Shown: piece by piece, positions 1-64,000 of the stretch
Position numbering within the stretch: position 1 is the stretch's first letter
How the letters are laid out: each line of letters starts with the position of its first letter
Assembly (NCBI RefSeq): GCF_900660525.1
Contig: NZ_LR214970.1
Location: forward strand, 620,001 to 684,000
Direction: 5' to 3'
Length of the DNA: 64,000 nt
DNA from: Mycoplasmopsis bovigenitalium
GTDB taxonomy: Bacteria > Bacillota_I > Bacilli_A > Mycoplasmatales > Metamycoplasmataceae
Position numbers and translations under genes: made by a program
The notes under the pieces: model-generated
What the model saw: only the letters and a program-made list of their open reading frames with translations
The model's database searches: none
Told to the model about the DNA's origin: nothing

Positions 1-1067
1 TAAGCTACGTGAAATTCTAGTAATTTCCATTTGACGGTTTTCACTGCCACCTTTTTTTGTTGCTGAAACAAGTTGCATATAGTCAACAACAATTAAATCA
101 AGAGGGTTAATATTGTGCAATCTACGGCATTTTCACAGTAGTGTTTGCAATTCATTTTCGTAGGTATTATCAATAAAAAGATTCATTTTATCAATTTTAT
201 TTATTTTGTATGAATGAATACGCGCAACATCTTCGTCGGTTAGAAGCTGTGGTTTTTTAAGTTTGAATTGGTCTACACCTGAAACCATTGAGTAAATTCT
301 GCCCATCAATTGGCGTGGCGACATTTCAAGACTAAAGAAGGCAACACGGTGATTTGCGTTGGTTTTTTTGTTGATATTAGATGAAACATTAACGGCGATA
401 TTAAGCGCCAAAGCAGTTTTACCAATTCCAGGACGAGCAGCAATAATTATCATTTCCGAGCCGTGCAAACCTTGAGTTATTTTATCTAAGTCGTCAAAAC
501 CAGTTGAAAGACCACTAATAGAATTTAAATCTGTGTTTTTTAAGGTTACTAAGTGTGTTAAATAGTCATCAGAAACAGATTTTGTGGTTAAAAAATCCTC
601 ACCAGATTTAGCTCTATCAATTTCGTTTAAAAGTTGTTGTATTTCTAAAATTACATCCTCAGGGTTTATTGATGAATGATTTGCATTTAGTTTTAATTGC
701 AAATCATTAATTTTTGACTCAATTTTACGCAGACGAGTTAATCGAATTAATTCTTCAAGATAAGTTTGAATACTGCTAGGGAAACCAGTAGCGGCATAAA
801 TTGTTGCTAAAAAATACGAATTAATTTCATTGATTTTTTCCCGAGTTGCATGATTTAGAATTTGGTCATTATTGATACTGATATTATTGTCGTATAAATG
901 TGATAAAAGTTTGAACAAAAGCTTGTTCTCGTATACAAAAAGTCCTCTTCGAGTAGATAAGGAATTATACTGTCGGCATATGAGTTATTTGAAAGTACAA
1001 TACCAAGTAATGATTTTTCGTATTGTTCATTTTTGAATTCAGTTGAGCTAATGGATCTACTTGACAT
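1..1067 (-). CDS. dnaB: Replicative DNA helicase DnaB, C-terminus off window, frameshifted as read
   Basis: This is the hexameric replication-fork helicase. The N-terminal domain is read from the ATG at 1067. The RecA-like ATPase domain follows in another frame, with Walker A ARPGIGKT, a FFSLEMS segment and Walker B LIVVDYMQL; the gene runs off the window at base 1. Two frames meet near 937-941. Adding one T to the five-T run (minus strand) gives an uninterrupted EDFFVYENKLLF segment with family-like spacing. The start overlaps the end of rplI, and the gdpP-rplI-dnaB order is the one known from Firmicutes. Because the gene is essential, a homopolymer sequencing error is more likely than true loss. 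Confidence 0.9.
937..941 (-). other. Frameshift site in dnaB at an A5/T5 tract
   Basis: The coding frame of the DnaB N-terminus (ending in DFLY...) and that of the remainder (starting ...YENKLLF) meet here. A sixth base in this homopolymer would join them without changing family spacing. This is a sequencing error, a slippage mutation or a recoding site; the sequence alone cannot decide. Confidence 0.75.
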
Positions 1068-1512
1068 TAACCTTTACCTCAACTTTAAGCTGTGCAATAA
1101 TGTCTTTGTAAATATTAATTTCAACTTCATGAATACCATTTGAAACAATGTGTACTTTTTGAACTGAATATTTGTCAAGTTTATAACCTTTTTTGACCAA
1201 ATCCTTGTTGATATCTTTTGTAGAAATAGATTTGTGAACAATTAAATTACCTCTAGCATCAATTAATGCATCTAAAATGTAAGTTAATTTTTCTTTTTCA
1301 ATTTTTTCTTTAAGTTCAAGAGCTTGAGCTCTTAATTCCATTTCATTTGAGGTCATTTCACTCAAACGTTTTTCAAGTTGATATTTAGTTTTTTCATTAT
1401 ATGGCACACCATAGCCTTTTGCCACTAAAAAGTTTGCCCCATAACCTGCTGAAACTTCAATTATGGTGTTAGCTTTTCCGTCTTTGCAATCTTTAAGTAA
1501 GATTATTTTCAT
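1057..1512 (-). CDS. rplI: 50S ribosomal protein L9
   Basis: This is a large-subunit protein with an N-terminal rRNA-binding domain, a long connecting helix and a C-terminal domain. The opening MKIILLKD and the GYGANFLVAKGYGVPYNEK segment are typical of L9, and 151 residues is the usual length. A helical, charged linker spans roughly residues 45-75. The start codon shares one base with the gdpP stop codon, and the 3' end overlaps the dnaB start. The three genes are therefore probably translationally coupled. Confidence 0.96.
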   Translation of the reverse strand: MKIILLKDCKDGKANTIIEVSAGYGANFLVAKGYGVPYNEKTKYQLEKRLSEMTSNEMELRAQALELKEKIEKEKLTYILDALIDARGNLIVHKSISTKDINKDLVKKGYKLDKYSVQKVHIVSNGIHEVEINIYKDIIAQLKVEVKVNVK

Positions 1513-3473
1513 TATTTTACCCCCACAATAGCTTGTTTTATGTTGCTGATAAATGTTTCTAAATCATCTGTTGACACAGCGGCTGCACTAGCAAAACTTC
1601 CGCCACCACCAACATTTTCGCAAATAATTTGTACGTTAGTATCAATTCCCCGAGCAGATAATTTGTATTTATTGCCTTTTTCTTGTTTTGCAACAACAAA
1701 ACTTGCTTTTCGGCCATCAATTCTTAAAATTTCTTCGGCAGTTATTGAAATTAAGTCATCAGACATTGGTATTTCTGAATATGTTAAAAAGAATCCTTCT
1801 TTAACCTCTTCAATATTTTCAAGCATTTTTGCAACTTTCTTTTGAGTTTCCGCGTCAATTTTCAATGAATTTGCCGCAGCTGTTGCATTAGCACCATGAA
1901 TTTCTAGCCATGATGCGGCTTCAAATGTTTTTGAAGTTGCGTGTTTTTGAAATTGTAAAGTATCAAGACAAATTCCATTTAATAACATTTGAGCAGTTAT
2001 TAAATCAATATTAATTCTCTTGCTAGTAAACATCAACATTTCAGTAACTAATTCAGATGCTGATGAAGCTGAAGTTGAAATAATTCTATTTTCCCTTGGC
2101 GCAAAATCAATTGATAATTTCATTCGATGGTGGTCAACAATAAAAATATTATTTGCTTTCACACGGTTGATCGCATCTGGATTATCAGTTCGCGATGGAT
2201 GAGCATTGTCAGTGAAAAAGACAATTGTGTTTTCATCTGACAATTGGTTAGCTTGATGAGGTTTTATAAAACGTGATTTAACAACTTCTCAATATTGTGA
2301 AAGCGCTTTTTTTGTTGTTTCATCCTGAGTAGATGAACAAATATAAACATCTTTATTGAATGATTTAGCAAGTGCGTAAATCCCCATTGCAGAACCGATT
2401 GCATCAAGATCAGCCATTGCATGTCCATATATAATAACTTTTTCAATTGTTGGATTTGATAATGTCATTTCAACATGTGATGTAAAGTTTTTTATTCTAG
2501 TTCTGTCAACATTTGGCATTATTTCAGCGCTTGAACCAAAATAAATTGGTTGGCTAAATGGTGACATAACAACTACTTGGTCTCCACCTCTTCTTTGCGC
2601 CTGTAATAAACCAGTTCTGGCCATTTCTGTTTTTGTTTTTAATTCATTTATCCCATAAGCAAATCCAACAGAAACAGAAACTATTATGTTATTTGAATCA
2701 GTTTTAAGTACATTATGAAGTTTGTCAAAAAAATCAAATTTAACCTTAATCATCTCATCTAGAGATTTTTTGTTTGTAAATACAATAAATTTACCATTCG
2801 CGTTATATTGACGATAAATTAAATTGTATTTTTCACGGAGACTATCAAGAACAGCAATGATACTTTTGTTCATATTAAACATTTGGTCTTCAGACAAAAT
2901 TGATTGATATAAATTAAAGTTATCAATTTCTAGTTCACCAACAACAATTAACTCATCTTCATACAAAGTAATTGTGTTTTTTTCAATAGTTATATCACGA
3001 ATCACTAAATAATTTTGGATTTCAAAAATCCCAACTTTATAATGATAATCATTATGAGATAAGTTGTATTCACGGCGTTTTGAGTCTACATCCATACCAA
3101 TTGATTTTAAAAAATCATTCAGTTTTATGCCAATTAAATTTTTACCAAAACGAGTGCGAATAAATTCACTTACGTAAATTATGTCGCCTTGATTATCATG
3201 GATTATTACCCCAGTTTGATTGTAATCCATAATTTCATCAACAAACTTATTGTATGTTGATTTAATTTTAATTTGGCGTTCATGATAATGTTTTAATAAA
3301 ACAAAACCTGAAAGACTAATCATTATCATGCTCAATATTAAGGCGGCAATCATTAACGAAATTCAAACAATATTTTTCTCAACATAAATGATGACTAATG
3401 ATTCAAAAAACACAAAGGCGCCAATAATTAATGAAAGAATTGCAAGTATCAATGTTGATTTATTTTTTTTCAT
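1512..3473 (-). CDS. gdpP: Membrane-bound cyclic-di-AMP phosphodiesterase GdpP (DHH-DHHA1)
   Basis: The product hydrolyses c-di-AMP at the membrane. Read with TGA as Trp it is 653 residues, the normal GdpP length. Two membrane segments lie at about 8-25 and 38-57. A PAS-like region and a degenerate GGDEF region follow. The DHH phosphoesterase part has GHAMADLDAIGSA near 349, DHH at about 447-449, and the DHHA1 glycine motif GGGGSFASA near 622-630. The start at 3473 was chosen because it adds the first membrane helix. Downstream are rplI and dnaB, a classic Firmicutes order. No diadenylate cyclase lies in the window. Confidence 0.93.
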
Positions 3474-3508
3474 ATTTTTAATTATATATTAAATATAATA
3501 TTTAGATT

Positions 3509-6334
3509 TTAATGGCCTAAATATTTTTTAAGGTATCTAGCAGTATGACTTTCTTTGTTTGAAATAATTTGCTCAGGTGTTCCACTTGCAACAATGTTAC
3601 CCCCGCCTAAACCACCTTCAGGTCCTAAATCAATAATGTAATCTGCACACTTAATAACATCTAAATTATGCTCAATAACGACAACTGTATCACCATTATC
3701 AACAATTTTATTTAGCACACTTAATAATTTATTAACATCATGTGGGTGCAAACCAGTAGTTGGTTCATCAAGAACGTAAATTGTTTTTCCAGTTGGTTTT
3801 TTCTGTAAATATGTAGCTAATTTAACACGTTGTGCTTCACCGCCAGATAAGGTTGTTGAAGATTGTCCTAATTTTACGTATCCAAGCCCAATTGATTGAA
3901 TTACGGCTAATTTATCTCTAATTTTTGGTCAATTTTTAAAGAATTCATGAGCTTCATCAATACTCATTTGCAAAATGTCAGAAATATTTTTTCCCTTGTA
4001 TTTAATTTCTCTTGTTTCTAATGTATAACGTGTTCCATCACACTCGTCACAGTTAACATAAACATCAGGAAGAAAATGCATTTCGATTTTAATTAAGCCA
4101 TCTCCGGAACACTTTTCACAACGGCCACCAGGAACATTGAAACTAAAATTAGACTTCGTATATCCTCTTGCTTGAGCTTCAGTTGTGCTTGCAAACAATT
4201 CTCTTATATCATCAAAAACCGAAATATGAGTAGCGGGTGTCGAGCGAGGTGTTCTACCGATTGGACTTTGAGTTATTTGTACAATTTTATCAACAGCCTG
4301 AATATTTTTTATTGAAGAAAACTTGCCAATTTTTGCCGTTGATTTATTGACAACTCTTTGAATTCCTTTTACTAAAATTTCGTTAACAAGAGTACTTTTG
4401 CCAGAACCCGAAACTCCTGTAACCGCAATAAATTTACCAAGAGGGAATTTAACATCAATATTTTTTAAATTATTTTCTTTAGCGCCAATAATTGTTACTA
4501 CTTGGCCATTTCCACTTCTTCTAAATTTAGGAGTTTCGATTTTTAACTTACCACTTAAATATTGACCAGTTAATGAATTTGATTCATTTTCAATATCATT
4601 TATGTTGCCTTTTGCAACAATATAACCACCATTATTGCCAGCTTCCGGTCCTATGTCAACTATGTAATCTGCTGCTTTGATTGTATCTTCATCGTGTTCA
4701 ACAACAATTAATGTATTGCCAATTTCAACCATATTTTTTAGTGTTGAAATAAGTCTTTCGTTATCTCTTTGGTGTAGGCCAATTGAGGGTTCATCAAGAA
4801 CATATAAAACACCAGTTAAATTTGAACCAACCTGTGTTGCTAGTTTAATTCTTTGACTTTCTCCACCCGATAAAGTTTCGGCACTTCTATTAATGCTAAG
4901 ATAATTCAAGCCCACATTTTTTAAAAATGTTAATCTATTTATTAATTCAGTCAAAATTAAAGATGAAACAAATGTTTGTGTTTCGTCTAATTTTACGTTT
5001 TCAATTGTATTTAAGGCTTCTTCAACACTTAACCTTGCGTAATCATCAATATTTTTACCATCAATTTTTACTGCCAGAGCATACTTATTCAAACGTGAGT
5101 AATTGCATTTTGTACAAGGGAAAGAACCCATATATTTCTTTAATCAATCACGAATTACTTCAGAGCTAGTTTCCATGAACTTGCGTTCAACAATATCTAA
5201 AATTCCTTCAATTCTTTTATTTCTACGGGTTTTATTGCCAGAAGATGAAACTAGAACGTATTCAATTTCTTCTTTTGAACCATGTTTTATTATTTTTAAC
5301 TCTTCATTTGTAAGCTCTTCTATTGGGGTGTTTTTATTGATATTGTAATGATTTAATAAAACTTCAAACTCTTGTCATTCAAGATTTTGAGTGTTAACAG
5401 TATTTTCAAAAATTTTAATACCCCCAGCAGAAATACTTCTTCAAGGCTCAGGGACTAATGCATCAAAACTTGCTTTTAAATCTACTCCCAAACCCTTGCA
5501 ATGTTCGCAGGCTCCGGAAGGAGAATTGAAAGAAAATAAACGAGGTTCAATACGAGACATTTCAAAATCTTTGAAAGCACAAGAGTATAATTTTGAAAAA
5601 ATTTTAACTTCACCTTCGATTGTTTCGATTTTTATTTGACCTTTTCCATACTCAGCAGCAACAGAAATAGCTTCAGCAATTCTTGCCCGATTTTCTTCAT
5701 CAACTACAACTCTATCAACAACAATATCAATTGTATGCTTAATATTCTTATCCAATTTAATTTCAGTATCCAACGCCAAAATATCACCATCAATTTTTAG
5801 CCGTAAAAAACCTTCTTTTCTTAACTTTTCAATTAAGTTTGCATGTGTTCCTTTTTCAGAATCTATTACTGGCGACAAAATAATAATTTTTGAGTTAGGC
5901 TCCAATGAATAAATTGAATCTAAAATATCTTTATTTGTTTGCGATTTGATTTCAATATTATGTTTAGGACAAAATGGTTTGCCAGCACGAGCAAAAAACA
6001 AGCGTAAGTAGTCATAGATTTCTGTTACGGTGCCCACTGTCGAACGAGGGTTATTATGTGTAGTTTTTTGCTCGATTGCAATCGAAGGACTAAGCCCTTC
6101 GATCGAATCAACATCTGGTTTATTTGTTCCTCCTAAAAATTGACGCGCATAGTTACTTAATGAATCAACATAACGTCTGCGTCCTTCTTCATAAATTGTA
6201 TTGAAAGCAAGACTCGATTTTCCCGAGCCAGAAAGACCGGTAAAAACTATTAATTTATTTTTAGGTAATGTTAGTGAAACATTTTTTAAATTATTTTCTC
6301 TAGCACCTTTAATTATGATTTGATCTTTTGCCAT
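3509..6334 (-). CDS. uvrA: Excinuclease ABC subunit A
   Basis: This is the damage-sensing ATPase of nucleotide excision repair. It is 941 residues in code 4, the family length. It has two ABC modules: Walker [10 protein letters not shown] near 33-41 and GVSGSGKST in the second half, each with an LSGGE/LSGGEAQ-type signature and a DEPS/DEPT Walker B. Zinc-binding Cys pairs occur as CEHCKG in the first half and CEKCSG...CDEC in the second. It starts 8 bp after uvrB, so uvrB-uvrA form an operon. Confidence 0.97.
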
Positions 6335-6341
6335 ATATCTC

Positions 6342-8324
6342 CTAATTTTTCTCTAATTCGATAATAATATCACGCAATTCAATTGCTTTTTCATAGTCTA
6401 AATTTTTTGCCGATTCATTCATTTTTTCTTTTAATTCGTCAATTAGTTCTTGTTTTGCTTTCTTTGATTTTACCTTTGCTCTATTATCAGATAAAAAGAA
6501 ACTTATTTGTTCATCTTTTGCATCATCAAGTAAGGAATCTGGAATCTCTTTAATGATTGTTTTGGGCACAATATTGTGTTTTAAGTTGTGTTCGATTTGT
6601 AATTTTCTTTTGAATTCATTATCCTTAATAGTTTCTAACATGCTTTTAGAAATTTTATTAGCATAAAAAATTACTCTACCATTAGCATTACGAGCAGCAC
6701 GTCCCGAAATTTGAATCAATGACTTAGTATCCCTTAAAAAGCCATCTTTATCTGAATCAAGGACCATAATTAAACTAACTTCAGGAAGATCGATTCCTTC
6801 TCTTAAAAGATTAATCCCAATAACAGTGTCATAAACACCTTTACGCAATTTTAAAAGAATACGATTTCGCTCAAAAGTATTGTGTTCTGAATGTATAAAA
6901 GCAATTTTTTCGTTTTTTTCAAGAAAATATCTTGTTAATTCTTCAGCTAATCTTTTTGTAGATGTCAAAATTAGTGTACGCTCATTGCGTTGTTTTTGTT
7001 TTTGTAATTCGTCATAAATATCTTCAACTTGATTTTCACTTGGTCTCACCTCAATAACTGGGTCTAATAAACCAGTTGGTCGAACAAATAAACGAGTAAT
7101 AACGCCATATGTTTTATCTAATTCATACTCTTCAGGAGTGGCTGAAATAAAAATAGTTTGAAAATCATAAGCGTTCTCAAATTCATCAAAACGTAGTGGT
7201 CGATTATCAAGTGCAGATGGTAATCTAAAACCATATTCTACAAGAGTTTCCTTGCGATGTCTATCACCTAAATACATTGCTTTAAGTTGAGGAATCATCA
7301 TGTGTGATTCATCAATTATAAGCAATGGATTTTTGCCTTTAAAGTAGTCAAAAAGAGTAAAAGGTCTCTCTCCCTCTTGTCTACGGTCAAAATATCTTGC
7401 ATAATTTTCAATTCCGCTACAAACCCCAAACTCACTCAATGAGTCAATGTCTTTAAGGGTACGTTCTTCAATTCTTTGTGCTTCAAGTAGTTTATTATTT
7501 TTAGAAAAAAATTCAATTCTTTGTTGCAATTCTTTTTCAATGTTTTTTACCACTTCTTTTGTTAATTCAGTGCTTACGGTATAGGCATCACCCGGGAATA
7601 TTTGATATTTTTTATAAACATCAAAAACATTTTTTGTTATTGGATGACAAGTAGATATTTTTTCAATTTCATCGCCTCAAAAATCAACTCTTATCAAGAA
7701 TTCAGAACTGTGTGCAGGCCTAATATACACAACATCACCCTTTGAACTAAATGTCCCTAATTCTAAATCTGTTTCATTACGCTTATAATTTTTTTTGACC
7801 AATTCTTTAAGAAAATCGTTTCTTTTGTAAATATCACCAACTTGTATATAAAAAATTTGCTCACTATATTCTGTTGGATTTAGTGCTCCATATATTGCTG
7901 AAACAGAGGCTACAACGATTGTGTTTTTGCTAGTTATTATTGAATTATATGTTGACATTCGCATGGCTTCAATCTCTTTATTTGTTTGCGAGTTTTTTTC
8001 AATAAAGGAGTCAGATGATGGAATATAAGCTTCAGGGCGATAATAATCAAAATAAGAGACAAAATATTCAACATTATTTTCAGGGAAAAACCCTTTTAAT
8101 TCACTATAAAGCTGACTAGCAAGAGTTTTATTGTGAGATAAAACTAAAACTGGGCGGTCAAAATTAGCAATAACATTTGCTATTGTAAAAGTTTTTCCTG
8201 AGCCAGTTACACCTTTTAAAACTTGATATTTTTCACCATTTTTAATGTTATTAACAAGTTCTTTTATTGCGTGTGGTTGGTCGCCTGCTGGTTGGTATTT
8301 TGAAACTAATTTATATCCTGACAT
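6342..8324 (-). CDS. uvrB: Excinuclease ABC subunit B
   Basis: This helicase-like subunit verifies damage and recruits UvrC. It is 660 residues in code 4. The N-terminus [14 protein letters not shown] and Walker [10 protein letters not shown] are diagnostic. The beta-hairpin region [20 protein letters not shown], helicase motif II (DESH) and motif VI ([12 protein letters not shown]) follow. The C-terminus contains a UVR motif ([18 protein letters not shown]) that contacts UvrC. It lies upstream of uvrA on the same strand. Confidence 0.97.
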
Positions 8325-8374
8325 ATTATCCTTATTATTTAATTATAAATGGAATATTTAAATAAAAAATCAAT

Positions 8375-8397
8375 AAAAAAAGCCAATAAAATGGCCA
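8375..8397 (-). terminator. Weak rho-independent terminator after the DUF2188 gene
   Basis: On the minus strand a short GCCA/TGGC stem is followed directly by seven T residues, immediately after the stop codon at 8398. The stem is only four base pairs, so this is tentative. Confidence 0.4.
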
Positions 8398-8619
8398 TTA
8401 TTTCTTCTTAGCTTTGTTACTTATACTGTCTCTAACTTGACCAGTTTTGCGGTGGATAAGCACTGATCCATTACGTTTTTTTGTAAGATCATTAGCATAA
8501 TCAATTGCTTCTTTTTGAGTATCAAATAATTTAGTTGGTCTAGTGTTGCCAACACCTTTAACTTGTCATTTTCCGTTGTATGGAGTAACGTGATAAACTG
8601 TTGCTATTTTTTCTGCCAT
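8398..8619 (-). CDS. DUF2188-family small protein
   Basis: This 73-residue basic protein starts MAEKIATVYHVTPYNGKWQV and contains TRPTKLFDTQKEAIDYANDL. That is the layout of DUF2188 proteins, a small alpha-beta fold of unknown role. It has one TGA-encoded Trp. An AAGGAG ribosome site precedes the ATG. The upstream YitT-like gene overlaps its first 16 bases, suggesting translational coupling. The Lys-rich C-terminus (SNKAKKK) could favour nucleic-acid or ribosome contact, but this is inference. Confidence 0.8.
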
Positions 8620-9884
8620 AATCGCTCCTTTTTATTAAGTAATTTAATTATATAAGTTTGATAAAAAAATAAATTAAAGATTGTTCAAACTATTGTTGTT
8701 TGCTTTTTTATTGATGTTGTTTTTGATTTTCTTGTCTTTCTATCTTTAACATCCGCAGTATAAACATGCCCATCAACTTTTTTAACATCAATTACTGTTA
8801 CGAAGGCATTTTCATCTATTTTGTGGGCCAAATCTAGTAAAAATGCAGTATCAATGAATAAACAATTTGTAATTAAGACTTCCTGAGATTTTTTCGAGTA
8901 ACCACCTCTTGCATTTAAAAGCGTAGTCACAAATGCTTTACCCTTGGTATTTTGAATTTCTTGTTGAATTTCATTGATTTTTGAAGACATTATTTCAACA
9001 CGAACCATTGTAAATTTAGGGAAAAATGTATTCAATGCAATGCCATTCACAACAATCATCATAACACCTGCAATAAATGTTGGACTAAAAAATGTTCGCA
9101 TTGCCCAAGCTAATTTTCTGTTGTCTTGTGTCTTTAATAATTCAAATGAAGCGGGAATATATGTACCAAAAACATTTGAAAATAATAAACAAATTAAGTG
9201 GAGAATTAAAAACACTGTACCTAAATCCTTGAATTTTTTTCTTGCTAAATAAACTGCATAAATATCAAAACCGGCCGATGATGATTCAGTTATGAGCAAT
9301 ATTGCATTGAAAATTGCCTGTAAAATTCCAAAAATTATTGCATAAAAGAAAATTGATAACTGTTGAAAATTACCATGTTCTCAAAGAACAATGTTAACTT
9401 CTTTTAAAACATTAATATTGTTTTCAAAAATCACAGTATTTGGGTCGGAAAAAATGAATAAATTTTCCGAGCCAGGAATACTAGCACACACAAAACCGGT
9501 TATGGTTGTTGAAATCATATAAACTAAATTCAGCAGCGCAAAACGCTTTGTTATTTTGTAATATGCAAAAATAAATAAAGGTATATTGCCCGCGAAGTTA
9601 AAAATTCAGAATATAGCATCAAAAAGAACATCGTTCTTGTTTCAAACCCGAACAAAACGCGCAATTCCTTGGCCAATTGCACCAATTCCAAGTGAATAAA
9701 TACCAGTATTTTGTAAAAAAGTAAACTCAACTACACCAAATAAAATTCCAACAATAATTGAAGACAAAATTTGTCATTTTAACTTAGTAATTCTGTATAA
9801 ACTAGAAAAATGCAAAAATGATTGTTTTACTCGATTTTTTTTAATTTCTATTTCTCTTGATTGAGTGTAATGTTGTTTATTCAT
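8604..9884 (-). CDS. YitT-family (DUF161/DUF2179) membrane protein
   Basis: This polytopic membrane protein of unknown function has 426 residues in code 4. About five to six hydrophobic helices occupy residues 40-290. A soluble C-terminal DUF2179-like domain follows, with GKAFVTTLLNARGGYSKKSQEVL and an ENAFVTVIDVKKVDG segment. The YitT family layout is the same. The last residues read through the ribosome site of the DUF2188 gene and stop at a TAG inside it. A second member lies at 45298-46482. It is transcribed away from trpB, and both promoters must lie within the short gap. Confidence 0.8.
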
Positions 9885-9980
9885 AAATTTTATTATATTA
9901 AAATGTTTGGAAAGTAAAAATGTTTTTGCTTTGTATATTATATATTTAATTTAAAATTAAAATACCAATCAAGGAGACTT

Positions 9981-11231
9981 ATGAATGATAATTTAAGAAA
10001 ATATCTAGCTAATTTTCCAAATGATGAGGGATATTTTGGTGAATATGGTGGGATATATTTACCTGAAGAATTAGTTGGTGTATTCAAGAAACTTGCACAA
10101 CAATACAGAGAAGTGTGCAATAGCCAATCTTATTTAGATGAGTTATCAAAAATTAGAAAAGAATTTCAGGGTAGACCAACTCCAGTTTATTATTGCGAAA
10201 ACTTATCTAAAAAATTTGGTAAAGCACGTATTCATGTTAAGCGCGAAGACTTAAATGAAGGTGGGGCTCACAAAACTAATCACTGTTTGGCTGAAGCTTT
10301 ATTTGCTAAAATCATTGGTAAAACAAAACTTATTGCAGAAACTGGTGCTGGTAGCCATGGTTCTGCTGTTGCGATGGCAGCGGCGCATTTTGGTTTAGAA
10401 TGTGAAATACACATGGGTGCAGTTGATATTGAAAAACAAAAGCCAAACGTTGAAAAAATGAAGATTTTAGGAGCAAAAGTTATTCCAGCAACTCACGGTG
10501 CTCAAACACTTAAAGAAGCTGTGGACTCAGCATTCGAATCATATGCAAAACAACACGAGACTGCACTTTATGCAATAGGTAGCGTTGTTGGCCCTCACCC
10601 ATTCCCACTAATGGTTAGAAATTTCCAAAAAATAATTGGCGAAGAAACAAAAGCTCAATTTTTTGAAAAATACAATAAAAATCCTGAATATGTTGTGGCT
10701 TGTGTTGGCGGTGGTTCAAATGCTATTGGCTCATTTACTGCATTTTTATATTCAGACACAAAACTGGTTGGAGTTGAGCCTTTAGGAAAAGGATCAAAAA
10801 AAGGAGAGCACGCTGCAACCTTAACCTTTGGAAAACCTGGTATTTTGCATGGTTTTAAATCAATTTTATTAGCTGATGAAAAAGGAAATCCTAATGAAGT
10901 TCATTCAATTGCTTCTGGATTAGATTACCAAGGTGTAGGTCCTGAACATTCATACCTTAAAGAAAATAATCTTGCAGAATATGTTGCTGTCACAGATAAA
11001 GAAGCATTGCAAGCATTTTTAATGATCGCGAGAACTGAAGGTATCATTCCAGCTCTTGAATCATCGCACGCCATTGCGCAAGGTATTAAATTAGCAAAAG
11101 AAAATTCTGATAAAGAAATTGATATTGTTGTTACATTATCGGGACGAGGCGATAAAGATCTTGCATACATTCTAGAAAATTGCCAAGACGAAATTGTTGA
11201 ATTCAATAAGTTATATGCTGATATGGTATAA
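9981..11231 (+). CDS. trpB: Tryptophan synthase beta chain, without an alpha subunit nearby
   Basis: TrpB joins indole and serine to make tryptophan using PLP. The 416 residues align over the full length with TrpB. The PLP lysine is K98 in [15 protein letters not shown], the catalytic Glu is E120 in AETGAG, the phosphate loop is GGGSNAIG (243-250), and LSGRGDKD sits near 386-393. D315 in [12 protein letters not shown] matches the conserved Asp. The Gln usually found after AETGAG (as in GAGQHG) is Ser125 here. AAGGAG precedes the ATG. No trpA or other trp gene is in the window, so the enzyme would need free indole or act on serine. Confidence in family is high, in physiological role low. Confidence 0.93.
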
Positions 11232-11258
11232 TTTTACAAATAAAATAAAAGGAGAAAT

Positions 11259-11477
11259 ATGCAAAACCCAACAAACAAACAACTGGCTAAAATATTTACA
11301 ATTCTATACATTGTTGTAGCTTGACTAGCAATCATTCCGTTAATTATTGGTGTTCTAACATTGAAAAAAATAGAACAAGAAATGTCAAAAGATGACAAGT
11401 TATTGTACGGTATTCTAAATATTGTATTTGGTAACTTAATATCAGGTGTTTGCCTTCTTTTAGATGAGAAAAAATAA
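11259..11477 (+). CDS. Small membrane protein downstream of trpB
   Basis: This 72-residue protein is preceded by AAAGGAG. Residues about 10-34 form a strong membrane helix (KIFTILYIVVAWLAIIPLII) and residues about 52-68 a second hydrophobic segment. The short loop between them is charged (KKIEQEMSKDDK). I do not recognise a family. It lies 27 bp behind trpB and ahead of a good terminator, so the two are probably one transcript. Confidence 0.7.
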
Positions 11478-11492
11478 TTTATAATCCTCAAG

Positions 11493-11519
11493 ATCACTCA
11501 GTTATGAGTGATTTTAATT
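11493..11519 (+). terminator. Rho-independent terminator of the trpB transcript
   Basis: A perfect 8-bp stem, ATCACTCA/TGAGTGAT with a GTTA loop, is followed by TTTTAATTT. It lies 15 bp after the stop of the small membrane protein. Confidence 0.85.
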
Positions 11520-11573
11520 TTGCGAATTGATTGATTTTACAATTCATTAGGTAAATTCAATAAAGAGCAAAAT

Positions 11574-11597
11574 AAAAAACACGCAATTGTGTTTTTT
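11574..11597 (-). terminator. Terminator at the end of the opp operon, possibly bidirectional
   Basis: A 9-bp stem, AAAAAACAC/GTGTTTTTT with a six-base loop, lies 15 bp beyond the oppF stop codon. The stem itself supplies the T tract in both directions. Confidence 0.75.
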
Positions 11598-11612
11598 AGG
11601 CTTAATAAATTA

Positions 11613-12968
11613 CTAATTTCTAGTTTCAGTAAATTTACTTTTGTATTTTTTAGCATTTTCAACGAATTCAATAACTTCTTCGTCTGTTGCTAAAACAAAA
11701 TGTTTATCAGCAACTTGATGTCATTTTGGCTGGTTATTTTCATCATAGTCATGAACTGTTGTAGAATAAACTTTGCCTACAAGCGAACCTTTTTCGGCCT
11801 CTATAGAAGGAACGGCATCAAGTAAAGATTGAGTGTATGGGTGATGTGGGTTGTGAATCACTGATTTTGTTGGCCCAACTTCAAGTAAAGTTCCTTTATT
11901 TATAACAGCAATTCTGTCCGAAATATATTCAACCATTCTCAAGTTATGAGCAATAAAAATAATTGTAAGGTTGTATTTTTCTTTTAATTCCTTAAAAATA
12001 TTAATAACCTGTGCTTGAATTGAAACGTCAAGCGCACTAATTGGTTCGTCAGCTATTAAAATTTGTGGTTGTAATACAACTGCTCTACAAATTCCAAGAC
12101 GTTGTTGTTGCCCACCTGAAAATTCAAGAGGGTAACGATTTAGAACAGTTTCATCCAACCCAACTTGGTGAAGAATATCTATAATTAATTTACGTTTACA
12201 TTGTTTTTCATTTAGATGTTGTTCTTGGTCTCTAAATTTACGTCTTTCAATTATAAATGAATTGATTTCGTCAAATTTTTCTTTACGAATTTTGTCTTTT
12301 AGTTTTAATAAATTATTACCTTCAACCTCGTAAACAAAATTGTAAAGAGTTTGCTCGGTATCTCAATTTTCTCTTAAAGAATCTCAAGGATTTTTGCTTA
12401 AAACTAAATTAGGATTTATCATTTCAAGTTTCTTGTTTAACTCTAAATAGGTTTCAATATCAATATTTGTTAAATAAATATATTTAGAATTTTTAATATT
12501 GGTTAAACCTTCTCCAACAACTGTTTCAACATTTTTAAAAGGGTTTAAACTATTTGTAGGGTCTTGGAAAATCATCTGAACTTTATTTACCATGAAATTA
12601 ATAATTTCACGACCTTTTTTAGTTCATTTATTAATCTTTTCTCTATTTTTAGGAATGATAGTGTCAATAATTTTGATTTGACCAAAACTATGAGGTGTTA
12701 GACCAATTATTGCCTTACCAGCAGTGGTTTTACCTGAACCAGACTCGCCAACAAGCCCTAAAACTTCCCCTTGATAAATATTTAAGTTTAAATCCTTTAA
12801 TGCGTAAAATGTTTTTGCACCATAACCATATGTTACATCCATATTTCTAATTTGAACAATAGGTTCTTTATCTTCGCAATTTAACATTTCATCTGTTCCA
12901 GGACGAATTTTACGATAGATTTTTTTACCAAAACGAGCGTGTTCAACATAATATTTATTGTTCATCAT
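11613..12968 (-). CDS. oppF: Oligopeptide ABC transporter ATP-binding protein OppF
   Basis: This is one of two ATPases that power peptide import. It is 451 residues in code 4. It has Walker A GESGSGKTT, signature FSGGQQQRLGICRA and Walker B ILIADEPISALD. About 150 residues rich in Lys and Glu separate the Q-loop region (MIFQDPTNSLNPF) from the signature, making the protein longer than typical OppF (about 320). The usual OppF/DppF C-terminal HNPHHPYTQSLL is present. It overlaps the end of oppD by 14 bp. Confidence 0.93.
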
Positions 12969-14481
12969 GTGTCTCCTCGTCTAGTTTAATTTGTTGCTCT
13001 TTTTTAATTTGATTTACTTGCTTATTATATGAATTAATTTTTACTAAATCATTCATATATGATTGATTTTCAACAAAAATGTCTTCGCCGTAAATAGCAT
13101 TAAGTCTATTAAAATATCTTTTTCATAGATTTTGAATAATTTTAGGTGGTTCATAATATGGAGCATTTTCATCTAACAGACTTGATTTGACAATGTGTGT
13201 TGATGAAACCATATAGAAATCTGATTCTTCCTCTAAATCTTTATTCAAAGCATAATCGTTTCTTACTGCGAAAGCATCGCCACTGATATTATTTAGAGAA
13301 GAAGGCACTGAGCCACGAATAACATTAAGTCGTTCATCATTATTGTAGTCTGGCATTGAAGAAATAAGACCTCATGTATAAGGGTGTTGAGGGTGCATTA
13401 AGATTTCTTCTCTGGTACCTGATTCAATAATTTGACCAGCATACATAATGTTTATAAATTCAGAAATTGAGGCAACAACACCTAAATCGTGAGTGATAAA
13501 GGCGATTGCAATGTTAAATTTTTGTTGTAATTCACGAATAATATCAAGAACTAGCGCTTGAACTGTAGGGTCAAGCGCAGTGGTTGGCTCATCCATTACT
13601 AAAATTTTAGGTTTTAAACTAACAATTGCAGCAATAGCAATACGTTGAATCATACCACCTGAAAGCTCGTGTGGGTATAATTTCATTACATTTTCTGGAT
13701 TGTTTATTTTTGCTAATTTTAGGTATTTTATAGCTTCTTTTTTAGTTTTAACAATGCCATTAATTAGCATTCCTTCAATTATTTGATTACCAACTTTCAT
13801 TGTTGGGTCAAGAATTGACATTGGGTTTTGGAAAACTGCTGAAACAATTCGACCTCTAAGGCGCGATTTTTCTCAGTTGTATAAATTGTAATTATGAACT
13901 TCTAAACCATATAGTTTTACAGACCCAGATTCAATTATTGAGTTATTTCCAGTCAAACCATAAAGTAGCGATGTTAAAACTGATTTACCAGAACCTGATT
14001 CGCCAATAATTGCAGTAATTTTACCTTCATAAATTTTTAAACTCGGTCCACGTAAAACTAAGTTTTTTTCTTTAGGGTCAGCAGGGTTTTTGAATGTTAA
14101 ATAAATATCTTCAATTTCGGCAGCAACTTTTAAGTCTTCTCCTAAAACATGGTCAATTTGTGCAGAATCAATGTATTTTTGAATATCAATATTTGATTCT
14201 TGTTTTCTTTTTCAATTGAAAATACGTTTAATTGAGTAAAAAACGTTTTTTCAATAATCTTTAATATTTCTTCAAATTGATTTATTTTGTTCTTTGCGAA
14301 CTTCCAATAAATTTAGTGGGTGGGGTTTAGCAAGTTTTTTAATTACCTGTGGATAAAGTTTTGTGTAAGGGGCTGCATTTAAATTTTCACCAGTTTTTAG
14401 CGTTGTTTGCATTATGGTTGAGTAATGTTCTATTTTTTCTTTATATGACAATTTAGTTCAATTATTTATATTTTTATTCAT
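12955..14481 (-). CDS. oppD: Oligopeptide ABC transporter ATP-binding protein OppD
   Basis: The partner ATPase of OppF is 508 residues in code 4. A poorly conserved N-terminal part of about 130 residues precedes the ABC domain. That domain has Walker A GESGSGKSV, signature LSGGMIQRIAIA and Walker B ILVMDEPTTALDP. The HPQHPYTWGL peptide-transporter motif follows, then a long hydrophilic tail. Both ends exceed typical OppD, as is common in mycoplasmas. It lies between oppC and oppF in the same operon. Confidence 0.93.
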
Positions 14482-14488
14482 TTTATAC

Positions 14489-15547
14489 CTATCTTTGTCT
14501 CAACAATGAATCTTGAATTGTTGCAGCAACTAATTGAATTGATGTGGTTAATAGAACTAAAACTGTCGAAGGCAATAGAACATAACGAGGATATGCAGTG
14601 AAAACTTTTGAACCTTCTGAAATTAAATTACCTAGTGTTGGAATATCAATACTTAAACCAATGAATGCTAGTGAAGTTTCTGAAAGAATAACGCCAGGAA
14701 TATGGAAAACTATTTCTGTAACAAGCAAAGGAATAACAACAGGTAAATAATTTAAAAGAATTTTGTATGTTGGAGTACCCAAAATACTTGAAGCAGCAAC
14801 TCATTCGAATGATTTTGCTCTTAAAACTTGTGAACGCATTTGGTTTGCGATTCCAGTTCAAGAGGTAAAAGTAAGAGCAAATACCATAACTCAGAATGTT
14901 GGTCTTCAAACAATAGTAATAACAATAAGAATAATAATTGAAGGCACATTCGAAATTATTTTGATTATAAAGGTCATTATTTTGTCAAATAATCTAAAAT
15001 GACCCATCATAATTCCGATCAATAAGCCAACAAAAACTTGAATAATCGCTGTTACCATTGCTAAAGACAATGAATATCTAAGCCCTCATCATAATCTAGC
15101 AAATAAATCACGCCCTAGAAAATCAGTACCAAATATTGCCGATGGTGTTTCAAAGAAGTTTTGATATCTATTGTTAATATCCAATTTTTCAGGATTCTTT
15201 GTAAAAAATGGAATTATTATTGCGCTAAATACAATTGCAAGTAGTAAAACTAGTCCAAACACACCTGCAAAACTTCTTGAAAATCTGTAGAATAATTCAA
15301 CTCATTTATTTTGCTGCTTTTTAATATTATTTGATTCATAGTAATCTAATAAATTACCAATTAATTCTCATTTTTTGTAGTTTAATGGTTGTAAAAACCT
15401 GTTGGGAGCTAGGTCTTTACCAAATTCATTATTGGGTGATACACGCTTTGTTTTTGGTTTACTAAATGATTTTTTTTCATTCGATTTTTTTACTTTTTCA
15501 ATTGAAGAATCAATTGAATTGGTTTTTAAAAATTTTCAATCAAACAT
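14489..15547 (-). CDS. oppC: Oligopeptide ABC transporter permease OppC
   Basis: This is one of the two membrane subunits of the peptide importer, 352 residues in code 4. About 90 mostly hydrophilic residues precede the first helix. The dipeptide-permease motif FGTDFLGRDLFARLWWG is near 150, followed by five to six helices. The EAA-type loop (EWVAASSILGTPTYKILLNY) contacts the ATPases, and the C-terminus ends IQDSLLRQR. The order oppB-oppC-oppD is standard. Confidence 0.93.
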
Positions 15548-15556
15548 AGCATCCCC

Positions 15557-16627
15557 CTATCTTCTTCTAACCCTTGGGTCTATTGCTTTATAAAGTGCAT
15601 CACGACATGTATATGAAAGAATTGTAATTAATGAGAATAAGGTAACCATAAATAAAATAATGTTGTAGTCTTTAGAGGTAATAGCATTTAATAATAATCC
15701 ACCACTACCTGTTATAAAGAATATTTGTTCAACGAACATACTACCAATAAAACTACCAAAAATAACTACTGGGAAGAATGTTGCAATTGGGAATAATGAA
15801 GGTTTAAGTGCATGTGTTCAAACAAAACGTGATTTTGAAAGACCTTTTAAATAACAGAATTTAGCATGTTGTGAGTTTAACTCTCTGTTTAATTCGGTTC
15901 TAATGTATTTTATATAAACAATAATTGAACCTAGCGAGAGTGCAAACCCTGGTAAAACATACGTTGCAATGTCTGTTTCTACATATAAATATGGTATGTT
16001 AAGAGTTCTACCAATAAGTAATAGTCATAAAGCAAACACTAATGAAGGAATTGATGAGAATATTGAAACAATAACAGTAGCAATATGATCAGGTAATTTA
16101 TCTGGATTCATACCAACATAAACACCAACTGGTATTCCTATTAAAAGTGTTAGCATTACTGAGAAAATACCAATTAAAAATGATTTATAAAATCTAATTC
16201 AGACAAAATCGTTAATGTTTTGTCCCGGGAAAACTGAATAAGAAATCCCAAAGTCTCCGCGTAGTAGATTTTTTAAATATAATCCAAATCTTTGTACAAG
16301 CGGTAGGTCAAGGCCATATTGGGCTTCTACCGCTTGTTTTGAACTTTCATCAAGTCCAGTAGTTAAAGATGTTGAACCAGGAATAGAATTTATTAAAAAG
16401 AAGGTAATAGTTATAACTATAAATGCGATACTTAGAAATTCCGCTGCCATAATTAGGAATCTTATTAATGATTTTGCAAAAGGTGATCTAACATTGAAAA
16501 AAGATGCAATTTTTGATAATTTTGGCTTTATTTTGCCATTAAAATCAACAAATGAATCATTTTGAATGCTTTTTTTGTCGATTAGTAGCTCATGTTCAGC
16601 TACGAATTCACTTACTTTTTTATTCAT
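15557..16627 (-). CDS. oppB: Oligopeptide ABC transporter permease OppB
   Basis: This is the second membrane subunit, 356 residues in code 4. It has a cytosolic N-terminus of about 55 residues. The first helix is followed by FFLINSIPGS, the usual OppB segment. Later comes LRGDFGISYSVFPGQ, matching the LxxDLG(x)S motif of OppB/DppB. The C-terminus (CRDALYKAIDPRVRRR) contains the typical DPR ending. An AGAGG site precedes the start; oppA ends 10 bp upstream. Confidence 0.93.
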
Positions 16628-16636
16628 TTTTTTCCT

Positions 16637-19534
16637 CTATTTAATAATTGTTGGCAGGGTTGGAATTGGTGGGTTTAAAACATCATAAGCATATTGCAAT
16701 GAATATGAATATAAACTAGATGCTCCATTAACCCTTGAAATTTCTCAATAAGTATCAACTTCCATTAACGGAATAACTGGTGCAGCTTCCCTAACTATTT
16801 TTTCAAAACCAGAAATTACTGCAAAAGCAATAACTTCGGTTCATCCTTCTTGTTTTTCTTCTTCTGTGAATTGACTCGTTAAGAATCTCATATGACGTTT
16901 TGTATATTCATTGGTGTCTTCGTTGTTGTGCAATACTGACAAGTCAACAATTTTGTTTCAAACGTCAGGACTATTAGGTTTTGTTCCAAGTATTCTTAAA
17001 CGTTGTTTTAATTCATTGATTTTCTTTTCATCTTCAGGGTTTTTGATTACTAATTTATTATTTTCATCACGTGAGTAACCTAAAGAAGTAAAGAATTTAT
17101 GGTATGTTCATGATCCTGAAGGGTTGTTTCTGAAACCAGTTGTTTTTTGTTGTTCGCTAACAATACCATCAGGTTTTAGAAATACTCTAATATATGAATA
17201 AATATCACTACCAAAGGCATCAAAGTTACGATAAATTAAGTCGTATTTTCCTGTGGTTCTTCAATCTTCATATACGTTTTCTGGTAAGTTTTTAATGTCA
17301 ATTTCAATAAAGTTTCCAAATGCTTTTCGCATAAAGTCTTTTAGGGCAATACCCGCATTTTTTTGTTCCTCAGATGAGTTTGAAATCATTTTTAGCGTTA
17401 CTTTTGTAAGGTTTGGGTGTTGTTTTTTAAACTCTTCCATAAATCCACGAGCAACATCTAAGTGGAATCCTTTATCGGTTCTGTCTACTGTCTCAAATTT
17501 CATTGATTTAGCAATATGATCAATGTGTTTATAGTTTTGAATTGGTACTGGGATACCTCAATTATTTTCTTCAGCAGTTTTACGCGCTTCTTTGTAAATA
17601 TATTCATTTAGGTAATTTTTCTTGTCATTTGTGTCAGTTGGATATGAACCATATTTTGTGTACATAAAATCGTGTTCAAAACCAGCTTCAACAGCATCAC
17701 CAAAACTCGATGAAGCTTGACCAAATGCCGTTCAAGTAATAACAGGGAACGAACTTGACCAACCAACGATATTTAACATTTCATTTCTATCAATTGCGTA
17801 ATAGATTGCATTTCGTAAGTTTTGGTCATTTACAATTGAATTTGAGTTAGTTTCATTGTCTAAGTTAAACGCAAAGGCAATTGTTCCATAACCATTAGAC
17901 TTATTCATATATTTTCTATTTTGTATATTTGTTCAATATTTCCATTGTAAAGCGGGCGGAATTTTAGTAGCAGAAATATAACCGTCCTCAAACATAGCTG
18001 AATTAATGTTAGGTTCATTCGAGAAGTAGATTTTAATTTTGTTACTAAATGTTTTAGCAGCTGAATAGTATAGGTTATTTTTTGAAAGTAAAATAAAACC
18101 TTGTGGACCTAGAACTAAATCTTGAATATTGAATGGACCATTGGTTAAAAAGTGTTCTCTTTTTAGTCCGAATTCTTTAATTCCACCGATCGACTCGACA
18201 AAACGTCTATTAATTGGTGTAATTATTGAGTTTAAGTCTGTATAAGCATTATTGATATCAGTCGGTTGATAGTCGTCATATGCAACACGCAGAGTGTATT
18301 CATCCATTGCTAATACAACACTGCTAAAGTAATCTTTTGGTTGCAGATTTTTAACAAAATCATTATCAATTGTTGTTTGGTTATTTGGAAGTAAATTATT
18401 GTAAAGTTTGTTTACTTCTTCAGTGTAATTTTCTGGTGAAAATTCATCATAACGCACTGAACCCAGTTTGTATTTTAACTCTCTAGATCTTTGAATTAAT
18501 TTTTTGAATTCTTCAGAAACGGTTTGTTTTGGATCAAAATATAAATATTTTCTAATCTTTACAGGAATACGTTGTGGAACATCGCTATTTTTTCCCGATC
18601 CAATTGATTTTAAGTATTCTGGGTTAGGAAGCATAATAACAGTTGACTCAGCTTCAAAATCAAAATCTGGCGAATAAGGTATTGAAGACAAGATTGTTTT
18701 ATTGTCATAATTTCAATACATTCTCCCTGAATAAAAACCTAAATCAAGTGCAGTTTTTTTAATTTCAGCAACTTCTGCTTCGTCACCTTCGTTTTGTGAA
18801 CCTCAAGGTGTATATAATGGGTCAAAAACATCATAAACTCATTGCCCATCTTTATTTTTGATAATTGGCGGATAGGCAAAAGGATTTTTGTATGCTTTTT
18901 TGTGTTTACGAATGTATTTATTTTGCGCTTCAATCATCTCACTTGAAGATTTAAATTTTCTTTGTAACATAGTTGTTACTTTTTGAGAACCAGTTTCAAG
19001 GTCGAAAATATAGTGCATTGCATCAACATAATCGTCAGCAGTTACTGTGTCGCCATTGCTTCATTTACTTTGACCATCATTTAGAAATACATTACTTGAA
19101 AGGAATTTATTACTTGGTGTAACTATTGAATGGACTGCGTGGCGAATTGATTGGTCTGTTGAAATATTGCCGGGTGCTGAACCAAAATCGTCAAGACTAT
19201 AAAATCTTGGAGAATTTTCAGGATTTGGGTTTTTTTCTAAAAATTTATCAAGATTTCCTTCTTCATCGGTTTGATACAAGCCCATGTGAATTTTAGGCAC
19301 ATTAGCAATTCTTTTGATTGTTTCATTCGGCCCTGATTTTAATGGTGATTCAACTAGTGAAGGCAATAATTTGTTAACAGAAGGATATTTAATGTAATTT
19401 AGCGAGTTAATTGGGTCAGAAGAAAGACCTAAGTCATAATCTTTTTTGGCTTTATTTGAACAAGATGCAGCAATAAGGGGAGTGGCTAAAATTGATGTAA
19501 ATAATGATAATTTAAGATATTTTTTAAAGCTCAT
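16637..19534 (-). CDS. oppA: Oligopeptide-binding lipoprotein OppA
   Basis: This is the surface substrate-binding protein of the Opp system, 965 residues in code 4. A lipoprotein signal peptide ends in LIAASC, with C25 as the lipid-modified residue. The mature protein carries SBP family 5-like segments, such as STDQSIRHAVHSI, and a Ser/Asp-rich linker. Mycoplasma OppA proteins are much longer than other bacterial ones (about 550), and this fits that pattern. An AGGAGG site lies at the very end of the preceding giant gene, so the two are translationally linked. I saw no convincing Walker A motif like that described for M. hominis OppA. Confidence 0.85.
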
Positions 19535-19542
19535 AATTCCTC

Positions 19543-22500
19543 CTATTGTTTTGACCCGTTAAATTGAACACCAACTCTCATAACTGGTACTTTTTCGCCG
19601 TTAATTTCCTTAATGTATACTGCTGTTGGTGCTTGTGAGAATGTTTTTCCATTTTCTGAAACACTTTCAAATGAACCTAGATCTACATTAAGTGTTTTTG
19701 TTCCTTTTTCATCTGCTGCAAAGTAAATTTTGTATTCGTGATTTGGGGTCAATAATTTGTCTGCATAGTTTGACATAATTGCATAATCAGAAACTCAAGC
19801 AGTAAATCCTGTTCCCTTGTGTTCACCATTTGAATCACTGTAACTGTATTTTTCATCTTTTAAGTAGTGTCGTGATTCTGGTTTTTCTTCATTGTGAATA
19901 TGTTGTGTTTTGTAATAGAACATATTCGATGTGTAATTTTTGTTAATTTTTAGCGTTTTAATTTCTTTAGTTTCAAGATCTTCGAACACTAAATAGTTAA
20001 CTTTTTGAGCATCTTCATTATTTAAGTAACCAAATAAAGCAACCGCATCTTTTTGAGCATTTCTTCAAATATTAGATAAATTACGTTTACCGACACCTTG
20101 TGATTGAATGTAATATTGTCAGTATGCTTGAGGTCGATTTGTTACTTTATTTCCTTCTAAATCTTGAATACGAATTGTGTCGTCTTCAATTGGATTTCCG
20201 TTGTCATCGTAAAGTCTAAAGTTTAGCATATCTCTATATCAACGGTCTTTAAATCAACCATTATTGATTGACTTGAATTTGCCAAAGTAGTTTGAATTTT
20301 TGTTTTGATCATCTGAGAAAGCATCACGAGTAATAAATGATTCAGGCTTAAATTCAGTTCCTAATTTTTGTGCCCGCAATTTTGTTTCATTATTCAATCT
20401 ATTTTGTGAATTCATTACACTTTGACGTACTGAAAATCTTGAATCACCGCCAAAATTAATTTGCGCTGAGCTTCATTTTTCAGTTGCTTTGCCATCAATA
20501 ACATATTCAAGACCCGTGTTTGCTTCATTTACATTTGTTATAAATGATGGTAAGTTAGCAAATTCAGTATTGGCTGGTGAATAAGTTATTTGCAAGTTAT
20601 CACGGTTGATAACTTCGGCAAATGAGTAAGTATAATCTGAGAAGAATTCATTGAATTTACGCTCAGTTTTTGTTTTAAAGTATTGTTCAACATCGCTTGT
20701 TGGACGAGTTTTTTTAGTGAATGCCTTAACAAAAGCAAGTAATAAGTCAACCAAGCCTCATTTGTCTTGTTGGAAACTGTAATGAACTTGAGTTGAATAC
20801 ATTTGAGTTTTATTGTCAAGAATTAAATGGTCGTATAAAGTAAATTGATTTAGTTTTACACTATTTTCTTGTGCAAATTTGTCATAAGTATCAAAAAGTT
20901 CTTTAACACTTATTTCTCAATTTTTGCGATCTAATTTTGATTCATCTGCTTGGGCAACAACATCATCTGATTTGTATAGCCCATAACCTAATTCTTTATC
21001 AAATATTCAACCGTATCTATACACATTTGAAGGGTTTTGGGCAATTTTATCTTTAATTTCACCTAGTGATAAATCTTTTACAAAGAATGCAAGTTTAGAT
21101 TTAGTGAATCTTAGCATAATTTCGTTTGCTAATTGTTGTTTGTCTTTTGATTTAACAAGTGCACTTAATCTTTCTTTTTCTTTTGCACTAAAAATTGAAT
21201 TTAGAAGAGTACTTTCAAGATTTCTTGCAAATCTGTCAATATCAAATTTTGATTCAACATAATCTAGATCTCAATTAACTACACGCTTAACTGGGTCAAG
21301 TTGCGCTTTTGTTGTATCAACACTTGCAAACTTAACAAACTCATCATATGTTTTAAAAATTATTTCTGAGCCAAACAATCTTTTTTGATCTCTTGTTATA
21401 TAAAAACTATTAAATAGGGAATCTTCAACAGTTTTTACAAGCAAATTATTATTGATTTTTATACCAGTCATTTCTCAAAAAGCAGGATAATCTGCTGAAC
21501 GAGGGTTTGGACTAATTACATCACCATTTGCATTAACCATCAAGTATGTGTGTGAGTCAAGTTTGTGACCAACAATTTGTTTGGTATATGGATTGTATCA
21601 ATTTTGAATTGGCAACTGGTGCAATTGTTTTAAAGTGCTTTCTGAGAATGAATGGTATAAGAATGAATTTCTAAATGCTTCTTTGTGCATTATGTTAGGC
21701 AAGTATTGTTCAGTTGCTGACAATCATAATGATTGTTTTGCACCGGCCGTTGCAGCTGGATAGTTACCACCTTCTGCAAGGTATAATTGAGTTATAAAAT
21801 CTCTAAAGTCTGTTTTGTCTTTGCCTTTGTTTTTAAATGGATTTAAGTAGTAGTTTTCTTGTTTAATTGTTTGATATTTAGGGTCTTTTAGTTTTTCATC
21901 ATCGCTTGTCGCATCATAAACAACTTTTCCTGCATTATCATAGTATTTTGCAAATTCAGTTCCTTGATTTAACTCTGCTGTTACAACATTTCTTGATTTG
22001 ATATAGTCAAGATATGGTTTAAGCATTGTTTGATTGTAATTTTTGTCTGCATTATTAAATAATTCTGCATATGTAGGATACGAAACATATGTCTTTGAGT
22101 TAGTTGAAGTATCTGTTGTAGCAAAATCTCAGCCATTTATACTGTAGTCCTTAACAATTAAAGCACTAATTGTGTTAGCAGCTTGTCTAATTCGTTCATT
22201 TATGAACTCAACATTAACATTATTACCTTCTGAATCAATTTGGTAAAAACCACTGTTTTTATCAGTAAAATCAACATTTAAAGGAACATTAATAATTGGT
22301 GAGCCATCTTTGTTGTAAACAAGAACTTTGGTAATTTTTGTGTATTTACCCGATTCATCTTTAACGCCTTCAACAATTTTAGGTGTAATATTTTCACTAT
22401 TTTCTTCAAACTGAATAAAGTTGCCTTGTCCATCTTTAATAACATTTTTAAGCATTATTAATGAAGCTTTTTTAAATGATCAATTACCTTGTTCATCTTT

Positions 22501-25500
22501 AACCATGTATTTTACAGGGTGTTTTTCATCTGAATACTTAGTTGGGTTTAGAGTACCCGAGTTTTGGTCAAGAGTGTTCATTAGCCACAAGTCAAAAATT
22601 TCAAGTCATTTTTTGTCTTGTTCTGAATCAATGCCATTTTCTTTTCGTCTTGCTTCGGTTGCTTTTTGTAGACCTTCATATGTTTGTAAGAATCTACGTT
22701 TTGCATTTTCCATTGCTGCTTTTAAGTCTTCTTCACCAACTTTGTGACCTCAAACATCAGTAGAATTTTCAACGGTATTTTCGTTTATAACTACTTTTCC
22801 ATCAACTTTTTTAGGTTGATTGAATAATAAATATTCGCCCTCGTTGTTTTCTGAAACAACATTAGGTTGGTTTAATAACGGAGAAGAGTTTAATTCTAAG
22901 TGTGTTCTGGCTTTTAAATATAATCCAATAACTTCTCTTGAATAATAGTTATTAACATTTGGAGTTGTGCCCGGAACAAGTGCAGAACCAAATAGTGGTT
23001 TTTGAGCTTTATCACCTAAATCTTGAGCTGAATTAAGTGTCATATGGTGTCCATATTCATGGGCGGCAACGAATTTTAAAAAGTCGATTGACAAGCCTTT
23101 GTAATTTTGATTATTCATTGCGATTAATGATCATAAACCAATCCGCGAATCAGGTCTAAACCCCAGATATTTTCCGTTTTCAATTGAAAATTCAATTTCC
23201 CCGTTATCATTAATTTTTTTAACAATGTGTTCACCTTCTAATCATTCGCCAGCATAAGGAACAGAAGCAAGTAATTCATCGGTAAATCCATCGTATGCTT
23301 CGGTGAATAAACTGTATGTAGAAATTGTCTTTTGTTCACCTTTTTCATTTGTGACAATTCTTGTTCCTTCTTCTTTGATATTTGATGGCTGAATAACAGT
23401 TGTATAACCTGCAGCTGAAAGCATATCTTTAAATTGACGCAATGTATGTGGGTGTTGTTTTATGTCTAATTTAGCATCAATAGTGAATTTTGCAAGCTTT
23501 CTTGTCAATAGTTTATCAATTTCATTCTGGCTATCATTTGAATTTTGACTTAAAACAAATGATAAGTTTGTACCATGTTTCTCTAAAGAAGTTAAATAAA
23601 CCTCGAAAATATTGTTTTTTGAAAACTCAGCAAGGTTTGTGCTTGTTTCCTTATTGATAATTCCAAGTGAAGTCAGTTTGTCAATAAGTTCAATTTTGCT
23701 TTTTGCTGTAATTAATGATGTGTTTGCTAAATCAATTGGTTTTGCATTGATATTGGCAAATGCCATTGATTTAATTGCTTGATATTTCGCGATATTTTGT
23801 GCATGTTTTATTGCATTTTCAAATGATGAATTAAATTCATTGTCAATTGAAATGAATTTATCTGAACTATTATTTACAATATTTGTTTGCTTAATTACTT
23901 CATTTTTCAATGAATTTAATCCGGTTTCAAAACGTTTAGAATTTTCAAAATAGTGGTCTAGTGCAGCATTATATGTAGCAATATTTGAAGCATGTTTTTT
24001 TTGCAAATCTTCGCTTAAAATACTTGGACGATATTTTAATACAGGAACATCATCTCTATTAAATGCATCTTTAAGCTCTGTAATTTTTCTAATATTGTCT
24101 AAATCTTGATTAAATTCATTGTTAGTTTTAGCAATTTCAGCATAATATTTAGAATTATTTATTGCAAAATCGTATTCTTTTTGCAATAAATCTTTTGTAG
24201 ATTGATCACTCGCAGAATCAATTTGTGCTTTAATTTGCTCTGCTTTTTGTTTATATGAATTAGAGTAATCTTCATTAAATTTATTGATTTTTTCAATGTA
24301 AATTAACAATGGATTGAATAATGTACCAATAAATTTAAGGTCTTGGTTATCAGTTTTACCATTAGTATCAACTTCTCTATAAATCGGGTTTTTAATGACA
24401 TTAAAGTAACTTGTTGCGTACTCTGACATAAATTCAATTGGGTATTTTTCAATCAAATCTTTAACAAATTTTATTGAGTCAGCAAACTTAGATGCTAATT
24501 CACTTAATTGATCTTTATTTAAAAGATTTGATTGTTTGAATTCAACAACCCGACGAGATGAAAGTTCAAATATCGCTTGTAAGTCGCTTGTGTATTTTGT
24601 GTCTGTAATATCTGAAGATTGAATATTATTAATTAATTCAGACATTTTTTTATTGAATAATTGGTCTTTTTGTTTTAAATATTCTGCGATCTCAGAGTTT
24701 AGTGAATCATTGTACTCATTTGAAATTGCTTGTGATATTTTCAACATATTTTCAATGATTTTGGCAACTCTATACTTAAATTCATTGAATTCTTTTTGGG
24801 AAATTTCGAATATTTTTTCAATATTATCCATCACTTTTGTAAATGATGCTTCATTAGATTTTAGATGATCATTGTTTTTAATTAGACTAAGAATTTGTTC
24901 TCTATAAATGTATTTTTTATCCTCTGTCTGAGCGCTTGCAAAAGCTTTTAAAGTACCACTTTTGACTAATACATTGGCATTTATTTTGTGTTTTTCAACA
25001 ACCTTATCTAACTCTTTTAATAATACTTGATATTCTAAACGTAATTTCTGAATGTTTGAATTTGATAGTTTATTGCCTATTCTATCGTGCAATGACTTAA
25101 TATTTGCATCATTAACAAATGAGGAATTTAAATTGTTGAATTTTTCTTCAACTTTTTTAGATTCTGCCTCTAATTCTGCTTTTTGAGCTGTGCTTGAGCT
25201 CATTTGATTGATATAAGCAAAAAATTTGTTTGGTTTTACTTTATCGTCAACATTTGAGCGAATAAATCCATCTAGATTTGCATATTCTCTTCAATTGATT
25301 TGAGTTTTAAGCGACAGACTAGCTAATTCATCAAGTGCAATAAGTTGTGTTGGTAAATATGCAACATCAAAGCCATATAAATTAAACTCGCTTTTTTGTA
25401 GATTTAATTTAGCAAATGTTTCTCCAGATAAATGACGGTTATATAAACTGTAGTAAGATCTTTGAATATCAACAAAGTTTCTAACTTCTCTTATATATTT

Positions 25501-27417
25501 GGCTTTTGAGTCTAAAGAATCAAAATCTGTTTTAAAGTTTTTGTATTCGCTTTTGTTGAATAAATTATGTAATAAATGCAACTTAATTACATCATCAATA
25601 AATTCTTTGTTGATGCCCACTGAGTGTAATAAAGAAGTTATTTGGTCTTTGTTTATTGATTTTTCTAGTTTTGATTTTTCATTAACTGCTTGTGCAAGTT
25701 TTGCTCTAGCGTCTTTGATTTGTTCTTCACTAATAAGTTTTGCTTTATTTTCATCAATTAATCTTTGAGCGGTTTTAACAGCATTTTCGTATTCAAAAAG
25801 TTGCAACTCAATATCGTTTTTTTCTTTTTCTAATTTAAATAGTTCAAAAGAAATAGAATCTTTGTTTGTTTCATTTAGTTCGTTTTGTTTTTGTTGAATT
25901 TTTTGTTGTACTTCTGCAAGTTGTGTTTTTAATTCAGTAACTTTTTGTTTTGATTTTTCTTGATCTTCTTCAAGTTTTGTAATTATTTCATTGTGCTGTT
26001 TGTTTGTGTTTGAAATTATTTTATTGAATTCAATTATTTGTTTAGATAGTTCGTCAATCTTTTCAGTAATTTGAGCAAAATTATTGAATTTAGCAAATGA
26101 ATCTTTTGAAAATAGAATATTTTTTGATATTCATTTTTCATAAAGTGATTCTATATCGGTAAATAAATTGTTGAATTCAATTTTTGCTTGTTCAAGGGCA
26201 AAATCAAGACTTTGAACATTGTTGTGTAGTTCGAAGTTGCCTTTAGAGTTTTGGTATTCAACATTATCAATAGCATCAAAAAGAACGAAATTAGTTGCGT
26301 CATTAAATGTAAGATTTAAATATTTTTCTTTTTGACCATTGTGTGTGTTGTTTATAAAACTAGAATCAATTATTGTTTTTTCTTCAAAAATATAATCATC
26401 AATATTAGTTAGTGATTTATATTTGTCTTTGTTTGAGTAAAAAGAGTGATGTTTGGCAAATTTTGTTTTTGCTTCTTCAATATCTTTAGCAAAAATTAAA
26501 GTTTGATAATCTGAATTAATATTTAGTCTGCTTTTTTCAACTTCGCTAAATGCATAGTTAGCAAAATTTTGTTTTGTTTTTGATTTTACGGCAAATATTT
26601 TTTTATTGATTAATGATCGATTATCTAAAAGGGTTCTAAATGAATGATTTAATAGAGTGTCACTTGTGATGTTTGCTTGTGAATTAAATAAAACGGTTTT
26701 AGATAAAAATCCTTTTAACTCGTCAATTGTTAAAAGCTTTTTATTGATTTTATATAGAAGTGAATCAGGTGCATTACCTTGTCCGCTTAATGTTGAGTGC
26801 ATTGGAATTGAACCAAAGAATGCATCAGGGAAGAATTTAATTGTAGTTTGCTCTTTATCGATATTTGAGTGTGAACCAAGAGTAAGGTTGTTTCCTCTTA
26901 ATTCAACCCCTTTTACAATTGAGAATTCTTTAAGTGTAATAATTTCTGGGCCTCAAGAAACATTTTTCATAAATCAATCAGTGAAGACAAAAAAGTCTTT
27001 AGCAGTAACTGCTTCAAGATATTCATTATAAAAATCAAACATTCCGTATCTAATGTTTAAAAATGGTAGTGAATGATGTTCTTGGTAATATTCATTCAAA
27101 AACGAATTGTAATCTAGATTTTTACCTTTGTATGTTACTGAACCCAATACCCCATCATTTGGATTAAATGTAGCGATATTTTTTTCTTTACTTGCATCAA
27201 CAAAAGTTAATACTGGTATAGCATTTGGATCTAAAAATTCGTTTTTTAGATTTTTGGCACTTTCATTTTTTGCTAACTTAGGATTTTTTGAATTATATTT
27301 AAAAATTCCAAGTGTCGCAGCCACTGCTCCTGCAATAATTCCAAATGATATTAAATATTTTGGCCAAACTAATGTTCTTCAATTTAATTTCGTTTTAGGT
27401 TGATTTTTATTTGCCAT
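19543..27417 (-). CDS. Giant membrane-anchored PDxFFG-type protein with HExxH zinc-protease motif
   Basis: A single 2624-residue reading frame in code 4; every gap was checked and has no TAA or TAG. Residues about 20-38 form one membrane helix near the N-terminus, so most of the protein is probably outside the cell. PDAFFG at 197-202 matches the signature that names a mycoplasma protein family in public annotation. Residues about 430-1390 are rich in Lys, Glu, Gln and Asn and look like long coiled coil. HEYGHH at 1453-1458 is a zincin-type active site (H1453, E1454, H1457); the third ligand was not identified. It ends 8 bp before oppA, so it is in the opp operon. Peptide supply to Opp is inferred. 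Confidence 0.85.
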
Positions 27418-27546
27418 ATAAACCTCTTTATATTAAATATATAAATTAATATGTATATTTTACTCTAAATACTTAAATTTAATATTAATATACACATATT
27501 GAACAAAAATAGTGCAAATGCACTATCAATGTTTGACAAACATGTA

Positions 27547-30500
27547 TTATTCTTCGTAGAATTTTTTGTTTGCAAAATTATCTATCATGTCAGATAGAGC
27601 ATAAGCATCAGCTACAAAACCTAGAAGGGTTGATGAAACAAAACGTTCATCTTGCTCATCCGAATTGTTATATTTATCACCACTAAATCTAACTCAAGTA
27701 TCAGGAAATATTTTTTTCTCCTTAAATGAATTTATATAGTTATAGTATTTTTCTCTTGACTCAACTAAAGATTTTTTAGCAGACAATTTATCTTGAGAAT
27801 CAGAATTTATAAATTTAAGTAGATCTTCTGCGTATTTTGTCTCAAGATCTTTGAATTCATTATACACGATCAATGGCGTGCGAGGGTCTTTATTGAAATA
27901 TTCAGTATCAAAATAGTCTTCATTCCCTTTTATTGAAGTTATTAATTTGTATTTAGAATTATTTGAAAAATCATTAAATAATTTATTTAAGAATGATGAT
28001 AAAACTTTATCCGGGTGAGTATTTTTATCAGGTAAATTTGACGTTGTTTTGGCAAAGTTATTATTTTTTCAGTATCTTAGTAAAACAAAAACCTCTTGAC
28101 CTGGTATGTATTTAGCAGTTTTTATTGCTCTTTTTTTTCTATTTTCAATATTTTGAATATTAGACTCTCAACTGTTTAAATCATCAAATATGATAGTCAG
28201 CAAACCTTTTTGTGGGGCACCATCACTTGCAGATCCAATTTTGTCCAAGACATTATTGATCTCAATCTTCAATGATTCATTATCATGAGGGTTGTTTTTG
28301 ATGATTTCAGATACCTTATCTAATGATTGTTTCAGTTCTTCTTGGAATTTAGAACGCACTCCATCTGGAAGAGATAATCAAAATCATGGTTTACCATATT
28401 CTGTGACGGTATCTATATTTTTAAGTAATTTTTCTATTGTCGCATTATGATTTTCACTCAATTTAGAAAGTATATTATTTAAAGTGTCACGTATTTCTTC
28501 AAATATACTTATAAATCCCTTGTAATCACTATCATCTGCTTGAACAGAATATCCTTCTTTAATCAGGGTTTTATTAAATTTACCAAATATTGATTGTGTT
28601 TCATTATCGGTATTAGAAGCGGTACCAACCATTTCATTTCATAATTTTTTGGCTGATTCATTTATTTTTTTAACTTCAGAACTGTCGATAGTTTCTTTAT
28701 TATTTATGTCATTAACTAATTTGAAGAATTCATGAAATTTAGTCAGCAATTGATTTTTTATTTCATCATTTTCTGCAAAATATTGAATTCAATCACCTTC
28801 CGGACTCAATTCTTTTTCTAATTTTGTCTTAAATACTAAAACCTTAGTAAATAAAGTTTTAACTTTTTCTTTATTTGCATTTTCATCAAGTGGATTGAAA
28901 ATTAAACCATCAGTAATATCACTAATAAACTTTTTAGCTTTGGCATTTGTTTCTTTCTCGTTTTCAATTAGCTTATCAAATTTTTCGCTATTATCTCATT
29001 TCAATAATTCTTTTAATGATGAATCATCTATATTTTCGCCAAGATTAGCATATAAATTAATTAAATTAATTGACAGTTTAAATTGTTTTTTAAGTATTAA
29101 ATACTGAGTATATCTTGCATAAGAATTAGTAAATGTTGATTTAGGCATTTTATTAATATTCTCGATTAATTTATTGTATTTAATATAAAAATCTTTTCAT
29201 AAATAATCATATATGCCGTTTGTTTCATCATTGTTTTTGTTTGAGTAATTTTTGTAAAATTCAGAAGCAAATGACCCAACTTTACTACGATCAATCTCAA
29301 AATCAACAATTTTATCAATTTTATCCTTCTCATTTTTGTAATCAACACTAAATGTTTCAAACAAGGTTAATTTTGCTTCATCGACAAATTTTTTAAGATC
29401 ATTCCATGTTTCGAATTCATTATAGTAATTTATATTTTCAGGGTCTTTTGCAATTGTTCTAATAGTGTCGGTTACAACTTTTGCCCTTTGATATAAATCA
29501 TTGAAACGGATAGAATAAATATATCCAACACCCTCATTTTTAAGCCATTTATTGTATGAAGTATTCATTTCTAACAATTCTTTTTTAACTTCAGCTTTAA
29601 ATTCCTCATCTACGATTTGACTATAAACAGGAAATAGAGAGATTTTAAATGTTGGAAGATTGAATTTAGGAAGCAACGATCTGTATTGAGGAGAAGCAAG
29701 GTTTACTATATCTCAAATTGGTCCTTTAGTTTCATCACTACTTTCTCTTTCAAGTTCAAATCATTTAGCAATTTGGTGCGCAAAAAGTGACGATTCATCT
29801 TTTGCTTTTTGGTATTTCTCCTTAGCATCTTTAACTTGTGCAATTAATTCATCTTTTTTATCATTTTTATATGAATCATAAGACAACTCTTGAATAATTC
29901 TATCTAGATCTTTAATTCTTCAATTGAATAATTCATCCATCAATTGACTTTTTGGAGTTAAAACAGTTACGGGGTTCGAAGGATCATCAATGAATTTAGC
30001 AACTAATTGTGCTCTATTTAAGTTATAGAATATAGCACTTTGTCATGCAAAAAGATGTTTAAAGTCTTCGGGTGTAGTTTTGAACTCTTCAGCTGATAAT
30101 TTAACACTTTCAGATATTTGGTTAAATAAATCTTTGTTTGAATTGAATGCTTCAGGATTCTGATCTTGCATTGTTTTTGGGAAATCTTCTGCTAAAAATT
30201 TAACTAATTCACCATATAGTGTTCTAGCAGATAAATTATTCTTTTTAACTTTTTTACCCTCAGCAGTTTCTACTTGCTTTTGCAATTCTTCTAATTGTCT
30301 TTGTAAATCAGCTATTGTTGAGTCTTTTTGATCTTTATCAGAAATTTCTACACTTAGTTTTGCTTTTAATGTTTCAAGTTGTTTTTGAAGTTCTGATTTT
30401 TCTGTTGCATATTCTGAGTTTAAACGCGAAATTCTTAATTTTAATTCTGCAAGTTCTTTATCAGTTTGATCGTTTTTATTAGTACACGATGCAGCTAGCG

Positions 30501-30555
30501 CAACTGTTGAAGTTGCAAGTATGGGAGCTAGTATTAATAATTTTCTTTTCATCAT
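27547..30555 (-). CDS. Large surface lipoprotein of unknown function
   Basis: This protein is 1002 residues in code 4. A lipoprotein signal peptide is followed by LAASC (C24). Residues about 30-105 are a clear heptad-rich coiled coil (ELAELKLRISRLNSEYATEK and following). The rest is hydrophilic, helical and rich in Lys, Asp and Asn, with no recognised enzyme motif. The gene is followed after 129 bp by the giant HExxH protein and then opp, and is preceded by a terminator-like hairpin. I do not recognise a family; adhesin, scaffold or substrate-capture roles are all possible. Confidence 0.85.
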
Positions 30556-30591
30556 CTCTCCTTAAAATAATATTGTTATTGTTAGTTATGT

Positions 30592-30622
30592 AAAAAAAGT
30601 AGATTTTTTGCAAAACCTACTT
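30592..30622 (-). terminator. Rho-independent terminator upstream of the lipoprotein gene
   Basis: An 11-bp stem, AAGTAGGTTTT paired with AAAATCTACTT (one G-U pair), is followed by five T residues on the minus strand. It can end the hisS transcript or a leader RNA. Confidence 0.85.
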
Positions 30623-30776
30623 TATCATTATTACAAAATTGGTAGGCTTTGTCGCCACCTTTTATATATTTAAAAATAGTGGCACGTTATTATGAAATAA
30701 CCATCATCTTATTAATGATGTTGTAAGATTTCATTGCGCGTTGACAATAATTTTTAAACATAACTATTTAATTATA
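30592..30776 (-). promoter_or_regulatory. Attenuator-like leader or small RNA ahead of the lipoprotein gene
   Basis: A minus-strand -10 box TATAAT (30771-30776) could start an RNA of about 165 nt ending in a strong terminator 37 bp before the lipoprotein ATG. The RNA has a TGAAAT...ATTTCA arm enclosing a CATCAT/ATGATG hairpin. It also has mutually exclusive pairings. GGTGGC (54-59 within 306xx) can pair with GCCAC (30679-30683) or with GCCTACC (30641-30647). CCTAC inside the latter can pair with GTAGG of the terminator arm. This is the layout of a transcriptional switch. I cannot match it to a named class; it could also be a stand-alone small RNA or the hisS transcript end. Confidence 0.45.
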
Positions 30777-30823
30777 TACAAAAATTTTGTTTTGAATAAA
30801 AAATATGCCATGGCTAAGCATAT

Positions 30824-32134
30824 TTATTCAAAGTTTAAATCTATATCTTCAATTGCTTGTAATTCATTCGCATCTAAAAAGTGCATTAAATCAATAAATC
30901 CTTCTTCAGTGTGTGAAAAGTATATTTTTTCGTTATTTTCAAGACATTTAGCAAGTACTAAATCATTTCCATTCACATTATCATTAAAAATAACAAATTT
31001 TGCATTTAGCCGTTTAGCTTTATCGAAGATTTTTTTACTTTTTGTAACATCCTTTAAAAACTCGATTTTTACACCATAAGCTCTAAGTTCATTTGACATC
31101 GCAAATAATGGAATACTTTGTTCATCACTTGTTGAAGCAACCAATATATCAACAACTTCAACATCATCATTCGAAACATCAAGTTCCTCATCAAGCATAA
31201 GTTCTAAAGTTCTATCAACCCCAAAACCTCAGCCACTTGATGCTAATTGAGGTCCGCCTAGTTCACTAATAAGTTTTGAATATCTTCCACCGCCAATCAA
31301 TGTTGATTGAGAACCACTTTTACTTGATGTAGACACAAATTCAAACACTGTGCCATCATAATAATCAAGACCTCTAACAAGTGAGTAATCAACTATATAG
31401 TTTATATAACAATTGTCCAATATATTCAATAATGAATTGAATTCGTCTAATTCTTCTTTGCTTAAAAATTTATTAATCTTAGGTGCTTTTTTAACAAAAT
31501 CTTTTTGTGAATCTACTTTATCATCAAGAATTCGCAAAACATTATTATCTAATCTATTTTGTGAATCAGCACTTAATTGATCTTTAAAGTTTTCTAGGTA
31601 TTTTTTAAGTTCATTTTGGTATTTTTCTCTTGTTGTTTCACTACCAATAAAATTAATTCTTAGTTGATATTTAATGCCTAAAATATCTAAAATGGTTGAA
31701 CCCATTGCTATTAATTCAGCATCACTAAAAGGATTTGAAGTGCCAACTGATTCAACACCCGCTTGATAAAATTGTCTTTGACGACCTTTTTGCGGTTGTT
31801 CATATCTAAACATTTGACCAAAATAAGCAAATTTAGGAGTTTTTAGTGTTGAATATCATTTATTTTCAACCAATGCTCGCACAAAACCGGCAGTTCCTTC
31901 TGGTCTTAGTGCAATTTCGCGGTTTCCTTTATCAACAAATTCATACATTTCTTTTTTAACAATATCGCTACCAGCAACAGAACGTTTATAAAGCTGCGAG
32001 TGTTCAATAATTGGTGTATCTATTAAACTGAAATTATAACTTTTAACTATTTTGCAAAATACATCTCGAATGAATTCGTGAACATTCATTTCAATTGGAT
32101 TTAAGTCTCTTGTGCCTTTAATTTTATTGAACAT
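30824..32134 (-). CDS. hisS: Histidyl-tRNA synthetase
   Basis: This class II enzyme charges tRNA-His. It has 436 residues in code 4, the usual length. The N-terminus KIKGTRDLNP, motif 2 (LRPEGTAGFVRALVE), histidine-A motif RGLDYYDGTVFEF and LIGGGRYSKL are all present. The C-terminal anticodon-binding domain begins near residue 325. AGGAGG precedes the ATG. It diverges from the amino-acid permease. Confidence 0.96.
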
Positions 32135-32266
32135 AATCCTCCTATAACAATATTTATATTATACTCTATAATAAGAATATTAATTTTTTATTATTTTTAC
32201 CTAAATGAATTAAAAAACATTGAAATTGGTAAAATAATGAGCATCTATTTAAAAATATAAATATGC

Positions 32267-32272
32267 TATAAT
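32267..32272 (+). promoter_or_regulatory. Extended -10 promoter of the permease gene
   Basis: The sequence TGCTATAAT has both the TG extension and a perfect -10 hexamer, 24 bp before the permease ATG. No clear -35 box is seen. Confidence 0.65.
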
Positions 32273-32296
32273 TCTTTCTAATAATAAAGGGGTATT

Positions 32297-33991
32297 ATGA
32301 CAGAGCAAAATAGCCAATCTAATTTCAAAAATGCACCAAAACATAAGAAAATGGGGTTTTTCTCTGCAATGCTTATTGTTATGGGGAGCTCGATTGGGGC
32401 TGGTATATTTTTTAAATCCGAAGAAGTTTTAAATAATTCAAGAGGTAATTTAGTTTTGGCAATTATTTGCTGAATAATTGCGTCTTTTTCTGTAATTTCA
32501 ATGGCAATGGCAATAATTGAAGTAGCTGGAGTTAAAAATGATAATTTATCATTAATTGGTTGAAATAGAATTTTTAACTCGCGTTGAGTTCATCAAGCTT
32601 CTAAAAACTTTATGGTTTATTTAACATTGCCACTTACCTTTTTTTATATGCCAGTATACACAATAATGGTTTTGCAAGATGGTCTTGGTGCTTTAGCTAA
32701 CAAAGAAGCTCTAACATTTGGAACAAATAATGATTGATTAATTTGGTTGGCAATTACAACATTTATTGGCTTGTATTTTTTAACAATACCTACCTTAATT
32801 TCGAAAATTGGCAATATTCACAATATTATTGTTCTATGTATTAAATTTTTACCCTTAGTATTCATTATCATAATTGGAATTGTTTTAGCAATAACTGGTA
32901 AAGGTGGAACGGATTCTGTAAAAATTCTTGAATTTGAAAAAAATTACAATATAAGAACTGGTTCAAGCATAATTCATTATGGCGGTTTTGGCGGATTCAT
33001 TGGGATTTTCTTATCAATTGGTGCAATATTTTTTGCTTATGATGGATTTTATATTGCGGCTGGAATGCAAAGCGAAATGAAAAATCCAAAAAAAACTAGT
33101 TTAGCTTTGTCATTAGGGCTAATAATAATAACAGTTATTTATTTGATGATAGCTATATCAATGTCGATAAATGGTGGCTCTTTCTCACAAATGCGCCAAT
33201 TTATTGAAAATATTATGGGTAATAAGGCTGGAAGAATTATTTTTGGTTTAATAAACATTGCAATTGCAATTGGTGTAATTGGCGTAATCAATGGTTTTTC
33301 AATGTGAATGCCAAGATACATTGAATCTTTATTAGCGGAAGGTGAATTGCCATTTTGAAGATTAACAATAAAAAAATTAAATCCAAATCGTCCAGTTATC
33401 GGTGTTATATACTCACTAATTATTGGCTTGAGTGCTAACATAATTTTTACAATAATTGGAGCAAAATTATATCTGCCAACCAACGACCTTTACCTAAAAT
33501 ACGGAACAGATATGGCTAGTGTTTATTCATTCACTGATTTAATTGCTAACTGAATAACTGTCTTCACATTTGTTTTTATTGCTTTGGCAATCATCGGAGC
33601 GCTAAGAAATAGAAAAACTAAAAAAGTTCCTATTTCCAACCCAAAAAAATCATTCAAGTTTTTCGCGTACTGTACAATAATTTTTGTGAGTTTAGCGATG
33701 CTAGCACAAATTTTAGTTCCTATATTGGACTTTGCTTTAATTTTTGTTTTTGATGTTAAGCAATACGCGATTGAAAAAAATGTATCTTATGAGCAAGCAC
33801 AAAACTTTTTCATCTCACTAGCAATAAGTCGCTCGATGCTTGTCGCGGTTTTATTAATTTTTCACTTTTTAGTCTTTTTACCAATACCAATTTTTGACAA
33901 ATATAATAAGCACAAATACGGTTCTTTAGAAGCATTCGAAAAATATAAAGCCAATTTTATTAAAACGAATCTAAGAAAAAACGATGCATAG
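32297..33991 (+). CDS. APC-superfamily amino acid permease
   Basis: This cytoplasmic-membrane amino acid transporter has 564 residues in code 4 and about 12-14 helices. The first helix has the APC signature MGSSIGAGIFF near 28-38 that shapes the substrate site. A second characteristic segment, FFAYDGFYIAAGMQSEMKNP, lies in helix 6-7. Substrate cannot be read from sequence. AAAGGGG precedes the ATG and a strong terminator follows. Because mycoplasmas import nearly all amino acids, an uptake or antiport role is expected. Confidence 0.88.
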
Positions 33992-34010
33992 AAAACTTGC
34001 ATCGTTTTAT
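33979..34010 (+). terminator. Terminator of the permease gene
   Basis: A stem AAACGATGCA/TGCATCGTTT overlaps the stop codon region and is followed by a TTTATTTT tract. The reverse direction can also serve msrA. Confidence 0.85.
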
Positions 34011-34027
34011 TTTCGAACTGATTTTAA

Positions 34028-34555
34028 TTAATCATTTTCAGTTGATTTTTCAATAATCGCGCGTTCTTCATCACTCAAATTAAGATCAACATTTAAATTA
34101 ACATGGCAATAACCATTAGGGTTTTTATCCAAGTAGTCTTGATGATATTCTTCGGCATGAATAAAGTGACGAAGTGGCTCAAGTTCAACATAAAAATTTC
34201 TATATTTTTTTCTTAATATATTGAAAATTGAATTGATTTGGTCAAATTCTGATTCTTCACTAAAATAAACTCCAGTTCGATATTGAGGACCAATATCATT
34301 ACCTTGTTTATTGTAAGAATCAGGTTCGATTAAACGAAATAAGTGAATCACCAATTCTTTTAAACTAATAACACTTGGGTTATATTCAACCTCAACAGTT
34401 TCGGCATGCATTGTATTTTTTAAATTTTTATATGTTGCATTTGTATCAATACCATTTGCATAACCACTTATTGCATTTACAACGCCTTTAAGTCTTGAAA
34501 AATAAGCCTCAACCCCTCAAAAGCATCCGCCAGCTAAATAAATTTTTTTGTTCAT
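34028..34555 (-). CDS. msrA: Peptide methionine sulfoxide reductase MsrA
   Basis: It reduces methionine-S-sulfoxide in damaged proteins. It has 175 residues in code 4. The active-site motif GCFWGVEAYF at 10-19 contains the nucleophilic Cys11, with its Trp encoded by TGA. The GPQYRTGVYF motif and the YHQDYLDKNPNGYCHVN C-terminal segment are typical. The start ATG at 34555 restores the GCFWG motif. No msrB domain is fused. Confidence 0.95.
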
Positions 34556-34591
34556 GATGTCTCCTAATGCAAATAATTTTACAACGAAGAC

Positions 34592-34613
34592 AAAAAAAGC
34601 AACAATGTTGCTT
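34592..34613 (-). terminator. Terminator of deoB
   Basis: A perfect stem AAGCAAC/GTTGCTT with a 3-base loop is followed by TTTTT on the minus strand, 5 bp after the deoB stop codon. Confidence 0.85.
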
Positions 34614-34618
34614 ATCTT

Positions 34619-35809
34619 TTAAACTAGTTGATCAAAAATGTCATCACCAGTTTCTGCCACTGTTGCAACACCTCAGTTTCTTGCAACAATGTTTCCAGAA
34701 GTCCCTAAACCTTCTACATCTTTAAGAACTTTTGGATTTTTAAATGATTTAGAGAAGACTGTTAAAGGCAATAATTCTCTTGTGTGGTTAAATCCTGGAT
34801 ATAATGGGTCATTACCGTGGTCAGAAGTCATAATTAATAAGTCATCTTCTTTCATTGCATTGATTAATACTCCAATTTTGCTGTCCAATAAAGCAATATT
34901 TGAAGCATAACCATCAACATCACGTCTATGTCCATAGTGCGAGTCAAATTGAACTAAGTTTGTGAAAATAAATTTGTTTGAACCTTCTTTTTTAGCTTCT
35001 TCAATTGTTATATCCATTGCATGGGCATCACCATCTGAATGAATTGCTCTTGAAACACCTTGACCAACAAAAATATCATTAATTTTACCAACTGCTACAA
35101 CTTCAACACCAGCTTTTTGAAGTTCATTTAAAATCATTTCACGAGGTTGGTTTGCATAGTCATGTCTATTGAATGTTCTTTTGTATTTGCCATTTTCATC
35201 AGTGATAAATGGTCTAACAATAATTCTACCAACATTTCATTCTGGTTTTGATGAACAAATTTGTCTTGCTGCTTTACCATAACGATATAGATTTTCTAAA
35301 CCTATTCACTCTTCATGAGCAGCAATTTGCAACACTGAGTCCATTGATGTATAAACAATAATTGCACCAGTTTCTTTTTGCTCTTGGGCGTATTCGTCAA
35401 TTATATCAGTGCCAGAACCACTTTTGTTACATACAATTTTACGGCCATCAAAAGCTTTTGAAAGTTCATCTAGTAAGTCTTGTGGAAAGCCATTTTCGGT
35501 AAATGTTGGGAATGGAACTAGTGTTTTTATCCCCATCATTTCTCAGTGGCCTGCAAGTGTATCTTTAGCATTTGAAACTTCTTGCACTCTAGCCATATAA
35601 GCCATTGGTTTTGATACATGGTAATTACCATCAAGAGTAGTTATATTACCAATACCAAGTTTTTTTCAATTATCTAGGAAAAACATAGAGCTTTTTGAAG
35701 CAGATAAAATTGTGTTTGCTCCTTTATCTCCAAATGAAGTTTGATCGCGGTCAGGTCCTATACCTAAACCATCTGTAACGATCATAAAAATACGATTAAA
35801 TTTAGCCAT
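34619..35809 (-). CDS. deoB: Phosphopentomutase
   Basis: It interconverts (deoxy)ribose-1-phosphate and -5-phosphate in nucleoside salvage. It has 396 residues in code 4, the usual length. The metal site motif is near the N-terminus ([11 protein letters not shown]). [23 protein letters not shown] and MTSDHGNDP are DeoB hallmarks of the alkaline phosphatase superfamily. It is downstream of the DHH phosphoesterase pair, with a 9-bp gap, so all three are likely cotranscribed. Independent phosphoglycerate mutase was considered and rejected on the GHWE motif. Confidence 0.94.
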
Positions 35810-35818
35810 TATTACTCC

Positions 35819-36805
35819 TTATTTAGCATTCTCCGCTTCTCAGCGTTCAACTTCTACATTGCAATCATCAATAACTTTTTCAACATCATCAAATGTGCTA
35901 AGCATCGACCCAGATGCGCGGTCATGACCGCCACCGCCTCATTTTATTGCAACATTACGTACAATTGGACCATTTGAACGATATTCAACACGAATACGCC
36001 CGTCCTCTTCTTCATTAAATGATACTCAGAATGGATATCCTTTAATATTCCCGATTAAATTAGGGCGTGCCATATCGCCAGGTTTTTTACCTAATCCAAC
36101 TGTAGTTTTGTAATCAACTTGAATGTATGCGACTTTGCCTTTTGTTTTTAATGAACTCATTAAAGTTGACTGAACTTTTAGATCTTCAAGACTTGTTTGG
36201 GCCAGTCCTAAATAAATTTTTTCAGGATTTAAATTGTTTTTGTATAGAAATGCCGCTAACTCATGAGTTCTTGAAGATGTATCTGAATATTGGAATCTTC
36301 CTGAGTCTGTTACCATGCCCAAAAACATAAAGTTTGCAGCTTTTTCATTGATTTTTCAATTCATTTGGTAAGCTAACTCGGTTACCATTTCAGCCGCAGC
36401 GGTTCTATTTTCTTCAAGTCAAACAGTACATTTGTCAAGATCATCCTCATTTGGATGATGGTCGATTCTTAGCGTTTCTGCAAATAAGTTTTTATCCAGT
36501 ACTTCTCTATTAAAAATTCTTTCTTTTTGATTAGCATCAACAACAACTCCTAATGATTTTTTTAGTATTTCATCACTTGGAATTGGGTCGAAATCTAAAT
36601 CTAAGAAATGTGAAAATAAGCCATTATTGTCCCCGATTGCATAAACTTTTTTGTTTGGATAATTCAATCTAAGCAACTCTCTTAAACCAAATTGACTACC
36701 CAAGCAATCCCCATCCGGGCGAATATGATGAAAAATAACTATTGAGTCGTATTGTTCAAGTTTGTTTGCAGCGTCTTTTCAAGTTCCGGTGTCTTGCATT
36801 TTCAT
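35819..36805 (-). CDS. DHH-DHHA1 phosphoesterase (NrnA/MgpA-like), copy 2
   Basis: It is 328 residues in code 4. It carries RPDGDCLGSQ near 31, a D-A-N/D motif (VVVDANQKE), the DHH motif (RIDHHPNEDD), GMVTDSGRF, and a GGGGHDRASG motif near the end. Family members cleave short oligoribonucleotides and/or phosphoadenosine phosphate. It begins one base after the stop of copy 1, with GAGAGG upstream. An alternative ATG lies two codons in. The glycine motif differs slightly from copy 1 (GGGGHDRASG versus GGGHANASG), suggesting diverged substrates. Confidence 0.9.
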
Positions 36806-36806
36806 A

Positions 36807-37775
36807 TTATTTTTCCTCTCATTTTTCAATTGCTTTGTTTAATTGTTCCAAAATTGATGGAATTTGTTCTTTTGATTGCAATTCACAACCCGATGCATTG
36901 GCATGGCCACCACCATTGTATAGATTTGCAACTTCGTTAACAAGTGGGCCATTCGAACGTAGTCTACAACGAATTTTTCCGTCTTCTTGCTCAATAAAAA
37001 ACACTCAACAAGAATTGTTTTCAATATTAGCAAGTTCGTTTACAAACATTGCTGCAGTTAATTCGCTAAAACCAAACTCTTCTTGCACTTCTTTTGTAGC
37101 AATAAAATAAAGAACTCTACCCTCTTTTTTAAAATTCGAAAGAATGTGGCCAACATATTTAATGTCTTTTAGAGTTCTTTTTCCAAGTTCTCTATGAATT
37201 ACACTTGGATCAAATTTGCCCTCTTCTTCTAAAAATGCAACTAATTTGTGAGTTCTAGGTGATGTGTTAGGGTATAAAAATCTGCCACTGTCAGTAATTA
37301 TTCCTAAAAATGTATGCATAGCTGCTTTTGACGAAAGTTTTCATTTTGCATCGAAAGCAATATGTGCCACCTGTTCAGCTGCAGCAACATAATCTGCATC
37401 AACAAACAAGTAATCATATTCAATATCACTTCCGTTTGGATGGTGATCAATTCTTAATTTTGCACTGAATTTATCACTCAATAATAAATCACCATGAACA
37501 ATTCTATCTGAACTTGACCCATCAACCATAATTCCTAAAGAATCGGTAAAATCAATTGATTCAATTGGATCAAAATGATAGTCCATAAATTCAAAACTGT
37601 CTAAACTATCCCCAACTGTATAAACATTTTTTTCAGGAAAATTATCTTTAATCATTTGTGCTAATCCATGTTGAGAACCTAGGCAATCCCCATCAGGACG
37701 TGTATGATGAAAAATTACTATATTTTTATGTTTTTTAATAGCATCAATTGCTACTTGTGTGCTACCTATTTTCAA
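36807..37775 (-). CDS. DHH-DHHA1 phosphoesterase (NrnA/MgpA-like), copy 1
   Basis: It is 322 residues in code 4. RPDGDCLGSQ lies at 26-35, DHH at 110-112 and GGGHANASG near 290. The GIITDSGRFLYPNTSPRTH segment matches the family. It is about as similar to copy 2 as expected for an old tandem duplication. Mycoplasmas lack the larger oligoribonuclease Orn, and NrnA-type proteins are known to fill that role together with pAp removal. TATAAT at 37808-37813 probably starts the operon that continues into deoB. Confidence 0.9.
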
Positions 37776-37807
37776 TATTACCTCCTTATGTTTCTTTTAT
37801 GTGTGTT

Positions 37808-37813
37808 TATTAT
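37808..37813 (-). promoter_or_regulatory. -10 box for the DHH-DHH-deoB operon
   Basis: TATAAT on the minus strand lies 32 bp before the ATG at 37775. The -35 region is weak (TTAAAC). Confidence 0.5.
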
Positions 37814-37924
37814 ACTATTTATTAATTTTAAGTTTAATATTAATAGAATTTTAAAACGCAACTAATTGTTTTAAAATTTACCAATTCAATTGAAAAATGA
37901 ATGTAAAATAAAACTTTTAAATAA

Positions 37925-38605
37925 CTAAAATATATAAATTCCATTTGATCGCAAATGGTCAAGGACTTCTGCAATCAATTTATCAACTATCTCGCCATTA
38001 ACCATTTTTATAAATTTTTCAAGGTCATAAAACATATAATAAATTGACTTTAATTCCTTATTTCATCTTGTTTTAGCGCTGTGAAGATTGCACAAAAAAC
38101 CACCCTTGTAAAACTCAAAATCAGCTAGATTTTGAGTATTTTTGCACTCAACACATTTATTTATTATTGGTCCTATACCGAAACTAAACAAACTATTAGC
38201 CAGCACAAATAATAAAAGCCTTTTATTTATGCCTTCGCCTAAATATTTAAGGGTTTGGCAATATTTATCAAACATATCAAAACTTTTACCCAAAATCGAG
38301 TCTAAAATTTTAACTGCATGAATAACAAAATTTAAATTTGCCGAGCTTGAATAATCAATATTTTGAATTGTAGTTGCTTTTTTAAGTCTGCCCACACTAC
38401 CATATTTACGCGCAGCAAAATATTCAATTTCAGCAACTGTGCCAACTAATAAATTGGCTTTATTTTTTGAAGCGGCTTTATTAATTCCTTTTGCAAGCAG
38501 CCTAAATTTGCCTTTTTTACCAAAAAAGTCTACAAATGAATCATTTTCATTTGTTGATGAATCAATGATTTTAAGCACAATTGCTTTTGAAATTTGCTCT
38601 GCCAT
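37925..38605 (-). CDS. recO: DNA repair protein RecO
   Basis: RecO loads RecA at gaps together with RecR. It has 226 residues in code 4. The N-terminal OB-fold part includes KAIVLKIIDSSTNENDSFV and LLAKGINKAASKN. A zinc-site-like CVECKN and GGFLCNLH occur near 154 and 170, as in RecO. The first helix and length fit the family, although similarity is low, which is usual in mycoplasmas. It diverges from the Asp23-fakA operon. Confidence 0.85.
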
Positions 38606-38683
38606 AATTATTAATATTTTATTCTAATTTTTAATTTATAATTTCAATATCTAACTTATAATATTTATTTATTAGGAGGTATT

Positions 38684-38980
38684 GTGGAAAAACAACAAGC
38701 GGTAAAAATATTCATGGATATTTTAGAGACCACGCCCGGAATTTATAGTATTCAGTGCCCTTATAATTGTGAAAACAGCGACTGTGGTGATTGCATCATA
38801 GTTTGCAAAAATGAATCATCTCACTCGTGGGATTTTACAGCTTCAATAACAATTTTAAAAAATAGTAATCTTAAAAACATTGTTAACTCAATAACAACAA
38901 TCGTTAGGTTTGCTTTAAGAAAACAAAAACAAAAGCTTGGCAAGCTTAATATTTTAGTCGGAGGTTTGAATAATGATTAA
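38684..38980 (+). CDS. Asp23/YloU-like small protein
   Basis: This 98-residue protein starts at GTG after a strong AGGAGG. The C-terminal half (LKNIVNSITTIVRF...LGKLNILVGGL) follows the Asp23/Gls24 pattern. The location directly ahead of fakA matches the Firmicutes yloU-yloV pair. Unusually, the middle holds a dense Cys cluster (C25, C29, C34, C37 and C41), which could bind metal. Its last codons overlap the fakA start by 8 bp. Confidence 0.75.
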   Translation: MEKQQAVKIFMDILETTPGIYSIQCPYNCENSDCGDCIIVCKNESSHSWDFTASITILKNSNLKNIVNSITTIVRFALRKQKQKLGKLNILVGGLNND

Positions 38981-40589
38981 ACAAATAGATGGGAAGATAT
39001 TTTATGATTTATGTCTTTCTGGCGCCAATAACTTAATGAATAATAAAAATCGAATTGATGCATTAAATGTTTTCCCTGTCCCTGATGGTGATACAGGTAC
39101 AAATATGTCTTCAACTGTAAAAGCAGCAATTCAAGGAATAGATAGAAATAATGATAATTTAACTGAAGTTGCAAATAAATTTAGTAAAAGTATGCTTTTT
39201 GGTGCTCGCGGTAACTCTGGGGTTATTTTAAGCCAAATTTTTAAAGGATTTGCAATATCATTTGAAGGCAAAAAGTCTGTTGACATCAAAGGTTTATTAG
39301 ATGGATTTAAAAAAGCAACTGAAAAAGCATATGGTTCTGTTCTTAAACCAGTTGAAGGAACAATGCTAACAGTTATTAGAGAAACTACTGAGCAACTTGA
39401 AAAAATAGTCGATAATTCAACAACATTTGAAGTATTTTTTGAACTTGCTGAAAAATTCGCTCGCAAAGCTTGCGATAACACTCCAAATAAATTAAAAATT
39501 TTACGCGAAGTTGGAGTTACTGACTCAGGTGGAGAAGGTCTTTACTCAATAATTTTAGGAATGAACTCTTATGTAAAGGGTGAACCAGTTGAAATTAAAG
39601 AAGAAACAGCTGCAGACACATTTATTCAAACAAGCGAAGTTTATGATGGTGAATTTGGCTATTGTACCGAATTTATAATCGAATTAGCAAAAGTAAATGA
39701 TTTCAAAAAAGATTTATTTGAAAAAGCATTAAACAAACAAGCAACAAGTTTAGTTGTTGTTCAAGACAATGAAATTGTTAAAGTTCATGGACACACACTA
39801 AAACCAGGTAATTTATTGAACTTTGGTCAAAGATTCGGTGAATTTATCAAGATTAAATCTGAAAATATGAGCTTGCAAGCTGAGGAATCAAGAAATAAAA
39901 ATGTTGTTATTAATGAAAATAACGAAATTGAAAAAGAATGTGCAATTATTTCTTGCAACCTAGGATCTGGAATCATTGCTAAAATGAAAGAATTAGGTTG
40001 CGATGCAATTATTGAAAGTGGACAAACACAAAATCCTTCAGCACAAGATATTGTTGATGCCATTAGTTCAGTAAACTCAAGTAATGTTTTTGTTCTACCA
40101 AACAACTCAAATATTTTTCTAGCAGCAGAACAAGCAGCTAAGATAATAAATGATAAAAATGTTTATATTATTCAAACAAGAACGCAAATGCAAGGTATTT
40201 CAGCAATGATATTCTTCAACGGGGAATCAAGCGCAGAAGAAAACCTAGACCTGCTTAATGATGCAATTAAAAATGTTACAACCGGTGAAGTTACTACTGC
40301 TGTAAGAAACACCAAAATTGATAATGTAAAAATTAATGAAGGCGAATTTATTGGCATAATTAACGGAAAAATTACAACATGTACACCAAATTACATTGAA
40401 ACAGCTAAAGAAATTGTTAAAAAAACAATTACTAACGACCATGAACTAGTAACAATTTACTATGGAAACGACATTTCTGAAGAAGATGCAAATGAATTGC
40501 AAGCATTTATTGAAAGTCGTTACGATGTAGCTGTTGAAATTGTCAATGGGGCCCAACCAAACTATCACTTCTTAATAAGTTTTGAATAA
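38973..40589 (+). CDS. fakA: Fatty acid kinase catalytic subunit (DAK2-DegV-linked, YloV)
   Basis: FakA phosphorylates fatty acids delivered by DegV-type FakB. It has 538 residues. The N-terminal DAK2 nucleotide-binding domain shows LNVFPVPDGDTGTNMSSTV (metal-binding Asp residues), GARGNSGVILSQ and TDSGGEG. The C-terminal part is the FakA-specific domain (GEFIGIINGKI). GGAGG lies inside the preceding gene. It is followed directly by plsX, which can use the acyl-phosphate, so the pair forms a lipid-precursor unit. Confidence 0.93.
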   Translation: MIKQIDGKIFYDLCLSGANNLMNNKNRIDALNVFPVPDGDTGTNMSSTVKAAIQGIDRNNDNLTEVANKFSKSMLFGARGNSGVILSQIFKGFAISFEGKKSVDIKGLLDGFKKATEKAYGSVLKPVEGTMLTVIRETTEQLEKIVDNSTTFEVFFELAEKFARKACDNTPNKLKILREVGVTDSGGEGLYSIILGMNSYVKGEPVEIKEETAADTFIQTSEVYDGEFGYCTEFIIELAKVNDFKKDLFEKALNKQATSLVVVQDNEIVKVHGHTLKPGNLLNFGQRFGEFIKIKSENMSLQAEESRNKNVVINENNEIEKECAIISCNLGSGIIAKMKELGCDAIIESGQTQNPSAQDIVDAISSVNSSNVFVLPNNSNIFLAAEQAAKIINDKNVYIIQTRTQMQGISAMIFFNGESSAEENLDLLNDAIKNVTTGEVTTAVRNTKIDNVKINEGEFIGIINGKITTCTPNYIETAKEIVKKTITNDHELVTIYYGNDISEEDANELQAFIESRYDVAVEIVNGAQPNYHFLISFE

Positions 40590-40590
40590 A

Positions 40591-41604
40591 ATGGATAAAA
40601 AATTCACAATAGCATTTGACATAAATGGCAATGATAACGGCATATTTGCCGCAGTTTCTGCCTCTTATTCATTTGCAAAACAAAATCCAAATTTTAAGAT
40701 TATTTTAGTTGGCCCTGAAAAGGAAATCTTAGAAACAAAAGTTGCTGGATTTGTTAAAAAACCAGAAAATATTGAAATAATTAATAATAATCTAATATCA
40801 CTAAATCCTGAAAATATTCGAGGCTCTTTACACGAACCCACTTCAATGAATATTGCAATTGATTTGGTAAAAAACAAAAAAGCTCAAGCTGTTTTGAGTT
40901 CTGGCAATAGCGGACTATATTTAGCAGCAAATACTTTTAAATTAAAACGCTTGCCTAACACTTCAAGAGCTGCTTTTATGCCAATTATGCCAACCATTTT
41001 TGGTAATAAATGACTACTTTTAGATGTTGGCGCAAACATCGAAACCAAATCAGAATACCTTGTTGAATGAGCAATTATTGCCAATGTTTTTGCTAAAATC
41101 ATGCTGAAAATAGAAAATCCAAGAGTTAGTTTAATAAACATTGGAACTGAAGACAATAAAGGTATTGAAACAATAAGATCCGCTCACCAAATTCTTAAAT
41201 CAACCAAAGACTTAAATTACATTGGTTTTGTTGAACCAAGAGAAGCCTTAAATTCAATTTGCGACGTCGGGGTTATAGATGGTTATGGCGGAAATTTAGT
41301 GCTTAAAAGTCTAGAGGGAGCAATTTTAAGTTTTAAGGAATTATTAAAAAACAAAATTTCTAAATCAATTGTTAGAAAAATTGGTTATCTTTTAGCCAAA
41401 AATGCATTTAAAGATGTAGCGGAAACCCTTGATTATCGGAATGTTGGTGCTGCTTGAGTAATTGGTGTTGACGGCGTGGCAATTAAATCGCACGGCGGAA
41501 GCGACCAAAAAGCCTATATCGGCGCACTAAATCAAATTAAACTGGGTCTTGAAAATGATGTTTTAAACAAATTTAAATTGGCCCTTAACAAGAAAAATGA
41601 ATAA
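40591..41604 (+). CDS. plsX: Phosphate acyltransferase PlsX
   Basis: PlsX makes or interconverts acyl-phosphate at the start of phospholipid synthesis. It has 337 residues in code 4. The N-terminus FTIAFDINGNDNGIFAAV replaces the usual DAMGGD with DINGND. SGNSGLYLAAN, DVGANIETK and GADGVAIKSHGGS-like (VDGVAIKSHG) motifs are present. ATG 40591 was preferred to a TTG three codons earlier; it sits one base after the fakA stop with no clear ribosome site, implying coupled translation. Confidence 0.92.
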
Positions 41605-42307
41605 AAAATACTTTGAACAATTTATTGAATTTTTGAATAAATACTCAATAAGGCCTAAAAAAATATCTGATTATGATGCCGCTTTTACTCACCCTAGTTT
41701 TGTAAAATCTAGCAAAGTAAAAAGTTTTATACCCGATTATCAAAGATTAGAATTTTTAGGTGACTCTGTTTTGCAATTTTTAACCTCAAATCATCTTTTT
41801 TTGAATAATAAAAATATTGATGCGGGTCAATTAACACTGATGCGGGCAAAATTAGTATCAACTGAAAATTTGTATGCTATTTCAAAGCAATTAAACTTAA
41901 GTAAATATCTAAAAACTGGCGATGGCCAAACAGCGTCGCAAGTAATCAATTCAAAAAAAGTAAATGCTGATATTTTTGAATCATTTATTGGTGCATTGTA
42001 CTTAGATCAAGGATTGCAAAAAGTTAAAACTTTTTTAAGTGAAACACTTTTTAAAACAAAAATCGATCTCAACTCATTGAAAGATCCCAAAACTTCGTTT
42101 CAAGAATATATGCAAGCATTCTCAAAAATGTCTGTAATTTATGAAACAATTCAACAAAATTCTTCTTTTATATCAAAAGCCACACATTCTGGCAATGTCT
42201 ATGGAATGGGAAAAGGCAAAAATAAACAAGAAGCTGAAGAAAACGCTGCAAAAGATGCTCTTGCAAAACTAGCAGCAAATAGAAAGGATGAACATGAAAT
42301 TAATTAG
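41597..42307 (+). CDS. rnc: Ribonuclease III
   Basis: This enzyme cuts double-stranded RNA, including rRNA precursors. It has 236 residues. The catalytic signature [13 protein letters not shown] is near 49-61, and [17 protein letters not shown] supplies the second metal-binding acidic residues. A double-stranded RNA-binding domain occupies about 160-232 (SFQEYMQ...[16 protein letters not shown]). It overlaps plsX by 8 bp and smc by 14 bp; rnc-smc is a conserved Firmicutes pair. Confidence 0.96.
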
Positions 42308-45272
42308 AGTTCAAGCACACGGATTTAAGTCATTTGCTGATCCAATTTCACTGACTTTTGACGGTGGTGTTGCTGGTATAGTTGGACCAAATGGTTCTGG
42401 TAAATCTAATATTAATGATGCCATTCGTTGAGTTCTTGGAGAAAGAAGTGCCAAAGAGCTACGTGGTGATAAAATGGACGATGTTATATTCCAAGGTTCG
42501 CAAACCGCAAAACCAATGGATAGAGCCGAAGTCACTTTAACATTTGACAATAAAGACGGTAAAAATTCAATCCCACACGAAACATTCACTATATCTCGTG
42601 TTTTGGAAAGAGGTAGCGGAACTAATAAATATTATTTAAATGGTGAAGAGTGTCGTCAAAAAGATATTCTTGAGATAGCTATGGAATCTGGAATTGGTAA
42701 ATCAAGTTTAGCAATTATTTCGCAAGGTACAGTTTCAGATATAGCACAATCAACACCTGAGCAAAGAAAGAGCATCTTTGAGGAAGCTGCCGGAGTTTCA
42801 AAATACAAGTTTAAGAAAAAAGAAGCAATTTCAAAACTAGAAAAAACTCAATCTAATTTAGATATTATTGAAGCAAAAATCAAAGAGATTGAAAGAACAC
42901 TTATTCCACTTAGAAAACAAGCTGAAAAAGCAAAAATTTACATTGAAAAATCAGAAGAATTGAGAGATGTTGAAGTTGGTCTTCTTGTTGATAATATTCA
43001 GAGATTCGGCGACATATATGAAAAATTAAATATTGAACTTGAAGGTGTTGCTGAAAGCAAAAGTGATTTAGAAGAAAGAATCAAACAAACAGATTCAAAA
43101 ATTGGCCAAAACCATTCATTTAAAATTGAATTGGAAAATGATATTGAGTCATTAAACAATGAATTAAAAGAAGTTGAATCAAGATTAAAAAGCATCGAAA
43201 TTGCTCTAAGTCAAGAAACAGCACGCGAAAAACTTATTGAGCAAGGTGAAATCGAAGTTAACAAAGAAGAAAGAATCAAGGCATTCAAAAAACTTGCAAC
43301 AACTTATACAAGCGAAATTAAAAACATAGATAACCAAATTGAAGTGTTAAAAATTAGAATTCATGAAAATGCACAAGGTTTAAAAGAAACTGAGAACGAA
43401 ATTTTAAAACTTAACACAGCTAAGTCAGCAAAAGAAACCGACTTAATTAAAGTTAAATCGCGTTTAGACATTTTAAAACAACAAAAAGAAAATAACACAA
43501 TGCTTTATAAAGGTACAAAAACCATTATTGAAAATAAAGCATACTTTGGAAAACCTTTAAAAGGTACTGTTTCTGACTTAATCAAAGTTGAACCTGAATA
43601 CATTCGTGCTATTGATGCAGTTCTATCATCAGCTACTCAACATCTTGTTGTCGATAAATCAGAAACAGCCGTTAAAGCAGTTAACTTTTTAAAATCAAAC
43701 GATGGTGGTAGAGCTACATTTATTCCACTAACCTCAATACAACCTAAATCAGTAAGAGATGACCATTTATTAGGTATTCAAGGCCATGTTGGTTTTGTTG
43801 CTGTTGCATCAGATTTAGTAAACACCGAGCCTGAATTTGATGTTCTTAAAAGATTTTTACTAGGTAATGTTATCGTTGCAAGCGACATTGACAATGCGAA
43901 TAAAATTTCAAACATTTTGGAGCGCCGTTATATGATCGTTACCCTTGATGGGGATACAATTAGAGCTGGTGGTATTATTGTCGGGGGTGCTAAAGATAAA
44001 TCAGAAAGCTTGCTTGGATTTGATGAAAAAATCAAAGAATTCAAAAAAATAATTCCAGGTCTAAATGCTCAAATTCAATTATTATTAACAAAAATAAACG
44101 AGGCAAAAAATAAAAGAAGTCAAGCATATGAATTTGATACAAATTTAAAAGCCAAAATTTCTGCGTTAGACAGTTCTCGTGCTGCAAAAAGATCTGACCT
44201 AGACCAATTAGAAGTTAAATTAGCTTCACTAAATGCAAAAATCGAAGAATTAGACCAAAATCAAATTGAAAAAGACGAAAAAAGCAGAAATGATTTTGCT
44301 TCTTTAAATACAAAGAAAGACACAATTGAAGCTACATTATTTGCCAAAAGACAAAGCTATAAAAAATTAATGTCAGAGATTGACCAATTACAATTAACAA
44401 AAGATGATTACTCATCAACCCTTAACAATTTAATTCGCTCATTTGCTGACAAAATCACTGAAAAAGAACGCTCACAAATGAAAGTTGAAACTTCAAGAGA
44501 ACGTTTAGCGAGCCAATACAAACTAACATTTGATGCAGCTGCTGATTCATACAAACTTGAATTACCTCGCGAAACAGCTGAAGAAATTGTTAGAGAACTA
44601 AGAGAAGAAATTAGTAAACTTGGTTCAGTAAACATTGAATCACTTGAAAAACTTGTTGAAGAGGAAACTAGATTTAATGAATTAAGCCATAATTTCAATG
44701 AATCAAGTGAAGCAAAACAAATTTTGGTAAAAGCTATTGCTGATATTGATAAAGTTATTATTAATAGACTTGTTAACATTGTAAATGATGTAAATCCTTC
44801 ATTTAATGAAGTTTTTGCAACAATGATGGGTGGCGGAAAAGCTGAATTATATTGAACTGACCCAAATGATATTCTTGAATCAGGTATTGAAATTAAAGCT
44901 CAGCCACCAGGGAAAAACATTGCTAACATTAAATTATTCTCAGGCGGTGAAAAATCACTTATTGCTATTTCATTACTATTCGGTATACTAAAAGCTCGTC
45001 CGCTTCCATTGTGTATTCTTGATGAAGTTGAGGCTGCACTTGATGAAGCCAATGTTGTTAGATATGCTGAATATCTACAAGAATTAAAAGCAAAAACACA
45101 ATTTTTAGTTATAACTCACCGTCACGGTACAATGTCAAGAGTTGATGCTCTTTTTGGGGCGACAATGCAAAATCGTGGTGTAACCACAATGTTTAGCCTT
45201 GAACTAGCTGAAGCTAAAAAACTTGTTAAAGATGAGCAAAAAGATGTTTCAGAAGTATTAAGAGAACAATAA
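42294..45272 (+). CDS. smc: Chromosome segregation ATPase SMC
   Basis: SMC folds and segregates the chromosome with ScpA/ScpB. It has 992 residues in code 4. Walker [10 protein letters not shown] is near residue 32, signature LFSGGEKSL and Walker [16 protein letters not shown] are in the C-terminal head. The hinge lies around 415-530 ([14 protein letters not shown]...[13 protein letters not shown]), flanked by coiled coils. It is clearly shorter than the usual length of about 1180, so its coiled-coil arms are reduced. ATG 42294 lies inside rnc. Confidence 0.95.
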
Positions 45273-45295
45273 AAAGTGCGCAGGCACTTTTTTTG
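45271..45295 (+). terminator. Bidirectional terminator between smc and the second YitT gene
   Basis: A stem AAAAAGTGC/GCACTTTTT with a GCAG loop and a long T tract immediately follows the smc stop codon. The convergent gene ends 3 bp away, so both may use it. Confidence 0.88.
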
Positions 45296-45297
45296 TT

Positions 45298-46482
45298 TTA
45301 AGATTCGTCAACATATTGAGTATTGAATTTACCAATAATTTGGTGGACAGGTTTAACACTAATTCAAACACTTGGGCAAATATTTCGTATATCTTTTATT
45401 ATGTTACGAGCTTCTAAATAAAGCATTGTTGTTTTGATTTTGATTACCTCTTCATTACTGAAGCCACTTATTGATTTTTCAATTGAAAACGCATGTCAAT
45501 ATTGAATATCCTTAAAGTAATTTAATACAATTTCAGAATTTGAAGAGCAAGATATTTGAATTTCAACTTTTTTGTATTTTGGATACAGTAAACCAACCAA
45601 CAAGTTGACGACTGCTATGTATAAAAATGATGTAACTTCTCTCATACCAACAATAACTTTAAATTTGGTTGGAGTATAAACCTTGCTGCCTTCTACTATT
45701 TGTACTGCTACTGCATTATTATGTGGTTTTGCAAATGCAAATATAAGTAAAAAGGTAATTGAAGTCATTAGTGCAATTGCACTCAATATTGAACCTACAC
45801 TTTTTTGTTTTTTAGTTGAAAAATAGTAAGCAACAATATCAGTCCCCCCTGTTGAGCCGCCAAATTTTCAAGCTAGCGAGATTGATGCACCAACAAATAT
45901 TGAGCCAATTGCCCCATTAACCAAAATTGGTCAGGTAGTTGGATTTTCATAAGTTTGTTCACTAATCATTATATCCCTTGACCAACCCGGAGCAACATTA
46001 AATACTTTGATTAGTCAATCTGCCGCTGATGAGTTGGATCCATTAAACTCAAAACTCAATGCAAAATTAATTATTATTTGAAAAATCATAAATTCAAGAG
46101 TGTGCAAAATAAATGTTTTCTTTATTTTAGTGGCAAAAGCACAAAATAAAGGAATATTTATACCAAGATACATCAAGGCAAAATATGGTTCAGTTTGTTT
46201 AAAAACTAAAGTTATCAACATTGGGACTCCTGAAAGTCCAGATGGTATAGTTTCAGACCTTTGCAAGAAAACAATAACACCAAAACTAAATAACAATGCC
46301 GAAACAAACATAAAGAATGTTCGTGTCAAATAAGTTAATAAATTTCTTTTTTTGATGCCTTCTTCATTGGGGTTTTGATTGCTATAAACATATGAGCCCA
46401 TTTTGTAATCTTTAATTTTTTGATTCAACTTTTTAACTGAAGATGATTCAGTTTTCTTTGATGTTGATTTATTAGTATTCAT
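45298..46482 (-). CDS. YitT-family (DUF161/DUF2179) membrane protein, second copy
   Basis: This protein has 394 residues in code 4. A hydrophilic N-terminus of about 45 residues precedes five to six membrane helices. It contains FLQRSETIPSGLSGVP and AWKFGGSTGGTDIVAYYFS, which are the well-conserved YitT glycine motifs. The C-terminal soluble domain includes the KVIVGMREV region and CSSNSEIVLNYFK. These motifs are better kept here than in the 8604-9884 paralogue. Function is unknown. Confidence 0.85.
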
Positions 46483-46551
46483 GATTAAAATTGTACTAAT
46501 TATTTAAAATTTTATAAATAAACTTTTGTACATAAATAACAATTTTAAATT

Positions 46552-47286
46552 TTAATTGTAATTCATTAAATCTGCTACGTGTGTTATTAAATTTGCGCCA
46601 TTTTTTAGTAAATAATTATTACCATCCTCTAAATCAACACTTGGATAACAAAACACTTCTTTACCTAATTCAACAAAATAATTAGCTAAATTTATTATGC
46701 CCGAGGCATTCTTGGACCCGTAAATAACCAAATTGTCAGCTAAAACAGATATTAGCGCATTTCTTTCCTTAAATCTTATATATTTTGGATTTACATCTGG
46801 TGGATATTGTGAAATAAATAAATCTAAATCATTCTCCAATTCTTTTGCTAAATATTTATGCCCGCTTGCTAAAATATGAATTACACCTTTATTGACTAAA
46901 TTAAACATTTTAGCAATCTTTCGGTCAAATTTAGTGAAGTCACTTGTAACCAAATTAAATTGTTTACTCATTGAATCGAATGAATTGTCCAAATATTTTT
47001 CTGTTGCCATATTTTCTACATCACCAGTCATGCAAACTAAAGGGTTATTTAATATATTTAAATCCCCTCGATAATAAATTACATATGGTGCATACTTAAG
47101 TTTTTTAAATGCTTCTGGGTATTCTTTGTCAAAGACTGTTATATATTTTAAATTAGCACTTTCTAAAATTTTTTTAATTTGAATTATTTGTGATTCTGTG
47201 ACTTTTTTCTTTTTGATTAAATCTTTGAATATTTCGTAGTTGTTTCCTTTGTTTATGTATGAAAAGTACAATAATATATCGTTCAT
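46552..47286 (-). CDS. dprA: DNA-processing protein A (DprA/Smf), degenerate
   Basis: DprA protects incoming single-stranded DNA and loads RecA. It has 244 residues, shorter than typical. The Rossmann core is recognisable from PLVCMTGDVENMATEKYLDNS, LASGHKYLAKELE, SQYPPDVNP and FKERNALISVLADNLVIYGS. The nucleotide-binding GSR motif of the family is replaced by TGDVEN, so ssDNA binding may be altered. AGGAGG precedes the start. Confidence 0.8.
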   Translation of the reverse strand: MNDILLYFSYINKGNNYEIFKDLIKKKKVTESQIIQIKKILESANLKYITVFDKEYPEAFKKLKYAPYVIYYRGDLNILNNPLVCMTGDVENMATEKYLDNSFDSMSKQFNLVTSDFTKFDRKIAKMFNLVNKGVIHILASGHKYLAKELENDLDLFISQYPPDVNPKYIRFKERNALISVLADNLVIYGSKNASGIINLANYFVELGKEVFCYPSVDLEDGNNYLLKNGANLITHVADLMNYN

Positions 47287-47347
47287 TTAGCCTCCTAATA
47301 ATCAATATGAAAAAATGTAAGATCAATTAAAAAAAGGAAAAAAATAT

Positions 47348-47369
47348 AAAAAAACCGGATTAATTCCGG
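47348..47369 (-). terminator. Terminator of the rplU-rpmA operon
   Basis: A perfect CCGGA/TCCGG stem with a five-base loop is followed by seven T residues on the minus strand, just after the rpmA stop codon. Confidence 0.88.
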
Positions 47370-47375
47370 CTTAAA

Positions 47376-47651
47376 TTAGTTGTTTTTTTGTGTAACAACT
47401 CTTTGTTCATATACAGAGGCATATGTACGATTTCTACGTTTTTCAAATTTTACATATCCTGAAATTAAAGCATAAATTGTATCATCTTTACCAATACCTG
47501 CGTTTGTGCCTGGGAAAATTTTTGTTCCTCTTTGACGGAAAATAATTGACCCTGCTGTACAGTATTGTCCATCACCTAACTTAATGCCAAGTCTTTGGCC
47601 GCGACTATCACGACCGTTTCTGGTAGAACCACCGGCTTTCGTGTGTGCCAT
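47376..47651 (-). CDS. rpmA: 50S ribosomal protein L27, without Firmicutes-type N-terminal extension
   Basis: L27 reaches the peptidyl-transferase centre through its N-terminus. The 91 residues begin [20 protein letters not shown]. Most Firmicutes carry an extra segment ending LQFFA that the Prp protease removes; it is absent here. In those bacteria prp lies between rplU and rpmA, whereas here only 4 bp separate the genes. Both observations agree. Confidence 0.96.
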
Positions 47652-47655
47652 TGAA

Positions 47656-47955
47656 TTAACCTACTATTTTTTGAACTTCAACACGTGTGTAAGGTTGACG
47701 GTGTCCAAGTTTTCTTTTGTGAGTTGATTTGGCATTGTGACGGTATACAATAATTTTTTTGCTTTTGCCTTGTTTTTGGATTACTCCTTCAACATAAGCT
47801 TTTTCAAGATATGGTTTACCAATTTTATCTCCAACTAGTAAAACCTTGTCAAATTTAACTTTTGAGCCTTCTTCACCTTCAATTTTTTCAATGAAAATGG
47901 TTTGCCCTTCTTTGACTAAAATTTGTTTGCCTCCAGTTTCAATAATAGCTAACAT
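47656..47955 (-). CDS. rplU: 50S ribosomal protein L21
   Basis: This is a large-subunit rRNA-binding protein. It is 99 residues from ATG 47955 ([14 protein letters not shown]), which has AGGAG upstream. A longer reading from 47985 adds ten residues that do not belong to the family and was rejected. [27 protein letters not shown] is the typical L21 C-terminal half. Confidence 0.96.
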
Positions 47956-47959
47956 GTCT

Positions 47960-48054
47960 ATTAATCTCCTGTTTTTGTGGCTCATCTTTAAGGTGGCATT
48001 TTATGCGCTTGTTAACCTGTTCAGAATGGTTACAAAAGTAACATTTGAATTATA
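47960..48054 (-). promoter_or_regulatory. Promoter and leader of rplU-rpmA
   Basis: TATAAT at 48049-48054 has a TTGATT -35 box 15 bp upstream. The resulting leader of about 85 nt contains a TGTTAC/GTAACCA hairpin and a GGTTAAC...GCGC segment before the AGGAG site. An L21 autoregulatory leader, as described for Firmicutes, is possible but unproven. Confidence 0.5.
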
Positions 48055-48082
48055 GACCAAAAGCTTAAAAATCAAAATATAT

Positions 48083-48328
48083 TTAGTAACTTACATAAAT
48101 TGTTCTAGTTTCAATAACTGGTTTTATTTCAGCTTTAGTTGGGTCATTATTTCATTTTACAGCACTTGTGCCAATTTTATTTTCACCAGACCTGCTAGTA
48201 AACATTTTTATAATATGTGCAATCGCTGTAATTCCCGAAATAACAATTGGAGCCAGTGTGCCAATAACAGCTAATGTTGCGGCTCCACCATAAATGTTTG
48301 CTTGTTGCTTTTCAGTTAGTTTTTTCAA
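48083..48328 (-). CDS. Small peptide with double-glycine-like N-terminus and hydrophobic core
   Basis: This 81-residue protein starts at TTG behind a strong GGGAGG, beginning KKLTEKQQANIYGGA. Leu at -12, Ile at -4 and Gly-Gly at -2/-1 fit double-glycine leaders of bacteriocins and pheromones; -7 and -8 (both Gln) do not. Residues about 15-42 form one hydrophobic segment (LAVIGTLAPIVISGITAIAH). The rest is hydrophilic with one TGA Trp. It lies between mscL and rplU. No peptidase-ABC exporter is in the window. It may instead be a simple one-helix membrane protein. Confidence 0.6.
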
Positions 48329-48390
48329 ATTTACCTCCCAGCATAAATTAATCTCTTCAATTTAAATTACGTTGAAAAAGTAAAAAAATA

Positions 48391-48417
48391 TTAAAAACAA
48401 CGCTTTTTTGCGTTGTT
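48391..48417 (-). terminator. Terminator of hrcA-grpE-mscL
   Basis: A perfect AACAACGC/GCGTTGTT stem with a six-base loop and a T tract on the minus strand overlaps the mscL stop codon. Confidence 0.88.
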
Positions 48418-48820
48418 ATTTACTAAGTTTTTCGTTAAGTTTTTTAAGTTCTTCCAAAATCAATTCTTCAGTAGTTGGTTCAGGTAATTTTTCGGGTTCG
48501 GCTGGTTTTCTTTTGTTTTTTCAAGCAATTATAGAACCTCTAATTAAGAACACAATCATTAAAAATATGTAAATAATTGTTGCAGTTATTAGAAAGGCAA
48601 TTAAAGCCCCTAAAAACTTGCCAATCAACATGCCCTGTCATTCTCATTTTTCAAAACTTTGAGTACCAATCATTTTTGCAATTGGTGGCATTATAATGTC
48701 ATTTGCCAATGATTTAACTAATTCGTTAAACGCCGCCCCTAATAAAAGACCAATTGCAAGCATGAACATGTTGCCTCTTTTAACAACATTTCACGCATCT
48801 TTGCTTGCTTTTTTAAACAT
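48416..48820 (-). CDS. mscL: Large-conductance mechanosensitive channel MscL
   Basis: MscL relieves osmotic pressure by opening under membrane tension. It has 134 residues in code 4. The first helix (GNMFMLAIGLLLGAAFNELVKSLANDIIMP) matches the pore-lining segment. A second helix spans about 78-105. The C-terminal bundle (TTEELILEELKKLNEKL) is preserved. It starts 11 bp after grpE, with only a weak GGGGAA site upstream, and precedes a terminator. It therefore appears to be part of the heat-shock transcript. Confidence 0.93.
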
Positions 48821-48831
48821 AATTTATTAAA

Positions 48832-49644
48832 TTATTCCCCTTTCTTAGTTAAAACTACTAAAGCATATTTGATTACTCTGCCGTTTAATAAGTATGCATC
48901 TGAGTTTATTTTTGCAATTTTACCCGGTTCTGCATCATTATCAATCACAAAATCAATAGCTTTTTGAGTTTTAGGGTCAAAATCATCACCAATGTTTGGT
49001 TTTTCAATTACTAAACCATGTTTTGAGAAAACAGATTCAAGCATATTTAGTAACATTGTAAATCCACCTACATATGTTTTTACAGATTGGTCATTGCTTT
49101 GCGCGCCGGATTCAACTGCTAATTTAAAAGTAGAATATGGATTTGAAAAATCTTCAAAGAATTTTTGCAAAGCATACAATTTGATTTTATCGATTTCTTC
49201 TTGAGGAACAGTTATTCTTTTTCCTTCATTTAATTCATTAGTTAAATTACGAACTTTATCTTTTAATGTTTCATTGATATTTTCAAGTGCATTGAATTTT
49301 TGCTTCAATAATATTAATTCTTTTTGTGCTTCAAGATTATTTTTAATTAATTGTGCTTTTAGTTCTTGTTCTCTTAATTTTTTAATGTGATTAAAAGATT
49401 TGTTTATAACTTCAAATTTGACCTTTTTGTAATCAGGATTTATAGAAGAAAGATCTAAATGAAAGTTATATTTTTTTAGTAATCCACTTTTAATTATTTC
49501 TTGATCAAAGCCAGTAACTATTTTTTCTTCTCCAATTGTAATTTCAATTGATTTGGGAGAAAATTCACCAATAGTTTTATTGTCACAAAACGCATTTATA
49601 TCTAAACGCATTATATCGCCATTTTTAACTTCTAATTTACTCAT
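48832..49644 (-). CDS. grpE: GrpE nucleotide exchange factor with PPIase-like N-terminal domain
   Basis: GrpE releases ADP from DnaK. It is 270 residues from ATG 49644, which has AGGAG; a TTG seven codons earlier was rejected. Residues about 1-85 are not GrpE-like. They follow the FKBP/trigger-factor PPIase pattern (IGEEKIVTGFDQEIIKSGL then NPDYKKVKFEVINKS). Residues 85-150 form the long GrpE helix. The beta domain follows, with DPKTQKAIDFVIDNDAEPG and LLNGRVIKYALVVL. The ribosome site overlaps the hrcA stop. The fusion is probably specific to mycoplasmas. Confidence 0.9.
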   Translation of the reverse strand: MSKLEVKNGDIMRLDINAFCDNKTIGEFSPKSIEITIGEEKIVTGFDQEIIKSGLLKKYNFHLDLSSINPDYKKVKFEVINKSFNHIKKLREQELKAQLIKNNLEAQKELILLKQKFNALENINETLKDKVRNLTNELNEGKRITVPQEEIDKIKLYALQKFFEDFSNPYSTFKLAVESGAQSNDQSVKTYVGGFTMLLNMLESVFSKHGLVIEKPNIGDDFDPKTQKAIDFVIDNDAEPGKIAKINSDAYLLNGRVIKYALVVLTKKGE

Positions 49645-49651
49645 AAAACTC

Positions 49652-50656
49652 CTATTTTTTGTCAATTATTAAGTCTTCTAATAATTTGATAGCTGCCATT
49701 GATTTTTGATAGTCCATTCTATTTGAACCAACAAGACTAATTTCTTTAATTTTGCCCTCATCATTAATTTTTTTAGTGATAATTGAACTATGATCAGGGC
49801 GAACTGAAATTTTTAAATTTGAATCATCTTCAATGCCATTTTCAATTGTTTGTCATATTGATTGATTCTCAATCAAATAAAGTATTTTACTTAGATCTGG
49901 GCGCGATATTTCATCAGCTAAAACAATTTTATCTTTGCCATAAACAACATTTTTATTTTTAAGTTCAAAATCAAATACATTATTAACCATGCTTTCTAAA
50001 ATGGTTTCATAATTTTTAATTTGTGAAGCCAATATTGGCGCTAAACTATCAGCTGTTTGGCGCAGTTTTAAAATTGGCACATCAATTAAACGTTCTTTAA
50101 ATATTCTAATAGCGATTCGCAAGTCATTCATATCACATTTACTTGTGTCTAAACTAACAGTTCGATGGCTAACCTCGCCAAAAGAAGTTACCAAAACAAT
50201 TGTTGCATCATTTTCTGTCAAAGGAACTAATTGAATACTTTTTAGTGTTGCCGATTCGTTGGTTTCACTTGTTACAAGTGTAATACCAACTGTGTCTGAG
50301 ATAACTTGGCAAGCCTCTCTAACTGTATCTTCAACATTTGCGCGTCTTTTAGCAAAAATATCTTTAATTTTTTCCTTTAATGTTTGAGTATCATGAACAA
50401 CCAAATTCGATGCATAATATTGATAACCCATAATCGAAGGAACTCTACCGCTTGATGTGTGTATTTTTTCAAGGTAGCCAAGTTGTTCTAATTCTTGCAA
50501 AATGTATCTAACTTTAGCACTTGAGCAGTCAATATTGTAGCGTTCGATTAATGTACTTGAACCAACAGGTTGGCCAGTTTCAATATAAAGTTCAATAGCT
50601 AATTTAAGAAATTTATTTTTCTCATCATTTAAAGAAAAGTCCAGACTATTTTTCAT
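49652..50656 (-). CDS. hrcA: Heat-inducible transcription repressor HrcA
   Basis: HrcA represses chaperone genes by binding CIRCE. It is 334 residues in code 4. A winged-helix domain covers about 10-80 (ETGQPVGSSTLIERY...SSAKVRYILQELEQLGYLEKIHTSSGRVPS), followed by a GAF-like dimer domain. A degenerate CIRCE lies 20-46 bp upstream, so autoregulation is expected. The ATG is only 6 bp after a TATAAT box and has no ribosome site, so the mRNA may be leaderless. Confidence 0.94.
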
Positions 50657-50662
50657 ATTTGA

Positions 50663-50668
50663 ATTATA
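50663..50668 (-). promoter_or_regulatory. -10 box of hrcA very close to the start codon
   Basis: TATAAT on the minus strand ends 6 bp before the hrcA ATG. Transcription from it would start at or next to the A of ATG. The -35 region is inside the CIRCE element. Confidence 0.6.
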
Positions 50669-50675
50669 CCATAAA

Positions 50676-50702
50676 TTAGCATTTTAATGCTTTGAGTGCT
50701 AA
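50676..50702 (-). promoter_or_regulatory. Degenerate CIRCE operator
   Basis: Read on the plus strand: TTAGCATTT, nine bases, GAGTGCTAA. The right arm is perfect and the left arm differs at two of nine positions from TTAGCACTC. The spacing of nine matches the consensus. It covers the -35 region of hrcA. Confidence 0.85.
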
Positions 50703-50740
50703 AACAAGTTGTTTTACATATATATTCATTTTTCAATTGA

Positions 50741-50765
50741 AAAAGAAAAATCCCTAATGGGATTT
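50741..50765 (-). terminator. Terminator of rpsD-rpmE
   Basis: A stem AAATCCC/GGGATTT with a four-base loop is followed by T-rich sequence on the minus strand, 17 bp after the rpmE stop codon. Confidence 0.75.
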
Positions 50766-50782
50766 ATTCACAAAAATACAAA

Positions 50783-50995
50783 TTATTTTTGATTTGATTT
50801 TGCAAGACGTTGATTGAATTTGTCAATCATACCTGTTGCTTTTGTTTTAGCTCTGTCACCTGTATATGCAACGTGGCAGCCTGAGCAAACGTCAACAGAA
50901 ATAGCTGTTTTAGTAGTACCAAATGAGAATTCTGTGTTGCATGTAGAGCAAACTACATTAACTCTGTTATGTTGTGGGTGAATATCTTTTTTCAT
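50783..50995 (-). CDS. rpmE: 50S ribosomal protein L31, zinc-binding form
   Basis: L31 bridges the two ribosomal subunits. It is 70 residues beginning MKKDIHPQHNRVNVVCSTC. The Cys pairs C16/C19 and C37/C40 give the zinc-binding type of L31. AGGAG precedes the ATG. It lies 23 bp behind rpsD and shares its terminator. Confidence 0.95.
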   Translation of the reverse strand: MKKDIHPQHNRVNVVCSTCNTEFSFGTTKTAISVDVCSGCHVAYTGDRAKTKATGMIDKFNQRLAKSNQK

Positions 50996-51018
50996 TATTT
51001 CTCCTACTTTCTATTTAA

Positions 51019-51615
51019 CTATTTTGAATAGAACTCAACAACTAAGTTTTCTTTAATTTCTGGTAATACTTCTGTTCTTTCAGGTAGACGATCTAATTTA
51101 GCAGCAAAATCTTTTAAAGTAATTCATGAAGCAGTTAGTTTTGCTTCTAAATTAGCAAGGATTTGTACATTTTTTTGTGATTTTTCTTTAAGAGCAATAA
51201 CTTGACCAACTTTAATTGTCATTGATGGAATATTTGCTTTTTTGCCATCAACTGTAAAGTGGTTGTGAGCAACAAGTTGACGAGCTTGTCTTCTTGTATT
51301 AGCAAAACCAGCACGGTAAACCAAGTTATCTAAACGTGATTCAAGAAGTTGGATTAAGTTTGTACCTAAGATACCTTTAATTTTTGTAGATCTCTCAAAG
51401 AATTTTCTTAATTGTTTTTCGCTCATTCCGTAAACAAATTTAACTTTTTGTTTTTCGTATAAGTGTAGACCATAGTCAGATAATTTAACTCTTTTGTTTC
51501 CGTGTTGACCTGGAGCATAAGTTCTCTTTTTACCTTTTGAGAATTCTTTTCCAGTTTCTAATATAGAAAAACCGTAACGACGAGCTTTTTTAAATACAGG
51601 ACCTGTATATCTCAT
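51019..51615 (-). CDS. rpsD: 30S ribosomal protein S4
   Basis: S4 nucleates small-subunit assembly and can regulate its own synthesis. It is 198 residues in code 4, the usual length. It begins [17 protein letters not shown]. The S4 RNA-binding domain spans about 90-150 ([38 protein letters not shown]). The C-terminus contains [27 protein letters not shown] lies before the start. Confidence 0.96.
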
Positions 51616-51621
51616 AATTTT

Positions 51622-51791
51622 CCTCTCTTTGCATAAACATAAAAAGGGTTGTTTCCTAGTTATTGATCTAAATTTAATGATTTCAACATTCAGCTAGTTT
51701 ACTATCAAATCAATATGAATATAGATTTTATTCACTATAAACAACTGCTGTAATATGCTTTTCAATTATATTGAATAAATAAAAAAAGCAA
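51622..51791 (-). promoter_or_regulatory. Promoter and leader of rpsD
   Basis: TATAAT at 51765-51770, with TTGCTT 15 bp upstream, would give a leader of about 140 nt before S4. The leader has no open frame and several short inverted repeats. S4 autoregulatory leaders are known in Bacillus; I cannot confirm the fold here. Confidence 0.4.
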
Positions 51792-51795
51792 AATA

Positions 51796-53310
51796 TTAAA
51801 TTCTACTTTTATTATTATGTTTTTTAGATAAAAATTTTTTTATTAACTTAAAGATTTTGCTTGTTAAAACTTTAGCTTTGAATGTGTCAAAAAATGCAAA
51901 TACTGGTTTGAATTTATAAACATAACAAAGGTTTGTGGTAACCTTGATTTTATCAGTGGTAAAATCATAATAAACGATTAATTCGTGATTTTTTGAATTT
52001 GATAATTTAAACAGGTAAAACTTACTATCTTCATAACTTAAAATCGCAGAACAATTTTGTATATTTTTCAATGGTTTATTTTTTACGAATTCTTTTGTAA
52101 ATTCAATCAAATGGTCAATATTTTTAACAACTATTTTATTCTGAAAATTAACTTGTTTATACTGCCCAAAACACTCTATTATTCTATTGTGCTTAAACGA
52201 CAATAAATTGTTTCGATTTAGATATGAATTTATCATTCAAATTAAACAAGTGATAAAGTAATGATTATTAAATTCATTTGAGTATTTAGGATTAGCTATG
52301 AAATTATTTTCATTGTATGCAAAAACATAGTTTGAATTTTTCAACAGATCTTTATATGTTGCTTCATCAAAATATTCTCAACCCACATTGTATTGACTCA
52401 ATAATTCCTTAATGCCATTGTTGGCTGAGTGTGGAATTAAGACAATAAATTTTGAAATATCAACATGGGCCCTTTTGTATTCTTCTAAGTAAAAATCTAA
52501 ATATATCATTGCCAATAAATTCGAATTAATTAGTTGGAATTTATTATTGATTCGAAGAAAAATATCTATCTTGTCAATTTCGTTTTGATGAATTATGCTT
52601 GATATTTTCTCACGAGTGAAATACGCTTCAAAAAAATATAGTAATGTTTTAATTTTTTTTATTGACAATGATTTATTTTTGGCGATAAAATCACTTGGAT
52701 AATTTGTTAGTAATGATTTTGATATTTCGAAACTATTTAAATTATTTTGGTGAAACAAATAAGTTTTAGATTTATATCTTTGTCTTATGCCAATAAATGG
52801 TTTTAAAATTCCGCTTTTTGAAGTGCTTGAGTTTACAATTGTTTGATATTTTATGTTGTTAAATGACTGAGCAGTGGTGCTGTCGAATTTGAACACCATA
52901 TTTTCATTGTAAGATTGAATAATTTTTTCAAGTAAATTTTTGTTTATTGATTGGAGATTTTTGTCTAATATTTTAATATAAGCATTTTGATTTTTTGAAT
53001 CAATAAATATCTTAATAAGGTAATCTAATTCATTCGTTTTAAAGGCTAATTCGTCAATTCATAAAGATGAAGATACGGGTTTATCATAGGTATAAATTTG
53101 GTGTTTTTTTGTTTGCAAAAAAGCTGATAATTTGCGTATGTATTGATGTTGAGTTTTTCCTAAAATCGTAACTAAAATTTTGCTATTTTTATTAAGTGCG
53201 AGATCAATTGAGTAGGCTAAAAGCGTTAGTGATCCGTATTTAATAGGGGTTTTTTCGGTTACATTTTTGAAATATAATCTATCCGAATAAAGATGTAGCA
53301 AATCTTTCAT
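51796..53310 (-). CDS. Probable catalytically dead phosphohexomutase-like protein
   Basis: This protein is 504 residues in code 4, close to the length of mycoplasma phosphomannomutase/phosphoglucomutase. Several landmarks line up in order. IYTYDKPVSSSL corresponds to LFDxPVPTP. IDSKNQ (103-108) replaces the active-site TASHNP. IDIFLRINNKFQLINSNLLAM (about 248-268) sits where the metal loop DPDADR and the LLTGNQ segment should be, but the metal loop is missing. IPHSANNG replaces PLHGTG. FKLSNSKNH (434-442) replaces the RPSGTEPK phosphate loop. It looks like an inactive relative; similarity is weak. It lies 10 bp behind gyrA. Confidence 0.6.
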
Positions 53311-53320
53311 ATTTCCTCAA

Positions 53321-56056
53321 TTAAGCTAATAAATCATTTTCATCATCATTTTCGTCAATGAATTCTTCATCATCGATTTCATCAACTTTATATTCTTGTG
53401 TTTGTTGTTTAATTAAATCTATTAGTTCAGAAGATTTTTTAGCTGATTCTTCATCTTCTTCCTCGCTCGACTTAATAACTTCAACGGCTTGAATTTTTTC
53501 TTTGTTTTTTAGGTTTATTAATTTAACACCTTTACCACTTCTGCCAATAGTTGAAATGTCTTTAATTAGCATTCTAATAGTTAGACCGCTTGTGGTAATA
53601 ATTAATAATTCATCAGTTGGATTTACAAAACGAGCAAAAACAATGTTACCTGCTGATTTAGCATTAATACCTTTAACACCCTTGCCGCCACGTTTAATTA
53701 ATCTAAATTCTTCATGGTGTGTTAGTTTACCAAAACCTTGTGAACCAATTGTCAATACTAATTCACCCTCAAGACTTGATGATGCAGAATTAACAATTTG
53801 TTCACTTGCTAGACTGATTCCTTTAACACCAGTTGCAACACGAGACATTGGTCTAATATCTTTTGAGTTAAATTTAACAATTCGATCTTCATTATTAGCA
53901 ATCATAATTAATGATTCATCATTAACAACAAGCGCCCTAACTAATTCATCATTATCACGCAATTTAAAAGCGTATTTTCCATTAGCATTAATTGTTTGAT
54001 AATTGTCAAGTGAGGTTTTTTTGATAACACCAAATTTTGTGACAGTGAATAAGAATTCTGTTTGTTTATATTCATTTATAGGTAGAATTGAAACAATTAT
54101 TTCTCCATCTTTTGTGTTTAAATTTGGAACCAAGTTCACAAATGGCACGCCTTTTGATTGTTTTGATAATTCTGGAACTTCGTGAGCTCTAATTCTATAA
54201 ACACGAGCGTGATTTGAGAATAATAATAAATCAGTATGAGTTGAACAAGTAATTAAAGAAGCAACATCATCGTCGTCATAGGTTTTCATTGTTGTAACAC
54301 CAACACCGCCTCTTCTTTGAGTTTTATACTCCTCAAGATCAATTCTTTTTACATAACCTTTGGCCGATGTAGTAATCACAACTTCTCTTTTGTTAATTAG
54401 ATCTTCATCAGTGATTTTATCACCAGCTTCAAAATCAATTTGAGTTCTTCTTGCATCACCGTATTTTTCTTTAACTAGTGTTAGCTCATCAATAATTAAT
54501 TGAATTAATTTTGCATGATCAGCTAAAATTTCTTCGATTTTTGCAATTTCAGCCATCAATTCATTCATTTCTTGAATCATGTTCTCAATTGCTAAGCCAG
54601 TTAAACGTCCAAGACGCATATCAACTATTGCTTTTGTTTGTCTTTCGCTTAAAGAAAATCTTTGTGCTAAACTTTGTTGTGCTTCTGCGTCATTACGAGA
54701 TTTTTTGATTATTGCAATTACTTCATCAATGTTTTCAACAGCAATTTTAAGACCTTCCAAAACGTGAAGTTTATCTTTAGCTTTTTCAAGATCAAATTTA
54801 AGTCTTCTTGTAACAACATCTTCTTGATGTTTTAAATAAACTTCGATTGCTTGTTTAATGTTAAGCAATTTAGGTTCACCGTCAACAAGTGCAACAAAGT
54901 TAACATTGTAATTGACTTGTAGGTTTGTTTGACGATAAAGTTTGTTTAATAAAATGTATGGATTAGCATTTCTTTTAACATCAATAACAATTCTAATGCC
55001 TTCTCTGTTTGATTCATCTCTTAAGTCAGAAATGCCTTCAATTGTTTTATCTTTTACTAAATCAGCAATTTTTTCAATGATTGCGGTCTTTTTAATTTCA
55101 TATGGAATTTCAGTAACAATTATTCGGCTTCTACCATTTTTGAATTCTTCTACTTTTGCAACTGAACGAATTGGAATTGAACCCTTACCAGTTTTATATG
55201 CTTCTTGAATGCCTTTTGTGCCTAAAATTGTGGCTCCTGTTGGAAAATCGGGGCCAGGTAAATATTGCATTATTTCATCAATTGAAATTTCGGGATTTTT
55301 TGCGACAGCAATAGTAGCATCAATTGATTCGGTCAAATTATGAGGTGGAATATTTGTTGCCATACCAACAGCAATACCCGAACCACCTGTAACTAGTAAA
55401 TTAGGAAAACGGGATGGTAAAACAACTGGTTCAATTTCGCTTGCATCATAGTTATCAACAAAATCAACGGTATTTTTCTTAATACCATCCAACATTTCAG
55501 AAGCAACCTTACTCATTCTTGCTTCTGTATAACGCATTGCAGCGGCCCCATCACCATCTATTGAACCAAAGTTACCATGACCATCAACTAAAGGATAACG
55601 CATTGAAAAATCTTGTGCCATACGCACCATTGCTTCATAAACAGATGAATCGCCGTGAGGGTGATATTTACCTAAAACATCACCAACAATACGAGCACTT
55701 TTTCTGTGTTGAGTTGAATGAGTAATGCCTAATTCACTCATATCATATAAAATACGTCTATGAACTGGTTTTAGTCCGTCTCTCGCGTCAGGAAGCGCAC
55801 GTGAAACAATAACACTCATTGCGTATTCCAAGAATGAGTTTTTCATCTCTTTATTGATGTCTACTGGGAATAAACCGTCAATTGGTTGATCAATTATTTG
55901 ACTTTGAACAACATAATCCTCTTTATTTTGTGGTATTTCTTCTTCATCTTCTTCAATTTCAGGGGTTGGTTCTTCTTTAAAGGCTACAAATAATTCTTCG
56001 TCAGGAATGTAATCAGGTTCTATTAAATTTTTGTCTAATTCTTTATCTTTTTCCAT
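53321..56056 (-). CDS. gyrA: DNA gyrase subunit A
   Basis: GyrA cuts and passes DNA during negative supercoiling. It is 911 residues. The catalytic Tyr is Y176 in [10 protein letters not shown]. The quinolone-resistance region reads [14 protein letters not shown], with Ser137 and Glu141 at the E. coli 83 and 87 positions. The GyrA box QRRGGVG in the C-terminal domain separates it from ParC. An acidic extension of about 63 residues precedes the usual start, and the C-terminus is also strongly acidic ([17 protein letters not shown]). No gyrB is adjacent. Confidence 0.95.
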
Positions 56057-56137
56057 ATGTTCTCCTATTTAATATTAATATTTAAATTATATTAAAAATG
56101 ATTTTTTTTGAACTTATAATCTATGGATTAATAATGA

Positions 56138-56143
56138 TATAAT
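56138..56143 (+). promoter_or_regulatory. -10 box of the thiamine transporter operon
   Basis: TATAAT lies a few bases upstream of the riboswitch 5' arm, the correct distance for transcription to begin at the aptamer. No good -35 box is seen. Confidence 0.65.
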
Positions 56144-56147
56144 TTAA

Positions 56148-56250
56148 AGTGACAAGGGTGCTGTAAAAGGCTGAGATTATACCTATTAGCAGATCATGGT
56201 AATTCATGCGTGGCTAAACACTATTTATTCCTTCCCTTGTATTAAGGAGC
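56148..56250 (+). promoter_or_regulatory. TPP riboswitch (THI element) with ribosome-site expression platform
   Basis: The conserved core is present: GGGTGC, GGCTGAGAT, ACC, then GCAGATCATGGTAATTCATG and GCG. The closing helix can form between AGTG (56148-56151) and CACT (56219-56222). Downstream, CCTT (56235-56238) can pair with AAGG (56244-56247) and hide the AAGGAG ribosome site. ACAAGGG (56152-56158) in the aptamer could pair with CCCTTGT (56234-56240), freeing it. This suggests TPP turns translation off. The aptamer is seen directly; the switch mechanism is inferred. Confidence 0.9.
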
Positions 56251-56253
56251 AAA

Positions 56254-57573
56254 ATGATTAAGAAAAAAATATTTATGCTTGGCGCAAGTTTACTTGCGAG
56301 CATTTTTGCATCAAGTTCATGCACTACAACTGCAATTTCAAGTAAAGAAAGCAAAGATGAAATTGCAAAAAAATGAGATTCAAAAATAACAATTGTTAAC
56401 TCATGAATTAACCCAGGTTTCAAGGATGACAAAAATCCCAATTCAATTGAAAATCAATTCATTAAGTTATTAAAAGCAAGATTTAAAAGTTTCAAAGATT
56501 CAGATCCAATTACAAAAAATCTGCCAGATGTTGATTTTAGTTTTGATGTTGACTATGACAAAAATTCATACTTTTCTAAATTAGAAAACAACGATAAAAA
56601 CAAAGACATTTATATTGCAAACTACACAACATATATTAATAATTTTTGACAAAATAATCAATTTAATAAAGAGTTTGATGTTAAACTAATTGCTCAAACA
56701 AGTACTCTAAAATTTAATTGGCAAACAAAGGACTCACTATTTTACGTTGATGGCCAAGATTCTGACCCATTACGCCAACAAGCACAAAGAAATAATATTG
56801 AATGAGTACAAAAAACTAATGTAGACTATCCAGATTGACATAAATCAGATAAATTGACTTTTGATGGGTCAAAATATTCTAATTTTTATCAACCAAATCA
56901 ATTGACTTTTGTTTATAGAGGTGTAATTTTCATTTCTGGTGATAAAGCCAAAAGAAATGAAATTACAAAAGATTGAAATGATAAAAATTGAGAAAAATTT
57001 GTAAAGCATGGAATTATATTTAAAGATAAATCAAAATCTGGGTCATATAAATATCAAGTTGCCTTGCTTGCTCGCCATTTTAACAAAACAATAAAAGAAA
57101 TTAATGAATATTTTGAATCAGGCGCAAAAGAAATTTTCAAGGGCACTAAAGCACAAGACCAAATTGGTAAAGAATCTAATTCATTTACACCTAGAATTGC
57201 TTTCGATGATGAGGGTGTATACAACTGAACAAAAAATAAGAAAGATAGCAATCTTTTCAAGACAAGCAAATATCAGGAAAATAAACCCTATGATGATAAT
57301 AATAATGATGTTGTTAGAGTACTAATCGCAACAAACCCAGCACCATATGATGTTGCTATTGGGCGTAGTGGATTAAGCAATAAACAAGTTGAGTTATTGA
57401 CCAAAACATTGAATTCTCTAAGTATTGAGGAAAATCTTTACGGAAAATATACAGGATACAATAAGTTTTATGCATTAAATTTAGATAATTTTGAAAAATT
57501 CATAAAATTACAAGTTCAAGCTGAGACTAAATTAGATTTAATTAAGGAAATTGAAGAACCGAAAAATGACTAA
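56254..57573 (+). CDS. Thiamine-binding lipoprotein, P37/Cypl family
   Basis: This is the extracytoplasmic binding component of the P37-P29-P69 ABC importer; the M. hyorhinis homologue Cypl was crystallised with thiamine pyrophosphate. The protein is 439 residues in code 4 with many TGA Trp codons. The lipobox ends SSSC (C23). Segments such as [25 protein letters not shown] and [16 protein letters not shown] fit the family. The riboswitch directly ahead supports thiamine/TPP as the ligand. Confidence 0.88.
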
Positions 57574-58309
57574 TATTATTGATTTTAAAGATGTATCAAC
57601 AAAATATTCAAAAAAGAGGCCTATATTAAATAATATAAATTTAACTATCCAAAAAGGTCAAATGGTTGCTATTATCGGGGCTAGCGGCGCAGGAAAAAGT
57701 ACTTTATTCAAATTAATAGTCAATGCACTAAACTACGATGGCGATATAAAAATTTTTGACCAAGATTTATCAAAACTAAAAAAAACTAAAAAGCAAAAAT
57801 TAATTCAAAAAATTGGCTTTTTAACACAAAAAGCAAACCTAATTTCATCTGAAAGTGTTTATCAAAACGTTGCTAAATCTCAAACAAATTATAAAAATTG
57901 ATTTTTTAAAGTGTTTGGTTTGCTTACTAAAATGCAAAAGATTGAAATTTTCGAAAAATTAGACCAATTGGGTATCTTAGATAAGGCATTTTATCGTGTT
58001 TCGGACTTAAGTGGTGGACAGCAACAACGAGTAGAACTGGCTAAATTATTAATTAAAAAATGCGAATTAATATTAGCAGATGAACCGACATCAAACCTTG
58101 ATGAAGAAACAGCAAAACTCGTTTTAAAAATCCTAAGAAATTTAGCAAACAAGGGAAAAACAGTTTTAGTGAATATACACGATTTAGACTCAATAAAGGA
58201 AAATTTTGACCGAGTAATAGCAATTAAAAATACAAGAATTTTATTTGATATGCAAACAAAGGAAATTGAAACTTGACAACTAAAACAAGCTGTGAAAATA
58301 GAAAAATAA
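57566..58309 (+). CDS. Thiamine ABC transporter ATP-binding protein (P29-like)
   Basis: This ATPase powers import by the riboswitch-controlled operon. It is 247 residues in code 4, related to the phosphonate-type PhnC ATPases. It has Walker [10 protein letters not shown], signature [15 protein letters not shown] and Walker [16 protein letters not shown] 57566 overlaps the end of the lipoprotein gene; a TTG five codons earlier was not used. The 3' end overlaps the permease gene. Confidence 0.9.
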
Positions 58310-60018
58310 ATAAAGAGTCTAATTTTTTTAGATATCGATATATCAATAAAAATGGGGTAGCAACATCTTGAAAAATTAGACCTATTTATTGACATATAAT
58401 ATCAATTTTATTAATATCAATAATTTTTATAGCACTTTACAACAGTTGAAGTTCAATAAGAATTGAAAATATTAAAAATGTTGCTCGAAAATTTCAAAAT
58501 TTATTTATTTTCAGTAACAAAAGTACAAGATTAACAAATTCATTAACAAATGAGTATACAAATCTATTTCTAGATACTATTAAAAGTTTATGAATAACTA
58601 TTAAAGTAGCGATTGCAGGAACTTTCATTGGCTTTATTTTTGCTTTAATCACCGCCTATGGTTCATTTTCTAAGCATAATAATAAATATTTTTCGTTCTT
58701 TTTAGGTGTGCTAATGCTAGTTTTAAGGGCTTTTCCTGAATTGGTTTTTATTAATGTCATTACAAAAGTTTTTCGAAATGAATTAAGTTTACTGGCTGTT
58801 TATATATGATTTACATGACTGTGATTACATAAATATTACTTAGATATGCTTAACTCATTTGATTTAGAACCTTATTACATTGCTATTAACCAAGGACAAA
58901 GCAAACATAGAGCATTCATTAATGAAGTAATTCCACGAATCAAAAATCGACTTATTGCATTGTTTTTATATTCATTTGAGTCAAATATTAGATGAGCATC
59001 ATTATTGAGCGCATTGTCACTACCAGGCATTGGAATATTAATTAATTATGCTGCAAAAACAACAAATTTTTATAGCCAATTAGGTATTCCGATGACTGTG
59101 TTAATACTATTTGTTTTATTACTAGAATTATCTAATTATTTGATTAAAAAATATCTACTTGAAACAAATTCTAAACAAATTAAATTTAATAGCAAATACA
59201 AGTTCGAAATTTATACAAAATTAGCAAAAACAATCAATATAAGAAAGATCTTTAATAATTTATTAATTTTGTTTTTTGCAATAATGAGTATTTTCACATT
59301 AGCAACAACAAAAATATGACTTTTTGACTTATCCGCAACAAAAACATTCATAAAAGTATTATTTAAACCTGATTTTTCTCACTTTAATTTTAGTGTTCTT
59401 GACCCAAGACTAAATCCAATATTGCTTGTTTGAAATTCATTGCAATTTACAATAGCTGCCTTGTCAATTTGTATCATTTTTACAATGATATTTATACGAA
59501 TTCAACCTTTAAATATCAATACAAAACCTGTATCAATAATAAGCAAAAGCATAATTATCATATGCAGACAAATCCCAAGTGTTGTCTTGATATATCTATT
59601 TTTACCAATGTTCGCAAACCCAATAACAATAGTTATTTTAGTTATCGGGTTCCATGAAATGTATAGCAAGTCAAAACATTTGACTCAAGCAATTGAAAGT
59701 TTGGATAGTGAAGTAATAAATAATTTAAAAATTGCTGGTTATACTAATAATCAAATATTTTGAAAATATGTTCTTCCTTCTATAAAATATGACTTCATTA
59801 GTTTAAGTTTGTTTTATTTTGAATTAATTTTTAGAAACTCAATAACATATTCTGTATTCGCAACAGGCGAATTACATATTGGTCAAGCAATTGAAACACA
59901 TTTAGATTTAAGAGCATATGAGCCAGCAAAAGCAATGTCATATATTTGGATAGCAACTTTTTCAATACTTCTTATCAATATAACTGGTGCCATAATCAAT
60001 AAAAAAATAAAGAAATAA
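58273..60018 (+). CDS. Thiamine ABC transporter permease (P69-like, two fused PhnE-type domains)
   Basis: This is the membrane channel of the importer. It is 581 residues in code 4 from TTG 58273, with AAGGAAAT upstream. The protein appears to contain two permease halves. The first half has an EAA-like loop DLEPYYIAINQGQSKHRAF and the second has SLDSEVINNLKIAGYTNNQ. About twelve helices are present. Fusion of both halves matches P69 of M. hyorhinis. The start is less certain than the frame. Confidence 0.85.
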
Positions 60019-60167
60019 AGCTATTTATAATGGTTTTATTTTTTTACTAATATGAATATAAAACGAATGTATAAGTAAATTTTTCTGCTTAAAAATAAAG
60101 CATAAATAAAATTCTACTTAATTTATATAATTAGTTTAAAATTTAAATTTATATAGGAGGCATCAAT

Positions 60168-61559
60168 ATGACAAAAAAAGTTAGAACAAGATATGCGCCA
60201 AGTCCAACAGGATATTTACACATTGGAGGGGCTCGAACTGCATTATTTTGCTACTTATATGCAAAACATTTCAATGGTGATTTTGTTTTTAGATTAGAAG
60301 ATACCGATATAAAAAGAAATGTTCCTGGTGGTGAGGCTAGTCAACTTGATAATTTAGCATGACTAGGAATAATTCCTGATGAAAGCCCTCTTAATCCAAA
60401 TCCTAAATACAAAAAATATCGTCAAAGCGAAAAACTTGACAGATATCGCGAAATTGCAAATCTTTTAATCGAGAAGGGGTTTGCATATAAGGCATATGAC
60501 AATGCCGAAGAACTGGAAGCACAACATAGCGAATCAGAAGCTAAGGGAATTCCATCATTTAAATATGACAAAAACTGGTTAAAAATTACAGAAGAAGAAA
60601 GAAAAAGAAGAGATGATTCTGGGGAATTTTCAATAAGATTTTCAATGCCAAAAAATCAATCTCTTAGCTGAAATGACTTAGTTAGAGGGAATATAGATTT
60701 TAATTCTAGCGACATAGGTGATTGGGTAATTTTTAAATCTGACGGTTATCCTACATATAATTTCGCTGTTGTTATCGATGACTATGATATGGAAATCACG
60801 CATGTTTTAAGAGGTGAAGAACATATAACCAACACACCTAAACAATTAGCTATTTACAATGCTTTAGGTTGAAACGCTCCTCAATTTGGACATTTAACAG
60901 TTATAACAAATATGGAAGGTAAAAAACTTTCGAAGCGCGACACATCTCTAAAACAATTTATTGAAGATTATAAAAATGAAGGTTATGTTCCTGAAGCGTT
61001 ATTTAACTTCTTAACCTTGTTGGGTTGAACCGCAGAAGATTCAAGTGAAATAATGTCAAAACAACAAATAATTGAAAAATTTGACCCTTCTAGACTTTCT
61101 AAATCGCCTTCTAAATTCGATATTGTTAAAATGAATTGATTTTCAAAACAATATTTCAAAAATATTTCAACTCAAAATCTTATAAGTAAATTAGAAATCG
61201 AAAATAATGAATGGTCAACATTGTTCGTTGATACTTTTAAAGAAAGTTGCGCAACAATTGATGAACTTAAACATCATCTAAATAAATATTTAAACAAAGA
61301 TATTCAACCAAGTTTTGATCTATCAAGTGAAGAAAAAATGGTTGTCTCTTGCTTTTTCAATTTGTTGAATTCAATTGAATTCACTATTGAAAACATCCAA
61401 TTAGCAATCGAGCAAACTAAATCAAAATTATCAGTTACTGGCAAAAAATTATTCATGCCAATTAGAAAAGCAGCCACATATGCTGAACATGGTCCAGAGT
61501 TGGCTAAAGCAATATATTTATTTGGAAAAGATTGTGTAGTTAAGAGATTAAAATCATGA
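60168..61559 (+). CDS. gltX: Glutamyl-tRNA synthetase
   Basis: This class I enzyme charges tRNA-Glu. It is 463 residues in code 4. The HIGH-type signature is [19 protein letters not shown] near 8-26, RLEDTD follows, and the KMSKS-type motif is [21 protein letters not shown] is the conserved ATP/glutamate segment. The C-terminal helical anticodon domain is complete. AGGAGG precedes the ATG. If the organism lacks glutaminyl-tRNA synthetase, it may also charge tRNA-Gln. Confidence 0.96.
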
Positions 61560-61963
61560 AATTAAAATTCAAATCAATTGCTCAACAAAACGGTGAACAA
61601 AATATTGTTGAATTTGAAGCAGAAACCACTGTTGAACAAACAGAATTCAAAGATTTATATGATTCAGAAGTTTATAAATACACTACTTTAACATTCATTG
61701 ATCCCCAAAACAAAAAAGCAACTAGAATAGAATTTAATCCAAAAAGAATCAACATGCTAAATGATTTTGCAACCTTGGAATTTAGACTTAATGAACTAAG
61801 TGAATATTCAAAAATTAATGTTAATGGTAATAATTTCGGATTAAAAACTTTACTAACAAATTATGAATTCAACGAACAAAATCATAATTTTGAATATAAA
61901 CTATTCTCAATGCATGATGATCCTATGGGGGAATTTAAAATATTCATTGAACTTTTTGAGTAA
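61556..61963 (+). CDS. Small conserved protein, possibly DUF1934-like
   Basis: This 135-residue protein is rich in beta-strand-forming and acidic residues, with no signal or membrane segment. The ATG overlaps the gltX stop by 4 bp (ATGA), implying coupled translation. Layout and position next to a tRNA synthetase recall DUF1934 (YwiB, beta-barrel calycin-like), but I am not sure of the family. No catalytic motif is seen. Confidence 0.7.
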   Translation: MKLKFKSIAQQNGEQNIVEFEAETTVEQTEFKDLYDSEVYKYTTLTFIDPQNKKATRIEFNPKRINMLNDFATLEFRLNELSEYSKINVNGNNFGLKTLLTNYEFNEQNHNFEYKLFSMHDDPMGEFKIFIELFE

Positions 61964-61974
61964 TTTTGCAATAG

Positions 61975-61999
61975 ACACACGTAGCATGTGTGTTTTTAT
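61975..61999 (+). terminator. Terminator of gltX and the downstream small gene
   Basis: A stem ACACAC/GTGTGT with a seven-base loop is followed by TTTTATTTT, 12 bp after the stop codon. Confidence 0.8.
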
Positions 62000-62137
62000 T
62001 TTCAAAACAGCAAAATAATTTTCAAAAATTAGCTAATTAGTGTAACATTATTACAGATAATTTAGTGTTTTATTAACAACTAAAATCTACCATTAACATA
62101 TAAAGATAAGCTGAAATCATAAAATTTGAAAGGATTT

Positions 62138-63952
62138 ATGATGAAAACAACAGCTTTTAATTATTCGCGGTTTGCATTCAACATAATAATGAAGAAAAAG
62201 AGCACAATAATTATGCCTTTATTGGTATTAATTAGTTCTTTTGCACTTGGTTTAGTCATTAATTTTGCAATTAATGAAAAATACTTGAGTTTGACTTCAT
62301 ATTTATATGCGTTTGCAATATTAATAATTACAGTAATTTTTGCATCAATAAAAGCCTTGAATATTTTCAAGGATTTTGAGCAAGAGGGACTTGAGTTAAT
62401 TACCTTATCGAAGCCACTGTCGAGAAGTAATTTAGTGCTTGGTAAATTACTAACACTAACCTATTTTGGCTTAATTTGATCAGGTGTTTTAACAGTTTCA
62501 GCATTGTTAACTCTTTATGGTGTTTATTCAATAAATTATTGAATTTTATACTCATTATTGTATCTTTTTGTTGGATTATGCACATATTTATTAATTTCAT
62601 TGATTACTTCATTGATTGCAAATAAATTGAACCAAAAAATAGCAATTACATTGCCATTAGCATTCTTTATACCCCTTTCATTAGGTGGCGCATTGCTTTC
62701 AATAAATTCAACAACAAACATAAACAATGCTGCATATTTTATAAACAAAAAATATCCTTACCACTTAGCCGGTAATGAAGCCAATGTTGAACCATTTTTT
62801 ATAAACAACAATAAAGATGAATTATTAATTTTACCTAATGGCATAAATAATGAACAATTCTCAAAACAACAACATCAATATCTAAACGATGTAATGAAGC
62901 TATCACAAAATTCATCTATAGAATGGCAAGTTTATTCGTGACTATCATTGCCATATCAACTTCTGGATGTATTTAACAAAGACAATAAAAATGTTTTTGA
63001 AAGCATTCAACCAAACAGTTATAGTAATTTAAGCGACTATGTTTATTACAATGATCTTGATAGAATAACATACAAATATAAACTTGATACTGAACCAAAA
63101 TACACAAAATACCAAACAATTCGTCAAGGAAAAGCGACAAACAACTACATAACACCTGGCTTAATAAAATCTAATTCCGTGATAGACAATGTTGCTAATT
63201 CTGGAGTAATTTATGCTCGTGAAGGAGCATCGGAAATAAACAATGATTTTCCAGAAGATAATTCACAATTTTCTGCTCAAAACAATTTAGTCGGTAAGCT
63301 TCATTGAACAAATGTCAAAGAAGCCTTAAAAGATAAACAGTTCAATAAAATAGCCGCTGAATTTGTTGCAAAAATCAATATAAATAATGACAATTTAAAT
63401 AATTTACACGATACTTTGATGAGTAAGATTTCTGAGTATGTAAATGATTCTAAAAGCACTATAAATCAATACAAAAATGCAAACATAACAATATTCAATG
63501 AATTCGCTGTTAAAGAACAAAAACTTCAATCAGAAATTGAGAGAAAAATTTATTTTGCAGCTAGTTTAATGTATTACATTTACTTCAACCACCAAGACAC
63601 AAAACTTTTCAAAGCAATGATTAAAAATACCTCAATTAACAATAGTTATGGCAATAACCAAATTAAGTTAACAATTAACGGATTTGTTTATAAAATAGGC
63701 GGATTTGACTCAATAAATAAAGAACTTTACATTAAAAAGGGTGAAAATGGGAAAAATGACAAAGTTATAGTTAGATACAACTTAACAGATTCAAGCAATA
63801 ATTATTTATTCACCGCTTCTCCGCAAATGTATTCAATAACTCGCAACAAATTAGTTGTGAATAAAAATCTATATTTTGCACTTTGAATTGGCACAATAGC
63901 AATCCTATTTACCTCAGTTTATTTTGTATATAAAAGAAAGGAATATAAATAA
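62138..63952 (+). CDS. ABC-2-like membrane permease with large extracellular domain
   Basis: This protein is 604 residues in code 4; two adjacent ATG codons follow AAAGG, so residue 1 or 2 could be the start. Helices lie near 20-45 and 52-70, two to three more lie at 110-200, and one is at the extreme C-terminus (LYFALWIGTIAILFTSVYFVY). Between them is a large hydrophilic domain (about 200-570) likely outside the cell. The FKDFEQEGLELITLSKPLSR segment resembles ABC-2 permease coupling loops. The next gene begins at the stop codon, suggesting a partner ATPase or second permease. Confidence 0.75.
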
Positions 63953-64000
63953 TGATTAAAGCAAAAAATATACTAAAAATTGCTAACCTTCAAAAAATAT
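63952..64000 (+). CDS. Start of next gene, cut by the window edge
   Basis: ATG at 63952 overlaps the stop of the permease gene (TAATG) and reads MIKAKNILKIANLQKI before the window ends. Tight coupling suggests a subunit of the same transporter, but 16 residues are too few to assign a family. Confidence 0.5.
   Translation, partial: MIKAKNILKIANLQKI

Follow-up and report, generated by a model that had tools for sequence, protein, structure and literature searches.

Background

Among the described systems closest to the leader analyzed here, the ilvB1 attenuator of M. tuberculosis follows the same stop-codon masking logic and was modelled with a mask of 26 nt centred on the stop codon (PMC13236596). 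In mycobacteria, cysteine-responsive leaderless short open reading frames carry runs of Cys codons and control downstream translation, according to the accounts citing the original study (Canestrari et al. 2020, cited in PMC9031893 and PMC13236596). Leaderless-like mRNAs make up 16-18% in mycoplasmas and are translated (PMC3160421; PMC10568206), and a Mycoplasma lysine riboswitch has been described in front of a peptide-related gene, encoding oligoendopeptidase F (PMC5584792). Sensing systems that replace one another in front of a single gene are likewise known from elsewhere (PMC2965389). A non-exhaustive search of the open-licence literature yielded no report of a ribosome-mediated attenuator in mycoplasmas. 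Gene regulation in mycoplasmas is commonly regarded as sparse; coupled transcription and translation have been described in M. pneumoniae.

Results

Genetic context of the leader

The window, that is the whole 64-kb stretch of DNA that was analyzed, has a G+C content of 29.8% and belongs to an 841,512-bp contig of a mycoplasma-type genome that uses genetic code 4. The features of the leader and of the operon behind it are compiled in Table 1, in which G and L numbers denote genomes and loci, G000 carrying the window leader. An earlier note on this DNA had placed a TATAAT promoter element ahead of a strong terminator ending 37 bp before the ATG of a lipoprotein gene. The element was recovered on the minus strand with its pattern kept in relatives, and the terminator was confirmed at this distance as a hairpin with a folding energy of -11.0 kcal/mol (z -4.8) followed by T7. 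Both had been missed by a simple consensus scan because the stem is A/T-rich and the promoter is devoid of a good -35 region. The sequence GTTATG begins 6 nt past the -10 box in six of seven leaders, G036 showing TATGAT and a distance of 4 nt instead.

The upstream gene hisS, also located on the minus strand, has its stop codon at 30824 and directly afterwards a hairpin and U-run of its own (approximately 30800-30826), which lie upstream of the leader promoter. Since hisS possesses this terminator and the upstream gene differs among relatives, a link of the leader to hisS was rejected, as was the notion, raised in the earlier note as a possible refutation, that the leader terminator serves only to end hisS. 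Downstream, the 2624-aa protein yielded no Pfam match; its HEYGH motif, within the AAHEYGHH region, is kept in all six named relatives examined. A protein search with this product used 900 aa of its sequence. The conserved motif in this giant protein, which lies between the lipoprotein and OppA, suggests a protease at the cell surface that supplies the Opp transporter. At 9981-11231 on the plus strand, the window also holds a translation that by eye resembles tryptophan synthase beta (TrpB), which is unexpected in a mycoplasma.

Table 1. Features of the leader, of the downstream operon and of the leaders found in relatives
Feature	Position	Strand	Basis or remark
-10 box TATAAT	30771..30776	-	transcription start predicted
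Leader RNA core, ~180 nt, predicted start G 30764 to end of ACATAAC	30585..30764	-	folding and homologues
Near-leaderless frame MFKNYCQRAMKSYNIINKMMVIS plus stop codon (code 4); start codon 3 nt from predicted RNA 5' end	30690..30761	-	same leader peptide in G000 and G063
Cys codon 6 (TGT)	30744..30746	-	near Arg codon 8
Arg codon 8 (CGC)	30738..30740	-	only codon besides the start that all leaders keep as Arg (CGT or CGC)
Hairpin CATCAT-TAATAAG-ATGATG within the frame, possible pause hairpin	30702..30720	-	hairpin at same place in relatives, by eye
Segment 1, GCCAC	30679..30683	-	
Segment 2, GGTGGC	30654..30659	-	partner of 1 or 3
Segment 3, GCCTACC	30641..30647	-	partner of 2 or 4
Segment 4, GTAGG	30616..30620	-	with 3 antiterminator, with 5 terminator
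Segment 5, CTAC (30599-30602), and U7 tract (T7 30592-30598) of intrinsic terminator	30592..30602	-	
ACATAAC, exact complement of RNA 5' end GUUAUGU (30758-30764)	30585..30591	-	all leaders except G036
Lipoprotein, 1002 aa, first operon gene	27547..30555	-	without Pfam or NCBIfam match
2624-aa protein with PDAFFG and zinc-metallopeptidase-type motif HEYGH (23047-23061)	19543..27417	-	
OppA (SBP_bac_5), OppB and OppC permeases, then two ABC ATPases	11613..19534	-	Pfam; ATPases read from sequence
Leader peptide MFEKISPRKLMNAKNIVIAMMFIS			G025
Leader peptide MLNKLCTRISNKIQNIKNKMMNF			G015
Leader peptide MLKNLNARIFKGKNIIMIQIMNFY			G030
Leader peptide MLNTLSTRIFKKNNDIMIKIVIFY			G019
Leader peptide MCTRFSKNNMFIANVMIVF			G036
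Lysine riboswitch	L035 1232-1398		G028
Lysine riboswitch	L036 1231-1397		G083
Lysine riboswitch	L039 4401-4567	complement	G007
Third leader	L062, L063, L064, ~300 nt upstream of lipoprotein gene		G127, G137, G138

Competing segments and their conservation

The leader contains five segments that can pair in alternative ways. The pairing of GGTGGC with either GCCAC or GCCTACC, as proposed in the earlier note, holds for the window and is kept in relatives, and the proposed antiterminator pairing of CCTAC with GTAGG is supported by folding and by a conserved cascade of helices. This cascade, consisting of four mutually exclusive helices with a terminator at its end, was present in 7/7 homologous leaders as compared with 0.3-4.7% of dinucleotide shuffles. 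The whole leader folds at -41.4 (z -4.67), and none of 200 shuffles was equally stable. Folding thus yields an intrinsic terminator along with a competing antiterminator.

Homologues of the leader core were found in G063, G025 (M. simbae), G036, G010 (M. zalophidermidis), G015, G030 (M. sp. CSL7475-4) and G019. Counting G000, 8 of the 61 genomes of the genus have the leader directly in front of the orthologous lipoprotein/protease-like/Opp operon, with differing genes upstream of it. Relatives of the lipoprotein occur in 20 of the 61. The leaders amount to six clearly distinct sequences, as G000 and G063 are nearly identical and G010 and G015 likewise. A pattern search of 320 genomes of the order detected the leader core in seven genomes of the genus, every time before the lipoprotein; G036 is not among these seven, since it carries an altered version in which the switch logic is rebuilt with other bases. 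Two distant matches beyond the genus were discarded as being at chance level according to a reversed-pattern control, and many weak matches in G019 with leader-like spacing turned out to lie in a coding repeat of a single transposase-like gene and were likewise attributed to chance.

The pairings were deduced from anchored segments, because MAFFT alignments set the variable loops out of register. In G015 and G010, segments 1, 2 and 3 have changed jointly at their outer base, resulting in ACCAC, GGTGGT and AACCTACC (ACCTACC), so that the 1:2 and the 2:3 pairing are both kept. Moreover, a stem at the Arg codon covaries, with CGTATT/AATACG in G019 and CGCATT/AATGCG in G030 and G015. The covariation is real but thin, with few compensatory changes among the six distinct sequences. 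The strongly kept primary sequence comprises the switching segments, GTTATG and CGY, whereas the loops differ in length and sequence. Conserved stems in relatives, on which the earlier note had made its switch dependent, are present in the form of the four-helix cascade.

A short reading frame at the RNA 5' end

Two features that the earlier note had overlooked are apparent in the leaders: a short 5' reading frame with a fixed placement of its stop codon, and the match of the RNA 5' end GUUAUGU to ACAUAAC behind the U-tract. The frame starting in GTTATG is open in all of them and spans 19-24 codons. The distance from the first base of the stop codon to the end of segment 1 is 13-15 nt in every leader (sd 0.7), unlike the spacing of segments 1 and 2, which ranges from 11 to 30; a ribosome sitting at a stop codon extends approximately 13-15 nt downstream. 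In shuffles, such a stop placement arose by chance in 1.4-2.4% per leader. In neutral star-tree simulations with similar divergence, 0.8-6% of runs ended with the five frames all open, and less than 0.1% had kept start and stop as well. Differences between the leader frames are found mainly at third codon positions, and the single difference between G000 and G063 is synonymous. Amino-acid similarity was not decisive as proof of coding, as peptide conservation is weak (frame 0 scores 333 versus 304 for frame 1), so that nothing but start, stop and Arg is conspicuous; peptide similarity does not separate these two frames, and the case for coding therefore rests on start, frame and stop. With respect to these elements, the leaders appear to share a conserved, translatable frame that ends beside the switching helices.

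A run of control codons as in the trp and his leaders is missing; an invariant Arg codon CGY is found, together with Cys in some leaders. In the window frame, CGC and TGT are the rarest codons (2.7 and 2.8 per 1000, respectively), and the Arg codon lies partly within a stem. A signal related to arginine catabolism, considered on account of the conserved Arg codon, was rejected, as arcA is absent from 8/8 leader genomes and from most of the genus. The C-termini of the peptides are all hydrophobic (MMVIS, IMNFY, IVIFY, MMNF, MMFIS and VMIVF).

Response of the fold to the position of a ribosome

The leaders were folded with ViennaRNA at successive transcript lengths, and the bases covered by a ribosome were forced to be single-stranded. 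With the A-site at codons 4-8 of the window leader, the probability of the 1:2 pairing was approximately 1.0 and segment 3 was paired with segment 4; from codon 10 onward, 2:3 mostly replaced 1:2, and with the ribosome at the stop codon the probability of 1:2 was 0. The fold responded in the same direction in G063, G015, G025, G030 and G019, more weakly in the latter two, while the scan of G036 revealed only the loss of 1:2 at the stop codon. In G000, G015, G030 and G019, placing the ribosome at the stop codon lowered the probability of 3:4; this effect of the mask was slight in G036 and G063. In silico, the favoured structure thus shifts with the position of the ribosome, if weakly in these two leaders. 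At equilibrium, the terminator was favoured in most leaders whatever the mask, and the outcome must therefore be decided kinetically. Kinetic decisions are usual for attenuators.

The ACATAAC element is situated just after the U-tract and is invariant where present, so that covariation is not available for the 5'/3' pairing. Since it is synthesized after the U-tract, a stem between the RNA ends would form too late to affect the decision on termination. As far as its complementarity indicates, it could close the 5' end of a read-through mRNA against 5'-end-dependent decay and hide the start of the leader frame.

Other leaders in the same genomic slot

In agreement with the earlier note, which could not match the leader to a named class, Rfam provided 0 matches at the gathering score in the whole window and only chance-level matches at loose thresholds in three leaders (the window leader and two relatives). 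The window leader neither matched the aptamer model of the lysine riboswitch (RF00168) nor conformed to the T-box model with its stem I and specifier. In G028, G083 and G007, by contrast, a lysine riboswitch (78-80 bits in Rfam) precedes the orthologous operon at the same place. These leaders also contain a leaderless short frame (MKKANQHY...RIKSI) between promoter and riboswitch, with MKKANQHYSNMFMIIRNRFTRIKSI in L035 and a visible -10 box in L039; a double control by riboswitch and leaderless frame is possible.

In another genus (G127, G137, which is M. zalophi, and G138), the gene ahead of the operon is mgtE-like, and the operon is preceded by an unrelated third leader. It starts with a leaderless frame (MKKVLLTNSMIIMNKNGIAYSMCTYR and relatives, ending in MCTYR or MCAYR), displays several competing hairpins and is without an Rfam family match. 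A separate hit in G026, at L044 1249-1348 (complement), was assigned to a TPP riboswitch with 55.8 bits, barely above the threshold.

Discussion

Proposed mechanism and alternatives

The reading that we favour, and regard as reasonably probable, is that the leader senses the supply of amino acids and acts as a ribosome-mediated transcription attenuator, its leader peptide being read from a near-leaderless start. Conservation, alternative pairings, stop placement and the response of the fold to ribosome position were computed; translation of the leader, intracellular termination, the identity of the amino acid that is sensed and any role for the 5'/3' pairing are inferred. A ribosome would load at the 5' end of the RNA as the leader is still being made by RNA polymerase. 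If slowed at codons ~4-8 (Cys6, Arg8), it would permit the 1:2 pairing and with it the 3:4 antiterminator, and the operon would be transcribed. A ribosome reaching the stop codon would cover segment 1, leading to 2:3 and to 4:5 with the U-tract, so that transcription would stop 37 nt before the lipoprotein gene. In this way, the operon for the surface protease and Opp uptake would be switched on by a shortage of amino acids. Once transcription has read through, ACAUAAC may pair with GUUAUGU at the 5' end of the RNA, which would hide the start codon of the leader peptide and protect this end. The leader thus probably acts in the manner of trp-type attenuation. With respect to the earlier note, the antiterminator logic over a peptide-uptake operon is borne out by conservation and folding, whereas control by a riboswitch or a protein fits less well; the ribosome is the more likely sensor because the stop codon of the 5' frame is positioned so as to mask segment 1 and the loops are without aptamer-like conservation.

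It is unlikely that the leader is a riboswitch of a hitherto undescribed class that binds a metabolite, possibly an amino acid or a peptide, with segments 1-5 as expression platform. The stability of the leader fold, the lysine riboswitch at the same place before orthologous operons and the complementary RNA ends, reminiscent of a closing stem, would be in accordance with such a sensor, but Rfam remained silent even at loose thresholds, the kept sequence is confined to the switching segments, GTTATG and CGY with variable loops between them, and the stem of the RNA ends is impossible before the decision on termination. We are even more doubtful about an arrest of the nascent chain at the stop codon, of the TnaC or SpeFL type, by which a free amino acid or peptide would hold the ribosome over segment 1: the masking of segment 1 from the stop-codon position and the hydrophobic C-termini speak for it, but the identity of the C-terminal residues is not conserved, and known arrest motifs were not found by eye. 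Very improbable is control of the attenuator by an RNA-binding protein or, T-box-like, by uncharged tRNA. The regulator slot is exchangeable among relatives, and in our own comparison AAGGTGGC superficially resembles the T-box sequence AGGGUGGNACC; yet a T-box match was not obtained in Rfam at E values up to 10, stem I and specifier loop are missing, GGTGGC is a pairing arm that becomes GGTGGT jointly with its partners in G015, and a repeated protein-binding motif was not seen. That no switch exists, the terminator being constitutive or the end of hisS and the complementarity fortuitous, is hardly credible despite the A/T-rich sequence and the terminator-biased equilibrium of most leaders, given the separate hisS terminator, a cascade in 7/7 leaders versus about 1% of shuffles, the coordinated three-segment change in G015 and a leader that travels with the operon.

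If the ribosome-mediated attenuator is real, translation itself adjusts a peptide-uptake operon in a minimal bacterium, and transcription and translation have to be coupled for this. Moreover, several kinds of leaders have been exchanged in front of one operon between close relatives. As a tentative generalization, for which we would not claim even odds, leaderless upstream frames at mycoplasma mRNA 5' ends might be ribosome-driven transcription attenuators that are exchangeable with riboswitches before one peptide-uptake operon, and whose 5' end is sealed by a sequence beyond the terminator, silencing the leader peptide in read-through mRNA.

Comparison with known systems

With T-box leaders, the window leader has in common an antitermination leader upstream of amino-acid-related genes, but it is without stem I, specifier, T-box sequence and Rfam match. 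The lysine-riboswitch leaders (RF00168) of G028, G083 and G007 share the operon, the position and a short frame directly after the -10 box, whereas the window leader is devoid of the lysine aptamer. As far as the cysteine-responsive frames of mycobacteria are described in the citing papers, both systems use a leaderless short attenuator frame, with a Cys codon in several of the leaders studied here; these differ in having at most a single Cys, together with an invariant Arg and a transcription terminator. The closest resemblance in logic is that to the trp and his attenuators of E. coli and to ilvB1 of M. tuberculosis (PMC13236596), with which the leader shares a short leader frame, alternative hairpins and an intrinsic terminator, as well as the predicted behaviour that the terminator is favoured once a ribosome sits at the stop codon and the antiterminator when it stalls earlier. 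Unlike these systems, it comprises five switching segments rather than four, has its start codon at the RNA 5' end with neither a Shine-Dalgarno sequence nor a run of control codons, and is directed at peptide uptake instead of biosynthesis.
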